Shown: piece after piece, positions 1-46,339 of the stretch
Position numbering within the stretch: position 1 is the first letter of the stretch
Layout of the letters: every line of letters begins with the position of its first letter
NCBI GenBank assembly: GCA_024225395.1
Contig: JAAEMR010000099.1
Coordinates: 1 to 46,339 of the forward strand
DNA length: 46,339 bases
DNA from: Gammaproteobacteria bacterium
GTDB taxonomy: Bacteria > Pseudomonadota > Gammaproteobacteria > GCA-001735895
Direction: 5' to 3'
Notes under the pieces: generated by a model
Told to the model about the DNA's origin: nothing
The model's database searches: none
The model's input: only the letters and a program-made list of their open reading frames with translations
Position numbers and translations under genes: made by a program

Positions 1-1348
1 AATCACTCACTGCATTGCCATCGCTATCAACTCCTGTTCCATTCAGGGTTACAGCATCCTCTTCATTGACAGTTTGATCCTGACCGGCATCTGCTGTTGG
101 TGGGTTACCGGTAGACGGTGGAGGTGCTGGAGGATCAATTACCGGAGCCGCAGCAACACTGATCACAACCTGCGCAGTATCTTCCCCTCCTCTATTATCT
201 GAAGCGGTATAAGTGAAAACTGTATTCCCGGTAAATCCAGCTGAAGGAGTGAATGTGTAATTACCGTTTGAAACTTCTGTAACAGTACCATTTGCTGGTT
301 GAGTAATTCCCGCGACGACCAGTTGATCGCCATCAGGATCAATATCATTTGCAAGCACATTGTTTAAATTAATTGAAACACCACTAATCGTAGACGCTGA
401 ATCGTCAACGGCCGAGGGAGCAGCATTAGAGCCTGGAACAGCCAGAACTTCTTCATTTACTTCAACAATATCCTCAACTGCTGTGACCGCATAAGCCGCA
501 AAGTTATTATTTCGAAATCGTTGTATAGACTGGTTAAGGTTAATACTGGCGGGGAAATTCTGGTTAACACCGTTCACCGAAACCTGAAAGGCATTACCGA
601 GGTATTGACCATTTAGAATCCCATCCGACATATCTTTAACCATGCCCATCATGATTTGATAGTCAGGAACAGGTTGACCAAGAAGAATAGCGGCAGTGTT
701 TAGCGCATTAGCAACTCCACCCAGGTACATGGCATATTCAATAGAATCCAGGCTGTCGCTGGTTGAAGGAGATAAAGGGTTAGCGGCTGCAACGGTAAAA
801 GGATCAAATCCCAGTGCTAATTTAGCTGTATTTCGATTATTGTTGAGTACAGCCTGAAAGTTATTAGATGTTTCAGCGATACATTTATCAAGCAAAGCGC
901 TAGTCAGCATGGTAACCGAAGCACTTGTAGTTTGAGGGAACAAAATACCTTTCAGTGACTCATTTGGAGCCAGGGTAATCGTTCGTTTATTGACAGCAGG
1001 ATCAGCTTCATCAATATAGCTCCCCCCTGATACAACAATGAGAGTCGCCTCAGTGGGTGCAGTTGGAAAACTAACCTGCCATTGACCATTAGTATCGGTG
1101 GTTGTCGTTGCCAGTGCTACTCCTGTGGGTGAACCTGTATTATCGAGTGCATATATTTCAACGGAGGCATTCTGAATGGGGCCTTTACTGGCAACACCCG
1201 AAACCTGAAAGGTATTTTCCTGCAGAGAAGTTACGGGCTCAAGATTATTTGAAACAGCATTTTCATCAACAGATGATGATTGCTGATTACAAGCAGAGAC
1301 CAGCAGTAATAAAGTTAAAGAGGAAATTAAGCGTTTAGAGAAATCCAT
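1..1348 (-). CDS. Large surface lipoprotein with Ig/cadherin-like and PKD-like repeats (3' end beyond window)
   Basis: The frame opens at ATG 1348-1346 and stays open to base 1, so only about 449 N-terminal residues are seen. The N-terminus is a lipoprotein signal peptide with lipobox LVSAC, so the mature protein should start at a lipidated Cys. A carboxypeptidase-regulatory-like segment follows (VSGVASKGPIQNASVEIYA), then an alpha-rich stretch of unknown fold. Next come a cadherin/tandem-95-type Ig repeat (VLANDIDPDGD ... FTPSAGFTGNTVFTYTASD), a Pro-rich linker and the start of a PKD-like repeat (ADAGQDQTVNEEDAVTLNG). This is the architecture of long surface adhesins. It lies 11 nt after the FecR-domain gene, with TGAGG upstream of the ATG as a ribosome site, so it is probably the third gene of that operon. 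It may be exported to the surface by the Slam-like protein two genes upstream; that is inference. The ligand is unknown. Confidence 0.8.
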   Translation of the reverse strand, partial: MDFSKRLISSLTLLLLVSACNQQSSSVDENAVSNNLEPVTSLQENTFQVSGVASKGPIQNASVEIYALDNTGSPTGVALATTTTDTNGQWQVSFPTAPTEATLIVVSGGSYIDEADPAVNKRTITLAPNESLKGILFPQTTSASVTMLTSALLDKCIAETSNNFQAVLNNNRNTAKLALGFDPFTVAAANPLSPSTSDSLDSIEYAMYLGGVANALNTAAILLGQPVPDYQIMMGMVKDMSDGILNGQYLGNAFQVSVNGVNQNFPASINLNQSIQRFRNNNFAAYAVTAVEDIVEVNEEVLAVPGSNAAPSAVDDSASTISGVSINLNNVLANDIDPDGDQLVVAGITQPANGTVTEVSNGNYTFTPSAGFTGNTVFTYTASDNRGGEDTAQVVISVAAAPVIDPPAPPPSTGNPPTADAGQDQTVNEEDAVTLNGTGVDSDGNAVSD

Positions 1349-1359
1349 AATCACAGGCC

Positions 1360-3021
1360 TCACGGTCTAATAAATGAGGCAGCACCATTGACGGTAGTGC
1401 CTCCGTTTATATCGGCTTCAAGAGAGAAGCCCATACCCGCTCCTGTCGCATTGTTGGTAAAGAAACCGGCTGTACTACCCGTTCCGCTAATGTTTGCATT
1501 CCCTGTATCAACATTGACGTTAGTCATATTTCCGGCAAATCCACCGTTAGCAGTAATATCCATACCGACTCCCTGACCAGTCCATAGCTGGTTATTGGTG
1601 GGTATTGAGACAGCAACGGAGGTATCAACCGTCATATTGGTAAAATTTGCATCTAAAGTAGCACTACCCAAAACACCGACATTTCCATGGTTATCTGTTG
1701 GATTAGTATTTCCTGACCACACAAATGAAGCTGAACCAGCACTGGGCAATGCAATGGCCTGGGACTGATCAGGGCTACTCACCCAGTGTAAGCTTGAAAA
1801 GTTTTGTCCAGTAACAGGACTACCATCTGGCGCTTGAAATTCTGTTAAACCAGCTCCCCAGCGTCCCCAGGCTATTCCTGTTTCAGGATCGAAACCCAGG
1901 TCTATGGTGGAAGATGAGCCGGCGTTATAGACTCCGACAATATCGGGATTATCAATTGATTTATTATCAAACTTCCTTACATCATTTTCCGAGGTAATCA
2001 CAGCAGTACTGAAAGGATTTGAATAAACGGAAGAAATGGAGCCTGCCTGGCCCTGTTTACCATAACTTGAAACCACCATTCGACTACTGGTTATGCCGCC
2101 ATCAGTCAAAGAGAAGGAATCCCCATTTTCAGTTTCAGCAACCTGATCAGTGGCTATATTTTGTTCAATTTGCTCCTGATCTAACTCGACCTGATCAATC
2201 TCTAAATCATCTTTAATAGTATCATCTGTCAGCAGATCGGCAGTATCAGGTTCTACTGCAGCTCTTGAAGCAGTTACAGCGCTTTCAGCAACTGTTTCAG
2301 GTTCTGACTCCTGTGCCTGTTCATCATCAGGATTTGGTGCTCGACTATTAAAGTATAAAAATTCAGGAGCGCTGCTTAGAGCTACAGGGGCCGTAGTAGC
2401 ATCCTTTACATAACCAAATTGCAACTCATCCAGTCCCAGAGTACCCAGGTCGTTGGTCAGGTCTATTCCTCCTTCATTCACTCCAACATAAAGCCCATCG
2501 GCAATAGTGCTACCAGAAGCTAAATTCCCAAATGCCTGATTGCAATCCTGATTACATAAACGTGCCGTATAATCAGTGCCGCGAATACCGATCGTTGCTG
2601 TAGGCGTTCTCATCTTATAGGCACTGCGTAATCGTTTGCCAATAATACCGGTAACCGCCCTGAAGCCACCTCTCAACAATGAAAAAATACCGGTGTCCTG
2701 CTCTTTTGCAGCGCCTAAACTGTAAGATTCAATTTTTACCTCACTGTTTGAACGGAGAGCAATAAAAGCTTTATCAATCATACGCATTTGTACAAGTGAT
2801 CGGCTGGATGTTCTTATTGTTTCTCCAGAATCAACCTGACTTCGTTTAGATAGTTTCCTGGTGACTCCATTAATGTCTTCAGCGGTGACTTCGCCATAGG
2901 CGAAAACAACTCTACCGGCTTCAGCAAAAGCGGATGTACTGGATAACAAGAGTACCAGGCAAATGAATGAGTTACTTATAACATTCATGGAGGAAGTATT
3001 TCTTATGTATAAATGGCTCAT
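1360..3021 (-). CDS. FecR-domain secreted protein with C-terminal TbpB-like beta-barrel domain
   Basis: 553 residues. A signal peptide ends at SAFA (about residue 33), with no lipobox. Residues about 36-160 form a FecR domain (GEVTAEDINGVTRKLSKRSQVDSGETIRT ... then RTPTATIGIRGTDYTARLC). A long acidic, Glu/Gln/Asp-rich linker follows (about 230-300). The last 190 residues are Gly/Asn/Thr-rich beta strands ending in GFFTNNATGAGMGFSLEAD and a terminal AASFIRP, which resembles the 8-strand handle barrel of TbpB and other Slam cargos. FecR here is not the iron-sensing anti-sigma form: there is no N-terminal cytoplasmic domain and no sigma factor nearby. The start codon overlaps the stop of the Slam-like gene (ATGA), which implies translational coupling. 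An internal Met at residue 12 would give a shorter signal peptide, but it has no ribosome site. The cargo role is inferred from the domain and the neighbour. Confidence 0.82.
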   Translation of the reverse strand: MSHLYIRNTSSMNVISNSFICLVLLLSSTSAFAEAGRVVFAYGEVTAEDINGVTRKLSKRSQVDSGETIRTSSRSLVQMRMIDKAFIALRSNSEVKIESYSLGAAKEQDTGIFSLLRGGFRAVTGIIGKRLRSAYKMRTPTATIGIRGTDYTARLCNQDCNQAFGNLASGSTIADGLYVGVNEGGIDLTNDLGTLGLDELQFGYVKDATTAPVALSSAPEFLYFNSRAPNPDDEQAQESEPETVAESAVTASRAAVEPDTADLLTDDTIKDDLEIDQVELDQEQIEQNIATDQVAETENGDSFSLTDGGITSSRMVVSSYGKQGQAGSISSVYSNPFSTAVITSENDVRKFDNKSIDNPDIVGVYNAGSSSTIDLGFDPETGIAWGRWGAGLTEFQAPDGSPVTGQNFSSLHWVSSPDQSQAIALPSAGSASFVWSGNTNPTDNHGNVGVLGSATLDANFTNMTVDTSVAVSIPTNNQLWTGQGVGMDITANGGFAGNMTNVNVDTGNANISGTGSTAGFFTNNATGAGMGFSLEADINGGTTVNGAASFIRP

Positions 3022-4340
3022 GGATGAAACTCACTACGGGCAGTTAACATGATTAAGTTTCTATCATAATCATATATATCAATGTTTGAAGTATTTTCGG
3101 TTTGGCCTATAACACCTTTTAACACCCAGGTTTTATTAACACGCCAACTACTACCAATGGAAAAGTCTAAAAAAGTATCGGTTCTCACCTCAGGGATTTC
3201 AAAAAAAGTACCGTCAAATTCAGACTCAGTGGCTCCCACAGAGGCAAACAAATTAAGTCGATGGGTCACAGGATAAGAAGCAGAGAGCCTTACACCTGTA
3301 TAATCACGTCCATAAGGAGATTCCTCTTCAACTGCACTTTCCTGCCCGGCAATGGCCGCCATTACAACTGACACCCTGCTTTGCCCGGAGAAAACATGAG
3401 CCCAGCTTAGACCGGCTAAATTTTGATCAACATCCTTTATGTCAAAAACTGTTTCATAATTAACCATTCCACTGCGTAGAAATAGTCCCAGTTGATTGGA
3501 AGGTGAAAAGTTATAATTAAACTGACCGGTTAAAGACAGACCCTTATTATTATAATGGCCATCTACATCTGCAGTATAAAATTGCATGGCAACTGAAATG
3601 TCGCTACTGGTACCAATTGATCTGTTGTAACCAGCTAATAAATCATAGTTAAGAGTGCTGGTAAATGATGCATCATTATTTGCCCGGCTATTGACGCTTG
3701 TTTTGAAGAAAAACTTGCTATTAATACTCAATGGTAAATTGTAGCTTATCCCTCCCAGCATAGAGAGAACAGATGACGGGGTTTTTCTACTATCTTCGGT
3801 AAGATCAAAACCCAGAAAATTCTGGGAAGATGTGGCGCTGTTTACATTACTGTCATCACCGAGGCCAAGCTGAAGAAAGCCTTTCCAGCCCTTGCGATTC
3901 TGCAAACTTCTACTTTCAATCGCAGCCAGATATTTATCGACAACTTCTGTAACGCTCCTGGGGGGTGATTGGCTCTGAACAATAACAAATTCACGTTGTG
4001 CACGTGACATTTGCCCCATATCAAAATAAGAGCGTCCCAGTTCTAAACGTGCACCGGCAAAATTTGGTTCGATAGCGAGTACACGTTGAAATGCGAAAAC
4101 AGCAGCGGCAGGTTCACCGGTATCAAGTAACGAGAGACCGTATAAATAGTCATACTCCTTATCACCTGCATATTCTTCTTCATGCGGCTCAAGCAAGTCT
4201 AAAGCTTCTACAGATTGTCCTTTAGCCAGCATGTTTTGAGCTGCAAGTAACAGGCTTTCGTCAACGGCAAATGCCGGGGCAGCCTGTAAAGATAATAACA
4301 TCAGCGAATATATTAAAAGCCCTAGATAATTGCCTTTCAT
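3018..4340 (-). CDS. Slam-like outer-membrane protein (TPR domain plus beta-barrel), candidate type XI secretion translocon
   Basis: 440 residues. A signal peptide ends at PAFA (residue 25). Residues about 27-145 hold TPR-like helices (YDYLYGLSLLDTGEPAAAVFAFQRVLAIEPN, ARLELGRSYFDMGQMSRAQREF, PPRSVTEVVDKYLAAI). From about 155 to the C-terminus run alternating amphipathic strands starting with LQLGLGDDSNVNSATS, the DSNxN signature at the start of DUF560/Slam barrels. The chain ends in an aromatic/His outer-membrane-type strand. Known family role: Slam proteins move lipoproteins or soluble cargo with a TbpB-type barrel across the outer membrane (type XI secretion). Its neighbour, a FecR protein with such a barrel, and the lipoprotein after it are the obvious cargo candidates. 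It is the first gene of the operon behind a CRP-type promoter. It could instead be a plain TPR/porin-like protein of unknown function; only a profile search would settle that. Confidence 0.75.
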   Translation of the reverse strand: MKGNYLGLLIYSLMLLSLQAAPAFAVDESLLLAAQNMLAKGQSVEALDLLEPHEEEYAGDKEYDYLYGLSLLDTGEPAAAVFAFQRVLAIEPNFAGARLELGRSYFDMGQMSRAQREFVIVQSQSPPRSVTEVVDKYLAAIESRSLQNRKGWKGFLQLGLGDDSNVNSATSSQNFLGFDLTEDSRKTPSSVLSMLGGISYNLPLSINSKFFFKTSVNSRANNDASFTSTLNYDLLAGYNRSIGTSSDISVAMQFYTADVDGHYNNKGLSLTGQFNYNFSPSNQLGLFLRSGMVNYETVFDIKDVDQNLAGLSWAHVFSGQSRVSVVMAAIAGQESAVEEESPYGRDYTGVRLSASYPVTHRLNLFASVGATESEFDGTFFEIPEVRTDTFLDFSIGSSWRVNKTWVLKGVIGQTENTSNIDIYDYDRNLIMLTARSEFHP

Positions 4341-4372
4341 TTTACTTATTTAATCCTGATGTTAATTATTAT

Positions 4373-4384
4373 TGGTTATAACCA
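4373..4384. promoter_or_regulatory. 12-bp perfect palindrome in the leader of the Slam-like operon
   Basis: TGGTTATAACCA is a perfect 12-bp palindrome lying about 20-31 nt downstream of the predicted transcription start and 33 nt before the ATG at 4340. It could be an operator for a repressor or a short leader hairpin; nothing more can be said. Confidence 0.35.
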
Positions 4385-4402
4385 GATGAATATTACTGAT
4401 AA

Positions 4403-4452
4403 TCCGATTAACTATACCTTCGATTGTTGATTTTTTTGTGACCCGCGTCACA
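4403..4452 (-). promoter_or_regulatory. Class II CRP/Vfr-type promoter of the Slam-like operon
   Basis: TGTGACCCGCGTCACA at 4437-4452 is an exact match to the CRP half-sites TGTGA-N6-TCACA. On the minus strand a good -10 box, TATAGT, lies at 4416-4411, putting the transcription start near 4404. The site centre (4444.5) is then about 41 bp upstream of the start, the textbook position for class II activation. The only gene this promoter can serve is the one starting at 4340. Which cAMP- or effector-binding CRP/FNR-family regulator binds is not visible here. Confidence 0.7.
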
Positions 4453-4619
4453 CTGTAATATTAATTTAGGTAAATGAGAGAAAGGTAACAGTAAGTACAT
4501 TTTTAATTTCACCAAATAGACTTTCCGGTTAACTGATTGAATTTTTATTAATAAGTTGACCCTGGATTTTACTGATATTTTTGAATGTTTATAATCAAGC
4601 TTACATTCAATTCCAGTAG

Positions 4620-6557
4620 TTATTGATTACGAATTGTTTGCGCAAACTCAAGTGCCTGCTCAAGCTTCGAACACTTTTGCATATCCGGCAGGCTATTGAT
4701 GAAATCTTTACCATAAGGTTTAGTTTTTAACCGGTTATCTGCAATCATCACAATACCGGTATCATTGATATCTCGAATCAACCTGCCGACTCCCTGTCTC
4801 AGGCTAATCGTTGCTTCTGGAATCTGAACATCTTTAAAGGCATTACCGCCACTTTCAGAGACCCGCTGTAAACGACGTTTATACACAGGGTCACCTGGAG
4901 ATTTGAAGGGTAATTTATCAATAATAACCAGTTTTAATTTATCACCTTTAACGTCAACACCTTCCCAGAAACTGCTGGTACCCAGCAGTATTGGATTTTG
5001 CGTTTTTAAGTAAGCACTCATTAACTCACTGCGCTGTTGTTCGCCCTGAATAAAAAGTTTGTTTTTTAGTCGACTGGATAATATTTTGGCCGTCAGTTTA
5101 AGCATTCTATAACTGGTAAATAGAATGAAGCAGTTTCCTTCAGTGGCATTAATTAATTCACAACATTCATTAGCGAAAGTTTGTGCAAAATTATCATGTG
5201 ATGGTTCGGGTAAATTTTCCGGAAGATATAACAAGGCCTGTTTCTGGTAATCGAAAGGACTAATGAACGTAGAACAGTTCATGTCTTCAACGCCTAAACG
5301 TCGAGTAAAATAATCAAAAGACCCATTTGAACTCAGCGTAGCCGAAGTAAAGAAAATGGATTTATACAGACTTTGATCAATTTGCTTGCGAAATTGATCT
5401 GCTATCTCGACAGGAGATATCATCAAACGAAAACTACGATCATTCCATTCGTACCAGGTAACGTCTGAACTTTTGGGCAACATGAAATCATTTAAAAACT
5501 GACTAAAATTTTCCAGCCGGGTAAAACATAAAGCCAGTTCTTTTCCACGAGTCTTTAACACTTCTAACTGTTGCATCAATGTACTCATGACGGCACTTAA
5601 TTCATCAACTGCCAATTTGATATCAGGGGCATGTTGAATATGAGCCCATTCTCCTTTCTGGTTGAATTTACCCAGCACTAACCTGAAATCAGCTATTGTT
5701 TTCTGATTGAGTTTACAGACTTCCTGAACATCCTTGCTATCTTTGGCTTCAATAATTTGTGCCTCAATAATATCTTTCATTAGCAGATCATATTGACGCA
5801 TGGTTAAGCTTCGCCCAAAAAAATGGCTAGCTACATCCGGTAGTTGATGTGCTTCATCAAAAATCAACACATCAACTTCAGGTAGTAATTCACCAAAACC
5901 ATCTTCCTTGAGGGCCTGGTCAGAAAAGAACAGATGATGATTAATGACAATGACGTCTGCATCCTGGGCTTTACGCCTTGCTTTTATGACAAAACAACTT
6001 TTAAAATCCGGACATTCATTGCCCAAACAGTTATCTGCATTTGAAGTCGCGTAAAACCATAAACTGTCATTCTCTGGAATATCTGAAAATTCTGAAATGT
6101 CACCCGTAGAACTGGTTTCAGACCAGCTTTTTAAAGCATCAAAAACCTGTATCAGTTGCCGTGTTTGAAATCGCCTTTGCTGACGGAATTTATTAATACG
6201 AAAGGGACAGCAATAATTACTACGTCCTTTTAAAAGTGCTAACTGTTTACCAGACACGATGGTTTTATTAATTAACGGGATATCCTTTTTGAATAATTGA
6301 TCCTGTAGATTTTTGGTACCGGTTGAAATCAGTATTTTACTGTTTGACAGAAAAGCAGGTACCAGATAGGCAAATGATTTACCGATTCCTGTGCTGGCTT
6401 CTATCACATCACAATCTCGATCAGCAATGGATTTTTGAATTAGCTCAGCCATTGCAAGCTGGCTTTCACGTGCCTGAAAGCCGGGGATGTATTGTTTAAT
6501 GATGCCATCTTCACCAAGTACATCATTAACGTTTAATTCCGAAGCCAGTTTAGCCAT
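4620..6557 (-). CDS. yoaA: YoaA, DinG-type Fe-S ATP-dependent DNA helicase
   Basis: XPD-like superfamily 2 helicase, 645 residues from ATG 6557, or 658 from the in-frame TTG at 6596. The ATG was chosen because E. coli YoaA also starts shortly before the conserved PGFxxRExQ motif, but neither start has a strong ribosome site. Motifs (TTG numbering): Q-like PGFQARESQ (38-46), Walker A EASTGIGKS (66-74), four Fe-S cysteines (C129/C130, C190, C195, C201), DEAH (247-250), VINHHLFF, and C-terminal motifs V/VI (GTSSFWEGVDVKGDKL, RQGVGRLIRD). YoaA unwinds 5'-to-3' and aids tolerance of replication damage with the chi subunit of polymerase III. It is the last gene of a same-strand group with mrcB, but a 246-bp gap separates it from the lipoprotein gene, so it may have its own promoter. 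Confidence 0.93.
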   Translation of the reverse strand: MAKLASELNVNDVLGEDGIIKQYIPGFQARESQLAMAELIQKSIADRDCDVIEASTGIGKSFAYLVPAFLSNSKILISTGTKNLQDQLFKKDIPLINKTIVSGKQLALLKGRSNYCCPFRINKFRQQRRFQTRQLIQVFDALKSWSETSSTGDISEFSDIPENDSLWFYATSNADNCLGNECPDFKSCFVIKARRKAQDADVIVINHHLFFSDQALKEDGFGELLPEVDVLIFDEAHQLPDVASHFFGRSLTMRQYDLLMKDIIEAQIIEAKDSKDVQEVCKLNQKTIADFRLVLGKFNQKGEWAHIQHAPDIKLAVDELSAVMSTLMQQLEVLKTRGKELALCFTRLENFSQFLNDFMLPKSSDVTWYEWNDRSFRLMISPVEIADQFRKQIDQSLYKSIFFTSATLSSNGSFDYFTRRLGVEDMNCSTFISPFDYQKQALLYLPENLPEPSHDNFAQTFANECCELINATEGNCFILFTSYRMLKLTAKILSSRLKNKLFIQGEQQRSELMSAYLKTQNPILLGTSSFWEGVDVKGDKLKLVIIDKLPFKSPGDPVYKRRLQRVSESGGNAFKDVQIPEATISLRQGVGRLIRDINDTGIVMIADNRLKTKPYGKDFINSLPDMQKCSKLEQALEFAQTIRNQ

Positions 6558-6803
6558 GATCCTGGCATCCGTAGCTTGACGAGTATTTGTGGGCAATCTC
6601 AGTGTACCTGGCAGGGTATCGTTTGCAGTTAATGGCTAGCCCCTTAACAAAAACGATTATGCAGCAGGGTGCGCTGAGATTTCTCACCAATATTTGTAGC
6701 GTACTTGAAGTCACACGATGGGTGAATTCAAGGTCAGAATTTATACCTTGCATATCATAATCTTACGTTAGAAATAAGCGGTTAACTATGGTTTTCAGGA
6801 TCA

Positions 6804-7190
6804 TTAACCTTCACACTGTTTTAGCAAGATGTTATTCGCTTTTTGTAAATCTTCATTAAACTGGCTATAAGAAATTGCGCGTTGGATCATTGACCGGCAA
6901 TTGTAAAAATCTTTTAAATGCCAGTAATTTTGAGCCAGATAATGCCAGTTTAACGGGTTCCTCGGCTCTACTTTTATTGCGCGTTGAAGGTATAAAATTG
7001 ATTCCTCAAATTTTAACTGGTTCATTAATTGAATAGCCTTAAGCTGTAATCCATTCAATGCACTTGATGTGGATTTCCTGTCAGCCTTATCGTGATATTG
7101 ATCAGTAACAACAACGGGGGCAGGAACGGTGGAACAGGCTGATAAAAACAAAGCCATGAGTAAAAGAGTTAAAACAGTTTTTGCAGCCAA
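6804..7190 (-). CDS. LpoP-like TPR lipoprotein, likely activator of PBP1B
   Basis: 128 residues. The signal peptide ends in lipobox LSAC, and the residues after the Cys (STVPAPVV) contain no Asp at +2, consistent with outer-membrane sorting. The rest is two to three TPR-like helical hairpins (LKFEESILYLQRAIKVEPRNPLNWHYLAQNYWHLKDFYNCRSMIQRAI). The gene overlaps the 3' end of mrcB by 22 nt in the same operon. In Pseudomonas the TPR lipoprotein LpoP is encoded beside PBP1B and activates it from the outer membrane in place of enterobacterial LpoB. This protein is about half the length of the Pseudomonas one, so the role is inferred from architecture and position rather than from close similarity. 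Confidence 0.75.
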   Translation of the reverse strand: MAAKTVLTLLLMALFLSACSTVPAPVVVTDQYHDKADRKSTSSALNGLQLKAIQLMNQLKFEESILYLQRAIKVEPRNPLNWHYLAQNYWHLKDFYNCRSMIQRAISYSQFNEDLQKANNILLKQCEG

Positions 7191-9481
7191 CTTTTTCCTT
7201 TCTCCAAATAGTCTTTTTCACAGTTGCTCTTAAAATCGGGTTTAGACCCTTTCATAAATGGCATCAGAACGCTGTGTTCACAGGATTCTCCTGAAATGCC
7301 GCCTTCAAGACGGTTGATATATGCCCATTCAAGTTCAGGGTCTACACTTAGCTTAAGTGTGTCAGCATTGAATTTCCCCATTATATCCGCCCAAACCCTG
7401 AGAGCACCAGATGAACCCGTCAGTTTAATGCTGTTATTTTTATCATCACCTAACCAGACAACCGTTAAATAACGATTAGAAAACCCGGCAAACCAGGAGT
7501 CACGTAAGTCATCGGTTGTACCTGTTTTACCAGCAAAGGTTTTGTTGGGGTAGCGATTATGTAAATACCTGGCTGTCCCCTCTTCAGTCACACCAATTAA
7601 TGCGCGTTGAACCTGTATCATCGACTGGCGGTTAAATAATTCCTCAGAATGCACGGGAATGCGAGTTAACACATTATGATCTCCGTCCATGACCTGCCTG
7701 ATCGTGGTCAGAGGTGCAAAATAACCGGAACTGGCAATTACCTGGTACATTTGACTCACTTCAAGCGGAGTCATCAACGTAGCACCCAGTAACATGGATG
7801 GATAAACAACCTGCTGCTTGAGTAAATGTATCTTATCCAGGTTGGTAGTAAGAGACTTTAATGCATTACCTTCTAACCCCAGGTGAACAAATGGCAAATT
7901 ATAGGATTTAATAAAGGCATTATAAAGCGTCGATGAACCATGCAGTTTTTTATCATAATTTTTCGGCGACCAGACTTCACCATCAGACTGCCTGACTCTA
8001 ATGGGCCGATCTTTAATCATAGAAGCTAGCGTTAAGCCTTCTTCTAGAAAACTGTACAACAACATAGGTTTAATTAATGAACCAATTGGTCGTTGAGCAA
8101 GAATAGCTCGATTGAACCCATGAAAGTCAGTGTGCCTGTCACCCACAAGCGCCAGTAAATCGCCATTAAGATAATCCGCAACTATAACCGCCACCTGTAT
8201 GGATTTATCATCGAAACGTTTTAAGCCAGACTTCAAACCGGATTCCAGCTGATTTTGTTTTTCAGGATCAAATGCAGTAAAGATGGACAGACCTTTTTCT
8301 GCCAGGTCAGAGGAAGAATAATTACTGGTTAACTGTTTTTTAACCAGGTCCAGATAAGCAGGAAAAGGGTTAACAGGGGGCAATTTACTGACAACACCCA
8401 GCGGCTTAGTGGAGAGTTTTCTGTACTCCGGCTCAGTTATAATTTTATGAGCCAGCATGATTTTAAGAACAGTATTACGGCGTTTTGTCGCTCGCTCTGG
8501 ATAAATCAGCGGGTTATAGATGGACGGACCCTTGACCATGCCTACGAGTAATGCCAGTTTATCTTTTGACAGGTACTTCAATGGTTGTTTGAATAAAAGT
8601 TTACTGGCCAGGGCAAAACCATGAATGGAAGTATTTTTTTGCTGCAACAGAAACACTTCATTTAGATAGGCTGCCAATATAGCCTGTTTACTAAATCTGG
8701 CTTCTAACATGAACGCCAGCATCGCTTCATTAAGTTTTCTTATCAAAGATCTTTCCGGGGTCAAAAACAGATTTTTAGCTAACTGCTGGGTTAAAGTACT
8801 GCCACCCTGCACCGTCTTTCCAGCCTGTATATTGGCTCGTAAAGCGCGCAGGATTGATAATGGACTTACCCCTAAATGATCGAAAAAACGTCTATCTTCT
8901 GCGGCTATCAAAATATCAGTCAATAATTCAGGAATATCTTCCGCAGCTAGAACTAGTCTGTCTTCGCCATTTCCAGGAATATAACTGCCCATAATCACCG
9001 GCGTGAGTTGATAGAAATCGAGAGTTTTATTATTAGTGATATCTTTTAATTCAACGATTTGATTGTCCTTAAATCGAATCTTGATAAGATTTTCATCCTG
9101 ATGATGATCTGAAAAATAAAAATCACGGCTGTAAAGTAACAGGCTGTTTCCGTCAGATGAAAAGTGACCGGGTTTTGTTATTTTTCTGACTGCCTGGTAT
9201 TCAGCGAGTTTGAGCTCTCGTTTTATCTGTTCAGGTTTAATGGATAATCCAGAATATAATTCCAGTGGCCTGGCAAACACCCTGGAAGGACGAGCCCAGG
9301 TGTCCCCATCAAAGCGCTGTTCTATCAAATTATTTAAAGACCAGACATGCAAAGCTAAAAATATAAGTGCTAAACCAGCAACAATAAAAACAATCTTCAA
9401 CCAGGGACGGCCTGTTTTACCTGCTTTAGATGATTTCTTTTTACGCCTGGCGGGGTTATTTTTTTTTCGGGCTTTGCTCAT
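7169..9481 (-). CDS. mrcB: Penicillin-binding protein 1B (bifunctional glycosyltransferase/transpeptidase)
   Basis: 770 residues. Class A PBP that polymerises and cross-links peptidoglycan in the periplasm while anchored in the inner membrane. A Lys/Arg-rich cytoplasmic tail (1-25) precedes one transmembrane helix (about 28-48). A UB2H-type domain follows (PSRVFARPLELYSGL). The GT51 glycosyltransferase has catalytic Glu195 in AAEDRRFFDHLGV and the GGSTLTQQLAKNLFL motif (226-240). The transpeptidase has S468-x-x-K471 (GSLIKP), SYN at 526-528 and KTG in FAGKTGTTDDLRDSW. UB2H is the domain that receives Lpo activators in PBP1B, matching the TPR lipoprotein gene that overlaps the 3' end. It is transcribed divergently from an exported-protein gene only 46 nt away. 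The start at 9481 gives the expected basic N-terminal tail. Confidence 0.96.
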   Translation of the reverse strand: MSKARKKNNPARRKKKSSKAGKTGRPWLKIVFIVAGLALIFLALHVWSLNNLIEQRFDGDTWARPSRVFARPLELYSGLSIKPEQIKRELKLAEYQAVRKITKPGHFSSDGNSLLLYSRDFYFSDHHQDENLIKIRFKDNQIVELKDITNNKTLDFYQLTPVIMGSYIPGNGEDRLVLAAEDIPELLTDILIAAEDRRFFDHLGVSPLSILRALRANIQAGKTVQGGSTLTQQLAKNLFLTPERSLIRKLNEAMLAFMLEARFSKQAILAAYLNEVFLLQQKNTSIHGFALASKLLFKQPLKYLSKDKLALLVGMVKGPSIYNPLIYPERATKRRNTVLKIMLAHKIITEPEYRKLSTKPLGVVSKLPPVNPFPAYLDLVKKQLTSNYSSSDLAEKGLSIFTAFDPEKQNQLESGLKSGLKRFDDKSIQVAVIVADYLNGDLLALVGDRHTDFHGFNRAILAQRPIGSLIKPMLLYSFLEEGLTLASMIKDRPIRVRQSDGEVWSPKNYDKKLHGSSTLYNAFIKSYNLPFVHLGLEGNALKSLTTNLDKIHLLKQQVVYPSMLLGATLMTPLEVSQMYQVIASSGYFAPLTTIRQVMDGDHNVLTRIPVHSEELFNRQSMIQVQRALIGVTEEGTARYLHNRYPNKTFAGKTGTTDDLRDSWFAGFSNRYLTVVWLGDDKNNSIKLTGSSGALRVWADIMGKFNADTLKLSVDPELEWAYINRLEGGISGESCEHSVLMPFMKGSKPDFKSNCEKDYLEKGKSWLQKLF

Positions 9482-9527
9482 CTAATGATAGACTCTTGAA
9501 TCGGATAATTTACTGGAACTTTTAGCT

Positions 9528-10325
9528 ATGCGGCCGCCGCTGATTATATCTTTATTGCTACTTTTATTCACAGCTTATGTGTCTGCTGACATGACGATTC
9601 GGTATGACGTCATTACTCCACAGCAAAAATCACCCGTGAACACCGTTCTGATAAAACAGCACCTGGTCAGAATGAACCAGATGGTAGGGAAAAAACCTGA
9701 TGTTATGGTTAATTTATCGACCGGAGATATCATTCAACTGGATACAGAAAGTAAACGTTTTTTTAGAACAAATACCCAGACTATTAATCAGTATGTATCA
9801 CTTTATCGCCAGAATAAGGGCTTAATGCAGGGTTTAATCAGCCAGGGAATTAAACACATGGATCCACACAAGCAAGCTCAAATTCAACAAATGATGGATC
9901 AATATGATCAGAAATCGACAACATCATCGACGGTTAGTTTTAATAATACCGGTAAATCAGGCAATGTATTAGGTGCTCAATGCCAGATATTTGCAATCAT
10001 CGATCAGGGGCAGCACAAAAGTGATGTTTGCCTGGCCAGCTATCAGCAACTTGAATTACCACAGAGTGATGTAGCCAGTTTCAATAAACTGAAAAGTCTT
10101 ATTCAACAGTTCAAACAAACTTCTCCCGGGCAACAGGATATGTTCACCATTATGGCCAGTGGACTGGAAAACCTGAACGGAGTGCCATTAAAAATGGTTA
10201 ATTATTATCCTGATGGAAAAATTAAGAACATGGTCCAGGCGGGGTCAATCTCGTTCAGAAAAATTCCTGAAGTGGCCTACCAGATTCCACAGGCTTACCA
10301 GCAAAACCTGACACCTCTGATGTGA
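9528..10325 (+). CDS. Exported protein of unknown function, DUF4412-like
   Basis: 265 residues. A clear Sec signal peptide (RPPLIISLLLLLFTAYVSA) predicts a periplasmic protein. The start DMTIRYDVITPQ..., with repeated strands on the pattern 'make it from a salt, record it, report it' (VLIKQHLVRMNQM, MVNLSTGDIIQLDTESKRFFR), resembles the antiparallel sheet of DUF4412/LolA-like lipid-carrier folds. A Gln-rich helical insert lies at about 100-145, and two cysteines (GAQCQIF, SDVCLA) could form a disulfide. A GGAA-type ribosome site precedes the ATG. It is divergent from mrcB with 46 nt between start codons, so the two promoters must overlap. The function is unknown, and the fold assignment is by pattern only. 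Confidence 0.75.
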   Translation: MRPPLIISLLLLLFTAYVSADMTIRYDVITPQQKSPVNTVLIKQHLVRMNQMVGKKPDVMVNLSTGDIIQLDTESKRFFRTNTQTINQYVSLYRQNKGLMQGLISQGIKHMDPHKQAQIQQMMDQYDQKSTTSSTVSFNNTGKSGNVLGAQCQIFAIIDQGQHKSDVCLASYQQLELPQSDVASFNKLKSLIQQFKQTSPGQQDMFTIMASGLENLNGVPLKMVNYYPDGKIKNMVQAGSISFRKIPEVAYQIPQAYQQNLTPLM

Positions 10326-10375
10326 AAACATTTACTTAAATCCACTAAGCTCCCGAGTGTAATATAAATCATTTA

Positions 10376-10540
10376 ACCGCAGAGGACGCAAAGGTTAGCT
10401 GAGGGATCAAAGGTAGCGGCTAAATTAGAGGCTTATTTGTTTACTGAAAGTTCAGCATCAATCTGGAACTTGAAATATATCCAGCATTAAAACTGATTCA
10501 TGCTTTTTAATCCTCAGCATACCTTTGCATCCTCTGCGGT
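10376..10540. repeat. Intergenic element A with terminal inverted repeats
   Basis: ACCGCAGAGGACGCAAAGG at 10376-10394 is mirrored by the complement of 10522-10540, with 18 of 19 bases identical. The inward similarity continues (TTAGCTGAGG against TATGCTGAGG), so the terminal repeat is about 30 bp. The 165-bp element fills the gap between the exported-protein gene and aroG and codes for nothing. The flanks are T-rich outside the left end (ATTTA) and GAGTATTTTT after the right end, as in the other members at 24506, 28625, 33507 and 38090. It could also fold into a long hairpin acting as a bidirectional terminator. Confidence 0.75.
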
Positions 10541-10553
10541 GAGTATTTTTTCT

Positions 10554-11612
10554 TTATTTTCCTTTTCTTGATTCCCTGACCGCTTCAGCAAGCATTCTTA
10601 ACATCTGTTCACTGTCTTCCATATTAATACAGGCATCTGTAATACTCTGACCATAAACCAGTTCTTTACCGGGTTGAATATCCTGACGTCCTTCAACCAG
10701 ATGAGACTCGATCATCACACCAAAAATAGACTGCTGACCTGTTTTAATCTGGTGGGCAATATCTTCACAAACTGATAGCTGTTTTTTGAATTTTTTCTGA
10801 CTATTTGCATGGCTGCAATCGACCATAACACTATCTCTTAATCCAGCATCTCTGAGTTGAGAAGCGGCTTCACTAACACTTTCCCTGTCATAATTTGGAC
10901 GGCTGCCTCCTCGTAGAATAACATGAGTAAAATCGTTACCCGCCGTTGTAAAAATGGCTGAATGCCCTGCTTTAGTGACTGATAAAAAACTATGGGGATG
11001 TGAAGCTGAACGCATCGCATCAATGGCTATCTGCAATCGTCCATCGGTTCCATTTTTAAACCCTACCGGACACGACAGACCGGAGGATAGTTCTCTGTGC
11101 CCCTGACTTTCCGTTGTACGAGCCCCAATTGCACCCCATGAAATAAGATCAGAAATATACTGCGGAGAAATTAAATCAAGAAACTCTGATCCTGCGGGTA
11201 TACCCATTTCAGAAAGTTGAAGTAGTAACTTTCTAGCCACGTGAACGCCTTTGTTGATATGAAAACTATCATCCAGATCGGGATCGTTGATTAAACCTTT
11301 CCAGCCAACCGTGGTTCGGGGCTTTTCAAAATAGACCCGCATAATGATAAGCAGATCATCAGATAGTTCATCGGCTAAAGCTTTGAGTCTGGTTGCATAT
11401 TCAATGGCTGCATCCGGGTCATGAATGGAGCACGGCCCTATCACCACCACCAGACGATCATCCTCTTTGTTCATGATTCGATAGATACACTGCCTTGCTT
11501 CAAAAACAGTTTGCGATGCAGCCGCCGTAATGGGTAAATCATGTTGTAAAGACTGCGGTGAAGCCAGTTCTTTAATGGCTGTAATTCTAAGGTCGTCGGT
11601 TAAGTGTGTCAT
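10554..11612 (-). CDS. aroG: 3-deoxy-7-phosphoheptulonate synthase (class I DAHP synthase)
   Basis: 352 residues, the normal length for the E. coli AroG/AroF/AroH family. It condenses phosphoenolpyruvate with erythrose 4-phosphate to start the shikimate pathway in the cytoplasm. Signatures: VVIGPCSIHD (metal-ligand Cys and PEP loop), RVYFEKPRTTVGWKGLINDP, SWGAIGARTTESQ, GLSCPVGFKNGTDG, LRGG and CSHANSQKKFKKQ near the C-terminal metal site. Overall identity looks closest to AroG, but which aromatic amino acid inhibits it cannot be read safely (DCSHANS is also AroF/AroH-like). It starts 39 nt after the kinase gene on the same strand, so the two may be co-transcribed. Confidence 0.95.
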   Translation of the reverse strand: MTHLTDDLRITAIKELASPQSLQHDLPITAAASQTVFEARQCIYRIMNKEDDRLVVVIGPCSIHDPDAAIEYATRLKALADELSDDLLIIMRVYFEKPRTTVGWKGLINDPDLDDSFHINKGVHVARKLLLQLSEMGIPAGSEFLDLISPQYISDLISWGAIGARTTESQGHRELSSGLSCPVGFKNGTDGRLQIAIDAMRSASHPHSFLSVTKAGHSAIFTTAGNDFTHVILRGGSRPNYDRESVSEAASQLRDAGLRDSVMVDCSHANSQKKFKKQLSVCEDIAHQIKTGQQSIFGVMIESHLVEGRQDIQPGKELVYGQSITDACINMEDSEQMLRMLAEAVRESRKGK

Positions 11613-11651
11613 GTTAAAAAACTAGTAATTAATATAGAGTAAAAGCAAATT

Positions 11652-12656
11652 TTAAACTGGACTGTCTTTATATGATTGTAATAATTCCAGAGTCTGCCGG
11701 GTTTCAAGTCTTGGTCCAAACTGAGTGACAATTTTAGAAGAAGCCAGTGATGCAAACTGTCCTGCCTGAGTATAATCCATAGCATGTGTTAAACCATACA
11801 GAAAAGCACCGGCAAACATATCACCTGCCCCTAGCGTATCAATGGCTTTCACCGGATGTGGCTGTATTTCAATGATTGAGTCACCATCAAAAACTACGGC
11901 ACCCTCTTTTCCCCGGGTAATCACAAAGGTGGCTGCATATTTTTTTAAACTCTCAATAGTCTCATTCAGGTCTTTACTGCCCGATAGTTCAAATGCCTCA
12001 TCTTCATTTGCAAATAGCAAATCAACCCCGTCACCAATCATTTCCAGCATACCCTCACGGAAATACATCATCATCGAAGGATCAGACAGCGTCAGTGCTG
12101 TTTTAACATTATGTTTTTTAGCATACTGCTTTGCCAGTAAAACAGCGTTGCGTGAGTTCTCTGCAGTCACCAGGTAACCTTCCAGGTAAACATACTCTGA
12201 TTGCTCTATTGCTAACTCTGATACATAACTGTCATCCAGGTCAGCCGACGAGCCAAGAAACGTATTCATGGTTCTGTCCGCATCAGGAGTAACAAACACC
12301 AGACATTTACCAGAAACTCCCGCCATATCCATGTTTAAATGTGAATCGGTAGCAATACCCGTCTTTTTCAAATCCTGCATAAAGAATTGACCGGTAATAT
12401 CTTCAGCTACCCGGCAGGAAAAATGGCACAAACCACCCATTTGGGCTATTGCAATCAGGGAGTTAGCCGCAGATCCACCACAAGCCATTTTTTCATGACT
12501 GTCACCCAGGTAATTGACCAGATGATTATGCTGATGTTCATCGATGAGCGTCATAACACCCTTGTCAATTCCCATAGATATTAGCTGCTGCGGGTCAACA
12601 TGATATTCAATATCAACCAGTGCATTACCTAGAGAATACACATCAAATTCTTTCAT
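11652..12656 (-). CDS. PfkB-family kinase, adenosine-kinase-like
   Basis: 334 residues, ribokinase/PfkB fold. Motif 1 is CGGSAANSLIAIAQMGG (59-75). The C-terminal PfkB signature is DTLGAGDMFAGAFLYG (273-288), with D279 as catalytic base and GAGD as anion hole. The N-terminus (YSLGNALVDIEYHVD), SGKCLVFVTPDADRTMNTFLG and LEGYL match the bacterial adenosine-kinase-type group, which phosphorylates adenosine to AMP with ATP. Related PfkB members act on other nucleosides or sugars, so the substrate is probable rather than proven. It is first in a possible two-gene unit with aroG. An FNR-type site lies 64 bp upstream of the start codon. Confidence 0.85.
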   Translation of the reverse strand: MKEFDVYSLGNALVDIEYHVDPQQLISMGIDKGVMTLIDEHQHNHLVNYLGDSHEKMACGGSAANSLIAIAQMGGLCHFSCRVAEDITGQFFMQDLKKTGIATDSHLNMDMAGVSGKCLVFVTPDADRTMNTFLGSSADLDDSYVSELAIEQSEYVYLEGYLVTAENSRNAVLLAKQYAKKHNVKTALTLSDPSMMMYFREGMLEMIGDGVDLLFANEDEAFELSGSKDLNETIESLKKYAATFVITRGKEGAVVFDGDSIIEIQPHPVKAIDTLGAGDMFAGAFLYGLTHAMDYTQAGQFASLASSKIVTQFGPRLETRQTLELLQSYKDSPV

Positions 12657-12719
12657 AAAACACCCTTTTTATAATAAATACAAATACTTACAAAGTTAAC
12701 TTAAATTAATTTACATATA

Positions 12720-12733
12720 TTGATGACAATCAA
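12720..12733. promoter_or_regulatory. FNR/Anr-type operator
   Basis: TTGATGACAATCAA is an exact match to the FNR consensus TTGAT-N4-ATCAA. It lies in the 192-bp divergent region between the PfkB kinase (start 12656, minus) and the 70-residue ORF (start 12849, plus). On the minus strand a weak TAACTT at 12698-12693 is correctly placed as a -10 box for class II activation. On the plus strand the best candidate (TATAGAT at 12764) lies about 9 bp too far. Which gene is controlled is therefore open. Confidence 0.6.
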
Positions 12734-12848
12734 TTGATTTAAAACCTGAATTAAAAAAAATTCTATAGATAGGTCAGTTTTTTCTATACAAGTAAGTAAA
12801 AAGAGCTTTTAATGTCACACAGCACCTAAATTAACATGGAGGAAATAG

Positions 12849-13061
12849 ATGACATATCGCATTGAAACGACAGACCCTGTTTCAGGTAATTCACTAAAAC
12901 AGCTAATCAGCATGCCCTATGTAATAGAAAGTTCAACAAATGAAGATCTGATTATTTACTTTGAATCAGAAGAAACACGAGAAATCTATATCCAGAACCC
13001 GGATAAACATAAATTAGAACATTATAATACACACCCAGGATCACCACACATTGTTTCATAA
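12849..13061 (+). CDS. Small protein of unknown function (70 aa)
   Basis: A compact soluble protein with no signal peptide or cysteines. It alternates short strands and acidic stretches (YVIESSTNEDLIIYFESEETREIYIQN) and ends in a His/Pro-rich tail. It is not recognised. It is very likely real: a strong ribosome site (GGAGGAAATAG just before the ATG), a perfect terminator two bases past the stop, and an FNR-type site upstream. It stands alone as a one-gene transcription unit. An oxygen-linked role is suggested only by the FNR-type site. Confidence 0.7.
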   Translation: MTYRIETTDPVSGNSLKQLISMPYVIESSTNEDLIIYFESEETREIYIQNPDKHKLEHYNTHPGSPHIVS

Positions 13062-13062
13062 T

Positions 13063-13090
13063 AAAAAAGCCACTGTAAAGTGGCTTTTTT
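13063..13090. terminator. Strong bidirectional intrinsic terminator
   Basis: A 12-bp perfect stem (AAAAAAGCCACT / AGTGGCTTTTTT) with a GTAA loop begins right after the stop of the small ORF. The A-tract on one side and T-tract on the other let it work in both directions. On the minus strand it stands 20 nt past the end of the broken acetolactate synthase gene, and probably once served both. Confidence 0.9.
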
Positions 13091-13109
13091 GTTTTCCCTG
13101 CTTTAAAAA

Positions 13110-13536
13110 CTATATCGGGCAAACAAGATTCCCCGGCTTTTCTGTCAATTTCATATTTTCAGAGTAATCTACAGGGCAGTCAATAATCACCACGGTAATA
13201 TCTTGTCAGCTGGGGGAACCGGTGCCTGGGCACTTTGCACCTTGAAAGGTTCTTTATCCACAGATAGCTGCATGGCTGCGACATTTTCGGGGACATCAAT
13301 AAAACTTCCACCTGGTTTTTCAGCCTGAGCAGCTTTAAACGCTTTACGGATAATTTTCGGTACTATTTCAGGTTCCCTGAAATGCAGCGCCCTGTTCATG
13401 CCGGGTAGTAATAAATTCAATATCGCTACCCGTCAGTGAATCCATAACATCCTGATTTTCTTCACGAGGAATGCCAAAAAATATAATCGACAACTTCATT
13501 TTCCAGACACTTTACGAATGGATCACTGGCCTTCAT
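13110..13536 (-). pseudogene. Acetolactate synthase-like gene remnant (ilvB/alsS type), two large internal deletions plus frameshifts
   Basis: Three collinear pieces of a thiamine-diphosphate acetolactate synthase are readable on the minus strand. The N-terminus starts at ATG 13536 behind a GAGGAAA ribosome site: MKASDPFVKCLENEVVDYIF, then after a frameshift GIPREENQDVMDSLTGSD and IEFITTRHEQGAAF, including the catalytic-Glu region RHEQ. After a junction near 13391 comes a middle piece, REPEIVPKIIRKAFKAAQAEKP and FIDVPENVA. Then follows the extreme C-terminus VIIDCPVDYSENMKLTE ... GNLVCPI, with stop TAG at 13112-13110. A full enzyme has about 550 residues; about 140 remain. The flavin and thiamine-diphosphate domains are missing, so no activity is possible. 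The 77-residue open frame at 13187-13420 is just the middle piece. Confidence 0.9.
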
Positions 13537-13789
13537 CGAGTTTCCTCGATTTATGATTTATACCGTTTTATTGTCATATAAAAGATGAAAATCAAAAGTT
13601 AAATTTATACATAACTCGAAGCACGAATTGATTAATTTAAATTCATATTAAATTATTTTTCAATTGAATTTATTTATCGGTCATATTGCTAAATTCAAAT
13701 TCACTTTTTGCCACTAATTGTTAGACTAGATTGAGTGTAGTTTTATGCACTGAATTATTATTCAATCTTAACAATTATCAGGAGGCAAT

Positions 13790-14206
13790 ATGTCCTTAAA
13801 AGGATCTGGTACAGAACAAAATTTAAAAGACGCTTTTGCGGGTGAATCTCAGGCAAACCGTCGTTACTTATACTTCGCCGCAAAAGCTGACGTTGAAGGT
13901 TATAATGATGTATCAGCTGTATTTCGTTCTACTGCAGAAGGTGAAACTGGCCATGCACACGGTCACCTTGAATATCTTGAAGAAACGGGTGATCCAGCTA
14001 CTGGTCTTCCTATTGGTAGCACTTCAGATAACCTGAAAGCTTCTATCGCGGGGGAAACTCACGAATACACTGATATGTATCCGGGAATGGCTAAAACAGC
14101 CAGAGACGAAGGCTTTGATGAAATTGCTGACTGGTTTGAAACATTAGCCAAAGCAGAACGTTCTCATGCTAATCGTTTCCAGAAAGCACTGGATAACATG
14201 GAGTAA
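13790..14206 (+). CDS. Rubrerythrin, short form without rubredoxin domain
   Basis: 138 residues: a four-helix diiron protein of the rubrerythrin/sulerythrin type that reduces peroxide in the cytoplasm. Ligand motifs are E19 ([10 protein letters not shown]), E52-x-x-H55 (EGETGH), E89/E92 (AGETHEY) and E123-x-x-H126 (KAERSH). The C-terminal CxxC rubredoxin domain of classical rubrerythrin is absent, so an external electron donor is needed. The GlpC-like Fe-S protein encoded next is a candidate; that is inference. A strong AGGAGG ribosome site lies four bases before the ATG, and a perfect hairpin after the stop separates it from the next gene, which suggests extra transcript for rubrerythrin alone. 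Confidence 0.95.
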
Positions 14207-14224
14207 TCCATTTAACAGCTTTTT

Positions 14225-14257
14225 ACACCACAGACTTTATTGTCTGTGGTGTATTTT
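14225..14257 (+). terminator. Hairpin after rubrerythrin (terminator or attenuating terminator)
   Basis: An 11-bp perfect stem, ACACCACAGAC / GTCTGTGGTGT (14225-14235 and 14242-14252), has a TTTATT loop and is followed by ATTTTC. The T-tract is short, so read-through into the GlpC-like gene 40 nt later is likely. Confidence 0.7.
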
Positions 14258-14296
14258 CAATATCAGCAGTAACTTTCTACCAGTCAGGATAATTTG

Positions 14297-15634
14297 ATGG
14301 CCACCAAAACACGCGAAGGCAGCTTAGAAGCACCAACACGTCACCCTCTAGGACAAAATGACCCTGATTTTTATAACGAAGATAAATTATATGAAGAATT
14401 AGAAAGGGTTTACGATATCTGCCATGGTTGCAGACGTTGCGTGAGTCTTTGTAATTCTTTCCCTACTTTATTCGATCTGGTCGACGAATCAGACACCATG
14501 GAAGTCGATGGTGTGGCTAAAAAAGATTACTGGAAAGTAGTCGATCATTGTTATCTTTGTGATCTTTGTTACCTGGTCAAATGTCCTTATGTACCACCGC
14601 ATGAATGGGACGTAGATTTCCCACATTTAATGTTACGCGCAAAAGCAATTGCTTTTAAAAAGGGTCAGGTCAAATTACGTGACAAAATTATCACATCAAC
14701 CAATAAGATAGGTAAACTTGCCAGCATTCCCATCGTTGTTAATGTCGTCAATGCAGTAAATAAAAACGAACATACCCGTGCTTTAATGGAAGATTCTCTG
14801 GGAATCCATCACGATGCTAAACTACCTGAATACCACAGCAAAACACTGTCTAAACGTACAGCAGGTCATAAACCGGATTTAACACAGGTTCAACCCAGCA
14901 AAACAACCACAGGGAAAGTCGCTCTTTTTGGCACCTGTTATGGCGAATATAACGAACCTCATTTAGGCGAAGATTTATTAAGGGTTTTCGAGCACAACGG
15001 AATACCGATTATGGTCATACCCAATACTCAATGTTGTGGCATGCCTAAACTGGAGTTGGGTGATCTGGATTCCGTCGATACATTAAAAAGCCATAACATT
15101 CCATTGATGGCAGAACTGGTGGATGAAGGCTGGGATATTATTTCTCCAGTTCCATCCTGTACATTACAGTTCAAACAGGAACTACCGCTGATGTATCCTG
15201 CAGATGAGCAAGTTGCTAAAGTACAACAGGCTATGTTCGACCCGTTTGAATATCTCATGCTACGTCATAAAGAAAACCTGTTGAATACTGAATTCAAAAG
15301 TTCTCCGGGCAAGGTCACTTATCACGTGGCCTGTCATCAACGTGTACAGAAGATTGGCCTCAAAACTAAAGAACTGCTGGCATTAATTGAAGGTACAGAA
15401 ATCAGCGTTATTGAACGTTGTTCTGGGCACGATGGAACCTATACCTTCAAGAAGGAGTTTCATGATACCGCAATGAAGATTTGTCGTCCGGTGGTCAACC
15501 GGGTCAAAAAAGATGAGCCAGACGTTTACACCAGTGATTGCCCGATGGCTGGACACCATATCTCTGCCGGGCTGGATGACGGTAGTGATTCGGTTCATCC
15601 AATCACCCTGCTCAAACAAGCTTACGGTCTATAA
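14297..15634 (+). CDS. GlpC/HdrD-like Fe-S oxidoreductase subunit (two 4Fe-4S plus CCG domains)
   Basis: 445 residues from ATG 14297; AGGA seven bases upstream favours this over the TTG one codon earlier. Two ferredoxin-type clusters are visible: CHGCRRCVSLC (about C42-C52) and CYLCDLCYLVKCP (about C85-C96). Two heterodisulfide-reductase CCG-type modules follow: first GTCYGEYN ... TQCCGMP with a later PSCT, then VACHQR ... ERCSGHDGTYTFKKEF with a later SDCP. In the second module the tandem CC is reduced to C-S. The protein looks soluble. Known relatives (GlpC, HdrD) pass electrons between a flavoprotein and quinone or disulfide, but no flavin subunit is encoded here. It sits between rubrerythrin and DUF3501 genes, a recurring arrangement. 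The substrate is unknown; electron supply to rubrerythrin is a guess from position. Confidence 0.85.
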   Translation: MATKTREGSLEAPTRHPLGQNDPDFYNEDKLYEELERVYDICHGCRRCVSLCNSFPTLFDLVDESDTMEVDGVAKKDYWKVVDHCYLCDLCYLVKCPYVPPHEWDVDFPHLMLRAKAIAFKKGQVKLRDKIITSTNKIGKLASIPIVVNVVNAVNKNEHTRALMEDSLGIHHDAKLPEYHSKTLSKRTAGHKPDLTQVQPSKTTTGKVALFGTCYGEYNEPHLGEDLLRVFEHNGIPIMVIPNTQCCGMPKLELGDLDSVDTLKSHNIPLMAELVDEGWDIISPVPSCTLQFKQELPLMYPADEQVAKVQQAMFDPFEYLMLRHKENLLNTEFKSSPGKVTYHVACHQRVQKIGLKTKELLALIEGTEISVIERCSGHDGTYTFKKEFHDTAMKICRPVVNRVKKDEPDVYTSDCPMAGHHISAGLDDGSDSVHPITLLKQAYGL

Positions 15635-15654
15635 AATTTAAAGGTAATAACAAC

Positions 15655-16245
15655 ATGTCTCAAACACATCAACTATCCCGTCAGGACCTGTGGTCATTAG
15701 AAGTCTATGCTGAAAAGCGTCCCGAATTTAGATCTCAGGTGATGAAACACAAACAGGATCGTAAAATAGCTCTCGGTCCGAACAGTACACTTTATTTTGA
15801 AGATAGATTAACCATCCAGTACCAGATACAGGAAATGCTAAGAATCGAAAAAGTTTTTGAAGCAGAAGGTATCGAGGAAGAACTTACTGTCTATAACCCG
15901 ATGCTGCCCGAAGGCTGTAACTGGAAAGCAACCTATATGATTGAATATACGGATGTTGAAGAACGGGCAATTCAACTGGAAAAAATGGTTGGTATTGAAG
16001 ATTTGGTCTGGGTTCAGATTGAAGGCTTTGACAAGGTCTGGGCCATCGCTGATGAGGATCTAGAAAGGACCAACGATATTAAAACATCTTCAGTCCATTT
16101 TATGCGTTTTGAACTGGCTAAAGATATGATTGACGCTTTAAAGCAGGGAAGTGATTTATCGATGGGTGTTGAACACAGCGCTTATACTCATAGTCTCAAA
16201 CTGAGTGAGACATCAAAAGCTTCTTTAATTAACGACCTGGATTAA
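15655..16245 (+). CDS. DUF3501 family protein
   Basis: 196 residues, soluble. The pattern LSRQDLWSLEVYAEKRPEFR, followed by GPNSTLYFEDRLTIQYQIQEMLRIEKVFE and YNPMLPEGCNWKATYMIEY, is that of the DUF3501 family, whose function is unknown. It has no cofactor motif and one cysteine. It follows the GlpC-like gene by 20 nt with an AAGGTAA ribosome site and ends 25 nt before the convergent diguanylate cyclase gene. DUF3501 is typically found beside a rubrerythrin and a GlpC-like protein, so it may be an assembly or interaction partner of that pair; this is inference. Confidence 0.85.
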   Translation: MSQTHQLSRQDLWSLEVYAEKRPEFRSQVMKHKQDRKIALGPNSTLYFEDRLTIQYQIQEMLRIEKVFEAEGIEEELTVYNPMLPEGCNWKATYMIEYTDVEERAIQLEKMVGIEDLVWVQIEGFDKVWAIADEDLERTNDIKTSSVHFMRFELAKDMIDALKQGSDLSMGVEHSAYTHSLKLSETSKASLINDLD

Positions 16246-16270
16246 CAGTTATTTAACCGACCAATAGAGA

Positions 16271-17314
16271 TTAATCAGCAATAACAGTGCGGTTTTTACC
16301 TAATGATTTTGCGCGATACATAGCCGTATCGCAACGGTCAATAATCTCTGCCGCTGATTCGCCATTACGATAACAGGCAATACCCAGAGAAATAGTTACC
16401 TTACCAATTTGATCACCCGTTTTAACCTGTTTAAGACGTAATTTATCAATAGATTTACGTAAATTTTCTGCCACCGAGAAGGCACCGGTGATGTGTGTTT
16501 CAGTCATGATGACTGCAAATTCCTCTCCACCATAACGACACAGGTAGTCACTGCCCCGCATGTGTTTTTTCAGCACATTTGATATACCTATCAGAACTTT
16601 GTCTCCGACAATATGACCATGGTTATCATTTATTTCTTTAAAATTATCTACATCCAGAAGCAATAAACAAAAAGGTTCCTGCTCATTTACATTTGAATCA
16701 ATAGCGGTAGATATAACTTTATCAAACATGCGCCGGTTATTGAGCCCTGTTAAGGAATCTTTAGAAGCCTGACGGCGTGCGTCATCAAGTTCATGTTTCA
16801 GTGTTTGAATAACATGAGATGATGTGGATAAGGTCGCTTCGAATTTCTTCGTTTCATCCACAAAACTCCGTGTCTCTGAAATTATTTCTGAAGCAATATG
16901 CAAAATCTCGCTTGGTGTTTTACTAACAGATAGATTTTTCATGTGATTTTCAAGAGAATTGTTAGATATAGCGGTTTTGCCTGCTAAATCGACCACCATA
17001 CCGAGAATATTAGCGACAGTAATAAGCAGTTCCTGACGTAATTTTTCATTTTCTTTCGAATCAGGTTTACATTCACAAATATATCGGTCGAAAAGTTTTT
17101 TAGCTTTTTCATCAGTCCATTTTTCTATGTTCTTAAATAACTCATCCAGCTTTTCATTCAGCGACAAATCATCTCCCGAAAGATAAAAATAAATCAGCGC
17201 ATAGTTAACTGGAGTGATAGAAAGCCTGTATTTACCGAGATGACTCAGGCTTAACCGGAATAGCTCGGCAGCTGAATCATCAGATTGCTGTTGATGAGTA
17301 GGAGAGTCAGACAT
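16271..17314 (-). CDS. Diguanylate cyclase (GGDEF)
   Basis: 347 residues, no membrane segment. The N-terminal 180 residues are a helical sensor-like region of no named family, ending in a coiled coil (QTLKHELDDARRQA). The C-terminal GGDEF domain is complete: DSLTGLNNRRMFD, LDVDNFKEINDNHGHIVGD, active site GGEEF (262-266) and an inhibitory RxxD site, RGSD (253-256), five residues before it. It should therefore make cyclic di-GMP from GTP and be product-inhibited. There is no EAL domain. It converges on the DUF3501 gene. The signal sensed is unknown. Confidence 0.93.
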   Translation of the reverse strand: MSDSPTHQQQSDDSAAELFRLSLSHLGKYRLSITPVNYALIYFYLSGDDLSLNEKLDELFKNIEKWTDEKAKKLFDRYICECKPDSKENEKLRQELLITVANILGMVVDLAGKTAISNNSLENHMKNLSVSKTPSEILHIASEIISETRSFVDETKKFEATLSTSSHVIQTLKHELDDARRQASKDSLTGLNNRRMFDKVISTAIDSNVNEQEPFCLLLLDVDNFKEINDNHGHIVGDKVLIGISNVLKKHMRGSDYLCRYGGEEFAVIMTETHITGAFSVAENLRKSIDKLRLKQVKTGDQIGKVTISLGIACYRNGESAAEIIDRCDTAMYRAKSLGKNRTVIAD

Positions 17315-17499
17315 TCTTAACTGGTCATTATTAATTTTCTTAGCATTTAAGAGAAGTATAGCTGTAGATTGCTAAAATACCGGAAAAGAGAATAATTAAT
17401 TTTGAAGGGTTTTATCAGGAATATCTCTGCAAAAACAGGATAAAATTAACTCGTACCAAAAAGAATATTTGAAATCTTATTAACAAACCCAAAATTTAT

Positions 17500-17781
17500 T
17501 TAAGAGTCACGATTACCAAGTTGTTCACCGGTTTTATTCCATACCCAGTTGCCCCATTCATCCTGGTGAATTTCGTCGAGTTCTTTCAGCTTATCAATTG
17601 CTTCATCAAATTCAGCTTCCATGACTGAAATACTGGTCTTGGTATTGTCATCGCTGTCATCTGCTGCACGTAAACCGTAAGCTACTATCTCAACATCACT
17701 GGCATGTTTTCGTTCTTTAAGCCACAACAACATAAAGATTAGTGCCGTCAAGCCAATTAAAATAGTCACTAGTAATAACAT
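17500..17781 (-). CDS. Small single-pass membrane protein of unknown function
   Basis: 93 residues. One N-terminal transmembrane helix (LLLVTILIGLTALIFMLLWL) is followed by a basic stretch (KERKH), a Lys/Arg-poor acidic cytoplasmic helix region (SVMEAEFDEAIDKLKELDEIHQDEW) and a Trp-rich end (WGNWVWNKTGEQ). The positive-inside rule puts the tail in the cytoplasm. It is not recognised. It lies alone between the diguanylate cyclase and hemerythrin-like genes, all on the minus strand, with gaps near 200 bp, so co-transcription is uncertain. The coding look (clear topology, normal codons) supports a real gene. Confidence 0.6.
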   Translation of the reverse strand: MLLLVTILIGLTALIFMLLWLKERKHASDVEIVAYGLRAADDSDDNTKTSISVMEAEFDEAIDKLKELDEIHQDEWGNWVWNKTGEQLGNRDS

Positions 17782-17935
17782 TCAACAAAACTCTTATATA
17801 AACAGTAAAGATGTATAACGGTATTTTAAATAATTAATATATTTTAGTTAATCCTATTTATATCGATAATACAACGATAAGTTTCCTTTTTAAGGAAATA
17901 GAATCAAATAGGAAAATTAATTAAAGATTATTATT

Positions 17936-17971
17936 AAAAACAAAAAGGGCTTACTGTTACCCGTAAACCCT
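17936..17971 (-). terminator. Intrinsic terminator of the hemerythrin-like gene
   Basis: Read on the minus strand, AGGGTTTAC (17971-17963) pairs with GTAAGCCCT (17954-17946) with one G-U pair and an 8-nt loop, then TTTTTGTTTTT. It starts 24 nt after the stop codon at 17995. Confidence 0.75.
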
Positions 17972-17994
17972 CGATTCTGTAGAATGATTAAATT

Positions 17995-18441
17995 TTAAGC
18001 GACTTTTTGCATATTGCCACTGATAGAACGAATCAAAGGATACAAATGTTCAGTTTCATCCTGAATTCTATTTAGAACCATTTCGAAAATTTCCTGAGTC
18101 TCAGAATTAAATTTATCGTAATTAGTGATCAAAAGCTGGTGTTTGCCAGGGTGTGACCATTTTTTAAGGTATTTCTGGAAAATGCGTTTAATTTCTATAG
18201 AGCCAGACATAAAGTTTTCTGCAACCTTTCGAGCTTTATCATCACCATCTCTCAAAATAGAAGCGTATAAGTGATTATCCTGTATTTCCAGATGGTTTTT
18301 AACCTTCTCGACATAATCAAAAAACAGGTCACAAGTTATCTGAGTGTCACACATTGAACGTTCTTCTATCAGATATAGAAAAACATTCGATACTTCGGTA
18401 ATTTTATGGATTTGTTTATACAGTTCGTCGTAAGTAATCAT
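17995..18441 (-). CDS. Hemerythrin-like (HHE) protein
   Basis: 148 residues, soluble and all-helical. Candidate diiron ligands follow the HHE pattern: H12 in the first helix, H50 with H57 (NHLEIQDNHLYASIL), H97/H101 (WSHPGKHQ) and E129/H132 (DETEHLYPLI). Hemerythrins bind oxygen or nitric oxide, or store iron. The ligand set does not match canonical hemerythrin exactly (Q54 where Glu is usual), so oxygen binding is not assured. GAGGAAA precedes the ATG. A terminator follows, so this is a one-gene transcript. Confidence 0.65.
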   Translation of the reverse strand: MITYDELYKQIHKITEVSNVFLYLIEERSMCDTQITCDLFFDYVEKVKNHLEIQDNHLYASILRDGDDKARKVAENFMSGSIEIKRIFQKYLKKWSHPGKHQLLITNYDKFNSETQEIFEMVLNRIQDETEHLYPLIRSISGNMQKVA

Positions 18442-18570
18442 TATATTTCCTCGGTTATGCTAAAGCATAAACACACTCTTTTCTATTGTCCATAAATAAT
18501 CAAGTGTTTTAGGAAAAGTATTCATCTGGGGCATTTATATTATGAATAACAATCGATTTGATACTTGAAT

Positions 18571-18661
18571 TTAACTTAAGTTAATGCAGTTTTGGAGTGA
18601 TATTTTGTAAATCAACTTAATAGTTAATAAGAGTTTCTGAATAGTTAATAAGAGCTTCTAA
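18571..18661. repeat. Palindrome and tandem 21-bp repeat upstream of the hemerythrin-like gene
   Basis: TTAACTTAAGTTAA (18571-18584) is a perfect 14-bp palindrome. It is followed by two directly adjacent 21-bp copies beginning ATAGTTAATAAGAG (18620-18640 and 18641-18661, 19 of 21 identical). They lie in the 252-bp gap between the VTT/FAD-oxidoreductase stop and the hemerythrin-like start. They could be operators or slippage products. A 13-of-14 copy of the palindrome occurs at 12696-12709 upstream of the PfkB kinase. Confidence 0.45.
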
Positions 18662-18693
18662 AGCAGCTTTTGATCATATGTTAGAAATTACAC

Positions 18694-20850
18694 TTATGAC
18701 CTTCTCCAGCGATGGAATTTAGCCACCCATTCGAGTAGCTTCTGTGGGGCATGTGCACGCTTCCATTCACCTGCTACAAATTTATTTGATTCGGCCAGAG
18801 TAGGATAAATATGAATTGTACCCAGTATTTTATTCAGGCCTAAACCGTGCTTCATCGCAAGCACATATTCTGCTATCAAATCTCCTGCATGTTCGCCAAC
18901 GATGGTAACACCCAGTATTTTGTCTTTACCCGGAACCGTTAAAACTTTGATAAAACCATGCGCTTCACTATCGGCAATAGCACGATCCAGGTCATCGATA
19001 CCATAAGTAGTGACGTCATAGGCAATATTCTGTTCTTTGGCTTCAATTTCATTTAAACCTACCCTGCCAACCTCAGGCTCAATAAAAGTAGCCCAGGGAA
19101 TAATTGAATAATCGACTTTAAAACGTCGTGCTATTCCAAACAGTGAATTTACCGATGTATACCAGGCCTGATGTGCAGCAGTATGAGTAAATTGATAGGG
19201 ACCAGCGACATCGCCACAGGCATAAATCGTCGGCATACTGCTTTGTAAATACTCATCGACTTCTATGGTTCCTCGCTGAGACAGGCTGACGCCCAGCTCT
19301 TCCAACCCAAACCCGGAAGTATTCGGCGCACGACCAACCGCTACCAGCAAGGTGTCAAAAGGCAATTCAATGTCTTCACCCTGGTGTTCAACTATCAAAA
19401 AAGACTGCCCGTCTCTATCTATGACCTTTTTAGCCATATGGTTTAGCAGTACTTTAACCCCTTCCCTCTTAAACTTCTGTAAAACCAGTTCCGATATTTC
19501 CGGGTCTTCACGTCCCATCAAGCGTGGTGCCATTTCAATCTGGGTAACATCCACACCTAATCGATTAAAACTCTGGGTGAGCTCAGAACCAATAGGGCCA
19601 CCGCCCAGAACTACCATTTTTTCAGGTTTTTCACGCAGTTCCCACAAGTTATCAGAAGTGTAATACTTTATTTTATCAAGACCCTCAATCGGTGGCACAA
19701 AAGGCCTTGCTCCAGTAGCCACAACAATATTCCTGGCTGTTATGGTTTGACCATTAACCTCCACAGAATAAGGAGATATTATTTTTGCTTCACCCTGAAT
19801 AACATCTACACCCAGCCCGGTAAATCTCTCCACAGAGTCATGCGGCTCAATTTTTTTGATGACAGACTGGACTCTTTCCATCACCTCGGCAAAATCAAAA
19901 TCAGCCTTTGCTTCTTTAATGCCAAACTCCTTACTACGGGATATATGTGATAGAAATTTTGCAGACCGGATAATAGCCTTCGATGGAACACAACCGGTAT
20001 TCAGACAGTCTCCACCCATTTTATGCTTTTCTATCAAGGTTACCTTTGCCTTAACTGCCGCGGCAATATAAGCAGTAACCAGACCGGCAGACCCAGCCCC
20101 GATAACGATTAAATTAGTGTCAAATTTTGAGGGTTTAGGATAAGCCTTTAATGCTTTATTTATTTTAATAATATTGACAATTTTACGCCCGATAAAAGGC
20201 AGCATCGCCAGTAAAACAAAAGATAGGATGAGATTGAACGAGAGAATACCGGATGCCGATTCGATCTGAGCCAGTTGCGTACCTGCATTTACATAAACAA
20301 TAGTGCCGGCGAGCATACCCAGCTGGCTCACCCAATAGAAAGTCCAGGTTTTCAAACGAGTTAACCCCATCACCATGTTGATGACAAAAAACGGAAATGC
20401 CGGAACCAGTCTTAGTGCAAACAGGTAAAACGCACCATCTTTCTCGATACCTGCATTAATCGATTTCAGGTTTTTGCCAAATTTATTCTGTACGCTGTCA
20501 CGTAACACAAATCGAGAGACAAGAAATGCCAGTGTGGCACCGATTGAGCTGGCAAAGGAAACAATAATGACACCCGTTACAAGACCAAAAATGGCACCTC
20601 CGCCGAGTGTCATGATAGCGGCTCCGGGTAAAGATGCAGCGGTGACAATGATATAAATACCCAGAAAACCTAGAATAGTTAAAACAGTATTATGTTGATA
20701 AAAATCCTGCAAAGACGCCTGTTGGGATTTGATATATTCGAGAGTTAGATACTGGCCAAGATCAAACACCATGAATACGGCAATAATGGCTACTACCAGT
20801 CCTAAAATTATTATTTTTTTCATGTTGGTTTTATTCTTCTGCTTAAACAA
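18694..20850 (-). CDS. VTT (TVP38/TMEM64) membrane domain fused to a dihydrolipoamide-dehydrogenase-like oxidoreductase
   Basis: 718 residues. Residues 1-235 are a VTT/DedA-superfamily membrane domain (FLGIYIIVTAASLPGAAIMTLGGGAIFG, LRLVPAFPFFVINMVMG). Residues 243-718 form a complete class I pyridine-nucleotide disulfide oxidoreductase: FAD motif GAGSAG (251-256), redox-active CLNTGC (C282/C287), NAD(P)H motif VVLGGGPIGSEL, FAD motif YACGDVAG, and C-terminal HIYPTLAES with the catalytic His-Glu pair of the partner subunit. There is no N-terminal heavy-metal domain or C-terminal CC pair, so it is not mercuric reductase. There is no lipoyl-enzyme gene beside it either. The fusion is known in other proteobacteria, but the substrate is not established. 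It should sit at the inner membrane with the flavin domain in the cytoplasm. Confidence 0.9.
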   Translation of the reverse strand: MFKQKNKTNMKKIIILGLVVAIIAVFMVFDLGQYLTLEYIKSQQASLQDFYQHNTVLTILGFLGIYIIVTAASLPGAAIMTLGGGAIFGLVTGVIIVSFASSIGATLAFLVSRFVLRDSVQNKFGKNLKSINAGIEKDGAFYLFALRLVPAFPFFVINMVMGLTRLKTWTFYWVSQLGMLAGTIVYVNAGTQLAQIESASGILSFNLILSFVLLAMLPFIGRKIVNIIKINKALKAYPKPSKFDTNLIVIGAGSAGLVTAYIAAAVKAKVTLIEKHKMGGDCLNTGCVPSKAIIRSAKFLSHISRSKEFGIKEAKADFDFAEVMERVQSVIKKIEPHDSVERFTGLGVDVIQGEAKIISPYSVEVNGQTITARNIVVATGARPFVPPIEGLDKIKYYTSDNLWELREKPEKMVVLGGGPIGSELTQSFNRLGVDVTQIEMAPRLMGREDPEISELVLQKFKREGVKVLLNHMAKKVIDRDGQSFLIVEHQGEDIELPFDTLLVAVGRAPNTSGFGLEELGVSLSQRGTIEVDEYLQSSMPTIYACGDVAGPYQFTHTAAHQAWYTSVNSLFGIARRFKVDYSIIPWATFIEPEVGRVGLNEIEAKEQNIAYDVTTYGIDDLDRAIADSEAHGFIKVLTVPGKDKILGVTIVGEHAGDLIAEYVLAMKHGLGLNKILGTIHIYPTLAESNKFVAGEWKRAHAPQKLLEWVAKFHRWRRS

Positions 20851-21016
20851 TTGAGACTGTTTGTGTTAGCGGTTAGTTCATCATTTTAATGACAAACCAA
20901 TAATATACTTAGAATTTGCCGAGTAATCTGATTATATTTCTGGGAATTTATAGCTCAACAGAATCCTGCTATTAGTCGAACAGGACAGGGCTTTTTCATC
21001 TATAGCATCGTGAATG

Positions 21017-22129
21017 TTATGTCATCTCCTGTAAATGATGGTTAGACCACTCAATAATTTCACTTTCTGTTCCACGAAAAACAACTTCTTTTGGTTTTTT
21101 TTCTAACTGATACTGGTACATTGGATCATAGTATTCGAGTAACAGTAGTTTGATCGCCTCATCAAATAGTAAAAATTCACCCGTTTTGAAAAGGTGTGTT
21201 AAGGCGTTACTAAATGCAGTATGAATTTGAGCATGACGCTCTCCACCCAGTCTTTTTTTAATTCGAGATAAACTGTCCAGTAAGAATGATGAAAAATATT
21301 CTTCAGCCTGAAGACCAAATTTCTGTTGGTATTGCGGCCAGTTGTTAGAAAAGTAATCTTCACGAATGATCGTCACTCTTTGTTCGAAACTTCGCTCCAG
21401 GAATATCCGTGGTGAAATCACCATTTTTTTATGAAATTCCAGGGGTATAAGCAGTCTTCCAATTAATTTGCCTTCATCTTCAAGCAATATACCTGCCTGA
21501 GGATTTAAGTTCCTATGCTTAAGGCAGGAAATAGAAAGCTGGTTTTCCCAGTTTATCGGAGTCGGTTGAAAATCATTAACATTACGACCAAAAGCAGAGC
21601 CCTTATGATCTGCCAAACCTTCCAGATCGACCGGATACCGGGTTTTGTTAAGCACTCTTGTCTTACCTGAGCCGGTCAATCCACTCAAAATTACAAAAGG
21701 CGTATGTTGTACGGTTTCTTCAATTTGTTGCAACAGATAATTCCGCATGGCCTTATAACCACCTGTAACTAAGGGGTAGTTAATACCTTGCTCTTTTAAC
21801 CATGCCTGGGATGTACGTGACCTTAAACCACCACGAAAACAATACAGGTAGCCATCAGGATTTTGATGGATAAATTGTATCCAATCAGTCAATCGTTGTT
21901 CTCTCATTTCAGGTGTAGAGAGCTTTAACCCTAATTGAATCGCTTCATCCTGGCCTGCATCTTTGTATTTTTTCCCAACTTTTTCGCGTTGTACATCATC
22001 CAGCAAAGGCACATTGATAGTATTCGGAAACGCGCCCTGATCAAATTCAATGGGGGCTCGCACATCGATCATCGGAGTGTTATTTATAAACAGGTCGTGA
22101 TAATTATCAGTATTAGGCAGGTCAGACAT
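21017..22129 (-). CDS. mnmH: tRNA 2-selenouridine synthase
   Basis: 370 residues, full length for MnmH (SelU, YbbB). It converts 2-thiouridine at the wobble position of Lys, Glu and Gln tRNAs first to S-geranyl-2-thiouridine and then to 2-selenouridine with selenophosphate. It has an N-terminal rhodanese domain with catalytic C97 in YCFRGGLRSRTSQ, then a P-loop domain with GLTGSGKT (150-157). The conserved KGSAFG stretch and EDEGKLIGR (Walker B-like) are present. selD is not in this window. It lies between the VTT fusion and rlmKL, same strand, with about 100-bp gaps. Confidence 0.95.
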   Translation of the reverse strand: MSDLPNTDNYHDLFINNTPMIDVRAPIEFDQGAFPNTINVPLLDDVQREKVGKKYKDAGQDEAIQLGLKLSTPEMREQRLTDWIQFIHQNPDGYLYCFRGGLRSRTSQAWLKEQGINYPLVTGGYKAMRNYLLQQIEETVQHTPFVILSGLTGSGKTRVLNKTRYPVDLEGLADHKGSAFGRNVNDFQPTPINWENQLSISCLKHRNLNPQAGILLEDEGKLIGRLLIPLEFHKKMVISPRIFLERSFEQRVTIIREDYFSNNWPQYQQKFGLQAEEYFSSFLLDSLSRIKKRLGGERHAQIHTAFSNALTHLFKTGEFLLFDEAIKLLLLEYYDPMYQYQLEKKPKEVVFRGTESEIIEWSNHHLQEMT

Positions 22130-22228
22130 ATCAAGCTTATATTTTAGTTAAGATAAGATTCTAGCAGATCAATTTGTTTATCTGGCAATTCACATCACAT
22201 GAACCAAATACGGGTTAAAGCATTTCGA

Positions 22229-24484
22229 TTAATGTTTGATTTCCCAACACTGATGAATTTTAGGTCGCCTTTTAAAATCTTCTGGAATGGTTTGGCGGGT
22301 TATATCTGTAATATCAAACCTTTTTAGCAGCGAAGCACTTAACTTAAAACCCTTTTTATTGGTAGAAAAGATCAGCTTGCCTTTTTTATACAGAAGAGTC
22401 ATCGATTGCAGAATTAAATCTTCATGATCACGTTGAATATCAAGCGTATCATGCATCTTCTTAGAGTTTGAAAAGGACGGTGGATCAAGAAAAATCAGGT
22501 CGAACTTATCTCCTAGATCATACTCTTCTGGGCGGTTCAGTAAATCAACACAATCAGCCTGGATGAACTTATATTTATTCTCATTCATCAACTCATTCAA
22601 TTCAAAGTTTTCCTTCGACCAGTTAATATAGGTTGCAGACATGTCGGCGCTAATGACCTGACCAGCACCACCTAAAGCTGCCTGCACACTTACTGATCCT
22701 GTATAACAAAAAAGGTTTAACACTTTTTTATCTTTAGCCAGTTCTGAAACCATTTGACGAGTTATTCTATGATCAAGAAAAAGACCGGTATCCAGGTAAT
22801 CGGTTAAATTAACCAGTAGTCGCGCATTTCCTTCCATAACCTGGAATAGCTCGCCCTGTTTATCCTGCTTTTCATATTGAAGTTTGCCACGTTGTCGCTG
22901 ACGTAATTTGCAGAATAGTTCGTCATCATCAATTTCAAACACTTTTTTAACCACTGCCTGAGCCAGCCTGATTCGCTTTTCAGCTGTTTCGGGTTGTATT
23001 GTTTTTGGTGCCTGGTATTCTGATAAGTGATACCAGGTCTGATCAGGATTGAGCGCATTGCTGTACTTATCCAGTGCGAAGGCAAATTCAGGTAAATCAG
23101 CATCATAAATTCGATAACAGCTCACTCCAGTTCGTTTCGCCCAGCGCGAAATATGTTTATTATTTTTAATTAACCTGTTTTTTAACGCATTCGCCTCGGG
23201 ATCATTAGAATCGACTAGCGATACTTTTTGAACCGGTTGCTTCACGTCATCAGATTTGACTGGCTGAGCTTGATCAGCCTGAATTGGATTAGCCTGAATT
23301 GGATTAGCCTGAATTGAGTTAGCAATATCAAAGGATGCAAAAACGCATTGAATCTGACCATTGTTAACTGACTTTTTAGCCGTTCTGTTTAATCGTAAAC
23401 GATGCAGTAAATCGGGATTTGCAGAAATAATGTGCACAGAACTATTTTTAAACTCAGACAAGATTTTTCCCATTTGAGTATAGAGGTTACCCAGTCCCTG
23501 CTCTGCTTCGAGTCTTTGCCCGTAAGGTGGATTGAATATAATAATGGGTGGCTTGTTAACACAGTCCGGCTTGAGTGATTCGATATCCATTTTTTCAAAA
23601 TGAATCAAATCTTCAACACCAGCCCGCATCGCATTATCCTGTGATACCTGTATCGCTCTCTCACTGCTATCACTGGAAAATATTTCACACTCAACCTGCT
23701 CATCAATACCCTCTTCCGCTTCGCTAAGACAGCTTTCCCACAAAACTTTGTCATGCGGTAACCAGCGTAAGAAACCAAAATACTCACGATCGAGTCCCGG
23801 AGGGATATTAGCCGCTACCATTGCCGCTTCAATTGCAAAGGTTCCTGAGCCACACATTGGGTCAATTAAACTGTGCGTTTTTGCTGTTTCACGATTCCAT
23901 CCAGCCTGAACTAATAAAGCCGCGGCCAGATTTTCTTTTAACGGTGCGCCGCTGTGTTGCAATCTATAACCACGTAAATGCAGCGATTGTCCCGATAAAT
24001 CCAGACTCAAAGTGGCATTATTTTTATTAATATTTAAATGAACGTGTAAGTCAGGTCGCTGTTTTTCTATGATAGGCCGACTTCCTATAGTGTTTCTAAA
24101 ATAATCAACAATGGCATCCTTAACTTTTAGCGATGCATAGTGGCTATGATTGATATCAGAACGGGATAAAGTAGCAGACACCGACAAGCTGTTTCTGGAA
24201 GTTAAATGATGTGACCAGTCAACATCGTACACCGCTTGATAAAGCGCTTCTTCATTCTCAGCCCTGAAAGTTTTCAGCGGCATGTACACACGATTGGCCA
24301 GGCGAGAATAAATACAGATACGATATGCCAGTTCAATACTGCCTGTTAACTCAATACCCCCGTAGACTTTTTTGATTTTTTTAGCATCATCATCGACATG
24401 CGAAACAATTTCACGTATTTCATGAAATAAAGCCGTTTCAAAACCTTTATGGCCTGTTACAAAAAAATTATAACTATTTAACAT
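22229..24484 (-). CDS. rlmL: Bifunctional 23S rRNA methyltransferase RlmKL (G2445 m2G and G2069 m7G)
   Basis: 751 residues; E. coli RlmKL has about 700. The N-terminal half has a THUMP domain (about 45-155) and the RlmL methyltransferase with SAM motif DPMCGSGTFAIEAA and catalytic NPPYGQRLE. The C-terminal half is the RlmK methyltransferase with VLNLFCYTGSVSVQAALGGA and LDPPSFSNSKK. Together they modify G2445 and G2069 near the peptidyl-transferase centre during 50S assembly. The extra length is mainly a Gln/Asn/Pro-rich linker between the halves. It contains a triplicated NPIQA-type unit encoded by three 15-bp repeats at 23276-23320. Confidence 0.95.
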   Translation of the reverse strand: MLNSYNFFVTGHKGFETALFHEIREIVSHVDDDAKKIKKVYGGIELTGSIELAYRICIYSRLANRVYMPLKTFRAENEEALYQAVYDVDWSHHLTSRNSLSVSATLSRSDINHSHYASLKVKDAIVDYFRNTIGSRPIIEKQRPDLHVHLNINKNNATLSLDLSGQSLHLRGYRLQHSGAPLKENLAAALLVQAGWNRETAKTHSLIDPMCGSGTFAIEAAMVAANIPPGLDREYFGFLRWLPHDKVLWESCLSEAEEGIDEQVECEIFSSDSSERAIQVSQDNAMRAGVEDLIHFEKMDIESLKPDCVNKPPIIIFNPPYGQRLEAEQGLGNLYTQMGKILSEFKNSSVHIISANPDLLHRLRLNRTAKKSVNNGQIQCVFASFDIANSIQANPIQANPIQADQAQPVKSDDVKQPVQKVSLVDSNDPEANALKNRLIKNNKHISRWAKRTGVSCYRIYDADLPEFAFALDKYSNALNPDQTWYHLSEYQAPKTIQPETAEKRIRLAQAVVKKVFEIDDDELFCKLRQRQRGKLQYEKQDKQGELFQVMEGNARLLVNLTDYLDTGLFLDHRITRQMVSELAKDKKVLNLFCYTGSVSVQAALGGAGQVISADMSATYINWSKENFELNELMNENKYKFIQADCVDLLNRPEEYDLGDKFDLIFLDPPSFSNSKKMHDTLDIQRDHEDLILQSMTLLYKKGKLIFSTNKKGFKLSASLLKRFDITDITRQTIPEDFKRRPKIHQCWEIKH
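23276..23320. repeat. Three 15-bp tandem repeats inside rlmL linker
   Basis: AGCCTGAATTGGATT is repeated at 23276-23290 and 23291-23305, with a third copy at 23306-23320 that has two transposed bases. The repeat is in frame and adds five residues per copy (N-P-I-Q-A) to the linker between the RlmL and RlmK halves, a site likely to vary in copy number between strains without harming either enzyme. Confidence 0.85.
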
Positions 24485-24505
24485 TACAAAACCCTAAAGA
24501 CAATT

Positions 24506-24715
24506 CACCACGAAGGCACGAAGAGCACGAAGAGCACGAAGAGCACGAAGAGCACGAAGAGCACGAAGCAAAGAAAATATGAATGGAAAAATTTATCATC
24601 ATTTAATTAATTCAGTAAGGCGTTATTATTTGAGTACACTTTTCCAGTTATTCGCACAAAGAATCAGTATGGCTATTGTGTAAAAAATCTTCCTGTCCTT
24701 CGTGACTTCGTGGTG
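24506..24715. repeat. Intergenic element B with terminal inverted repeats and 9-bp minisatellite
   Basis: CACCACGAAGGCACGAAG (24506-24523) matches the complement of 24698-24715 at 17 of 18 bases. Inside the left end the unit GCACGAAGA is repeated five times exactly plus a sixth with a changed last base (24516-24569), evidently expanded from the terminal repeat itself. The 210-bp element fills the gap between rlmL and the DUF3683 gene, ending 9 bp before the latter's stop codon. It is the same family as the elements at 10376, 28625, 33507 and 38090. Confidence 0.8.
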
Positions 24716-24723
24716 CATAAAAC

Positions 24724-27700
24724 TCACAACAGAACCTTTTCCATACCGCCGTGCGACACCTTGTGTAGAAAATCATTCAACCACTGATCACCGTATTTTT
24801 GTTTAGCCAGTTCGACCACGATATAGTCAGTGCTCATACCCGTTAGCTTTTCATAACGAGATAATCCCTGCTGACAGGCTGGACAAGTTGTCAGACATTT
24901 CACTTCCGACTGATCATTTCCAGCCTGAACCGCTTTTTTAGCACCCTGCATAGATTCAAGTTTTCGGCTGAATAGCTGGTGTGAGATATCTGGCCGTGCA
25001 GTTGCTAATGTGCCTGATTCACTGCAACATCTATCGGTGAGCTCTACAGGTTGCTGCATTAACTCAGCGGCTACCTGAACTGGATCCTGTTGCTTAACCG
25101 GTGTATGACAGGGATCGTGCAGTATATATTTTGTATCAGCAGCACTTTCCAGGGTTAATCCTTTTTCTACCAGATATTCATGGATATCCATGATTCTGGA
25201 ACCGGGAAAAATGCGTTCAAACTCGTATTTCTCCAGTTGATCCAGACAGGTTCCGCAGGAAACTATGACGGTTTTGATATCCAGATAATTCAGGGTATTG
25301 GCAATGCGGTGAAACAGTACACGGTTTTGCGTGGTGATCTGATGCCCCATAGCTTCCTTACCGGCGGCAATTTGAGGATAACCACAACAGAGATATCCAG
25401 GCGGTAAAATGGTTCTGGCTCCTGTTTCGTACAACATGGCTATAGTGGCCAGACCGACCTGGCTAAACAGGCGTTCCGAGCCACAACCGGGAAAATAGAA
25501 AACAGAGTCCCGTTCATCCTGCGGAATTTGCGGATTACGAATAACCGGCACCAACTGACTATCATCAGCACCGAGCAACTGCCGCATGGTTTTGCTCGGG
25601 ACATTAGCCTGTACAGGATTTCTAACGAAGTTAATCACCTGCTGTTTTACCACCGGTTTACCGGTGGTCGCCCGTGCATTTTCCTTGCGTCTGGGCGCCA
25701 GGCCAAATACTTTCAGGCCCATGCGCAACCAGCGAATGGATTTAAAACCTAACTGAAGCATAAAGGCTCTGGCCAGTTTAATCAGCGTAGGATCCTGTAA
25801 ATTCAAAAACCAGATAGCGATCATAGAACCCAGGCTGAAACGACGATGTTTATTATTCGTGAGCAACGTTCGCATGGCGATACTGACGTCACCAAAATCA
25901 ATATTCACCGGGCATGGATTCAGACATTTATGGCATGTAGTACAGTGATCAGCCACATCATTCAATTCATCAAAGTGCCGGTTAGACAGGCCTCTGCGAG
26001 TCTGCTCTTCGTACATAAATGCCTCAATAATCAAACCGGTGGCAAGTATTTTATTGCGTGGTGAATACAGTAAGTTGGCTCGTGGGATATGTGTCATGCA
26101 TTCCGGTTTACACTTTCCACAACGTAGACAATTTTTAATCGAATCATTAATCGCACCCAGATCACTGTATTCCAGAATAAGCGCTTCCTGTTCCAGTAAT
26201 CGTAACGACGGCGTATAAGCATTTTGCAGGCCGGAACCTTTCTGCAATTTACCTTTATTGAATCGCTGTTCAGGATCAATTTTCTGTTTGTAGTCAGCGA
26301 AAGCCTGGAGTTTATGCTCTTCCAGAAACTGTATTTTTGTCAGTCCAATACCGTGCTCTCCTGAAACCACCCCATCAAGAGAAGTTGCCAACTGCATGAT
26401 TTCCTCAACAACCAGTTCTGCCTGATGTAACATTTCGTAGTTATCAGAATGCACAGGGATGTTGGTATGCACATTTCCATCACCCGCATGCATGTGCAGC
26501 GCTACAAAAAGGCGTGAATCTTTAACCGCTTCATGAATAGACGAATAGTCTTTTCTTATCTGTTCATATTCATGCCCTGAAAAAATCTCATCCAGATGCT
26601 GTTTTATCTGTTGCGTGTAACTGACAACAATCCGTTTTTTCAGCAGACAATCAATAATTTTATCGTCATTATGAAACTGGAAATCCAGTTGTTCTGAAAA
26701 ATCAGAAGCCAGGGATTCCGAGTAAGTTGTCCACTGCTCCCATTGTTTGACCTGTGTCGTTAAATGATCTAAGGCAAAATCAATTTTGGAGACAAATAAT
26801 TCATTACTGTCAGAACCCTGTATAAGCTCGGACTGTTTATCCAGCAGATATTCCTTGACGGCTAAACAGCTGTCGATCTTGTTACGAATAGAATGTCTTA
26901 TATTAATGGTCTCGATGCCACGACTGTATAAACTCAGATTTTGCAGCGGAATAACGACGTCTTCATTAATCTTAAAGGCATTGGTGTGCGCAGATATGGC
27001 AGCGGTTCGTGCACGGTCTGACCAGAAACGTTTACGGGCCTGTTCACTGACCGCTATAAAACCTTCGGCTTCACGTTTATTCGCCAGTTCAACAATGTCT
27101 GAACAAGTTCTGGCCAACAATTCATCATCATTGGAGATGATATCAGCCAGCAGTAACATCTTCGGCTGGTCAGCCCGGTTAGCCTTGGTACTGTACTTGA
27201 TCGCCTTGATGTAACGCGCATCGAGATGCTCCAGACCGGCTAAAAAAACGCCTTTTGTCTGATCAATATAATCTTTGATCTCAACAATGGCAGAGACATC
27301 TTTCCCTGCATCCGGGTTGAAGAACTCGAGGCAGACTGTACGGGTAAATTCAGGAACTTCATGCAACACAAAAGTTGATGACGTAATCAATCCGTCACAG
27401 CCCTCTTTCTGTATGCCCGGTAACCCGGACAGAAATTTATCAGTGACATCTTTACCCAGACCTGCTTTACGAAATGATGCACCGGGTATGCTGAGAATTT
27501 GCGCTTGTTCGATCGGTTTACCGCTTACCCGGTCAAAACGAGTAATTTCAAAATCGACCTGCTGCTGCAGATGAATCTTACCCATGTTGTGATTTAAGCG
27601 TTTAACTTCGAGCCAGTTGGCATCAGGCATGACCATCTTCCAGCTCAACAGGTTATCCAGTGTGGTTCCCCAGATAACCGCTTTTTTACCGCCGGCATTC

Positions 27701-28533
27701 ATCGCTACATTGCCGCCAATAGTGGAAGCATCCTGTGAAGTTGGATCTACAGCAAACGCCAGTTTTTGATGATTCGCTTTTTCTGTCACTCGCCTGGTGA
27801 CCACACCGGCTTCGGTGAAAATAGTACTGACGGTTTTATCAGTGCCGGGTAATACCTGTTTGACGATATCACCCAGTTTTTCCAGCTTTTCGAGATTGAT
27901 TACCGCTGTGTTTTCATACAGAGGAACGGCCCCACCGGTGTAACCTGTTCCACCGCCTCTGGCAATAATCGTTAAATTAAGTTGTCCACAGGCATGCACT
28001 AAATCAGCAATCTCTGCTTCAGTATCCGGCGTTAAAACCACCATCGGGTACTCGACACGCCAGTCAGTCGCATCGGTGGTATGAGAAACTCTCGCCAGTC
28101 CACTAAAATCAATATTGTCTTTTTTAGTGATTTTTCTCAGTTTTCTAGCAATTTTGTGTCGTTGGGTAGCCAGATTATTTAACCAGGATTCAAAATCACC
28201 AACGGTTTTCCTTGCTGCTTCCAGTAACGCCAGGGCTTGTTTATTGTTATCGGCACGCTTTTCAATTTGTAACAGGCGATGACAAAGTGCAGCTGTTAAC
28301 TGTTTCAGGCGTTTATTATCCGTTAATAAATCATCTTGCAGATACGGGTTGCGTTTCACCACCCATATATCACCCAGCACTTCGAATAACATACGAGCTG
28401 AACGACCTGTACGCCTTTCCCCACGCAATTTATTGAGTACTTTCCACCACTGCTCACCCATCAGGCGATAGACTATCTCCTTGTCTGAAAAAGAGGTGTA
28501 GTTATAGGGTATTTCGCGAATTCTTTCAGGCAT
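24724..28533 (-). CDS. Giant FAD/Fe-S oxidoreductase of the DUF3683 type (D-2-hydroxy-acid dehydrogenase-like)
   Basis: 1,269 residues. Order: N-terminal DUF3683 region ([25 protein letters not shown], 1-130); FAD-binding type 4 domain ([19 protein letters not shown] ... [12 protein letters not shown], about 165-370); FAD-oxidase C-terminal domain with [19 protein letters not shown] and GEHGIGL; two 4Fe-4S motifs ([23 protein letters not shown]); and two CCG modules (PGCGSERL ... YLCCGYP, and HDPCHTP ... DRCCSESG). Relatives such as YdiJ/GlcD oxidise D-2-hydroxyacids (D-2-hydroxyglutarate, D-lactate, glycolate), passing electrons through the Fe-S centres to quinone. The chain fuses GlcD-, GlcE- and GlcF-like functions. 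The substrate cannot be read from sequence. It is a monocistronic gene flanked on both sides by inverted-repeat elements. Confidence 0.88.
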
Positions 28534-28624
28534 GTTGATGTAGCAATTAATTCAAGGATCAGAAACCGGGAAGTATAACGTTTTTCAACTAGATTTTCTG
28601 AACGTTATTCAATAAAACCATTTA

Positions 28625-28783
28625 ACCGCAAAGGACTCAGAGGTCCGCAGAGTTAAAAAATAGTTACAAATTTAGTCGCCCTGTTTCAATCCTTCACAAA
28701 TGAATAAATTTTACGATGAAGCTCAAACTCAAAGAAAGAGAAAACCTGTATATTCCTCTGCGCACCCTTGCAACCTTTGCGGT
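28625..28783. repeat. Intergenic element C with terminal inverted repeats
   Basis: The 29-bp left end (28625-28653, starting ACCGCAAAGG) matches the complement of 28755-28783 at 22 of 29 bases. The outer ten are identical, and CGCAGAG recurs inside. The 159-bp element lies between the DUF3683 start and the MscS-family stop. The flanks ATTTA (left) and GATATATTTT (right) match those of element A. Confidence 0.75.
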
Positions 28784-28822
28784 GATATATTTTGAGTTAA
28801 AGTTGCTGACTTTAACGAATAT

Positions 28823-31117
28823 TCAAGTTTCTTTAGCCGAAATAATATGCACATCCCTTTGCGGGAAAGGGATCTCTATGCCTGCTTTACGTAAAGCTTT
28901 TTCCAGCTTAAAGTTAATATCACTGGTAACAACTTTTCGATCATCAGCTACCTTGATAAAACAGCGTAACTCAAAGTTCAGTGAGCTATCTCCAAATTCC
29001 TTAAAAAATACCCAGGGTTTAGCCAGAATCGGGCTTTTCGTGATTATAGAATCATGTTGATAGGCGATATCAAGCAGTATTTCTTTTACCTTCTCAGGGT
29101 CAGTTCCATAGGCAACTCCAATAGGCACGATGATTCTGCCAATAGAATCTCTAAACATCCAGTTGGTGACCTGGCTGGAAATCAATTCGGAATTAGGCAC
29201 CATGATATCGGCTCGATCAAAAGTCTGGATTTGTGTTGATCGTATGCTGATTTTTTTAACGTAACCCTCGGTGCCACCGACCTCTATCCAGTCACCCGTT
29301 TTTATGGGTCGTTCAAATAATAAAATTACACCGGATATGAAGTTATTGACTATATTCTGTAATCCAAAACCGATACCAACAGATAATGCTCCGGCGATTA
29401 ACGCAATATTGGCAAGTTCAAAACCTGCAATAGATAGACCGATAAGAAAGGCAACGGCTACTCCGAAATAACCTGTCAGCGATATCATTGCTTCTTTCGA
29501 GCCTCTATCCATACGGGAGCGACTTAACCAGCTTTTATCCATGCGCCGTTTTACCCAGCCCACAATGGACAGCATGATGGCAAAAGTCAGTAGAGCAAAA
29601 ATTATTTTTAGCGGTTCAATTCGGACAGTTCCGATATTAAAACCATCGATGACACTATCTTTCAGCGTTATCAAAATAGTATCCGGCAACCCCCAGATTC
29701 TGAGAAAAGCCACCAGGAATATAGACCAGCCGATGATAGCAAAAGTAAAACGAAACCAGATTGAACCGGGTATAAATTCACCTGATTTAAGCCCAATAAG
29801 ACTACGAAAGCGTTGCTGCCACGGGGCTCTTCCCTCATCCATACTATCCAGAAAATCTGTCCATATTCGAATAATAAAAGTAGTGATAATCCATAATAAA
29901 ATGGAGCCAGTAATAGCCAGCAGGATATACATTGCCAAATTTGAATAACCCAGCCAGTCAGCTACCAGGCAGCCAATTAACCCCACAATCATCAAACTGC
30001 GTAATAACAGAATATTCCCTACACCTTCATAAAAGCGTAGTAACCAGATAGCCCATATAAGATTAAGCACCAGTAAAAATAAATAGATATTGCGTAACAA
30101 TGCGGTAATTAGTTCAGGAAATTGATGAATTTCCAACGCTGTATACATAAGAAATCCAGCTAGCAGCAACTTGCTCAACAGTCGAAGCCTACGAGCTAAC
30201 AAAGCTGAAACATCCTCAGATAACCGGGTAAACTTTTTACCTGGAGGACAGGGGTTGAGCAGAACTCTTATAGTCAGGCTCAAAAGGGTATATAAAAAAA
30301 ATCCGCAGAAAAACAGCGCAACAAAATACCTGGTATTATCAACTAACAGGTAATAAAGAAAATATAGACTTAAAACCGACGTTAAAATTAATGAAACGAG
30401 AAACCGGTTTAAGCATGCCAAAAATGAAATTTGAAAGTGCCTAAAGTAACCCTGTTGATCCGATGCACAGCGAGATTTCAAACTCGCCTTTAACCAACGC
30501 TTAACTACTACGATGAGTATCAGCGATAAACCAATAATTAAAACCAATTGAACCCAGTGGTCAGCTATATTTTTTAAACCTGCTTCGGCTTCAAGGAAAC
30601 CAACGCTGGCACTGAATATTTGAGTCGGATGTAGAATCACATTTTTTAAATTATCATAAAGGGGTTTCTTTTTAGCCAGTAATTCACTCGTCAGCGCAAG
30701 CTGTTGTCTTTGTGAAGTTATTTCCATTGTTTCATGTGTTCGTAGCAATAACAGTCTACAACTGGCTAACTGTTGCGCATTACTTAACATACTCTGGTTC
30801 AGGCTTTCTCGTTTGTTAATAACATCCGGGGTTTCTGATAGAGATTGCGGCCCAAGTAAATCGAGATCATCAGCACTTTTGTTAATCGCTTTCTCATTTA
30901 TAGCGATACACTGGTTAGAGATATGTTTTATAAACATTTGCTGTGACTGGAATTCCTGCAACACTTCGGGTTGAACTAAAGATTGTGGATCAGCAAATGA
31001 ATCCTCTATAACTTTCAGTTTATTCTCTGCTTCACCTATACGTAAGCTAAGTAACGGATCAACTGCATAACTCAATGAAGATGACAGCACGAGCAAAATA
31101 AGTATAAAAAATCGCAT
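28823..31117 (-). CDS. Large MscS-family mechanosensitive channel
   Basis: 764 residues. A signal peptide (residues 1-18, ending SYA) leads into a helical periplasmic domain to about residue 185 (DUF3772-like in style). About ten transmembrane helices follow. The pore-lining MscS helix is GALSVGIGFGLQNIVNNFISGVILLFERP, followed by the beta domain (KTGDWIEVGGTEGYVKKISIRSTQIQTFDRADIMVPNSEL) and the C-terminal alpha-beta domain (FELRCFIKVADDRKVVTSDINFKLEKALRKAGIEIPFPQRDVHI). It opens under membrane tension to release solutes on hypo-osmotic shock. The size puts it with MscK/YbiO/YjeP-type members rather than MscS itself; which one is unclear. It is divergent from the DUF1631 gene across 337 bp. 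Confidence 0.92.
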   Translation of the reverse strand: MRFFILILLVLSSSLSYAVDPLLSLRIGEAENKLKVIEDSFADPQSLVQPEVLQEFQSQQMFIKHISNQCIAINEKAINKSADDLDLLGPQSLSETPDVINKRESLNQSMLSNAQQLASCRLLLLRTHETMEITSQRQQLALTSELLAKKKPLYDNLKNVILHPTQIFSASVGFLEAEAGLKNIADHWVQLVLIIGLSLILIVVVKRWLKASLKSRCASDQQGYFRHFQISFLACLNRFLVSLILTSVLSLYFLYYLLVDNTRYFVALFFCGFFLYTLLSLTIRVLLNPCPPGKKFTRLSEDVSALLARRLRLLSKLLLAGFLMYTALEIHQFPELITALLRNIYLFLLVLNLIWAIWLLRFYEGVGNILLLRSLMIVGLIGCLVADWLGYSNLAMYILLAITGSILLWIITTFIIRIWTDFLDSMDEGRAPWQQRFRSLIGLKSGEFIPGSIWFRFTFAIIGWSIFLVAFLRIWGLPDTILITLKDSVIDGFNIGTVRIEPLKIIFALLTFAIMLSIVGWVKRRMDKSWLSRSRMDRGSKEAMISLTGYFGVAVAFLIGLSIAGFELANIALIAGALSVGIGFGLQNIVNNFISGVILLFERPIKTGDWIEVGGTEGYVKKISIRSTQIQTFDRADIMVPNSELISSQVTNWMFRDSIGRIIVPIGVAYGTDPEKVKEILLDIAYQHDSIITKSPILAKPWVFFKEFGDSSLNFELRCFIKVADDRKVVTSDINFKLEKALRKAGIEIPFPQRDVHIISAKET

Positions 31118-31454
31118 CTGTTAAAATCCAGCGTACAGGGCTATAAATGATGTATAGAGAGTGTTCACGTCGTAAAGTTTATCCGGTTAATCCGTGTAGT
31201 ATTTTTTAAGACCGACTGGCTGCTGATATTAACCCTTAAAATATTAAAAAATGTACATTCAGGTTTATTCATAAGCCAAATTTGTAATGTATGCATTATT
31301 TACAGTCAATAGATACTGGGTAATTACCAGTTTACAGACTATTATGTAGTTTACAGACTATTATTCACTGCATCTGTATAATTATAAATGAAGGTAATTA
31401 TTACCTTTTTTAAACGTCAAAGTTATCGTAGTAGATTATTTAATTCGTGTTTAG
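31118..31454. promoter_or_regulatory. Divergent intergenic region with two related inverted repeats and a 19-bp direct repeat
   Basis: There is no gene here. Three neighbouring structures lie upstream of the DUF1631 gene: palindrome GGTAATTACC (31319-31328); AGTTTACAGACTATTAT twice at a 19-bp spacing (31329-31345 and 31348-31364); and AAGGTAATTATTACCTT followed by Ts (31391-31411). The two inverted repeats share GGTAAT/TTACC arms and could bind the same regulator. The second, with its T-run, could also act as a leader terminator. The part near the mscS-type gene shows nothing clear. Confidence 0.5.
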
Positions 31455-33461
31455 ATGATACCAGTTTTACAACCATTTCCTCGCTTCGATAAAGGAAGCC
31501 CTTCTTCAGAATATCAGCAGATTGTTAATTTTTGCGTAAATTATCTGGAAGGAATGTTTGTTGGTCTTATTCATATGGATATACCAACGGAAATCGAGCA
31601 ATACGCAAAAAATATACAGCCTCTTCAACAACAATTAATAAAAAGGGAAAGAACCGTCAGGCATGCCTTTCAGTTCCAGATTGAAAAACATTTTTCCGAC
31701 TTCAAATCGATAAGTCGCAGCAGACTTAGTGTCAATTATTACAGCCAGTCTCCTACAGTAGGTCTGTCAGATCATAAAGCGGATCAAATCCGGGATATTC
31801 TTGATTCAATAAGTTCCAAACACCAACTTAACCATAAGAACCAGATACAAAATACTGCAAGACGCCTTAAAACGCTGGTTCACCGCTCTGATGACAATAA
31901 TGACGATAACCCTATTTCTCCGCTAAAACTCTGCAAGGCGTTTCTGGCCAGTATAGAAACCTTAAACCTGACGGCTCTTAAATATCGCCATTTATTTCGA
32001 TTATTCGATCATACTCTTGATCAGCAACTGGGTAATTTTTATAACCAGATAGACCTCGGTCTGTTCCATTTAGATATTCTGGTGGAATTGACTGATGCCG
32101 CACTTTTTTTACCACCGGAAACTGAAAATACCGCAGAAACCTCCGATAAAGTAGAAAAAAATATTAAAAGTACTAGCACTGAACCTGAGGAAAAAGAAAC
32201 CGATACTGCAGAGAAAGTTAAGCAGCAACCCTCTGCTGATATACAAAATAATGTTACTTCAATACAAGAACATATCGATAAGGTTAAGGAAAAACAGTTA
32301 GCGATACAAAATAGCATTCAGGAATTTAAACTTTCTACAGAAAATGGAACAGTGAATTTCGTCAACCTGTTTTCTCAACTGAAAAAAACATTAATACCTC
32401 TGGTTGATAAAAAGCAGGCCACTGATATCCATACGTTTGCCCATTATTTTACCAGTTTACTGAATAATTCCCTGTTATCCACGCCGTTAAAAACTCAATT
32501 ATCGAGACTTTCCTGCCCTCTTCTGGAATTGGTGCTTATCGACCCTTTCTTTTTTCGTTCCAGTTCTCACCCCGTCAATGACTTTTTACAGTCAATTATT
32601 GACTTTGAGTTAAGGTGTAAACATCAGGGTGAAAGCCTGGCTATTCTTGCATCATTAATTGACTCAATACTGGAAATAGAAAAACCAGCCTTGAGTGATT
32701 ATCAGCCACTCATTGAAAGCTACGAGACCTTTAAAGAACTTGAAGAAGTGCGTCTGGACAGGATAAAAGAAGAAAAACTGGAGCTGCAGCAAAAAATTAA
32801 ACAGGAACTGCTTCAGCTTACTGATGATATTACCAAAGATCTGCTACTAGAACAGGAAACCATGCAGTTTTTCTACAACGACTGGCAGCTATTACTACTT
32901 CATCTTGCTAATAACCAGGGGCAGGAATCCGGCGAATTTAAAAACTCAGTTAATATTGCTAAAATACTGGGCTGGTTTCTCAATACGGATAAAAAGGGAC
33001 CACACCCCAGGTTTGAATCGATTTCTTTTAAGTCTTTATTAACATCCATTGAAATTGGTCTGGTTACGCTGAATTATTCCAGTGAACACCGTCATAGAGT
33101 CAGAAAACAATTAATCGCTGAATATAAAGAGGCAAACGAGAGGCCTAATGTCGAATTCGACAGGGCTCCGAGCAGAAACTTAAAACTCGCTCATGGTAAT
33201 AATCAAACAACAGATGGTGACTTGACTGCCACGGCAAAGAACTTATCCATTGGTGACTGGTTCGAAATTAAAACCGCAAAGAATAAAGTTGGCCGTGCAA
33301 AGCTAAAGTGGAAAGCCACTGACCTCAGTCTATTTGTTTTCATGAATCAGCAAGGTCGAAAAATTAAAGAGTGTGATCTGGAGGAGCTAATAGAGGGGTT
33401 ATCCAGTGAAGATATCAAATTACTCAAAACACCGTCATTACCGAAAAACATATATTACTAG
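31455..33461 (+). CDS. DUF1631 family protein
   Basis: 668 residues, cytoplasmic and largely helical. A Glu/Lys-rich low-complexity coiled coil lies mid-chain (about 220-290). The C-terminus has LSIGDWFEIKTAKNKVGRAKLKWKATDLSLFVFMNQQGRKIKECDLEELIEGL, the small beta domain (PilZ-like in shape) that ends DUF1631 proteins. The function is unknown. Some members are described as cyclic-di-GMP-related, but no RxxxR PilZ motif is clear here. The ribosome site is weak, and the ATG at 31455 is the first Met in frame. The gene is alone on its strand. Confidence 0.85.
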   Translation: MIPVLQPFPRFDKGSPSSEYQQIVNFCVNYLEGMFVGLIHMDIPTEIEQYAKNIQPLQQQLIKRERTVRHAFQFQIEKHFSDFKSISRSRLSVNYYSQSPTVGLSDHKADQIRDILDSISSKHQLNHKNQIQNTARRLKTLVHRSDDNNDDNPISPLKLCKAFLASIETLNLTALKYRHLFRLFDHTLDQQLGNFYNQIDLGLFHLDILVELTDAALFLPPETENTAETSDKVEKNIKSTSTEPEEKETDTAEKVKQQPSADIQNNVTSIQEHIDKVKEKQLAIQNSIQEFKLSTENGTVNFVNLFSQLKKTLIPLVDKKQATDIHTFAHYFTSLLNNSLLSTPLKTQLSRLSCPLLELVLIDPFFFRSSSHPVNDFLQSIIDFELRCKHQGESLAILASLIDSILEIEKPALSDYQPLIESYETFKELEEVRLDRIKEEKLELQQKIKQELLQLTDDITKDLLLEQETMQFFYNDWQLLLLHLANNQGQESGEFKNSVNIAKILGWFLNTDKKGPHPRFESISFKSLLTSIEIGLVTLNYSSEHRHRVRKQLIAEYKEANERPNVEFDRAPSRNLKLAHGNNQTTDGDLTATAKNLSIGDWFEIKTAKNKVGRAKLKWKATDLSLFVFMNQQGRKIKECDLEELIEGLSSEDIKLLKTPSLPKNIYY

Positions 33462-33506
33462 GGCTACACTGCGAGTTTCAATATTTGATCATTTTAAAGA
33501 TTTTTT

Positions 33507-33623
33507 ACCACAAAGCTCACTAAGAAAATTAAACATACTTAAAAAATAGCTGGATAAAACAGTTATTGCTATAGTTTTGAAAACTTATATCACGTGATAA
33601 TCTACCTTCATGCTGTTCGTGGT
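33507..33623. repeat. Intergenic element D with degenerate terminal inverted repeats
   Basis: ACCACAAAGCTCACTAAG (33507-33524) matches the complement of 33606-33623 at 12 of 18 bases, flanked by TTTTT on the left and GATACACTTT on the right as in the other members. It is 117 bp long, the shortest and most decayed copy, and lies between the DUF1631 and sucB stops (convergent genes). Confidence 0.5.
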
Positions 33624-33670
33624 GATACACTTTTGATTTTTTAAATTACGCGGCGTAGATACTATTATTA

Positions 33671-33700
33671 AACGGTAGCTTTATTTACCCGGCTACCGTT
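33671..33700. terminator. Hairpin between convergent DUF1631 and sucB genes
   Basis: A 9-bp perfect stem, AACGGTAGC / GCTACCGTT, has a 12-nt loop and lies 18 nt after the sucB stop on the minus strand. The T-tract is poor in both directions, so terminator function is likely but not certain. Confidence 0.55.
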
Positions 33701-33717
33701 ATTTACATTTTAAAAAA

Positions 33718-34899
33718 CTAAACCTGGAGAATCAGTCTGGCAGGGTCTTCGAGAACATTTTTTATAGTCACCAGAAACTGAACTGCTTCACTACCATCAA
33801 TAATTCTGTGATCATAAGTCAGTGCCAGGTACATCATGGGACGGATGACAATTTCATTATCTATAACCACCGCTCTTTGTTGAATAGTGTGCATCCCCAG
33901 GATGGCAGATTGAGGCGGATTTAAAATAGGTGTAGACAACATGGAACCAAATACACCACCATTTGTGATACTGAACGTGCCCCCGGTTAAATCATCAATA
34001 CCCAGTTTCCCATCCCTGGCTTTACCGGCAAGATTACGTATTTCTTTCTCAACATCGGCATAACTCATTTCATCAGCATTGCGTAAAATGGGTACCACTA
34101 AGCCTCTTTCTGAGCTCACTGCGATACCTATATCGAAATAGTCATGATAGACGATGTCACTGCCGTCAATGGATGCATTCACCGCCGGAAATCGTTTCAA
34201 CGCTTCTACCGATGCCTTGGTAAAAAATGACATCATGCCCAGCTTGGTGCCATGAATTTTTTCAAAAGACTCTTTATATTTCGTGCGCACTTCCATCAAA
34301 GGTTGCAGGTTTACTTCGTTGAACGTGGTCAACAGAGCAGCCGTATTTTGTGCTTCTTTAAGACGCTCGGCTATTCTTGATCGTAAACGGCTCATTGGAA
34401 CCCGGCGATCATTGCGCCCTTCAGACGAAACAGCTTCAATTTTAGGCGTTTGCTCAGGAGTTGTCGCTGCCGGAGCCACAGTAGCCGTTGCTTTCAGGTG
34501 TTTCTCAACATCCTGTTTAGTGATTGCACCTTTGGCTCCCGTTCCAGTAACCTGGTTTTCAGAGAGTTCATTTTGTTTTAATAGTTTTCTGGCGGCAGGC
34601 CCCGCTTTTGAACTTTTTGCAGAAGAGCCGGCATCAGCCTGCTTTTCCGTTACTGCAGCAGCTTCAGTATCTATTTTTCCCAGAATCTGGTTATTAGTCA
34701 CATTAGTACCTTCTTCCATGTCGATTGAAGAGAGAACTCCTGTCGCTGTTGCAACGATTTCCAGCACCACCTTATCGGTTTCAAGCTCAACAATAATATC
34801 GTCCTGCTTAACCGTGTCGCCCACCTGTTTGTGCCATGCTCCTAATGTACCTTCAGTCACTGACTCTGGCAAAACAGGAACTTTTATTTCTACTAACAT
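33718..34899 (-). CDS. sucB: Dihydrolipoamide succinyltransferase (E2 of 2-oxoglutarate dehydrogenase)
   Basis: 393 residues. Lipoyl domain with lipoylated K43 ([11 protein letters not shown]); Ala/Pro/Thr-rich linker; peripheral-subunit-binding domain ([23 protein letters not shown]); catalytic domain with [13 protein letters not shown] and active-site H364/D368 ([10 protein letters not shown]). It transfers the succinyl group to CoA in the TCA cycle. It follows sucA by 27 nt on the same strand. The E3 gene lpd is not adjacent; the FAD oxidoreductase at 18694 is membrane-fused and not an obvious substitute. Confidence 0.97.
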
Positions 34900-34926
34900 G
34901 TTAAATTTCTCCGGAAATTTGTTTTT

Positions 34927-37740
34927 CTACATTTCAAAGGCTGCTGCCACAAGTTGATGTTCCTGCTCAAGATGCAGTCCCATATAACCAGCCGCAGGTG
35001 ACGCGGATGACTGCCTGCCTGCGTAACCCACTGTTATATCTTTACAGGAATCCATCAACAGGGATTTTATATACCACCAGGCACCCTGATTTCGTGGCTC
35101 ATCCTGACACCAGATTACTTTTTCAAGGTAGGGGTATTGATTGAGAATATCGCCTACTTCTTCAATGGGATAAGGGTAAAGTTGTTCGATTCGAACGATT
35201 GCCGTGCTGTTATCATATTTCTGCTGCCTGGTTTCATGCAATTTAAAGTAAATTTTACCGCTACAGATAATAAGCCGTTTTACTGATTTAACATCCAGTT
35301 CATCCGCTTCTTCTATAACAGGTTTGAACTGACCATCAGCCAGATCACTTAACGGCGATACGGCAGCTTCATGCCTGAGTAAACTTTTAGGCGTCATGAC
35401 GATTAGTGGTTTGCGAAAATCACCCACCAGTTGGGAACGTAACAGGTGATATATCTGAGCAGGCATAGTGGGCATCACAATACGCATGTTGTCCTGTGCA
35501 ACAAGTTGTAAATACCTTTCCAGCCTGGCTGAACTATGCTCGGGTCCCTGTCCTTCATAACCATGAGGTAACAGCATAACCAGATTACACAGTCTCCCCC
35601 ATTTCACTTCTCCAGAAGAGATGAACTGGTCAATAACAACCTGGGCACCATTGGCAAAATCACCAAACTGGGCTTCCCACAGCACCAGGGTTTCAGGATC
35701 GGTGGAAGCATAACCATATTCAAACCCCAGAACAGCTTCTTCTGACAGGAAGGAATTGATTACTTCGAAACGAGCTTCACCGGTTTGTAACTGTTTTAAC
35801 GGAACATGTAAGCCGCCATCGGCAGTTTGGTCATGTAAAACGGCATGCCGGTGAAAGAAAGTACCCCTTTCAGAGTCCTGCCCCGACAATCTGATCGACT
35901 TACCTTCGGATAACAAGGTGCCATAGGCCATTGTTTCAGCAAAACCCCAGTCACAGAAAACTTCTTCATCCAGCATTTTAGCTCGAGCTTCCATCACCTT
36001 TTTAACCCGGTGGTGTAACTCAAAGCCTTCTGGAAGTTGTACCAGGGTTTTACCGATTGTTTTCAGATGATCAATGTTCAGGGAAGTATCAGGTATTCTT
36101 TTAATGTCTCCATGAGTATAAGCTTCCCAGCATAATCTGTATTGGTTTTCTAATCCCGATATTACATTCAGTGCTGCCGTTCCCCCGTGATCCAGTGCTT
36201 TTCGATAATCGCTGATCATGTTGTCAACGGTTGCACGGTCAATCACACCCGCATCGATTAGAACCTGTGAATGCTTTTCAACGAGCCTTGGATGGTTGCG
36301 AATAGCCGCATACATTTTAGGTTGAGTGGCAGCAGGTTCATCTGCTTCATTATGACCATAACGTCGATAACAGATCATATCTATGACCACATCCCGATGA
36401 TATTTTTTACGGTACTGAACTGCCAGTTCGGCCGCAAAAACACAAGCTTCCGGGTCATCACCGTTAACATGAAAGATGGGAGCCTGAACCATCCTGGCAA
36501 CTTCCGTACAGTAAAGCGTGGAGCGCATATCCTTTGGGTGACTGGTCGTAAAACCAATCTGATTGTTGACGATGATATGGATAGTGCCACCGGTGTGATA
36601 ACCACGTGTCTGGCACATATTAAAAGTTTCCATCACCACACCCTGCCCTGCAAATGCCGAATCCCCATGGATCAAAACAGGCATAACATCGGTCGTACTA
36701 ATAGATTTTTTATTATACAGACGTTGACGGGAACGCACGGAACCTTCAACAACCGGATTTACTATTTCCAGATGCGATGGATTAAAGGCCAGCGCAAGGT
36801 GGGTCGGTCCAGATTCAGTATTTACATCAGAAGAAAAGCCCTGATGATATTTAACGTCATAATTATATTTATTGTTCCAGGTTACATTACCTTCAAACTC
36901 ATCAAATAAATCTTTAGGTGTTTTACCCAGAATATTAATCAATACATTTAAACGGCCGCGATGAGCCATACCTATAACCACTTCTCTTGACTCTTCTTTG
37001 CCTCCCTGTTGAATGACTCTATCAAGCAATGGGATTAGAGATTCGCCGCCTTCCAGTGAAAACCGTTTTTGTCCAACATAACGAGTGTGCAAATATTTTT
37101 CCAGGTTTTCAGCCGCAATAATACGATCGAGAATCCGCATCCGCCGCCCATGCTTAAAATTTGGCTTAGCCATGACGGATTCAAGTTTTTCCTGAATCCA
37201 CCTTTTCTGTTCGGTATTGGCTATGTACATAAATTCTGAGCCAATTGCACCGCAATAGGTTTTTTGCAGGCGCTCGATAATTTCCTCTAAAGGTGCTTCA
37301 TCGATACCAAACATGGAACCGGTTGAAAATACGGTTTTTAAATCATCCTGTGATAGATCATGAGCCTCAATGGATAATTCATTTCCAACATCATTTATTG
37401 TCAGTGCTAGCGGATCAAGTTTGGCTTTTTGGTAACCCCGAAATCGATACGCATTGATCAATTGTAAAACAGATATCTGTTTTAATTGATAGGCATGTTG
37501 ACTGGTGCTAACGGATACCGAAGAGGATTTTTTATTCTGAACCGCCTGTTTAACCTGTTCACGAATAGTGACATGATCAGCATCGACACGAGTCGAATCG
37601 TTTTTGAGTGATTTAAACCAGTCTCGCCATTCTTCATCAACAGAATTTTCATTCAGCAGGTACTGGCTATAAAGGTCTTCAAAATAGGCTGCATTACTAC
37701 CAAACAGATAACTTTCCCTTTGCTGTTTTTTCATTGACAT
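34927..37740 (-). CDS. sucA: 2-oxoglutarate dehydrogenase E1 component
   Basis: 937 residues, full length (E. coli 933). A thiamine-diphosphate enzyme that decarboxylates 2-oxoglutarate and succinylates SucB. Visible: E2-binding N-terminus (YLFGSNAAYFEDLYSQYLLNENSVDEEW); GMAHRGRLNVL; active-site loops around HLALAFNPSHLEIVNPVVEG and HGDSAFAGQG; thiamine-diphosphate site QIGFTTS and YRRYGHNEADEPAATQP; and the C-terminal GFEYGYA / FGDFANGAQVVIDQF transketolase-like half. It is first in a sucA-sucB pair. The succinate dehydrogenase genes that often precede sucA are absent here; upstream lies 587 bp with no supported gene. Confidence 0.97.
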   Translation of the reverse strand: MSMKKQQRESYLFGSNAAYFEDLYSQYLLNENSVDEEWRDWFKSLKNDSTRVDADHVTIREQVKQAVQNKKSSSVSVSTSQHAYQLKQISVLQLINAYRFRGYQKAKLDPLALTINDVGNELSIEAHDLSQDDLKTVFSTGSMFGIDEAPLEEIIERLQKTYCGAIGSEFMYIANTEQKRWIQEKLESVMAKPNFKHGRRMRILDRIIAAENLEKYLHTRYVGQKRFSLEGGESLIPLLDRVIQQGGKEESREVVIGMAHRGRLNVLINILGKTPKDLFDEFEGNVTWNNKYNYDVKYHQGFSSDVNTESGPTHLALAFNPSHLEIVNPVVEGSVRSRQRLYNKKSISTTDVMPVLIHGDSAFAGQGVVMETFNMCQTRGYHTGGTIHIIVNNQIGFTTSHPKDMRSTLYCTEVARMVQAPIFHVNGDDPEACVFAAELAVQYRKKYHRDVVIDMICYRRYGHNEADEPAATQPKMYAAIRNHPRLVEKHSQVLIDAGVIDRATVDNMISDYRKALDHGGTAALNVISGLENQYRLCWEAYTHGDIKRIPDTSLNIDHLKTIGKTLVQLPEGFELHHRVKKVMEARAKMLDEEVFCDWGFAETMAYGTLLSEGKSIRLSGQDSERGTFFHRHAVLHDQTADGGLHVPLKQLQTGEARFEVINSFLSEEAVLGFEYGYASTDPETLVLWEAQFGDFANGAQVVIDQFISSGEVKWGRLCNLVMLLPHGYEGQGPEHSSARLERYLQLVAQDNMRIVMPTMPAQIYHLLRSQLVGDFRKPLIVMTPKSLLRHEAAVSPLSDLADGQFKPVIEEADELDVKSVKRLIICSGKIYFKLHETRQQKYDNSTAIVRIEQLYPYPIEEVGDILNQYPYLEKVIWCQDEPRNQGAWWYIKSLLMDSCKDITVGYAGRQSSASPAAGYMGLHLEQEHQLVAAAFEM

Positions 37741-38327
37741 GTTGCAATCTCTGAATTGTTTTTTATGTTGCTGTCATGGATAGAAATACAGCCGGATAAA
37801 ATCTTTTGCTTACAAGTATGAATATTAGCCATAATGCTGGTCGGGTATTTAAATAATTTATCGATGTTTTATAAAACTTATAGCTTAAAATACCAGACCA
37901 AGAGCCAATTGGTTCATACGTTTTTTCACTAAGTTTATAGAACCCACTTATAACAGAATAAAAAGCTTTTTTATTTTCACTGTTAAGCATTTTTAATATC
38001 ACATTTATAGCTGTTAAAGCTACAGATTATTACTGAAATTTAACCCTGAATGCTCAGCGAGTTTCACTAATCAATCACTTTAATTTTTTACCACTCAGTA
38101 CACGAAGTTGACGCAGACTGGTCAAAATATGGCATAAGTTTTTAATATCATGGTAATGGCTGATTTATGCTCTTATTTTCTCAATCTGTGCTTGTTTTTC
38201 TTGGTGTAGTTCGTGATCTTCGTGGTGATATTTATGACTTCATTAATTACACTGAGGTAGTTACATTTATTCAATAAAAATATCTAATTCAGGTTAATAT
38301 ACGTTCACATTTTAATGCGGATACATC
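37741..38327. other. 587-bp intergenic region between sucA and ettA
   Basis: Divergent region that must hold the sucA and ettA promoters. It contains inverted-repeat element E (38090-38226). A 79-codon open frame starting with GTG on the minus strand (37763-38002) has no ribosome site and no recognisable features. Nothing else is evident. Confidence 0.6.
38090..38226. repeat. Intergenic element E with terminal inverted repeats
   Basis: ACCACTCAGTACACGAAG (38090-38107) matches the complement of 38209-38226 at 13 of 18 bases. It is flanked by TTTTT on the left and GATATTTATG on the right. It is 137 bp long, closest to element B in its CACGAAG core, and lies about 100 bp upstream of the ettA start. 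Confidence 0.6.
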
Positions 38328-40001
38328 ATGGCTCAATACATCTACACAATGAACGGCGTTGGCAAAGTTGTCCCGCCAAAGACTGAAATACTAAAAGACA
38401 TCTCATTAAACTTTTTCCCCGGGGCAAAAATTGGTGTCCTGGGTTATAACGGAGCGGGAAAATCTACCCTGCTACGCATTATGGCCGGTATCGATAAGGA
38501 CTTTATCGGTGAAGCCCGTCCCCAGAAAGGCATTAACATCGGTTACCTTGCCCAGGAACCTGAGCTTGATAATTCCAAAGATGTTCGTGGCAATGTAGAA
38601 ATGGGCGTTGCCGAAACAAAGGCATTACTGGATGACTTCAATGCAATCAGCATGAAATTTGCAGAGCCCATGTCAGATGATGAAATGAATGACTTAATGG
38701 TTCAACAGGCAGAGTTACAGGAAAAAATTGATGCTGCCGGTGCCTGGGAACTGGAGCGTAAACTAGAAATTGCAGCCGATGCTTTACGCCTTCCCCCGTG
38801 GGAAGCCAGCGTCGAAAACTTATCCGGTGGTGAAAAACGTCGTGTCGCATTATGTCGCTTGTTACTTTCAAACCCCGACATGTTAATTCTGGATGAACCC
38901 ACCAACCATCTGGATGCGGAATCAGTTGCGTGGCTGGAACGTTTTCTCAAAGAATATCCCGGCACGGTTATCGCGGTCACCCATGATCGATATTTCCTCG
39001 ACAATGTTGCAGGCTGGATACTCGAACTGGATCGAGGTCACGGAATTCCCTGGCAGGGAAATTACTCCAGCTGGCTGGAACAAAAAGAAAATCGTCTGGA
39101 GAATGAAGCTAAAGCCGAACAGGCCAGAATTAAAGCCATGAAGCATGAGCTTGAATGGGTTCGTAGTAACGCAAAAGGTCGTCAGTCCAAGAGCAAAGCA
39201 CGACTCAGTCGGTTTGAAGAAATGTCGAGCCAGAGCTATCAACAACGATCTGAAACCAATGAATTGTATATCCCCCCCGGACCCAGACTGGGCGATATTG
39301 TGGTTGAAATTACAGCTGGAAAGAAATCTTTCGGTAACAAGTTACTGTACCAGGACTTAGATATAAATTTACCCAGGGGTGGCATTGTTGGCATTATCGG
39401 ACCCAATGGCGCGGGTAAATCAACCTTATTCAAAATACTGGTAGGTGAAGAACAGCTAGATGAAGGCACGATTAAAATTGGTGAAACCGTAAAAACAGCC
39501 TATGTTGATCAGTCAAGAGATGATTTACAGGGTGATAACACCGTGTGGGAAGAGTTATCTGAAGGTCTGGACAATATCACGGTTGGAACCTATGAAGTTC
39601 CTTCTCGCGCCTATGTTTCACGTTTTAACTTTAGAGGAGCCGGTCAGCAGAAAAGAGTGAAAGATTTATCCGGTGGAGAACGCAACCGGGTTCATCTCGC
39701 AAAATTATTAAAAAGCGGTGGTAACCTGCTGTTACTCGATGAACCCACCAACGATCTTGATGTTGAAACCTTGCGGGCACTTGAAGAAGCAATTCTTGAA
39801 TTTCCAGGCAGCGCCGTTGTTATATCGCATGACAGATGGTTTCTTGATCGTATCGCTACCCATATCCTGGCTTTTGAAGGCGACAGTAAAGTGTTCTTTT
39901 ACGAAGGAAACTATTCTGAATACGAAGCCAACCGTAAACAACGCCTCGGGCAACAGGCAGATCAACCCCACCGCATTAAATATAAAAAACTGGATCTATA
40001 A
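38328..40001 (+). CDS. ettA: EttA, energy-dependent translational throttle ABC-F protein
   Basis: 557 residues (E. coli 555). Two ABC domains without membrane segments: Walker [10 protein letters not shown] and GPNGAGKST, signatures [15 protein letters not shown] and [15 protein letters not shown], Walker [15 protein letters not shown] and [14 protein letters not shown]. Between them lies the P-site tRNA interaction motif region rich in Arg/Lys ([25 protein letters not shown]). It binds the ribosomal E site and gates the first elongation step according to the ATP/ADP ratio. The next gene starts two bases after its stop, so the two are co-translated. Confidence 0.97.
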
Positions 40002-40003
40002 TT

Positions 40004-40846
40004 TTGAAAACTGACAAACTTTTTCAGAGACTGGATGATTTACTTGATCGACTGGAAGTCATCATGCCCGCTGAGAAAACAGCTGACCAGGACTGGTCTT
40101 TTCATGCTTATCGCTGGAGAAAATCCCAGTTGCAAGGTGTCGCTGATTACCACCTGGTTGATGCATCGGAGTTACTTTATATTGAGCGACAGGCTGAAAT
40201 ACTGAGTAAAAATACTCGCCAGTTCATGCTGGGGCATCCTGCAAACAATGCACTCTTATGGGGGGCCAGGGGCACTGGAAAGTCATCCATAATCAAAGCC
40301 CAGCTACAGCAATTTAAGGATGAAGGCTTATGCATGGTCGAAGTGTCTAAAAAGGAAGCTGAAAACCTGTTTGATATTATTACTACACTATCGCTCAATG
40401 ACCGAAAATATATTATTTACATGGATGACCTGTCTTTTGAAAGTGATGATGAATCCTACAAAGCATTAAAAGCTACTCTGGAAGGCTCTATTCAAAAGCA
40501 GCCCGATAACGTACTCATTTATACCACATCGAATCGTCGTCATCTGATGCCTGAATCTATGCAGGATAATCTGGACAGCAGTGTACAGGATGGTCAGTTA
40601 CATCAAAGTGATGCCATTGAAGAAAAAATATCATTATCAGATCGTTTTGGCTTATGGCTATCTTTCCATCCATTTACCCAAAAACAATACCTCGGTGTTG
40701 TTGAGCAATCATTACATAAGTTTAAGCTGAAATTAACCGATGAAACTCGAACAGAAGCGCTGCGTTTCGCAACCCAGAGAGGATCTAGAAATGGGCGGAT
40801 AGCCAACCAGTTTGCAACTTACTGGCTTGGAAGTAACCTGAATTAA
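40004..40846 (+). CDS. DUF815 family AAA-type ATPase
   Basis: 280 residues. P-loop LLWGARGTGKSS, Walker B-like KYIIYMDDLSFE, sensor-like LIYTTSNRRHLMPE, and the C-terminal LSDRFGLWLSFHPFTQKQYLGVVE typical of DUF815, a family of AAA ATPases with unknown targets. The start is TTG two bases after the ettA stop, so translation probably depends on re-initiation; the next in-frame ATG is about 40 codons in and would cut conserved sequence. The close linkage to ettA hints at a ribosome- or stress-related role, which is inference. Confidence 0.87.
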   Translation: MKTDKLFQRLDDLLDRLEVIMPAEKTADQDWSFHAYRWRKSQLQGVADYHLVDASELLYIERQAEILSKNTRQFMLGHPANNALLWGARGTGKSSIIKAQLQQFKDEGLCMVEVSKKEAENLFDIITTLSLNDRKYIIYMDDLSFESDDESYKALKATLEGSIQKQPDNVLIYTTSNRRHLMPESMQDNLDSSVQDGQLHQSDAIEEKISLSDRFGLWLSFHPFTQKQYLGVVEQSLHKFKLKLTDETRTEALRFATQRGSRNGRIANQFATYWLGSNLN

Positions 40847-40875
40847 AAAACCCTCAACCGGGCAGCACCGTAGAA

Positions 40876-40900
40876 GCGAAGCTTAAGTCATAAGTTTCGC
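40876..40900 (+). other. Hairpin after the DUF815 gene
   Basis: GCGAAGCTTA and TAAGTTTCGC form a 10-bp stem (one G-U pair) around AGTCA. There is no T-run after it, so it is more likely an RNA-stabilising or processing structure than an intrinsic terminator. It lies between ettA-DUF815 and the sulfur-globule-type gene. Confidence 0.4.
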
Positions 40901-40985
40901 TGACAGAAATTTCTTACCAATAACATAATTCATTTTACCTTCTCTACTTTATTTTCAATTTCATTAACATATGTAATATTATTAC

Positions 40986-41014
40986 TTGACAATATAAGTA
41001 ATTACTAATATTCT
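40986..41014 (+). promoter_or_regulatory. Sigma-70-type promoter of the sulfur-globule-type gene
   Basis: TTGACA (40986-40991), a 17-bp spacer and TATTCT (41009-41014): consensus -35 and good -10 with optimal spacing. The start would be near 41021, giving a leader of about 50 nt with GGGGGA before the ATG at 41070. It fits a highly expressed gene. Confidence 0.7.
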
Positions 41015-41069
41015 AAGTGTAACGTTTAAAGATTACTAAATATTAAACTTTCATGGGGGATTACATATT

Positions 41070-41528
41070 ATGAATAAATTAATCACTGCTGCAGCAATAC
41101 TTCTAGTAACTTCTTCAGCTCAGGCTTTCTGGGGTGATAATAGCGATGGATACGGCAATGGCAATTACTACGGTAACGGTTCTGGATACGGAAACGGTTA
41201 CGGTAACTATTATGGAAATGGCTATGGTCGTGGAAACGGTCGTGGAGCAGGTCGTGGTAATGGTGAAGGAGAGATGGACTTCTCAATGAGTTTTAGAGGA
41301 CGTGCTAATGCTGATATGGATGCAGACATGGATGCAAATTCTGACTGGTATGGTAACGGTTACGGAAACGGTTCAGGTAACTATTACGGAAACGGTTATG
41401 GTAACGGATACAGTAACTACTATGGAAACAGCAATAACAATGGTTACGGCACTAATCCTTACTGGGGTGGATATGGTTATGCCCCACAAGTTGCTCCAGC
41501 GGCACCTGTAGCTCCAGCAGCACAGTAA
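41070..41528 (+). CDS. Sulfur globule family protein (Gly/Asn/Tyr-rich, exported)
   Basis: 152 residues. The signal peptide ends at SAQA (residue 19), and the mature protein starts FWGDN. Nearly all of it is GYGNG / NYYGNGYGN repeats, interrupted by a short acidic core (EMDFSMSFRGRANADMDADMD), and it closes with an APVAPAAPVAPA tail. This plan (W-rich start, DFxxSMxxRA core, Gly-Tyr-Asn repeats, Ala-Pro tail) matches the sulfur globule family, structural envelope proteins of periplasmic sulfur inclusions in sulfur oxidisers, also present in some methanotrophs. It has a strong promoter and three hairpins after the stop. A generic Gly-rich structural protein is the alternative; no sulfur-oxidation enzyme is encoded nearby to confirm the role. 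Confidence 0.72.
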   Translation: MNKLITAAAILLVTSSAQAFWGDNSDGYGNGNYYGNGSGYGNGYGNYYGNGYGRGNGRGAGRGNGEGEMDFSMSFRGRANADMDADMDANSDWYGNGYGNGSGNYYGNGYGNGYSNYYGNSNNNGYGTNPYWGGYGYAPQVAPAAPVAPAAQ

Positions 41529-41542
41529 GTTTTACCGTGTTT

Positions 41543-41663
41543 CCCTGAGAACTCACCATTCTCAGGGGACTAACTTAGGTCGTTTCTCCTCCTTTTAAGA
41601 AACGATCTTATTTAGTTTTATCCTCTTGGTGATTATTTAACGGGCTTTTTGCCCGTTTTTTTT
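41543..41663 (+). terminator. Three hairpins after the sulfur-globule-type gene, last one a classical terminator
   Basis: Hairpin 1: CCCTGAGAA / TTCTCAGGG (41543-41567), loop of 7. Hairpin 2: TCGTTTCT / AGAAACGA (41580-41605) with loop CCTCCTTTTA, which carries an anti-Shine-Dalgarno CCTCC. Hairpin 3: AACGGGC / GCCCGTT (41639-41657), then a T-run to 41663. The last is an intrinsic terminator; the first two may stabilise the transcript. Confidence 0.8.
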
Positions 41664-41886
41664 GGCCAGGGACGGCCTTATGCTGCGAGGCCAGGGACGG
41701 CAACGAGCAGTATTCTAACCGAAGCCCCGTAAACTACATCAACTATAAAAACCGAGTTCTGCATTTTGATGTGCTTATGCTGCGAGGCCAGGGACGGCAA
41801 CGAGCAGTATTCTAACCGAAGCCCCGTAAACAACATCAACTATAAAAACCGAGTTCTGCATTTTGATGTGCTTATGCTGCGAGGCC
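41664..41886. repeat. 97-bp tandem direct repeat, two full copies plus fragments
   Basis: Copies at 41677-41773 and 41774-41870 differ at one base (AACTACATC against AACAACATC). A 16-base start of a third copy follows (41871-41886), and a GGCCAGGGACGGCC fragment precedes them (41664-41677). Each unit carries GGCCAGGGACGGC, similar to palindromic REP-type cores, and CATCAA ... TTGATG arms. No open frame runs through it. It lies between the sulfur-globule-type gene's terminator and the purL stop (convergent). Confidence 0.88.
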
Positions 41887-41902
41887 TAAGAACGTAACAG
41901 AA

Positions 41903-44900
41903 TCAATCCACCCAAACCCGAGCATTTCTGAACATTCTCATCCATGGACTATCCTCACCCCAATCTGCCGATTGCCAGGAATTTTGAACAGCTCTAAAGA
42001 CACGCTCCGGGTGCGGCATCATGATTGTAAAACGACCATCGCTGTTAGTGAAACCCGTTAAACCCTCAGCCGAACCGTTTGGATTGGCAGGATATAGCTC
42101 AGTTGGCTGACTGTTTCTATTAATAAAACGCACACAGGCAGTATGATCATCCGTTAATTCTGAGGCATTTTCAGACCTAAACTCAGTCTGACCTTCACCA
42201 TGAGCTACAACGATTGGCATACGTGAACCAGTCATTCCCTGAAAAAATAATGAATCAGATTGTAAAACTTCAACCATAGATACCCTTGCCTCATACTGTT
42301 CAGATTTGTTTCTGACAAAATGCGGCCAGTTATCAGCACCGGGTATAATACTGTGTAAATTAGACATCATCTGACAGCCATTACAAACACCCAGTCCAAA
42401 GCTGTCAGTTCGAGCAAAAAATGCCGAGAACATATCGTAGGCACGGTTATTGTAAAGTATAGATTTGGCCCAGCCTTCACCTGCACCTAATACATCGCCA
42501 TAGGAAAAACCACCACAGGCAGCTAAACCACGGAAAGAATCAAGGTCCATGTTACCGTTGAGCAAGTCACTCATATGAACATCTACTGCTTCAAATCCCA
42601 CCTTAGCGAAAGCTGCAGCCATTTCTACCTGACCATTAACACCCTGCTCTCTCAATATGGCTATTCGAGGTTTGGCACCCTTATTCAGGTACGGAGCACT
42701 CAGGTCATCATCAGTTTGATAGGTTAATTCCGAGAAAAGCGCTGGCTTTTCATTTTCCAGAATCGAGTCATACTCCTGCTTTGCACATTCAGGGTTGTCA
42801 CGTAATTTTTGCATGTGATAGGTCGTTAATGACCAGCTACGTCTTAAGCTGGTTAAGGACTCAGAAAAGACCTTAATTTTATCCTTTGACAGGATAATTT
42901 CTTCACTGTCATTGATATGACCTATCGGGTGAAAGCAAGCACTTAATTTATATTTATCAATAACTTGCTTGATATTATTAAAGTTATCTCTCCTTACCTG
43001 GATAACCGCACCCAGTTCTTCAGTAAACAGAGCGTCAGTGACCTGATCACCCAGTTTGGAAATATCAACCGTTAACCCGGTTCTACCCGCAAATGCCATT
43101 TCACAAAGCGTAGTAACCAGGCCTCCATCAGAACGATCGTGATAAGCCATTAGATAGTTGTCATCCAGCATTTCCTGAATTGCCAGATAAAACCTTTTGA
43201 ACAACCCGACATCATCCAGGTCAGGACCACGCTGACCAATTTGAGAATAAACCTGAGCCAGAACAGAAGCACCCATTCGGTTCTTACCCTGCCCTAAATC
43301 AAATAGAAATAATCCACTCTCTTTCTCTGGCACAATCTCAGGCGTTACTGATTTTCGTACATCATAAACAGGCGCAAAAGCAGAAATAATGAGTGATAGA
43401 GGCGCAGTCACTGATTTATTCTCGTCTTCATCTCTCCACACTGACTTCATCGATAAAGAATCTTTACCGACCGGAATGGTAATACCCAGCTCCGGGCATA
43501 TCTCCATGCCGACCGTTTTAACGGTATCGAATAAACGCGCATCCTCACCCTGATGACCGGCAGCAGCCATCCAGTTAGCCGATAACACGACTCGTGACAG
43601 ATCTTTAGTGTAACTCGCAGCAAGGTTTGTCAGCGCTTCACCAATGGCCATACGCCCGGAAGCTGCGGCATCGAGCAGTGCCAGGGGTGTTCTTTCTCCC
43701 ATACTCATACCTTCACCGGTAAAGGTATCAAAATCAGTTAGGGTGACAGCAACATCAGCCACGGGTACCTGCCAGGGTCCGACCATTTGATCACGAGATA
43801 TTAATCCACCTACAGATCGATCACCGATAGTGATTAAAAACGTTTTATCAGCAACTGTAGGAGCCTGTAATACATGGTGAATCGCATCCTTGATACTTAG
43901 TGCAGATCGATCAAAAACATCCTGAATAACTTCTTCATGGATAACATCACGATGCATTTTAGGCGGTTTACCCAACAAAATGTCGAGAGGCATATCCACT
44001 GGTTTATTATCAAACACTTCATCAGAAACTATTAACTGTTGTTCATCAGTGGCTTTACCCAAAACAGCATATGGGCACCGTTCTCGATCACATAACTGAA
44101 TAAAATCATCAAGACGCTCATCAGACACAGCCAGCACGTAACGTTCCTGACTTTCATTACACCAGATTTCACGAGGAGACATACCGGGCTCATCATTTGG
44201 AATTTTGCGTAGATCAAGTGTAGCACCCATTCCACAGTCATTAACCAGCTCGGGTAATGCGTTAGATAAACCTCCGGCGCCCACATCATGCAAAGATATA
44301 ATGGGATTATTTTCAGATTGAGAAAAACAGCGATCAATGACTTCCTGAACACGGCGTTCCATTTCAGGATTTCCACGTTGTACTGAAGCAAAGTCCAGGT
44401 TTTCTGAACTGCTACCACTGGTCATGGATGATGCCGCACCACCCCCGAGGCCAATCAACATTGCAGGACCACCGAGTACAATAATATTACTGCCAGCAGG
44501 AATATCGAGTTTATCAATATGTTCAGGTCTTATAGAACCGACTCCACCAGCAAGCATAATAGGTTTGTGATATCCGCGTACCTCACGACCTTCAAGCGCT
44601 TTTATAGATTGTTCATAGCTGCGGAAGTAACCACAGATATTGGGCCGGCCAAATTCATTATTAAAAGCCGCCGCTCCCAGAGGCCCGTCAAGCATAATAT
44701 CGAGGGCTGAAACAATCCGCTCAGGTTTACCGTAAAATTTTTCCCAGGGTTGAGGCAAATCAGGTAAATTAAGGTTTGAAACAGAAAAGCCGCTTAATCC
44801 GGCTTTTGGCTTTGAACCACGACCCGTTGCACCTTCATCTCTAATTTCTCCGCCGGAACCCGTAGCAGCACCGGGGAAAGGTGAAATAGCCGTAGGATGG

Positions 44901-45799
44901 TTATGAGTTTCAACTTTCATCAAAATGTCTAATCGAGTCGCATCATCATGATAAATGCCTGTCGAATTATCCGGCGCAAACTTGTTTGCAGGGAAACCTT
45001 CGATAACAGCTGAATTATCATGATACGCAGATAAAACGCCTTCTGAGTTCATTTTGTAAGTATTCTTAATCATGCCAAATAAAGATTCATCTTTATCCAC
45101 ACTATCAATTGTCCAGTCCGCATTGAAAATTTTGTGACGACAATGCTCGGAATTGGCCTGAGCAAACATCATCAGTTCTACATCAGTTGGATTTCGCATT
45201 AGCCCTGAATAACTTTCAACAAGGTAATCGATTTCATCATCTGATAGTGCCAGACCCAAATCTTTATTGGCTGTCTCTAATTCAGATTTGCCGCCCTGCA
45301 AAATATCAACACGGGTCAAAGGTTTAGGCTGATGCTGATAAAACAAAGCTCTACACTCGTCCTCAGTGTCAAAAATTTGTTCAATCATTTTGTCATGCAA
45401 AAGGTTCTTAATTTCTTTAAGAGGAACCGATGATAAAGTTTCAGAAAATAAATGGCTTTCAAACTGTAACTGATACTCAATGCCACGTTCGATTCTTACA
45501 ATATTATGAAGACCACAGATATGAGCGATATCAGTCGCTTTGGTGGACCAGGGAGAAATAGTACCAACACGGGGAACCACATATAATAACGTGCCTTCGA
45601 GTTGCCTGTCCTGTAGCTTAGGTCCGTATTCCAGCAGGTTTTTAACAATAGAAAGCTCACTGTCATCCAGATCATTTTGAGTTTCAATCAAATGGACATA
45701 ATGACTGGAAATTTGAGTGACACCATAAGGTCTGACAGCAGAAATAAGTTTCTGAATTCTAAAATCAGATAAAGCAGGACTACCTTTAATAGCGATCAT
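41903..45799 (-). CDS. purL: Phosphoribosylformylglycinamidine synthase (single-chain PurL)
   Basis: 1,298 residues from ATG 45799, matching E. coli (1,295). This start puts Met three residues before the conserved [13 protein letters not shown]; an upstream in-frame TTG at 45871 would add 24 unconserved residues. It converts FGAR plus glutamine plus ATP to FGAM in de novo purine synthesis. Order: N-terminal PurS-like region; FGAM synthase domain with [46 protein letters not shown] and GGGAASSM; the second half-repeat; and a C-terminal class I glutamine amidotransferase domain with [17 protein letters not shown], nucleophile Cys in GVCNGCQMM and MPHPERVFR. It is divergent from ssrA. No PurR-type operator was seen. 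Confidence 0.97.
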
Positions 45800-45947
45800 A
45801 GGTTTAATTATTTTATTTATAAAAGCTGAAAATAGAGCAGGATAATAACGGAAAAAATCTCTTACCACCAAACTATTTAGGCAACTAAATTAGCCTTTTT
45901 ATGTCTTACTTTGATGAAGAAGGTAGCCTGTAAACACACAAATAGAT

Positions 45948-45953
45948 TATACT
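45948..45953 (+). promoter_or_regulatory. -10 box of ssrA
   Basis: TATACT lies 10 nt before the mature tmRNA 5' end at 45964. No good -35 hexamer stands 16-18 bp upstream. Confidence 0.5.
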
Positions 45954-45963
45954 ACCAGATCTT

Positions 45964-46339
45964 GGGGACGACCTGGCTTCGACGTCGGTTACAAAACCTG
46001 AGGTGCATGTCGAGAATGTGGAAAATCTCGTTAACTCTTCTACAAACATATAGTTGCAAACGACGACAACTACGCAATCGCTGCTTAATAACCAGTAGAT
46101 TGCTGTCTGACTGGAGCCGTGTCTATGCGTCCAGGTTCCTTCGGGAACGATCAGGCATCGCTCTCATAGAATCGTGATGGAAGCTCGTTCGGGGCCGAAG
46201 CACTAAAAAAGTACCGGAATCGCTTGCTGTTTTCTTAGTCTGACGGGTAGCAGCTCGCTAAATCAAAGATCAGAATAAACATGTAGAGCCAATGGCAGAG
46301 GACTGGCGGACGGGGGTTCGATTCCCCCCGTCTCCACCA
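45964..46339 (+). ncRNA. ssrA: tmRNA (ssrA), tag peptide ANDDNYAIAA
   Basis: 376 nt. The 5' end GGGGACGACCTGGCTTCGACG pairs with 3' CGTCTCC-ACCA to make the tRNA-like acceptor stem, including the G-U pair at position 3 typical of tmRNA. The T-arm GGGGGTTCGATTCCCCC is complete. The tag reading frame at 46056-46088 reads GCA AAC GAC GAC AAC TAC GCA ATC GCT GCT TAA, i.e. ANDDNYAIAA, preceded by the usual ATAGTT. It rescues stalled ribosomes with SmpB and marks the peptide for proteolysis. The CCA is encoded and forms the last three bases of the window. Confidence 0.98.

What the first reader, a model, noticed from the sequence alone, without database searches (positions are those of the whole stretch)
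1..4340. Candidate type XI (Slam-like) secretion operon with a FecR-domain cargo
Gene 1 looks like a Slam (signal peptide, TPR, barrel starting with a DSNxN motif). Gene 2 joins a FecR domain to a C-terminal Gly/Thr-rich barrel of the type that serves as the Slam recognition domain. Gene 3 is a large lipoprotein with adhesin repeats. ATGA overlap and an 11-nt gap make them one operon. Known cargos are mostly metal-acquisition or host-binding proteins; a FecR-fold cargo linked to an Ig/PKD adhesin would be a new class, perhaps binding surface polysaccharide. The cargo relation is inference.
Basis: partly seen in the sequence, partly recalled or inferred. Interest (0 to 1): 0.7.

Follow-up and report, generated by a model that had tools for sequence, protein, structure and literature searches.

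The report
Slam-like secretion pair with FecR cargo
Two neighbouring genes appear to encode an outer-membrane export channel of the Slam (type 11) kind and the protein it exports, a FecR domain joined to a Slam-type targeting barrel; the same pair recurs in well over a hundred proteobacterial genomes, often with signs of cAMP control, and I found no published description of it.

Summary
On the minus strand, 3018-4340 encodes a TPR plus 14-strand barrel (AlphaFold pLDDT 92). 1360-3021 encodes a FecR domain, a disordered linker, a beta 'pedestal' and a C-terminal 8-strand barrel. Solved structures closest to residues 312-553 are known Slam cargos: NHBA, HphA, fHbp, TbpB, HpuA. The channel protein alone misses the Pfam Slam profile, but many orthologues pass it, and its family profile aligns full length with a canonical Slam (P 99%). 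A profile of the cargo barrel alone, run over 398 genomes, hit eight; in all eight it sits beside such a channel, once as a true FHBP_C/TbpB lipoprotein beside a canonical Slam. Of 135 distinct channels of this subfamily, 123 have the FecR gene directly downstream. I read this as a widespread type 11 secretion subfamily with FecR cargo, undescribed in the papers searched. Gene 3 is a truncated Ig-repeat lipoprotein; it follows in a minority of loci, shows no cargo barrel, and is not supported as cargo. New here: an exact CRP site precedes the operon and recurs upstream of relatives, and CHASE2 cyclase genes often adjoin. Translocation, topology and FecR function are untested.

The parts
3018..4340 (-). 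Gene 1: T11SS-type (Slam-like) outer-membrane channel, 440 aa: signal peptide, TPR helices, 14-strand barrel
   Evidence: AlphaFold pLDDT 92.1, 7 helices + 14 strands; closest barrels are 14-strand CymA and OmpG, Z about 23 and 22; family profile vs canonical Slam P 99.2, E 1.2e-19; orthologues pass PF04575
3897..4268 (-). Periplasmic TPR domain of gene 1 (residues 25-148)
   Evidence: TPR_19 41 bits; helices 43-149
3027..3890 (-). 14-strand membrane barrel of gene 1 (residues 151-438), starting at the conserved GxDSNxN
1360..3021 (-). Gene 2: predicted cargo, 553 aa, signal peptide of SPI type by inspection
   Evidence: family-wide adjacency
2344..2922 (-). FecR domain (residues 34-226), the effector part
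   Evidence: PF04773 37 bits; PupR and other FecR-type domains Z 15-16; LapA/MpAFP anchoring domain 5ix9, TM 0.84 on target
2089..2343 (-). Disordered acidic linker (residues 227-311)
   Evidence: pLDDT under 50 for nearly all of it; family median distance between FecR and C-terminal profile matches 95 aa
1774..1911 (-). Pedestal/handle strands (residues 371-416), containing the invariant WGRW at 385-388
1369..1734 (-). C-terminal 8-strand barrel (residues 430-551), the predicted T11SS targeting domain
   Evidence: 8 strands at pLDDT about 92; NHBA Z 13.5, HphA 12.3, fHbp 12.3, TbpB 11.9, HpuA 11.2
2..1348 (-). Gene 3: lipoprotein with Big_9 and PKD repeats, truncated by the contig end; not shown to be cargo
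   Evidence: Big_9 79 bits; relatives reach at least 2500 aa; no cargo-barrel hit
4437..4452 (.). Exact CRP palindrome TGTGACGCGGGTCACA upstream of gene 1
   Evidence: only such site in the window, 0.07 expected; enriched upstream of homologous operons

Best explanation
Genes 1 and 2 form a type 11 (Slam-like) secretion pair. Gene 1 is the outer-membrane translocon: periplasmic TPR domain plus 14-strand barrel. Gene 2 is its cargo: exported by Sec with a cleavable signal peptide, recognised through its C-terminal 8-strand barrel, and moved wholly or partly to the cell surface, so that the outer membrane presents a FecR domain on a flexible linker as the effector. Expression is probably switched by cAMP through CRP. 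Shown computationally: domain make-up, folds, homology links, operon order, near-universal linkage across the subfamily, and the CRP site. Inferred: that translocation occurs, the final topology, the FecR ligand, and regulation.
For: Cargo barrel: the structural neighbours of residues 312-553 are nearly all known Slam cargos. Cargo profile A3, used alone on 398 genomes, hit 8 genomes; all 7 other than the window's own have an A1-type channel directly beside the hit, including a lipoprotein with FHBP_C (47 bits) and TbpB_B_D (32 bits) beside a canonical Slam (SlipAM 290 bits). NCBIfam 'Slam-dependent surface lipoprotein' touches 4 of 28 cargo proteins. Channel: 16 of 26 orthologues match SlipAM and 17 match TPR_Slam at E up to 0.1, 8 or more of the orthologues inspected singly pass the SlipAM cut-off, and the profile aligns to a canonical Slam at P 99.2. 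Linkage: 123 of 135 distinct subfamily channels have FecR directly downstream, 3 nearby in another order, 5 have a barrel cargo without detectable FecR, 2 are cut by the contig end, 2 have none. Ten more distant channels serve as contrast: 1 has a FecR neighbour. Regulation.
Against: The window channel itself gets no SlipAM hit and only a sub-threshold TPR_Slam hit (16 of 35 bits). No Pfam cargo-barrel family hits any FecR cargo directly. No Slam structure appeared among PDB matches for direct comparison. The cargo is not lipidated, unlike most neisserial cargos, though soluble cargos are known. No experiment has tested this subfamily. Some members carry LysM at the N-terminus, which would fit a periplasmic rather than a surface N-terminus.
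Confidence: 0.8

Rival explanations
1. Retention-plug model. The channel exports only the C-terminal part; the N-terminal FecR domain folds in the periplasm and stalls in the pore, as the LapA/MpAFP retention domain does, so the cargo is tethered through the channel by its linker and the FecR domain can signal to periplasmic CHASE2 sensors.
For: The FecR fold matches the MpAFP 'cell surface anchoring domain' 5ix9 (TM 0.84 on target, rmsd 2.0; profile E 9e-7) and NCBIfam retention_LapA touches 19 of 28 members. The linker is long and disordered. Some members add a peptidoglycan-type LysM in front of FecR. CHASE2 domains are extracytoplasmic sensors and adjoin 16 of 80 named loci.
Against: No LapG-type cleavage motif is enriched in the linkers (3 of 93 vs 2.8 shuffled). 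The FecR fold is common and shared by anti-sigma factors. No T11SS cargo is known to be retained this way in the papers read.
Confidence: 0.2
2. Gene 1 is a TPR-barrel polysaccharide export porin (BcsC, PgaA or EpsL type) and the FecR protein is a periplasmic accessory of polysaccharide export.
For: TPR plus barrel is also the BcsC plan, top Foldseek match; weak EpsL match at E 6.5e-10, far under its cut-off.
Against: The barrel is 14-strand, closest to CymA and OmpG rather than BcsC. Profile links go to Slam. The partner carries a cargo-type barrel. The ORFs scanned in the window include no polysaccharide genes.
Confidence: 0.07
3. The FecR protein is a periplasmic regulator of the FecR/PupR cell-surface-signalling kind that only happens to carry a small barrel, and gene 1 is an ordinary porin.
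For: FecR fold equals the PupR signalling domain; CHASE2 cyclase neighbours; Burkholderia BiofilmReg operons pair LysM-FecR with CHASE2 kinases (PMC5192318).
Against: The protein starts with a signal peptide instead of a cytoplasmic anti-sigma domain and transmembrane helix; linkage to the channel is near-universal, and barrel cargos without FecR keep the linkage.
Confidence: 0.08

Closest known systems
Type 11 secretion / Slam (DUF560, SlipAM PF04575 + TPR_Slam PF24575) with cargos TbpB, fHbp, NHBA, HpuA, HphA
   Same: TPR + 14-strand barrel; adjacent cargo with pedestal and C-terminal 8-strand barrel; divergent profile homology on both sides
   Different: Effector is a FecR domain; cargo not lipidated; separate branch of the channel tree; FecR is absent from the main text of the two T11SS cargo surveys read (PMC12282271, PMC8406197)
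HphA / hemophilin, secreted T11SS cargo (PMC8560813)
   Same: Released rather than lipid-anchored cargo; residues 312-553 align with HphA at Z about 12
   Different: N-terminal haem clamp there, FecR domain plus long linker here
LapA/MpAFP N-terminal retention module
   Same: Same FecR-like fold at the N-terminus
   Different: Type 1 secretion, LapG cleavage site and giant repeats there; none shown here
S. meliloti cyaD1-smc02177-smc02178 cAMP/Clr locus (PMC5498481)
   Same: CHASE2-type cyclase, CRP-family regulator and a FecR-domain gene under its control
   Different: No T11SS reported there; not compared by sequence here

Membership tests
T11SS / Slam outer-membrane protein | Periplasmic TPR followed by a single 14-strand barrel | tested here: met
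   AlphaFold model, 7 helices + 14 strands; CymA/OmpG Z about 22-23
T11SS / Slam outer-membrane protein | PF04575 (SlipAM) above the curated cut-off, window protein itself | tested here: not met
   No PF04575 match; TPR_Slam 16.1 of 35.2 bits; own-genome search with PF04575 empty
T11SS / Slam outer-membrane protein | PF04575 above the cut-off in orthologues of the same subfamily | tested here: met
   L060 33.4, L091 40.4, L070 29.3, L069 25.9, L077 25.8 bits; L106 58.7, L107 31.2, L110 29.6
T11SS / Slam outer-membrane protein | Full-length homology to a canonical Slam | tested here: met
   hhalign of A1 with L109 Slam: P 99.2, E 1.2e-19, 354 columns
T11SS / Slam outer-membrane protein | Translocates a cargo across the outer membrane | not testable with these tools
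   needs co-expression and surface assay
T11SS cargo | C-terminal TbpB-type 8-strand barrel after a pedestal | tested here: met
   NHBA, HphA, fHbp, TbpB, HpuA Z 11-13.5
T11SS cargo | Direct Pfam hit to TbpB_B_D or FHBP_C | tested here: not met
   none in 28 FecR cargos; reached only through profile A3 and L109
T11SS cargo | Encoded beside a T11SS channel | tested here: met
T11SS cargo | Sec signal peptide (SPI or SPII) | tested here: inconclusive
   AFA|EAG site by inspection; no signal-peptide predictor run
T11SS cargo (gene 3) | C-terminal cargo barrel | tested here: inconclusive
   window copy truncated; no A3 hit downstream of the gene-3 domain in relatives
LapA-type retained adhesin | LapG cleavage motif after the retention domain | tested here: not met
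   [TAP]AAG in 3 of 93 linkers, 2.8 in shuffles
FecR anti-sigma regulator | Cytoplasmic anti-sigma domain and transmembrane helix before FecR | tested here: not met
   signal peptide directly before the FecR domain

The most novel reading that the evidence does not exclude
A cAMP-controlled type 11 system whose cargo is held across the outer membrane by an N-terminal FecR/LapA-like plug in the periplasm, displaying the C-terminal barrel outside and reporting to CHASE2 cyclases inside: a tethering and signalling mode not known for T11SS.
Probability: 0.15. Interest if true: 0.85.

Novelty: new variant of a known kind. Interest (0 to 1): 0.66.

Why it matters
All experimentally verified T11SS channels belong to one animal-associated cluster with mainly metal, haem or host-binding cargos (PMC12282271). 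This pair would show that a large environmental branch exports a quite different effector, a FecR domain, and would give a function to many 'FecR domain-containing protein' annotations that sit beside unnamed TPR barrel genes. The CRP site and cyclase neighbours make a regulatory hypothesis testable, and a parallel exists in S. meliloti, where cAMP controls a FecR gene needed to limit root infection (PMC5498481).

Tried and rejected
Polysaccharide-porin reading of gene 1: EpsL, BcsC and MamA profile hits are all far under their cut-offs, and the barrel has 14 strands. LapG processing of the linker: motif not enriched; a LapG homologue exists in the genome on another contig. PF04575 in the own genome: nothing, and the control genomes were silent too, so uninformative. 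Viral contigs: no relative. Plasmids: only distant homologues, several annotated 'surface lipoprotein assembly modifier'. Direct profile comparison of the cargo barrel with the single L109 lipoprotein is weak (P 43), so that link rests on the profile search (E 1.3e-11) and the structures. PDB search with the channel profile found only TPR proteins. No Slam chain was listed among the structural matches of gene 1. Literature searches for FecR with T11SS found nothing.

Full report
Setting. The window is one whole contig (C99) of a 4.45-Mb draft genome. Its nearest named relatives are Gammaproteobacteria MAGs. The three genes lie at its left end on the minus strand, and gene 3 runs off the contig.

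Gene 1. The single protein scores on TPR families and only weakly on barrel families; it misses PF04575 SlipAM and reaches 16 of 35 bits for TPR_Slam. Its homologues settle the matter. Of 26 aligned orthologues (22-67% identity), 16 match SlipAM and 17 match TPR_Slam at E up to 0.1; among those inspected singly, at least eight exceed the SlipAM cut-off, up to 58.7 bits. The family profile aligns with a canonical Slam over 354 columns, TPR and barrel together, at P 99.2. AlphaFold gives seven helices and 14 strands at pLDDT 92, and the closest solved barrels are the 14-strand CymA and OmpG (strand number of those porins from general knowledge). I file it as a divergent branch of the T11SS channel superfamily, noting that the window protein alone fails the Pfam test.

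Gene 2. Only FecR is recognised by Pfam. The model shows FecR (34-226), a disordered linker (227-311), pedestal strands with an invariant WGRW motif, and eight strands at 430-551. Foldseek's leading matches are TbpB, PupR, HphA and LbpB. VIA-align gives NHBA Z 13.5 (110 residues, rmsd 2.0), HphA 12.3, fHbp 12.3, TbpB C-lobe 11.9, A. baumannii hemophilin 11.9, HpuA 11.2. These are nearly all Slam-dependent or Slam-associated cargos. The FecR part matches PupR (Z 15.9) and the MpAFP anchoring domain 5ix9.

Test of the cargo relation. A profile of the C-terminal domain only (A3) was run on 398 genomes of the phylum and hit eight, the window's own included. In each of the other seven an A1-type channel lies directly beside it. 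One is a lipoprotein with FHBP_C and TbpB_B_D beside a canonical Slam with 290 bits for SlipAM. Two genomes of another class carry 1000-1200-aa cargos with repeated A3 domains and no recognised FecR. So the domain, not FecR, tracks the channel, as expected of a targeting domain.

Linkage. After removal of identical sequences, 145 channels were compared. A tree splits them, with 99% support on the dividing branch, into a 63-row subfamily (of 73 rows drawn) and a branch with the canonical Slams. In the full set the subfamily has 135 members: 123 with FecR directly downstream, 3 with FecR nearby in another order, 5 with A3 cargo only, 2 at contig ends, 2 with nothing detected. Ten more distant channels gave one FecR neighbour. 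Caveat: some loci were first found through FecR; the A3 search, the A1 search and the named-genome scan are independent of that choice, though the A1 profile leans to FecR-linked members.

Gene 3. It is a lipoprotein with a conserved first 300 residues and Big_9/PKD repeats; relatives reach at least 2500 aa with a beta-helix. Its N-terminal domain follows in 14 of 80 named loci. I found no cargo barrel. It may work with the cargo, but nothing shows that it is exported by gene 1.

Regulation, not in the original finding. An exact CRP palindrome lies about 97 nt upstream of gene 1, the only one in the window. Upstream of 132 homologous channels the exact site occurs 7 times (0.05 expected) and 9 or more of 10 positions match in 18 (about 0.9 expected). 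The genome has a CRP orthologue above cut-off. In 16 of 80 named loci a CHASE2 gene lies on the same strand, mostly just upstream; all eight checked carry a nucleotide cyclase domain. The window's own genome has three CHASE2 genes, all on other contigs. S. meliloti provides a parallel: a FecR gene (smc02177) near cyaD1 and clr is activated by cAMP-Clr and needed to limit secondary infection (PMC5498481). Burkholderia BiofilmReg operons pair LysM-FecR with CHASE2 kinases (PMC5192318).

Mechanism. Known steps for Slam: Skp holdase and translocation of unfolded cargo by Slam (PMC9090332). Soluble cargos are known (PMC8406197, PMC8560813). By homology the same is inferred here. Two topologies remain open: full export with FecR as a surface or secreted binding domain, or partial export with FecR as a periplasmic plug as in LapA (PMC13090378). 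The LysM-bearing members and CHASE2 neighbours favour the second; the absence of LapG sites and the precedent of soluble cargos favour the first.

Novelty. The main texts of the two T11SS surveys read contain no mention of FecR, and searches combining FecR with T11SS terms returned no paper holding both. Supplementary tables could not be opened. It is a new variant of a known kind, widespread rather than rare.

Noticed in passing
window 4437-4452: Exact CRP palindrome upstream of gene 1; similar sites upstream of homologous operons
   Followed up: yes
L200, L190, L204, L206, L212, L226, L246, L259 and others: CHASE2 + adenylate/guanylate cyclase genes on the same strand beside the T11SS-FecR pair in 16 of 80 named loci
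   Followed up: partly
L063:1085-3124, L075:8954-10996, L077, L082: FecR cargos with an N-terminal LysM-like domain, a peptidoglycan-type anchor on a presumed secreted protein
   Followed up: partly
L107:6635-10255, L108:8180-11242, L085, L194, L241: Cargos with two to four or more tandem copies of the C-terminal targeting domain, some in another class (alphaproteobacteria such as Erythrobacter, Parvibaculum) without FecR
   Followed up: no
L248 and L258 (Parvibaculum): Subfamily channel without detectable FecR or A3 cargo nearby; cargo unknown
   Followed up: no
L106:9183-11279: Glycosyltransferase family 41 (OGT-like) gene directly downstream of a FecR cargo, possible cargo glycosylation
   Followed up: no
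L202, L213: MAG records titled Bordetella parapertussis carry this operon; the species label looks doubtful and was not checked
   Followed up: no
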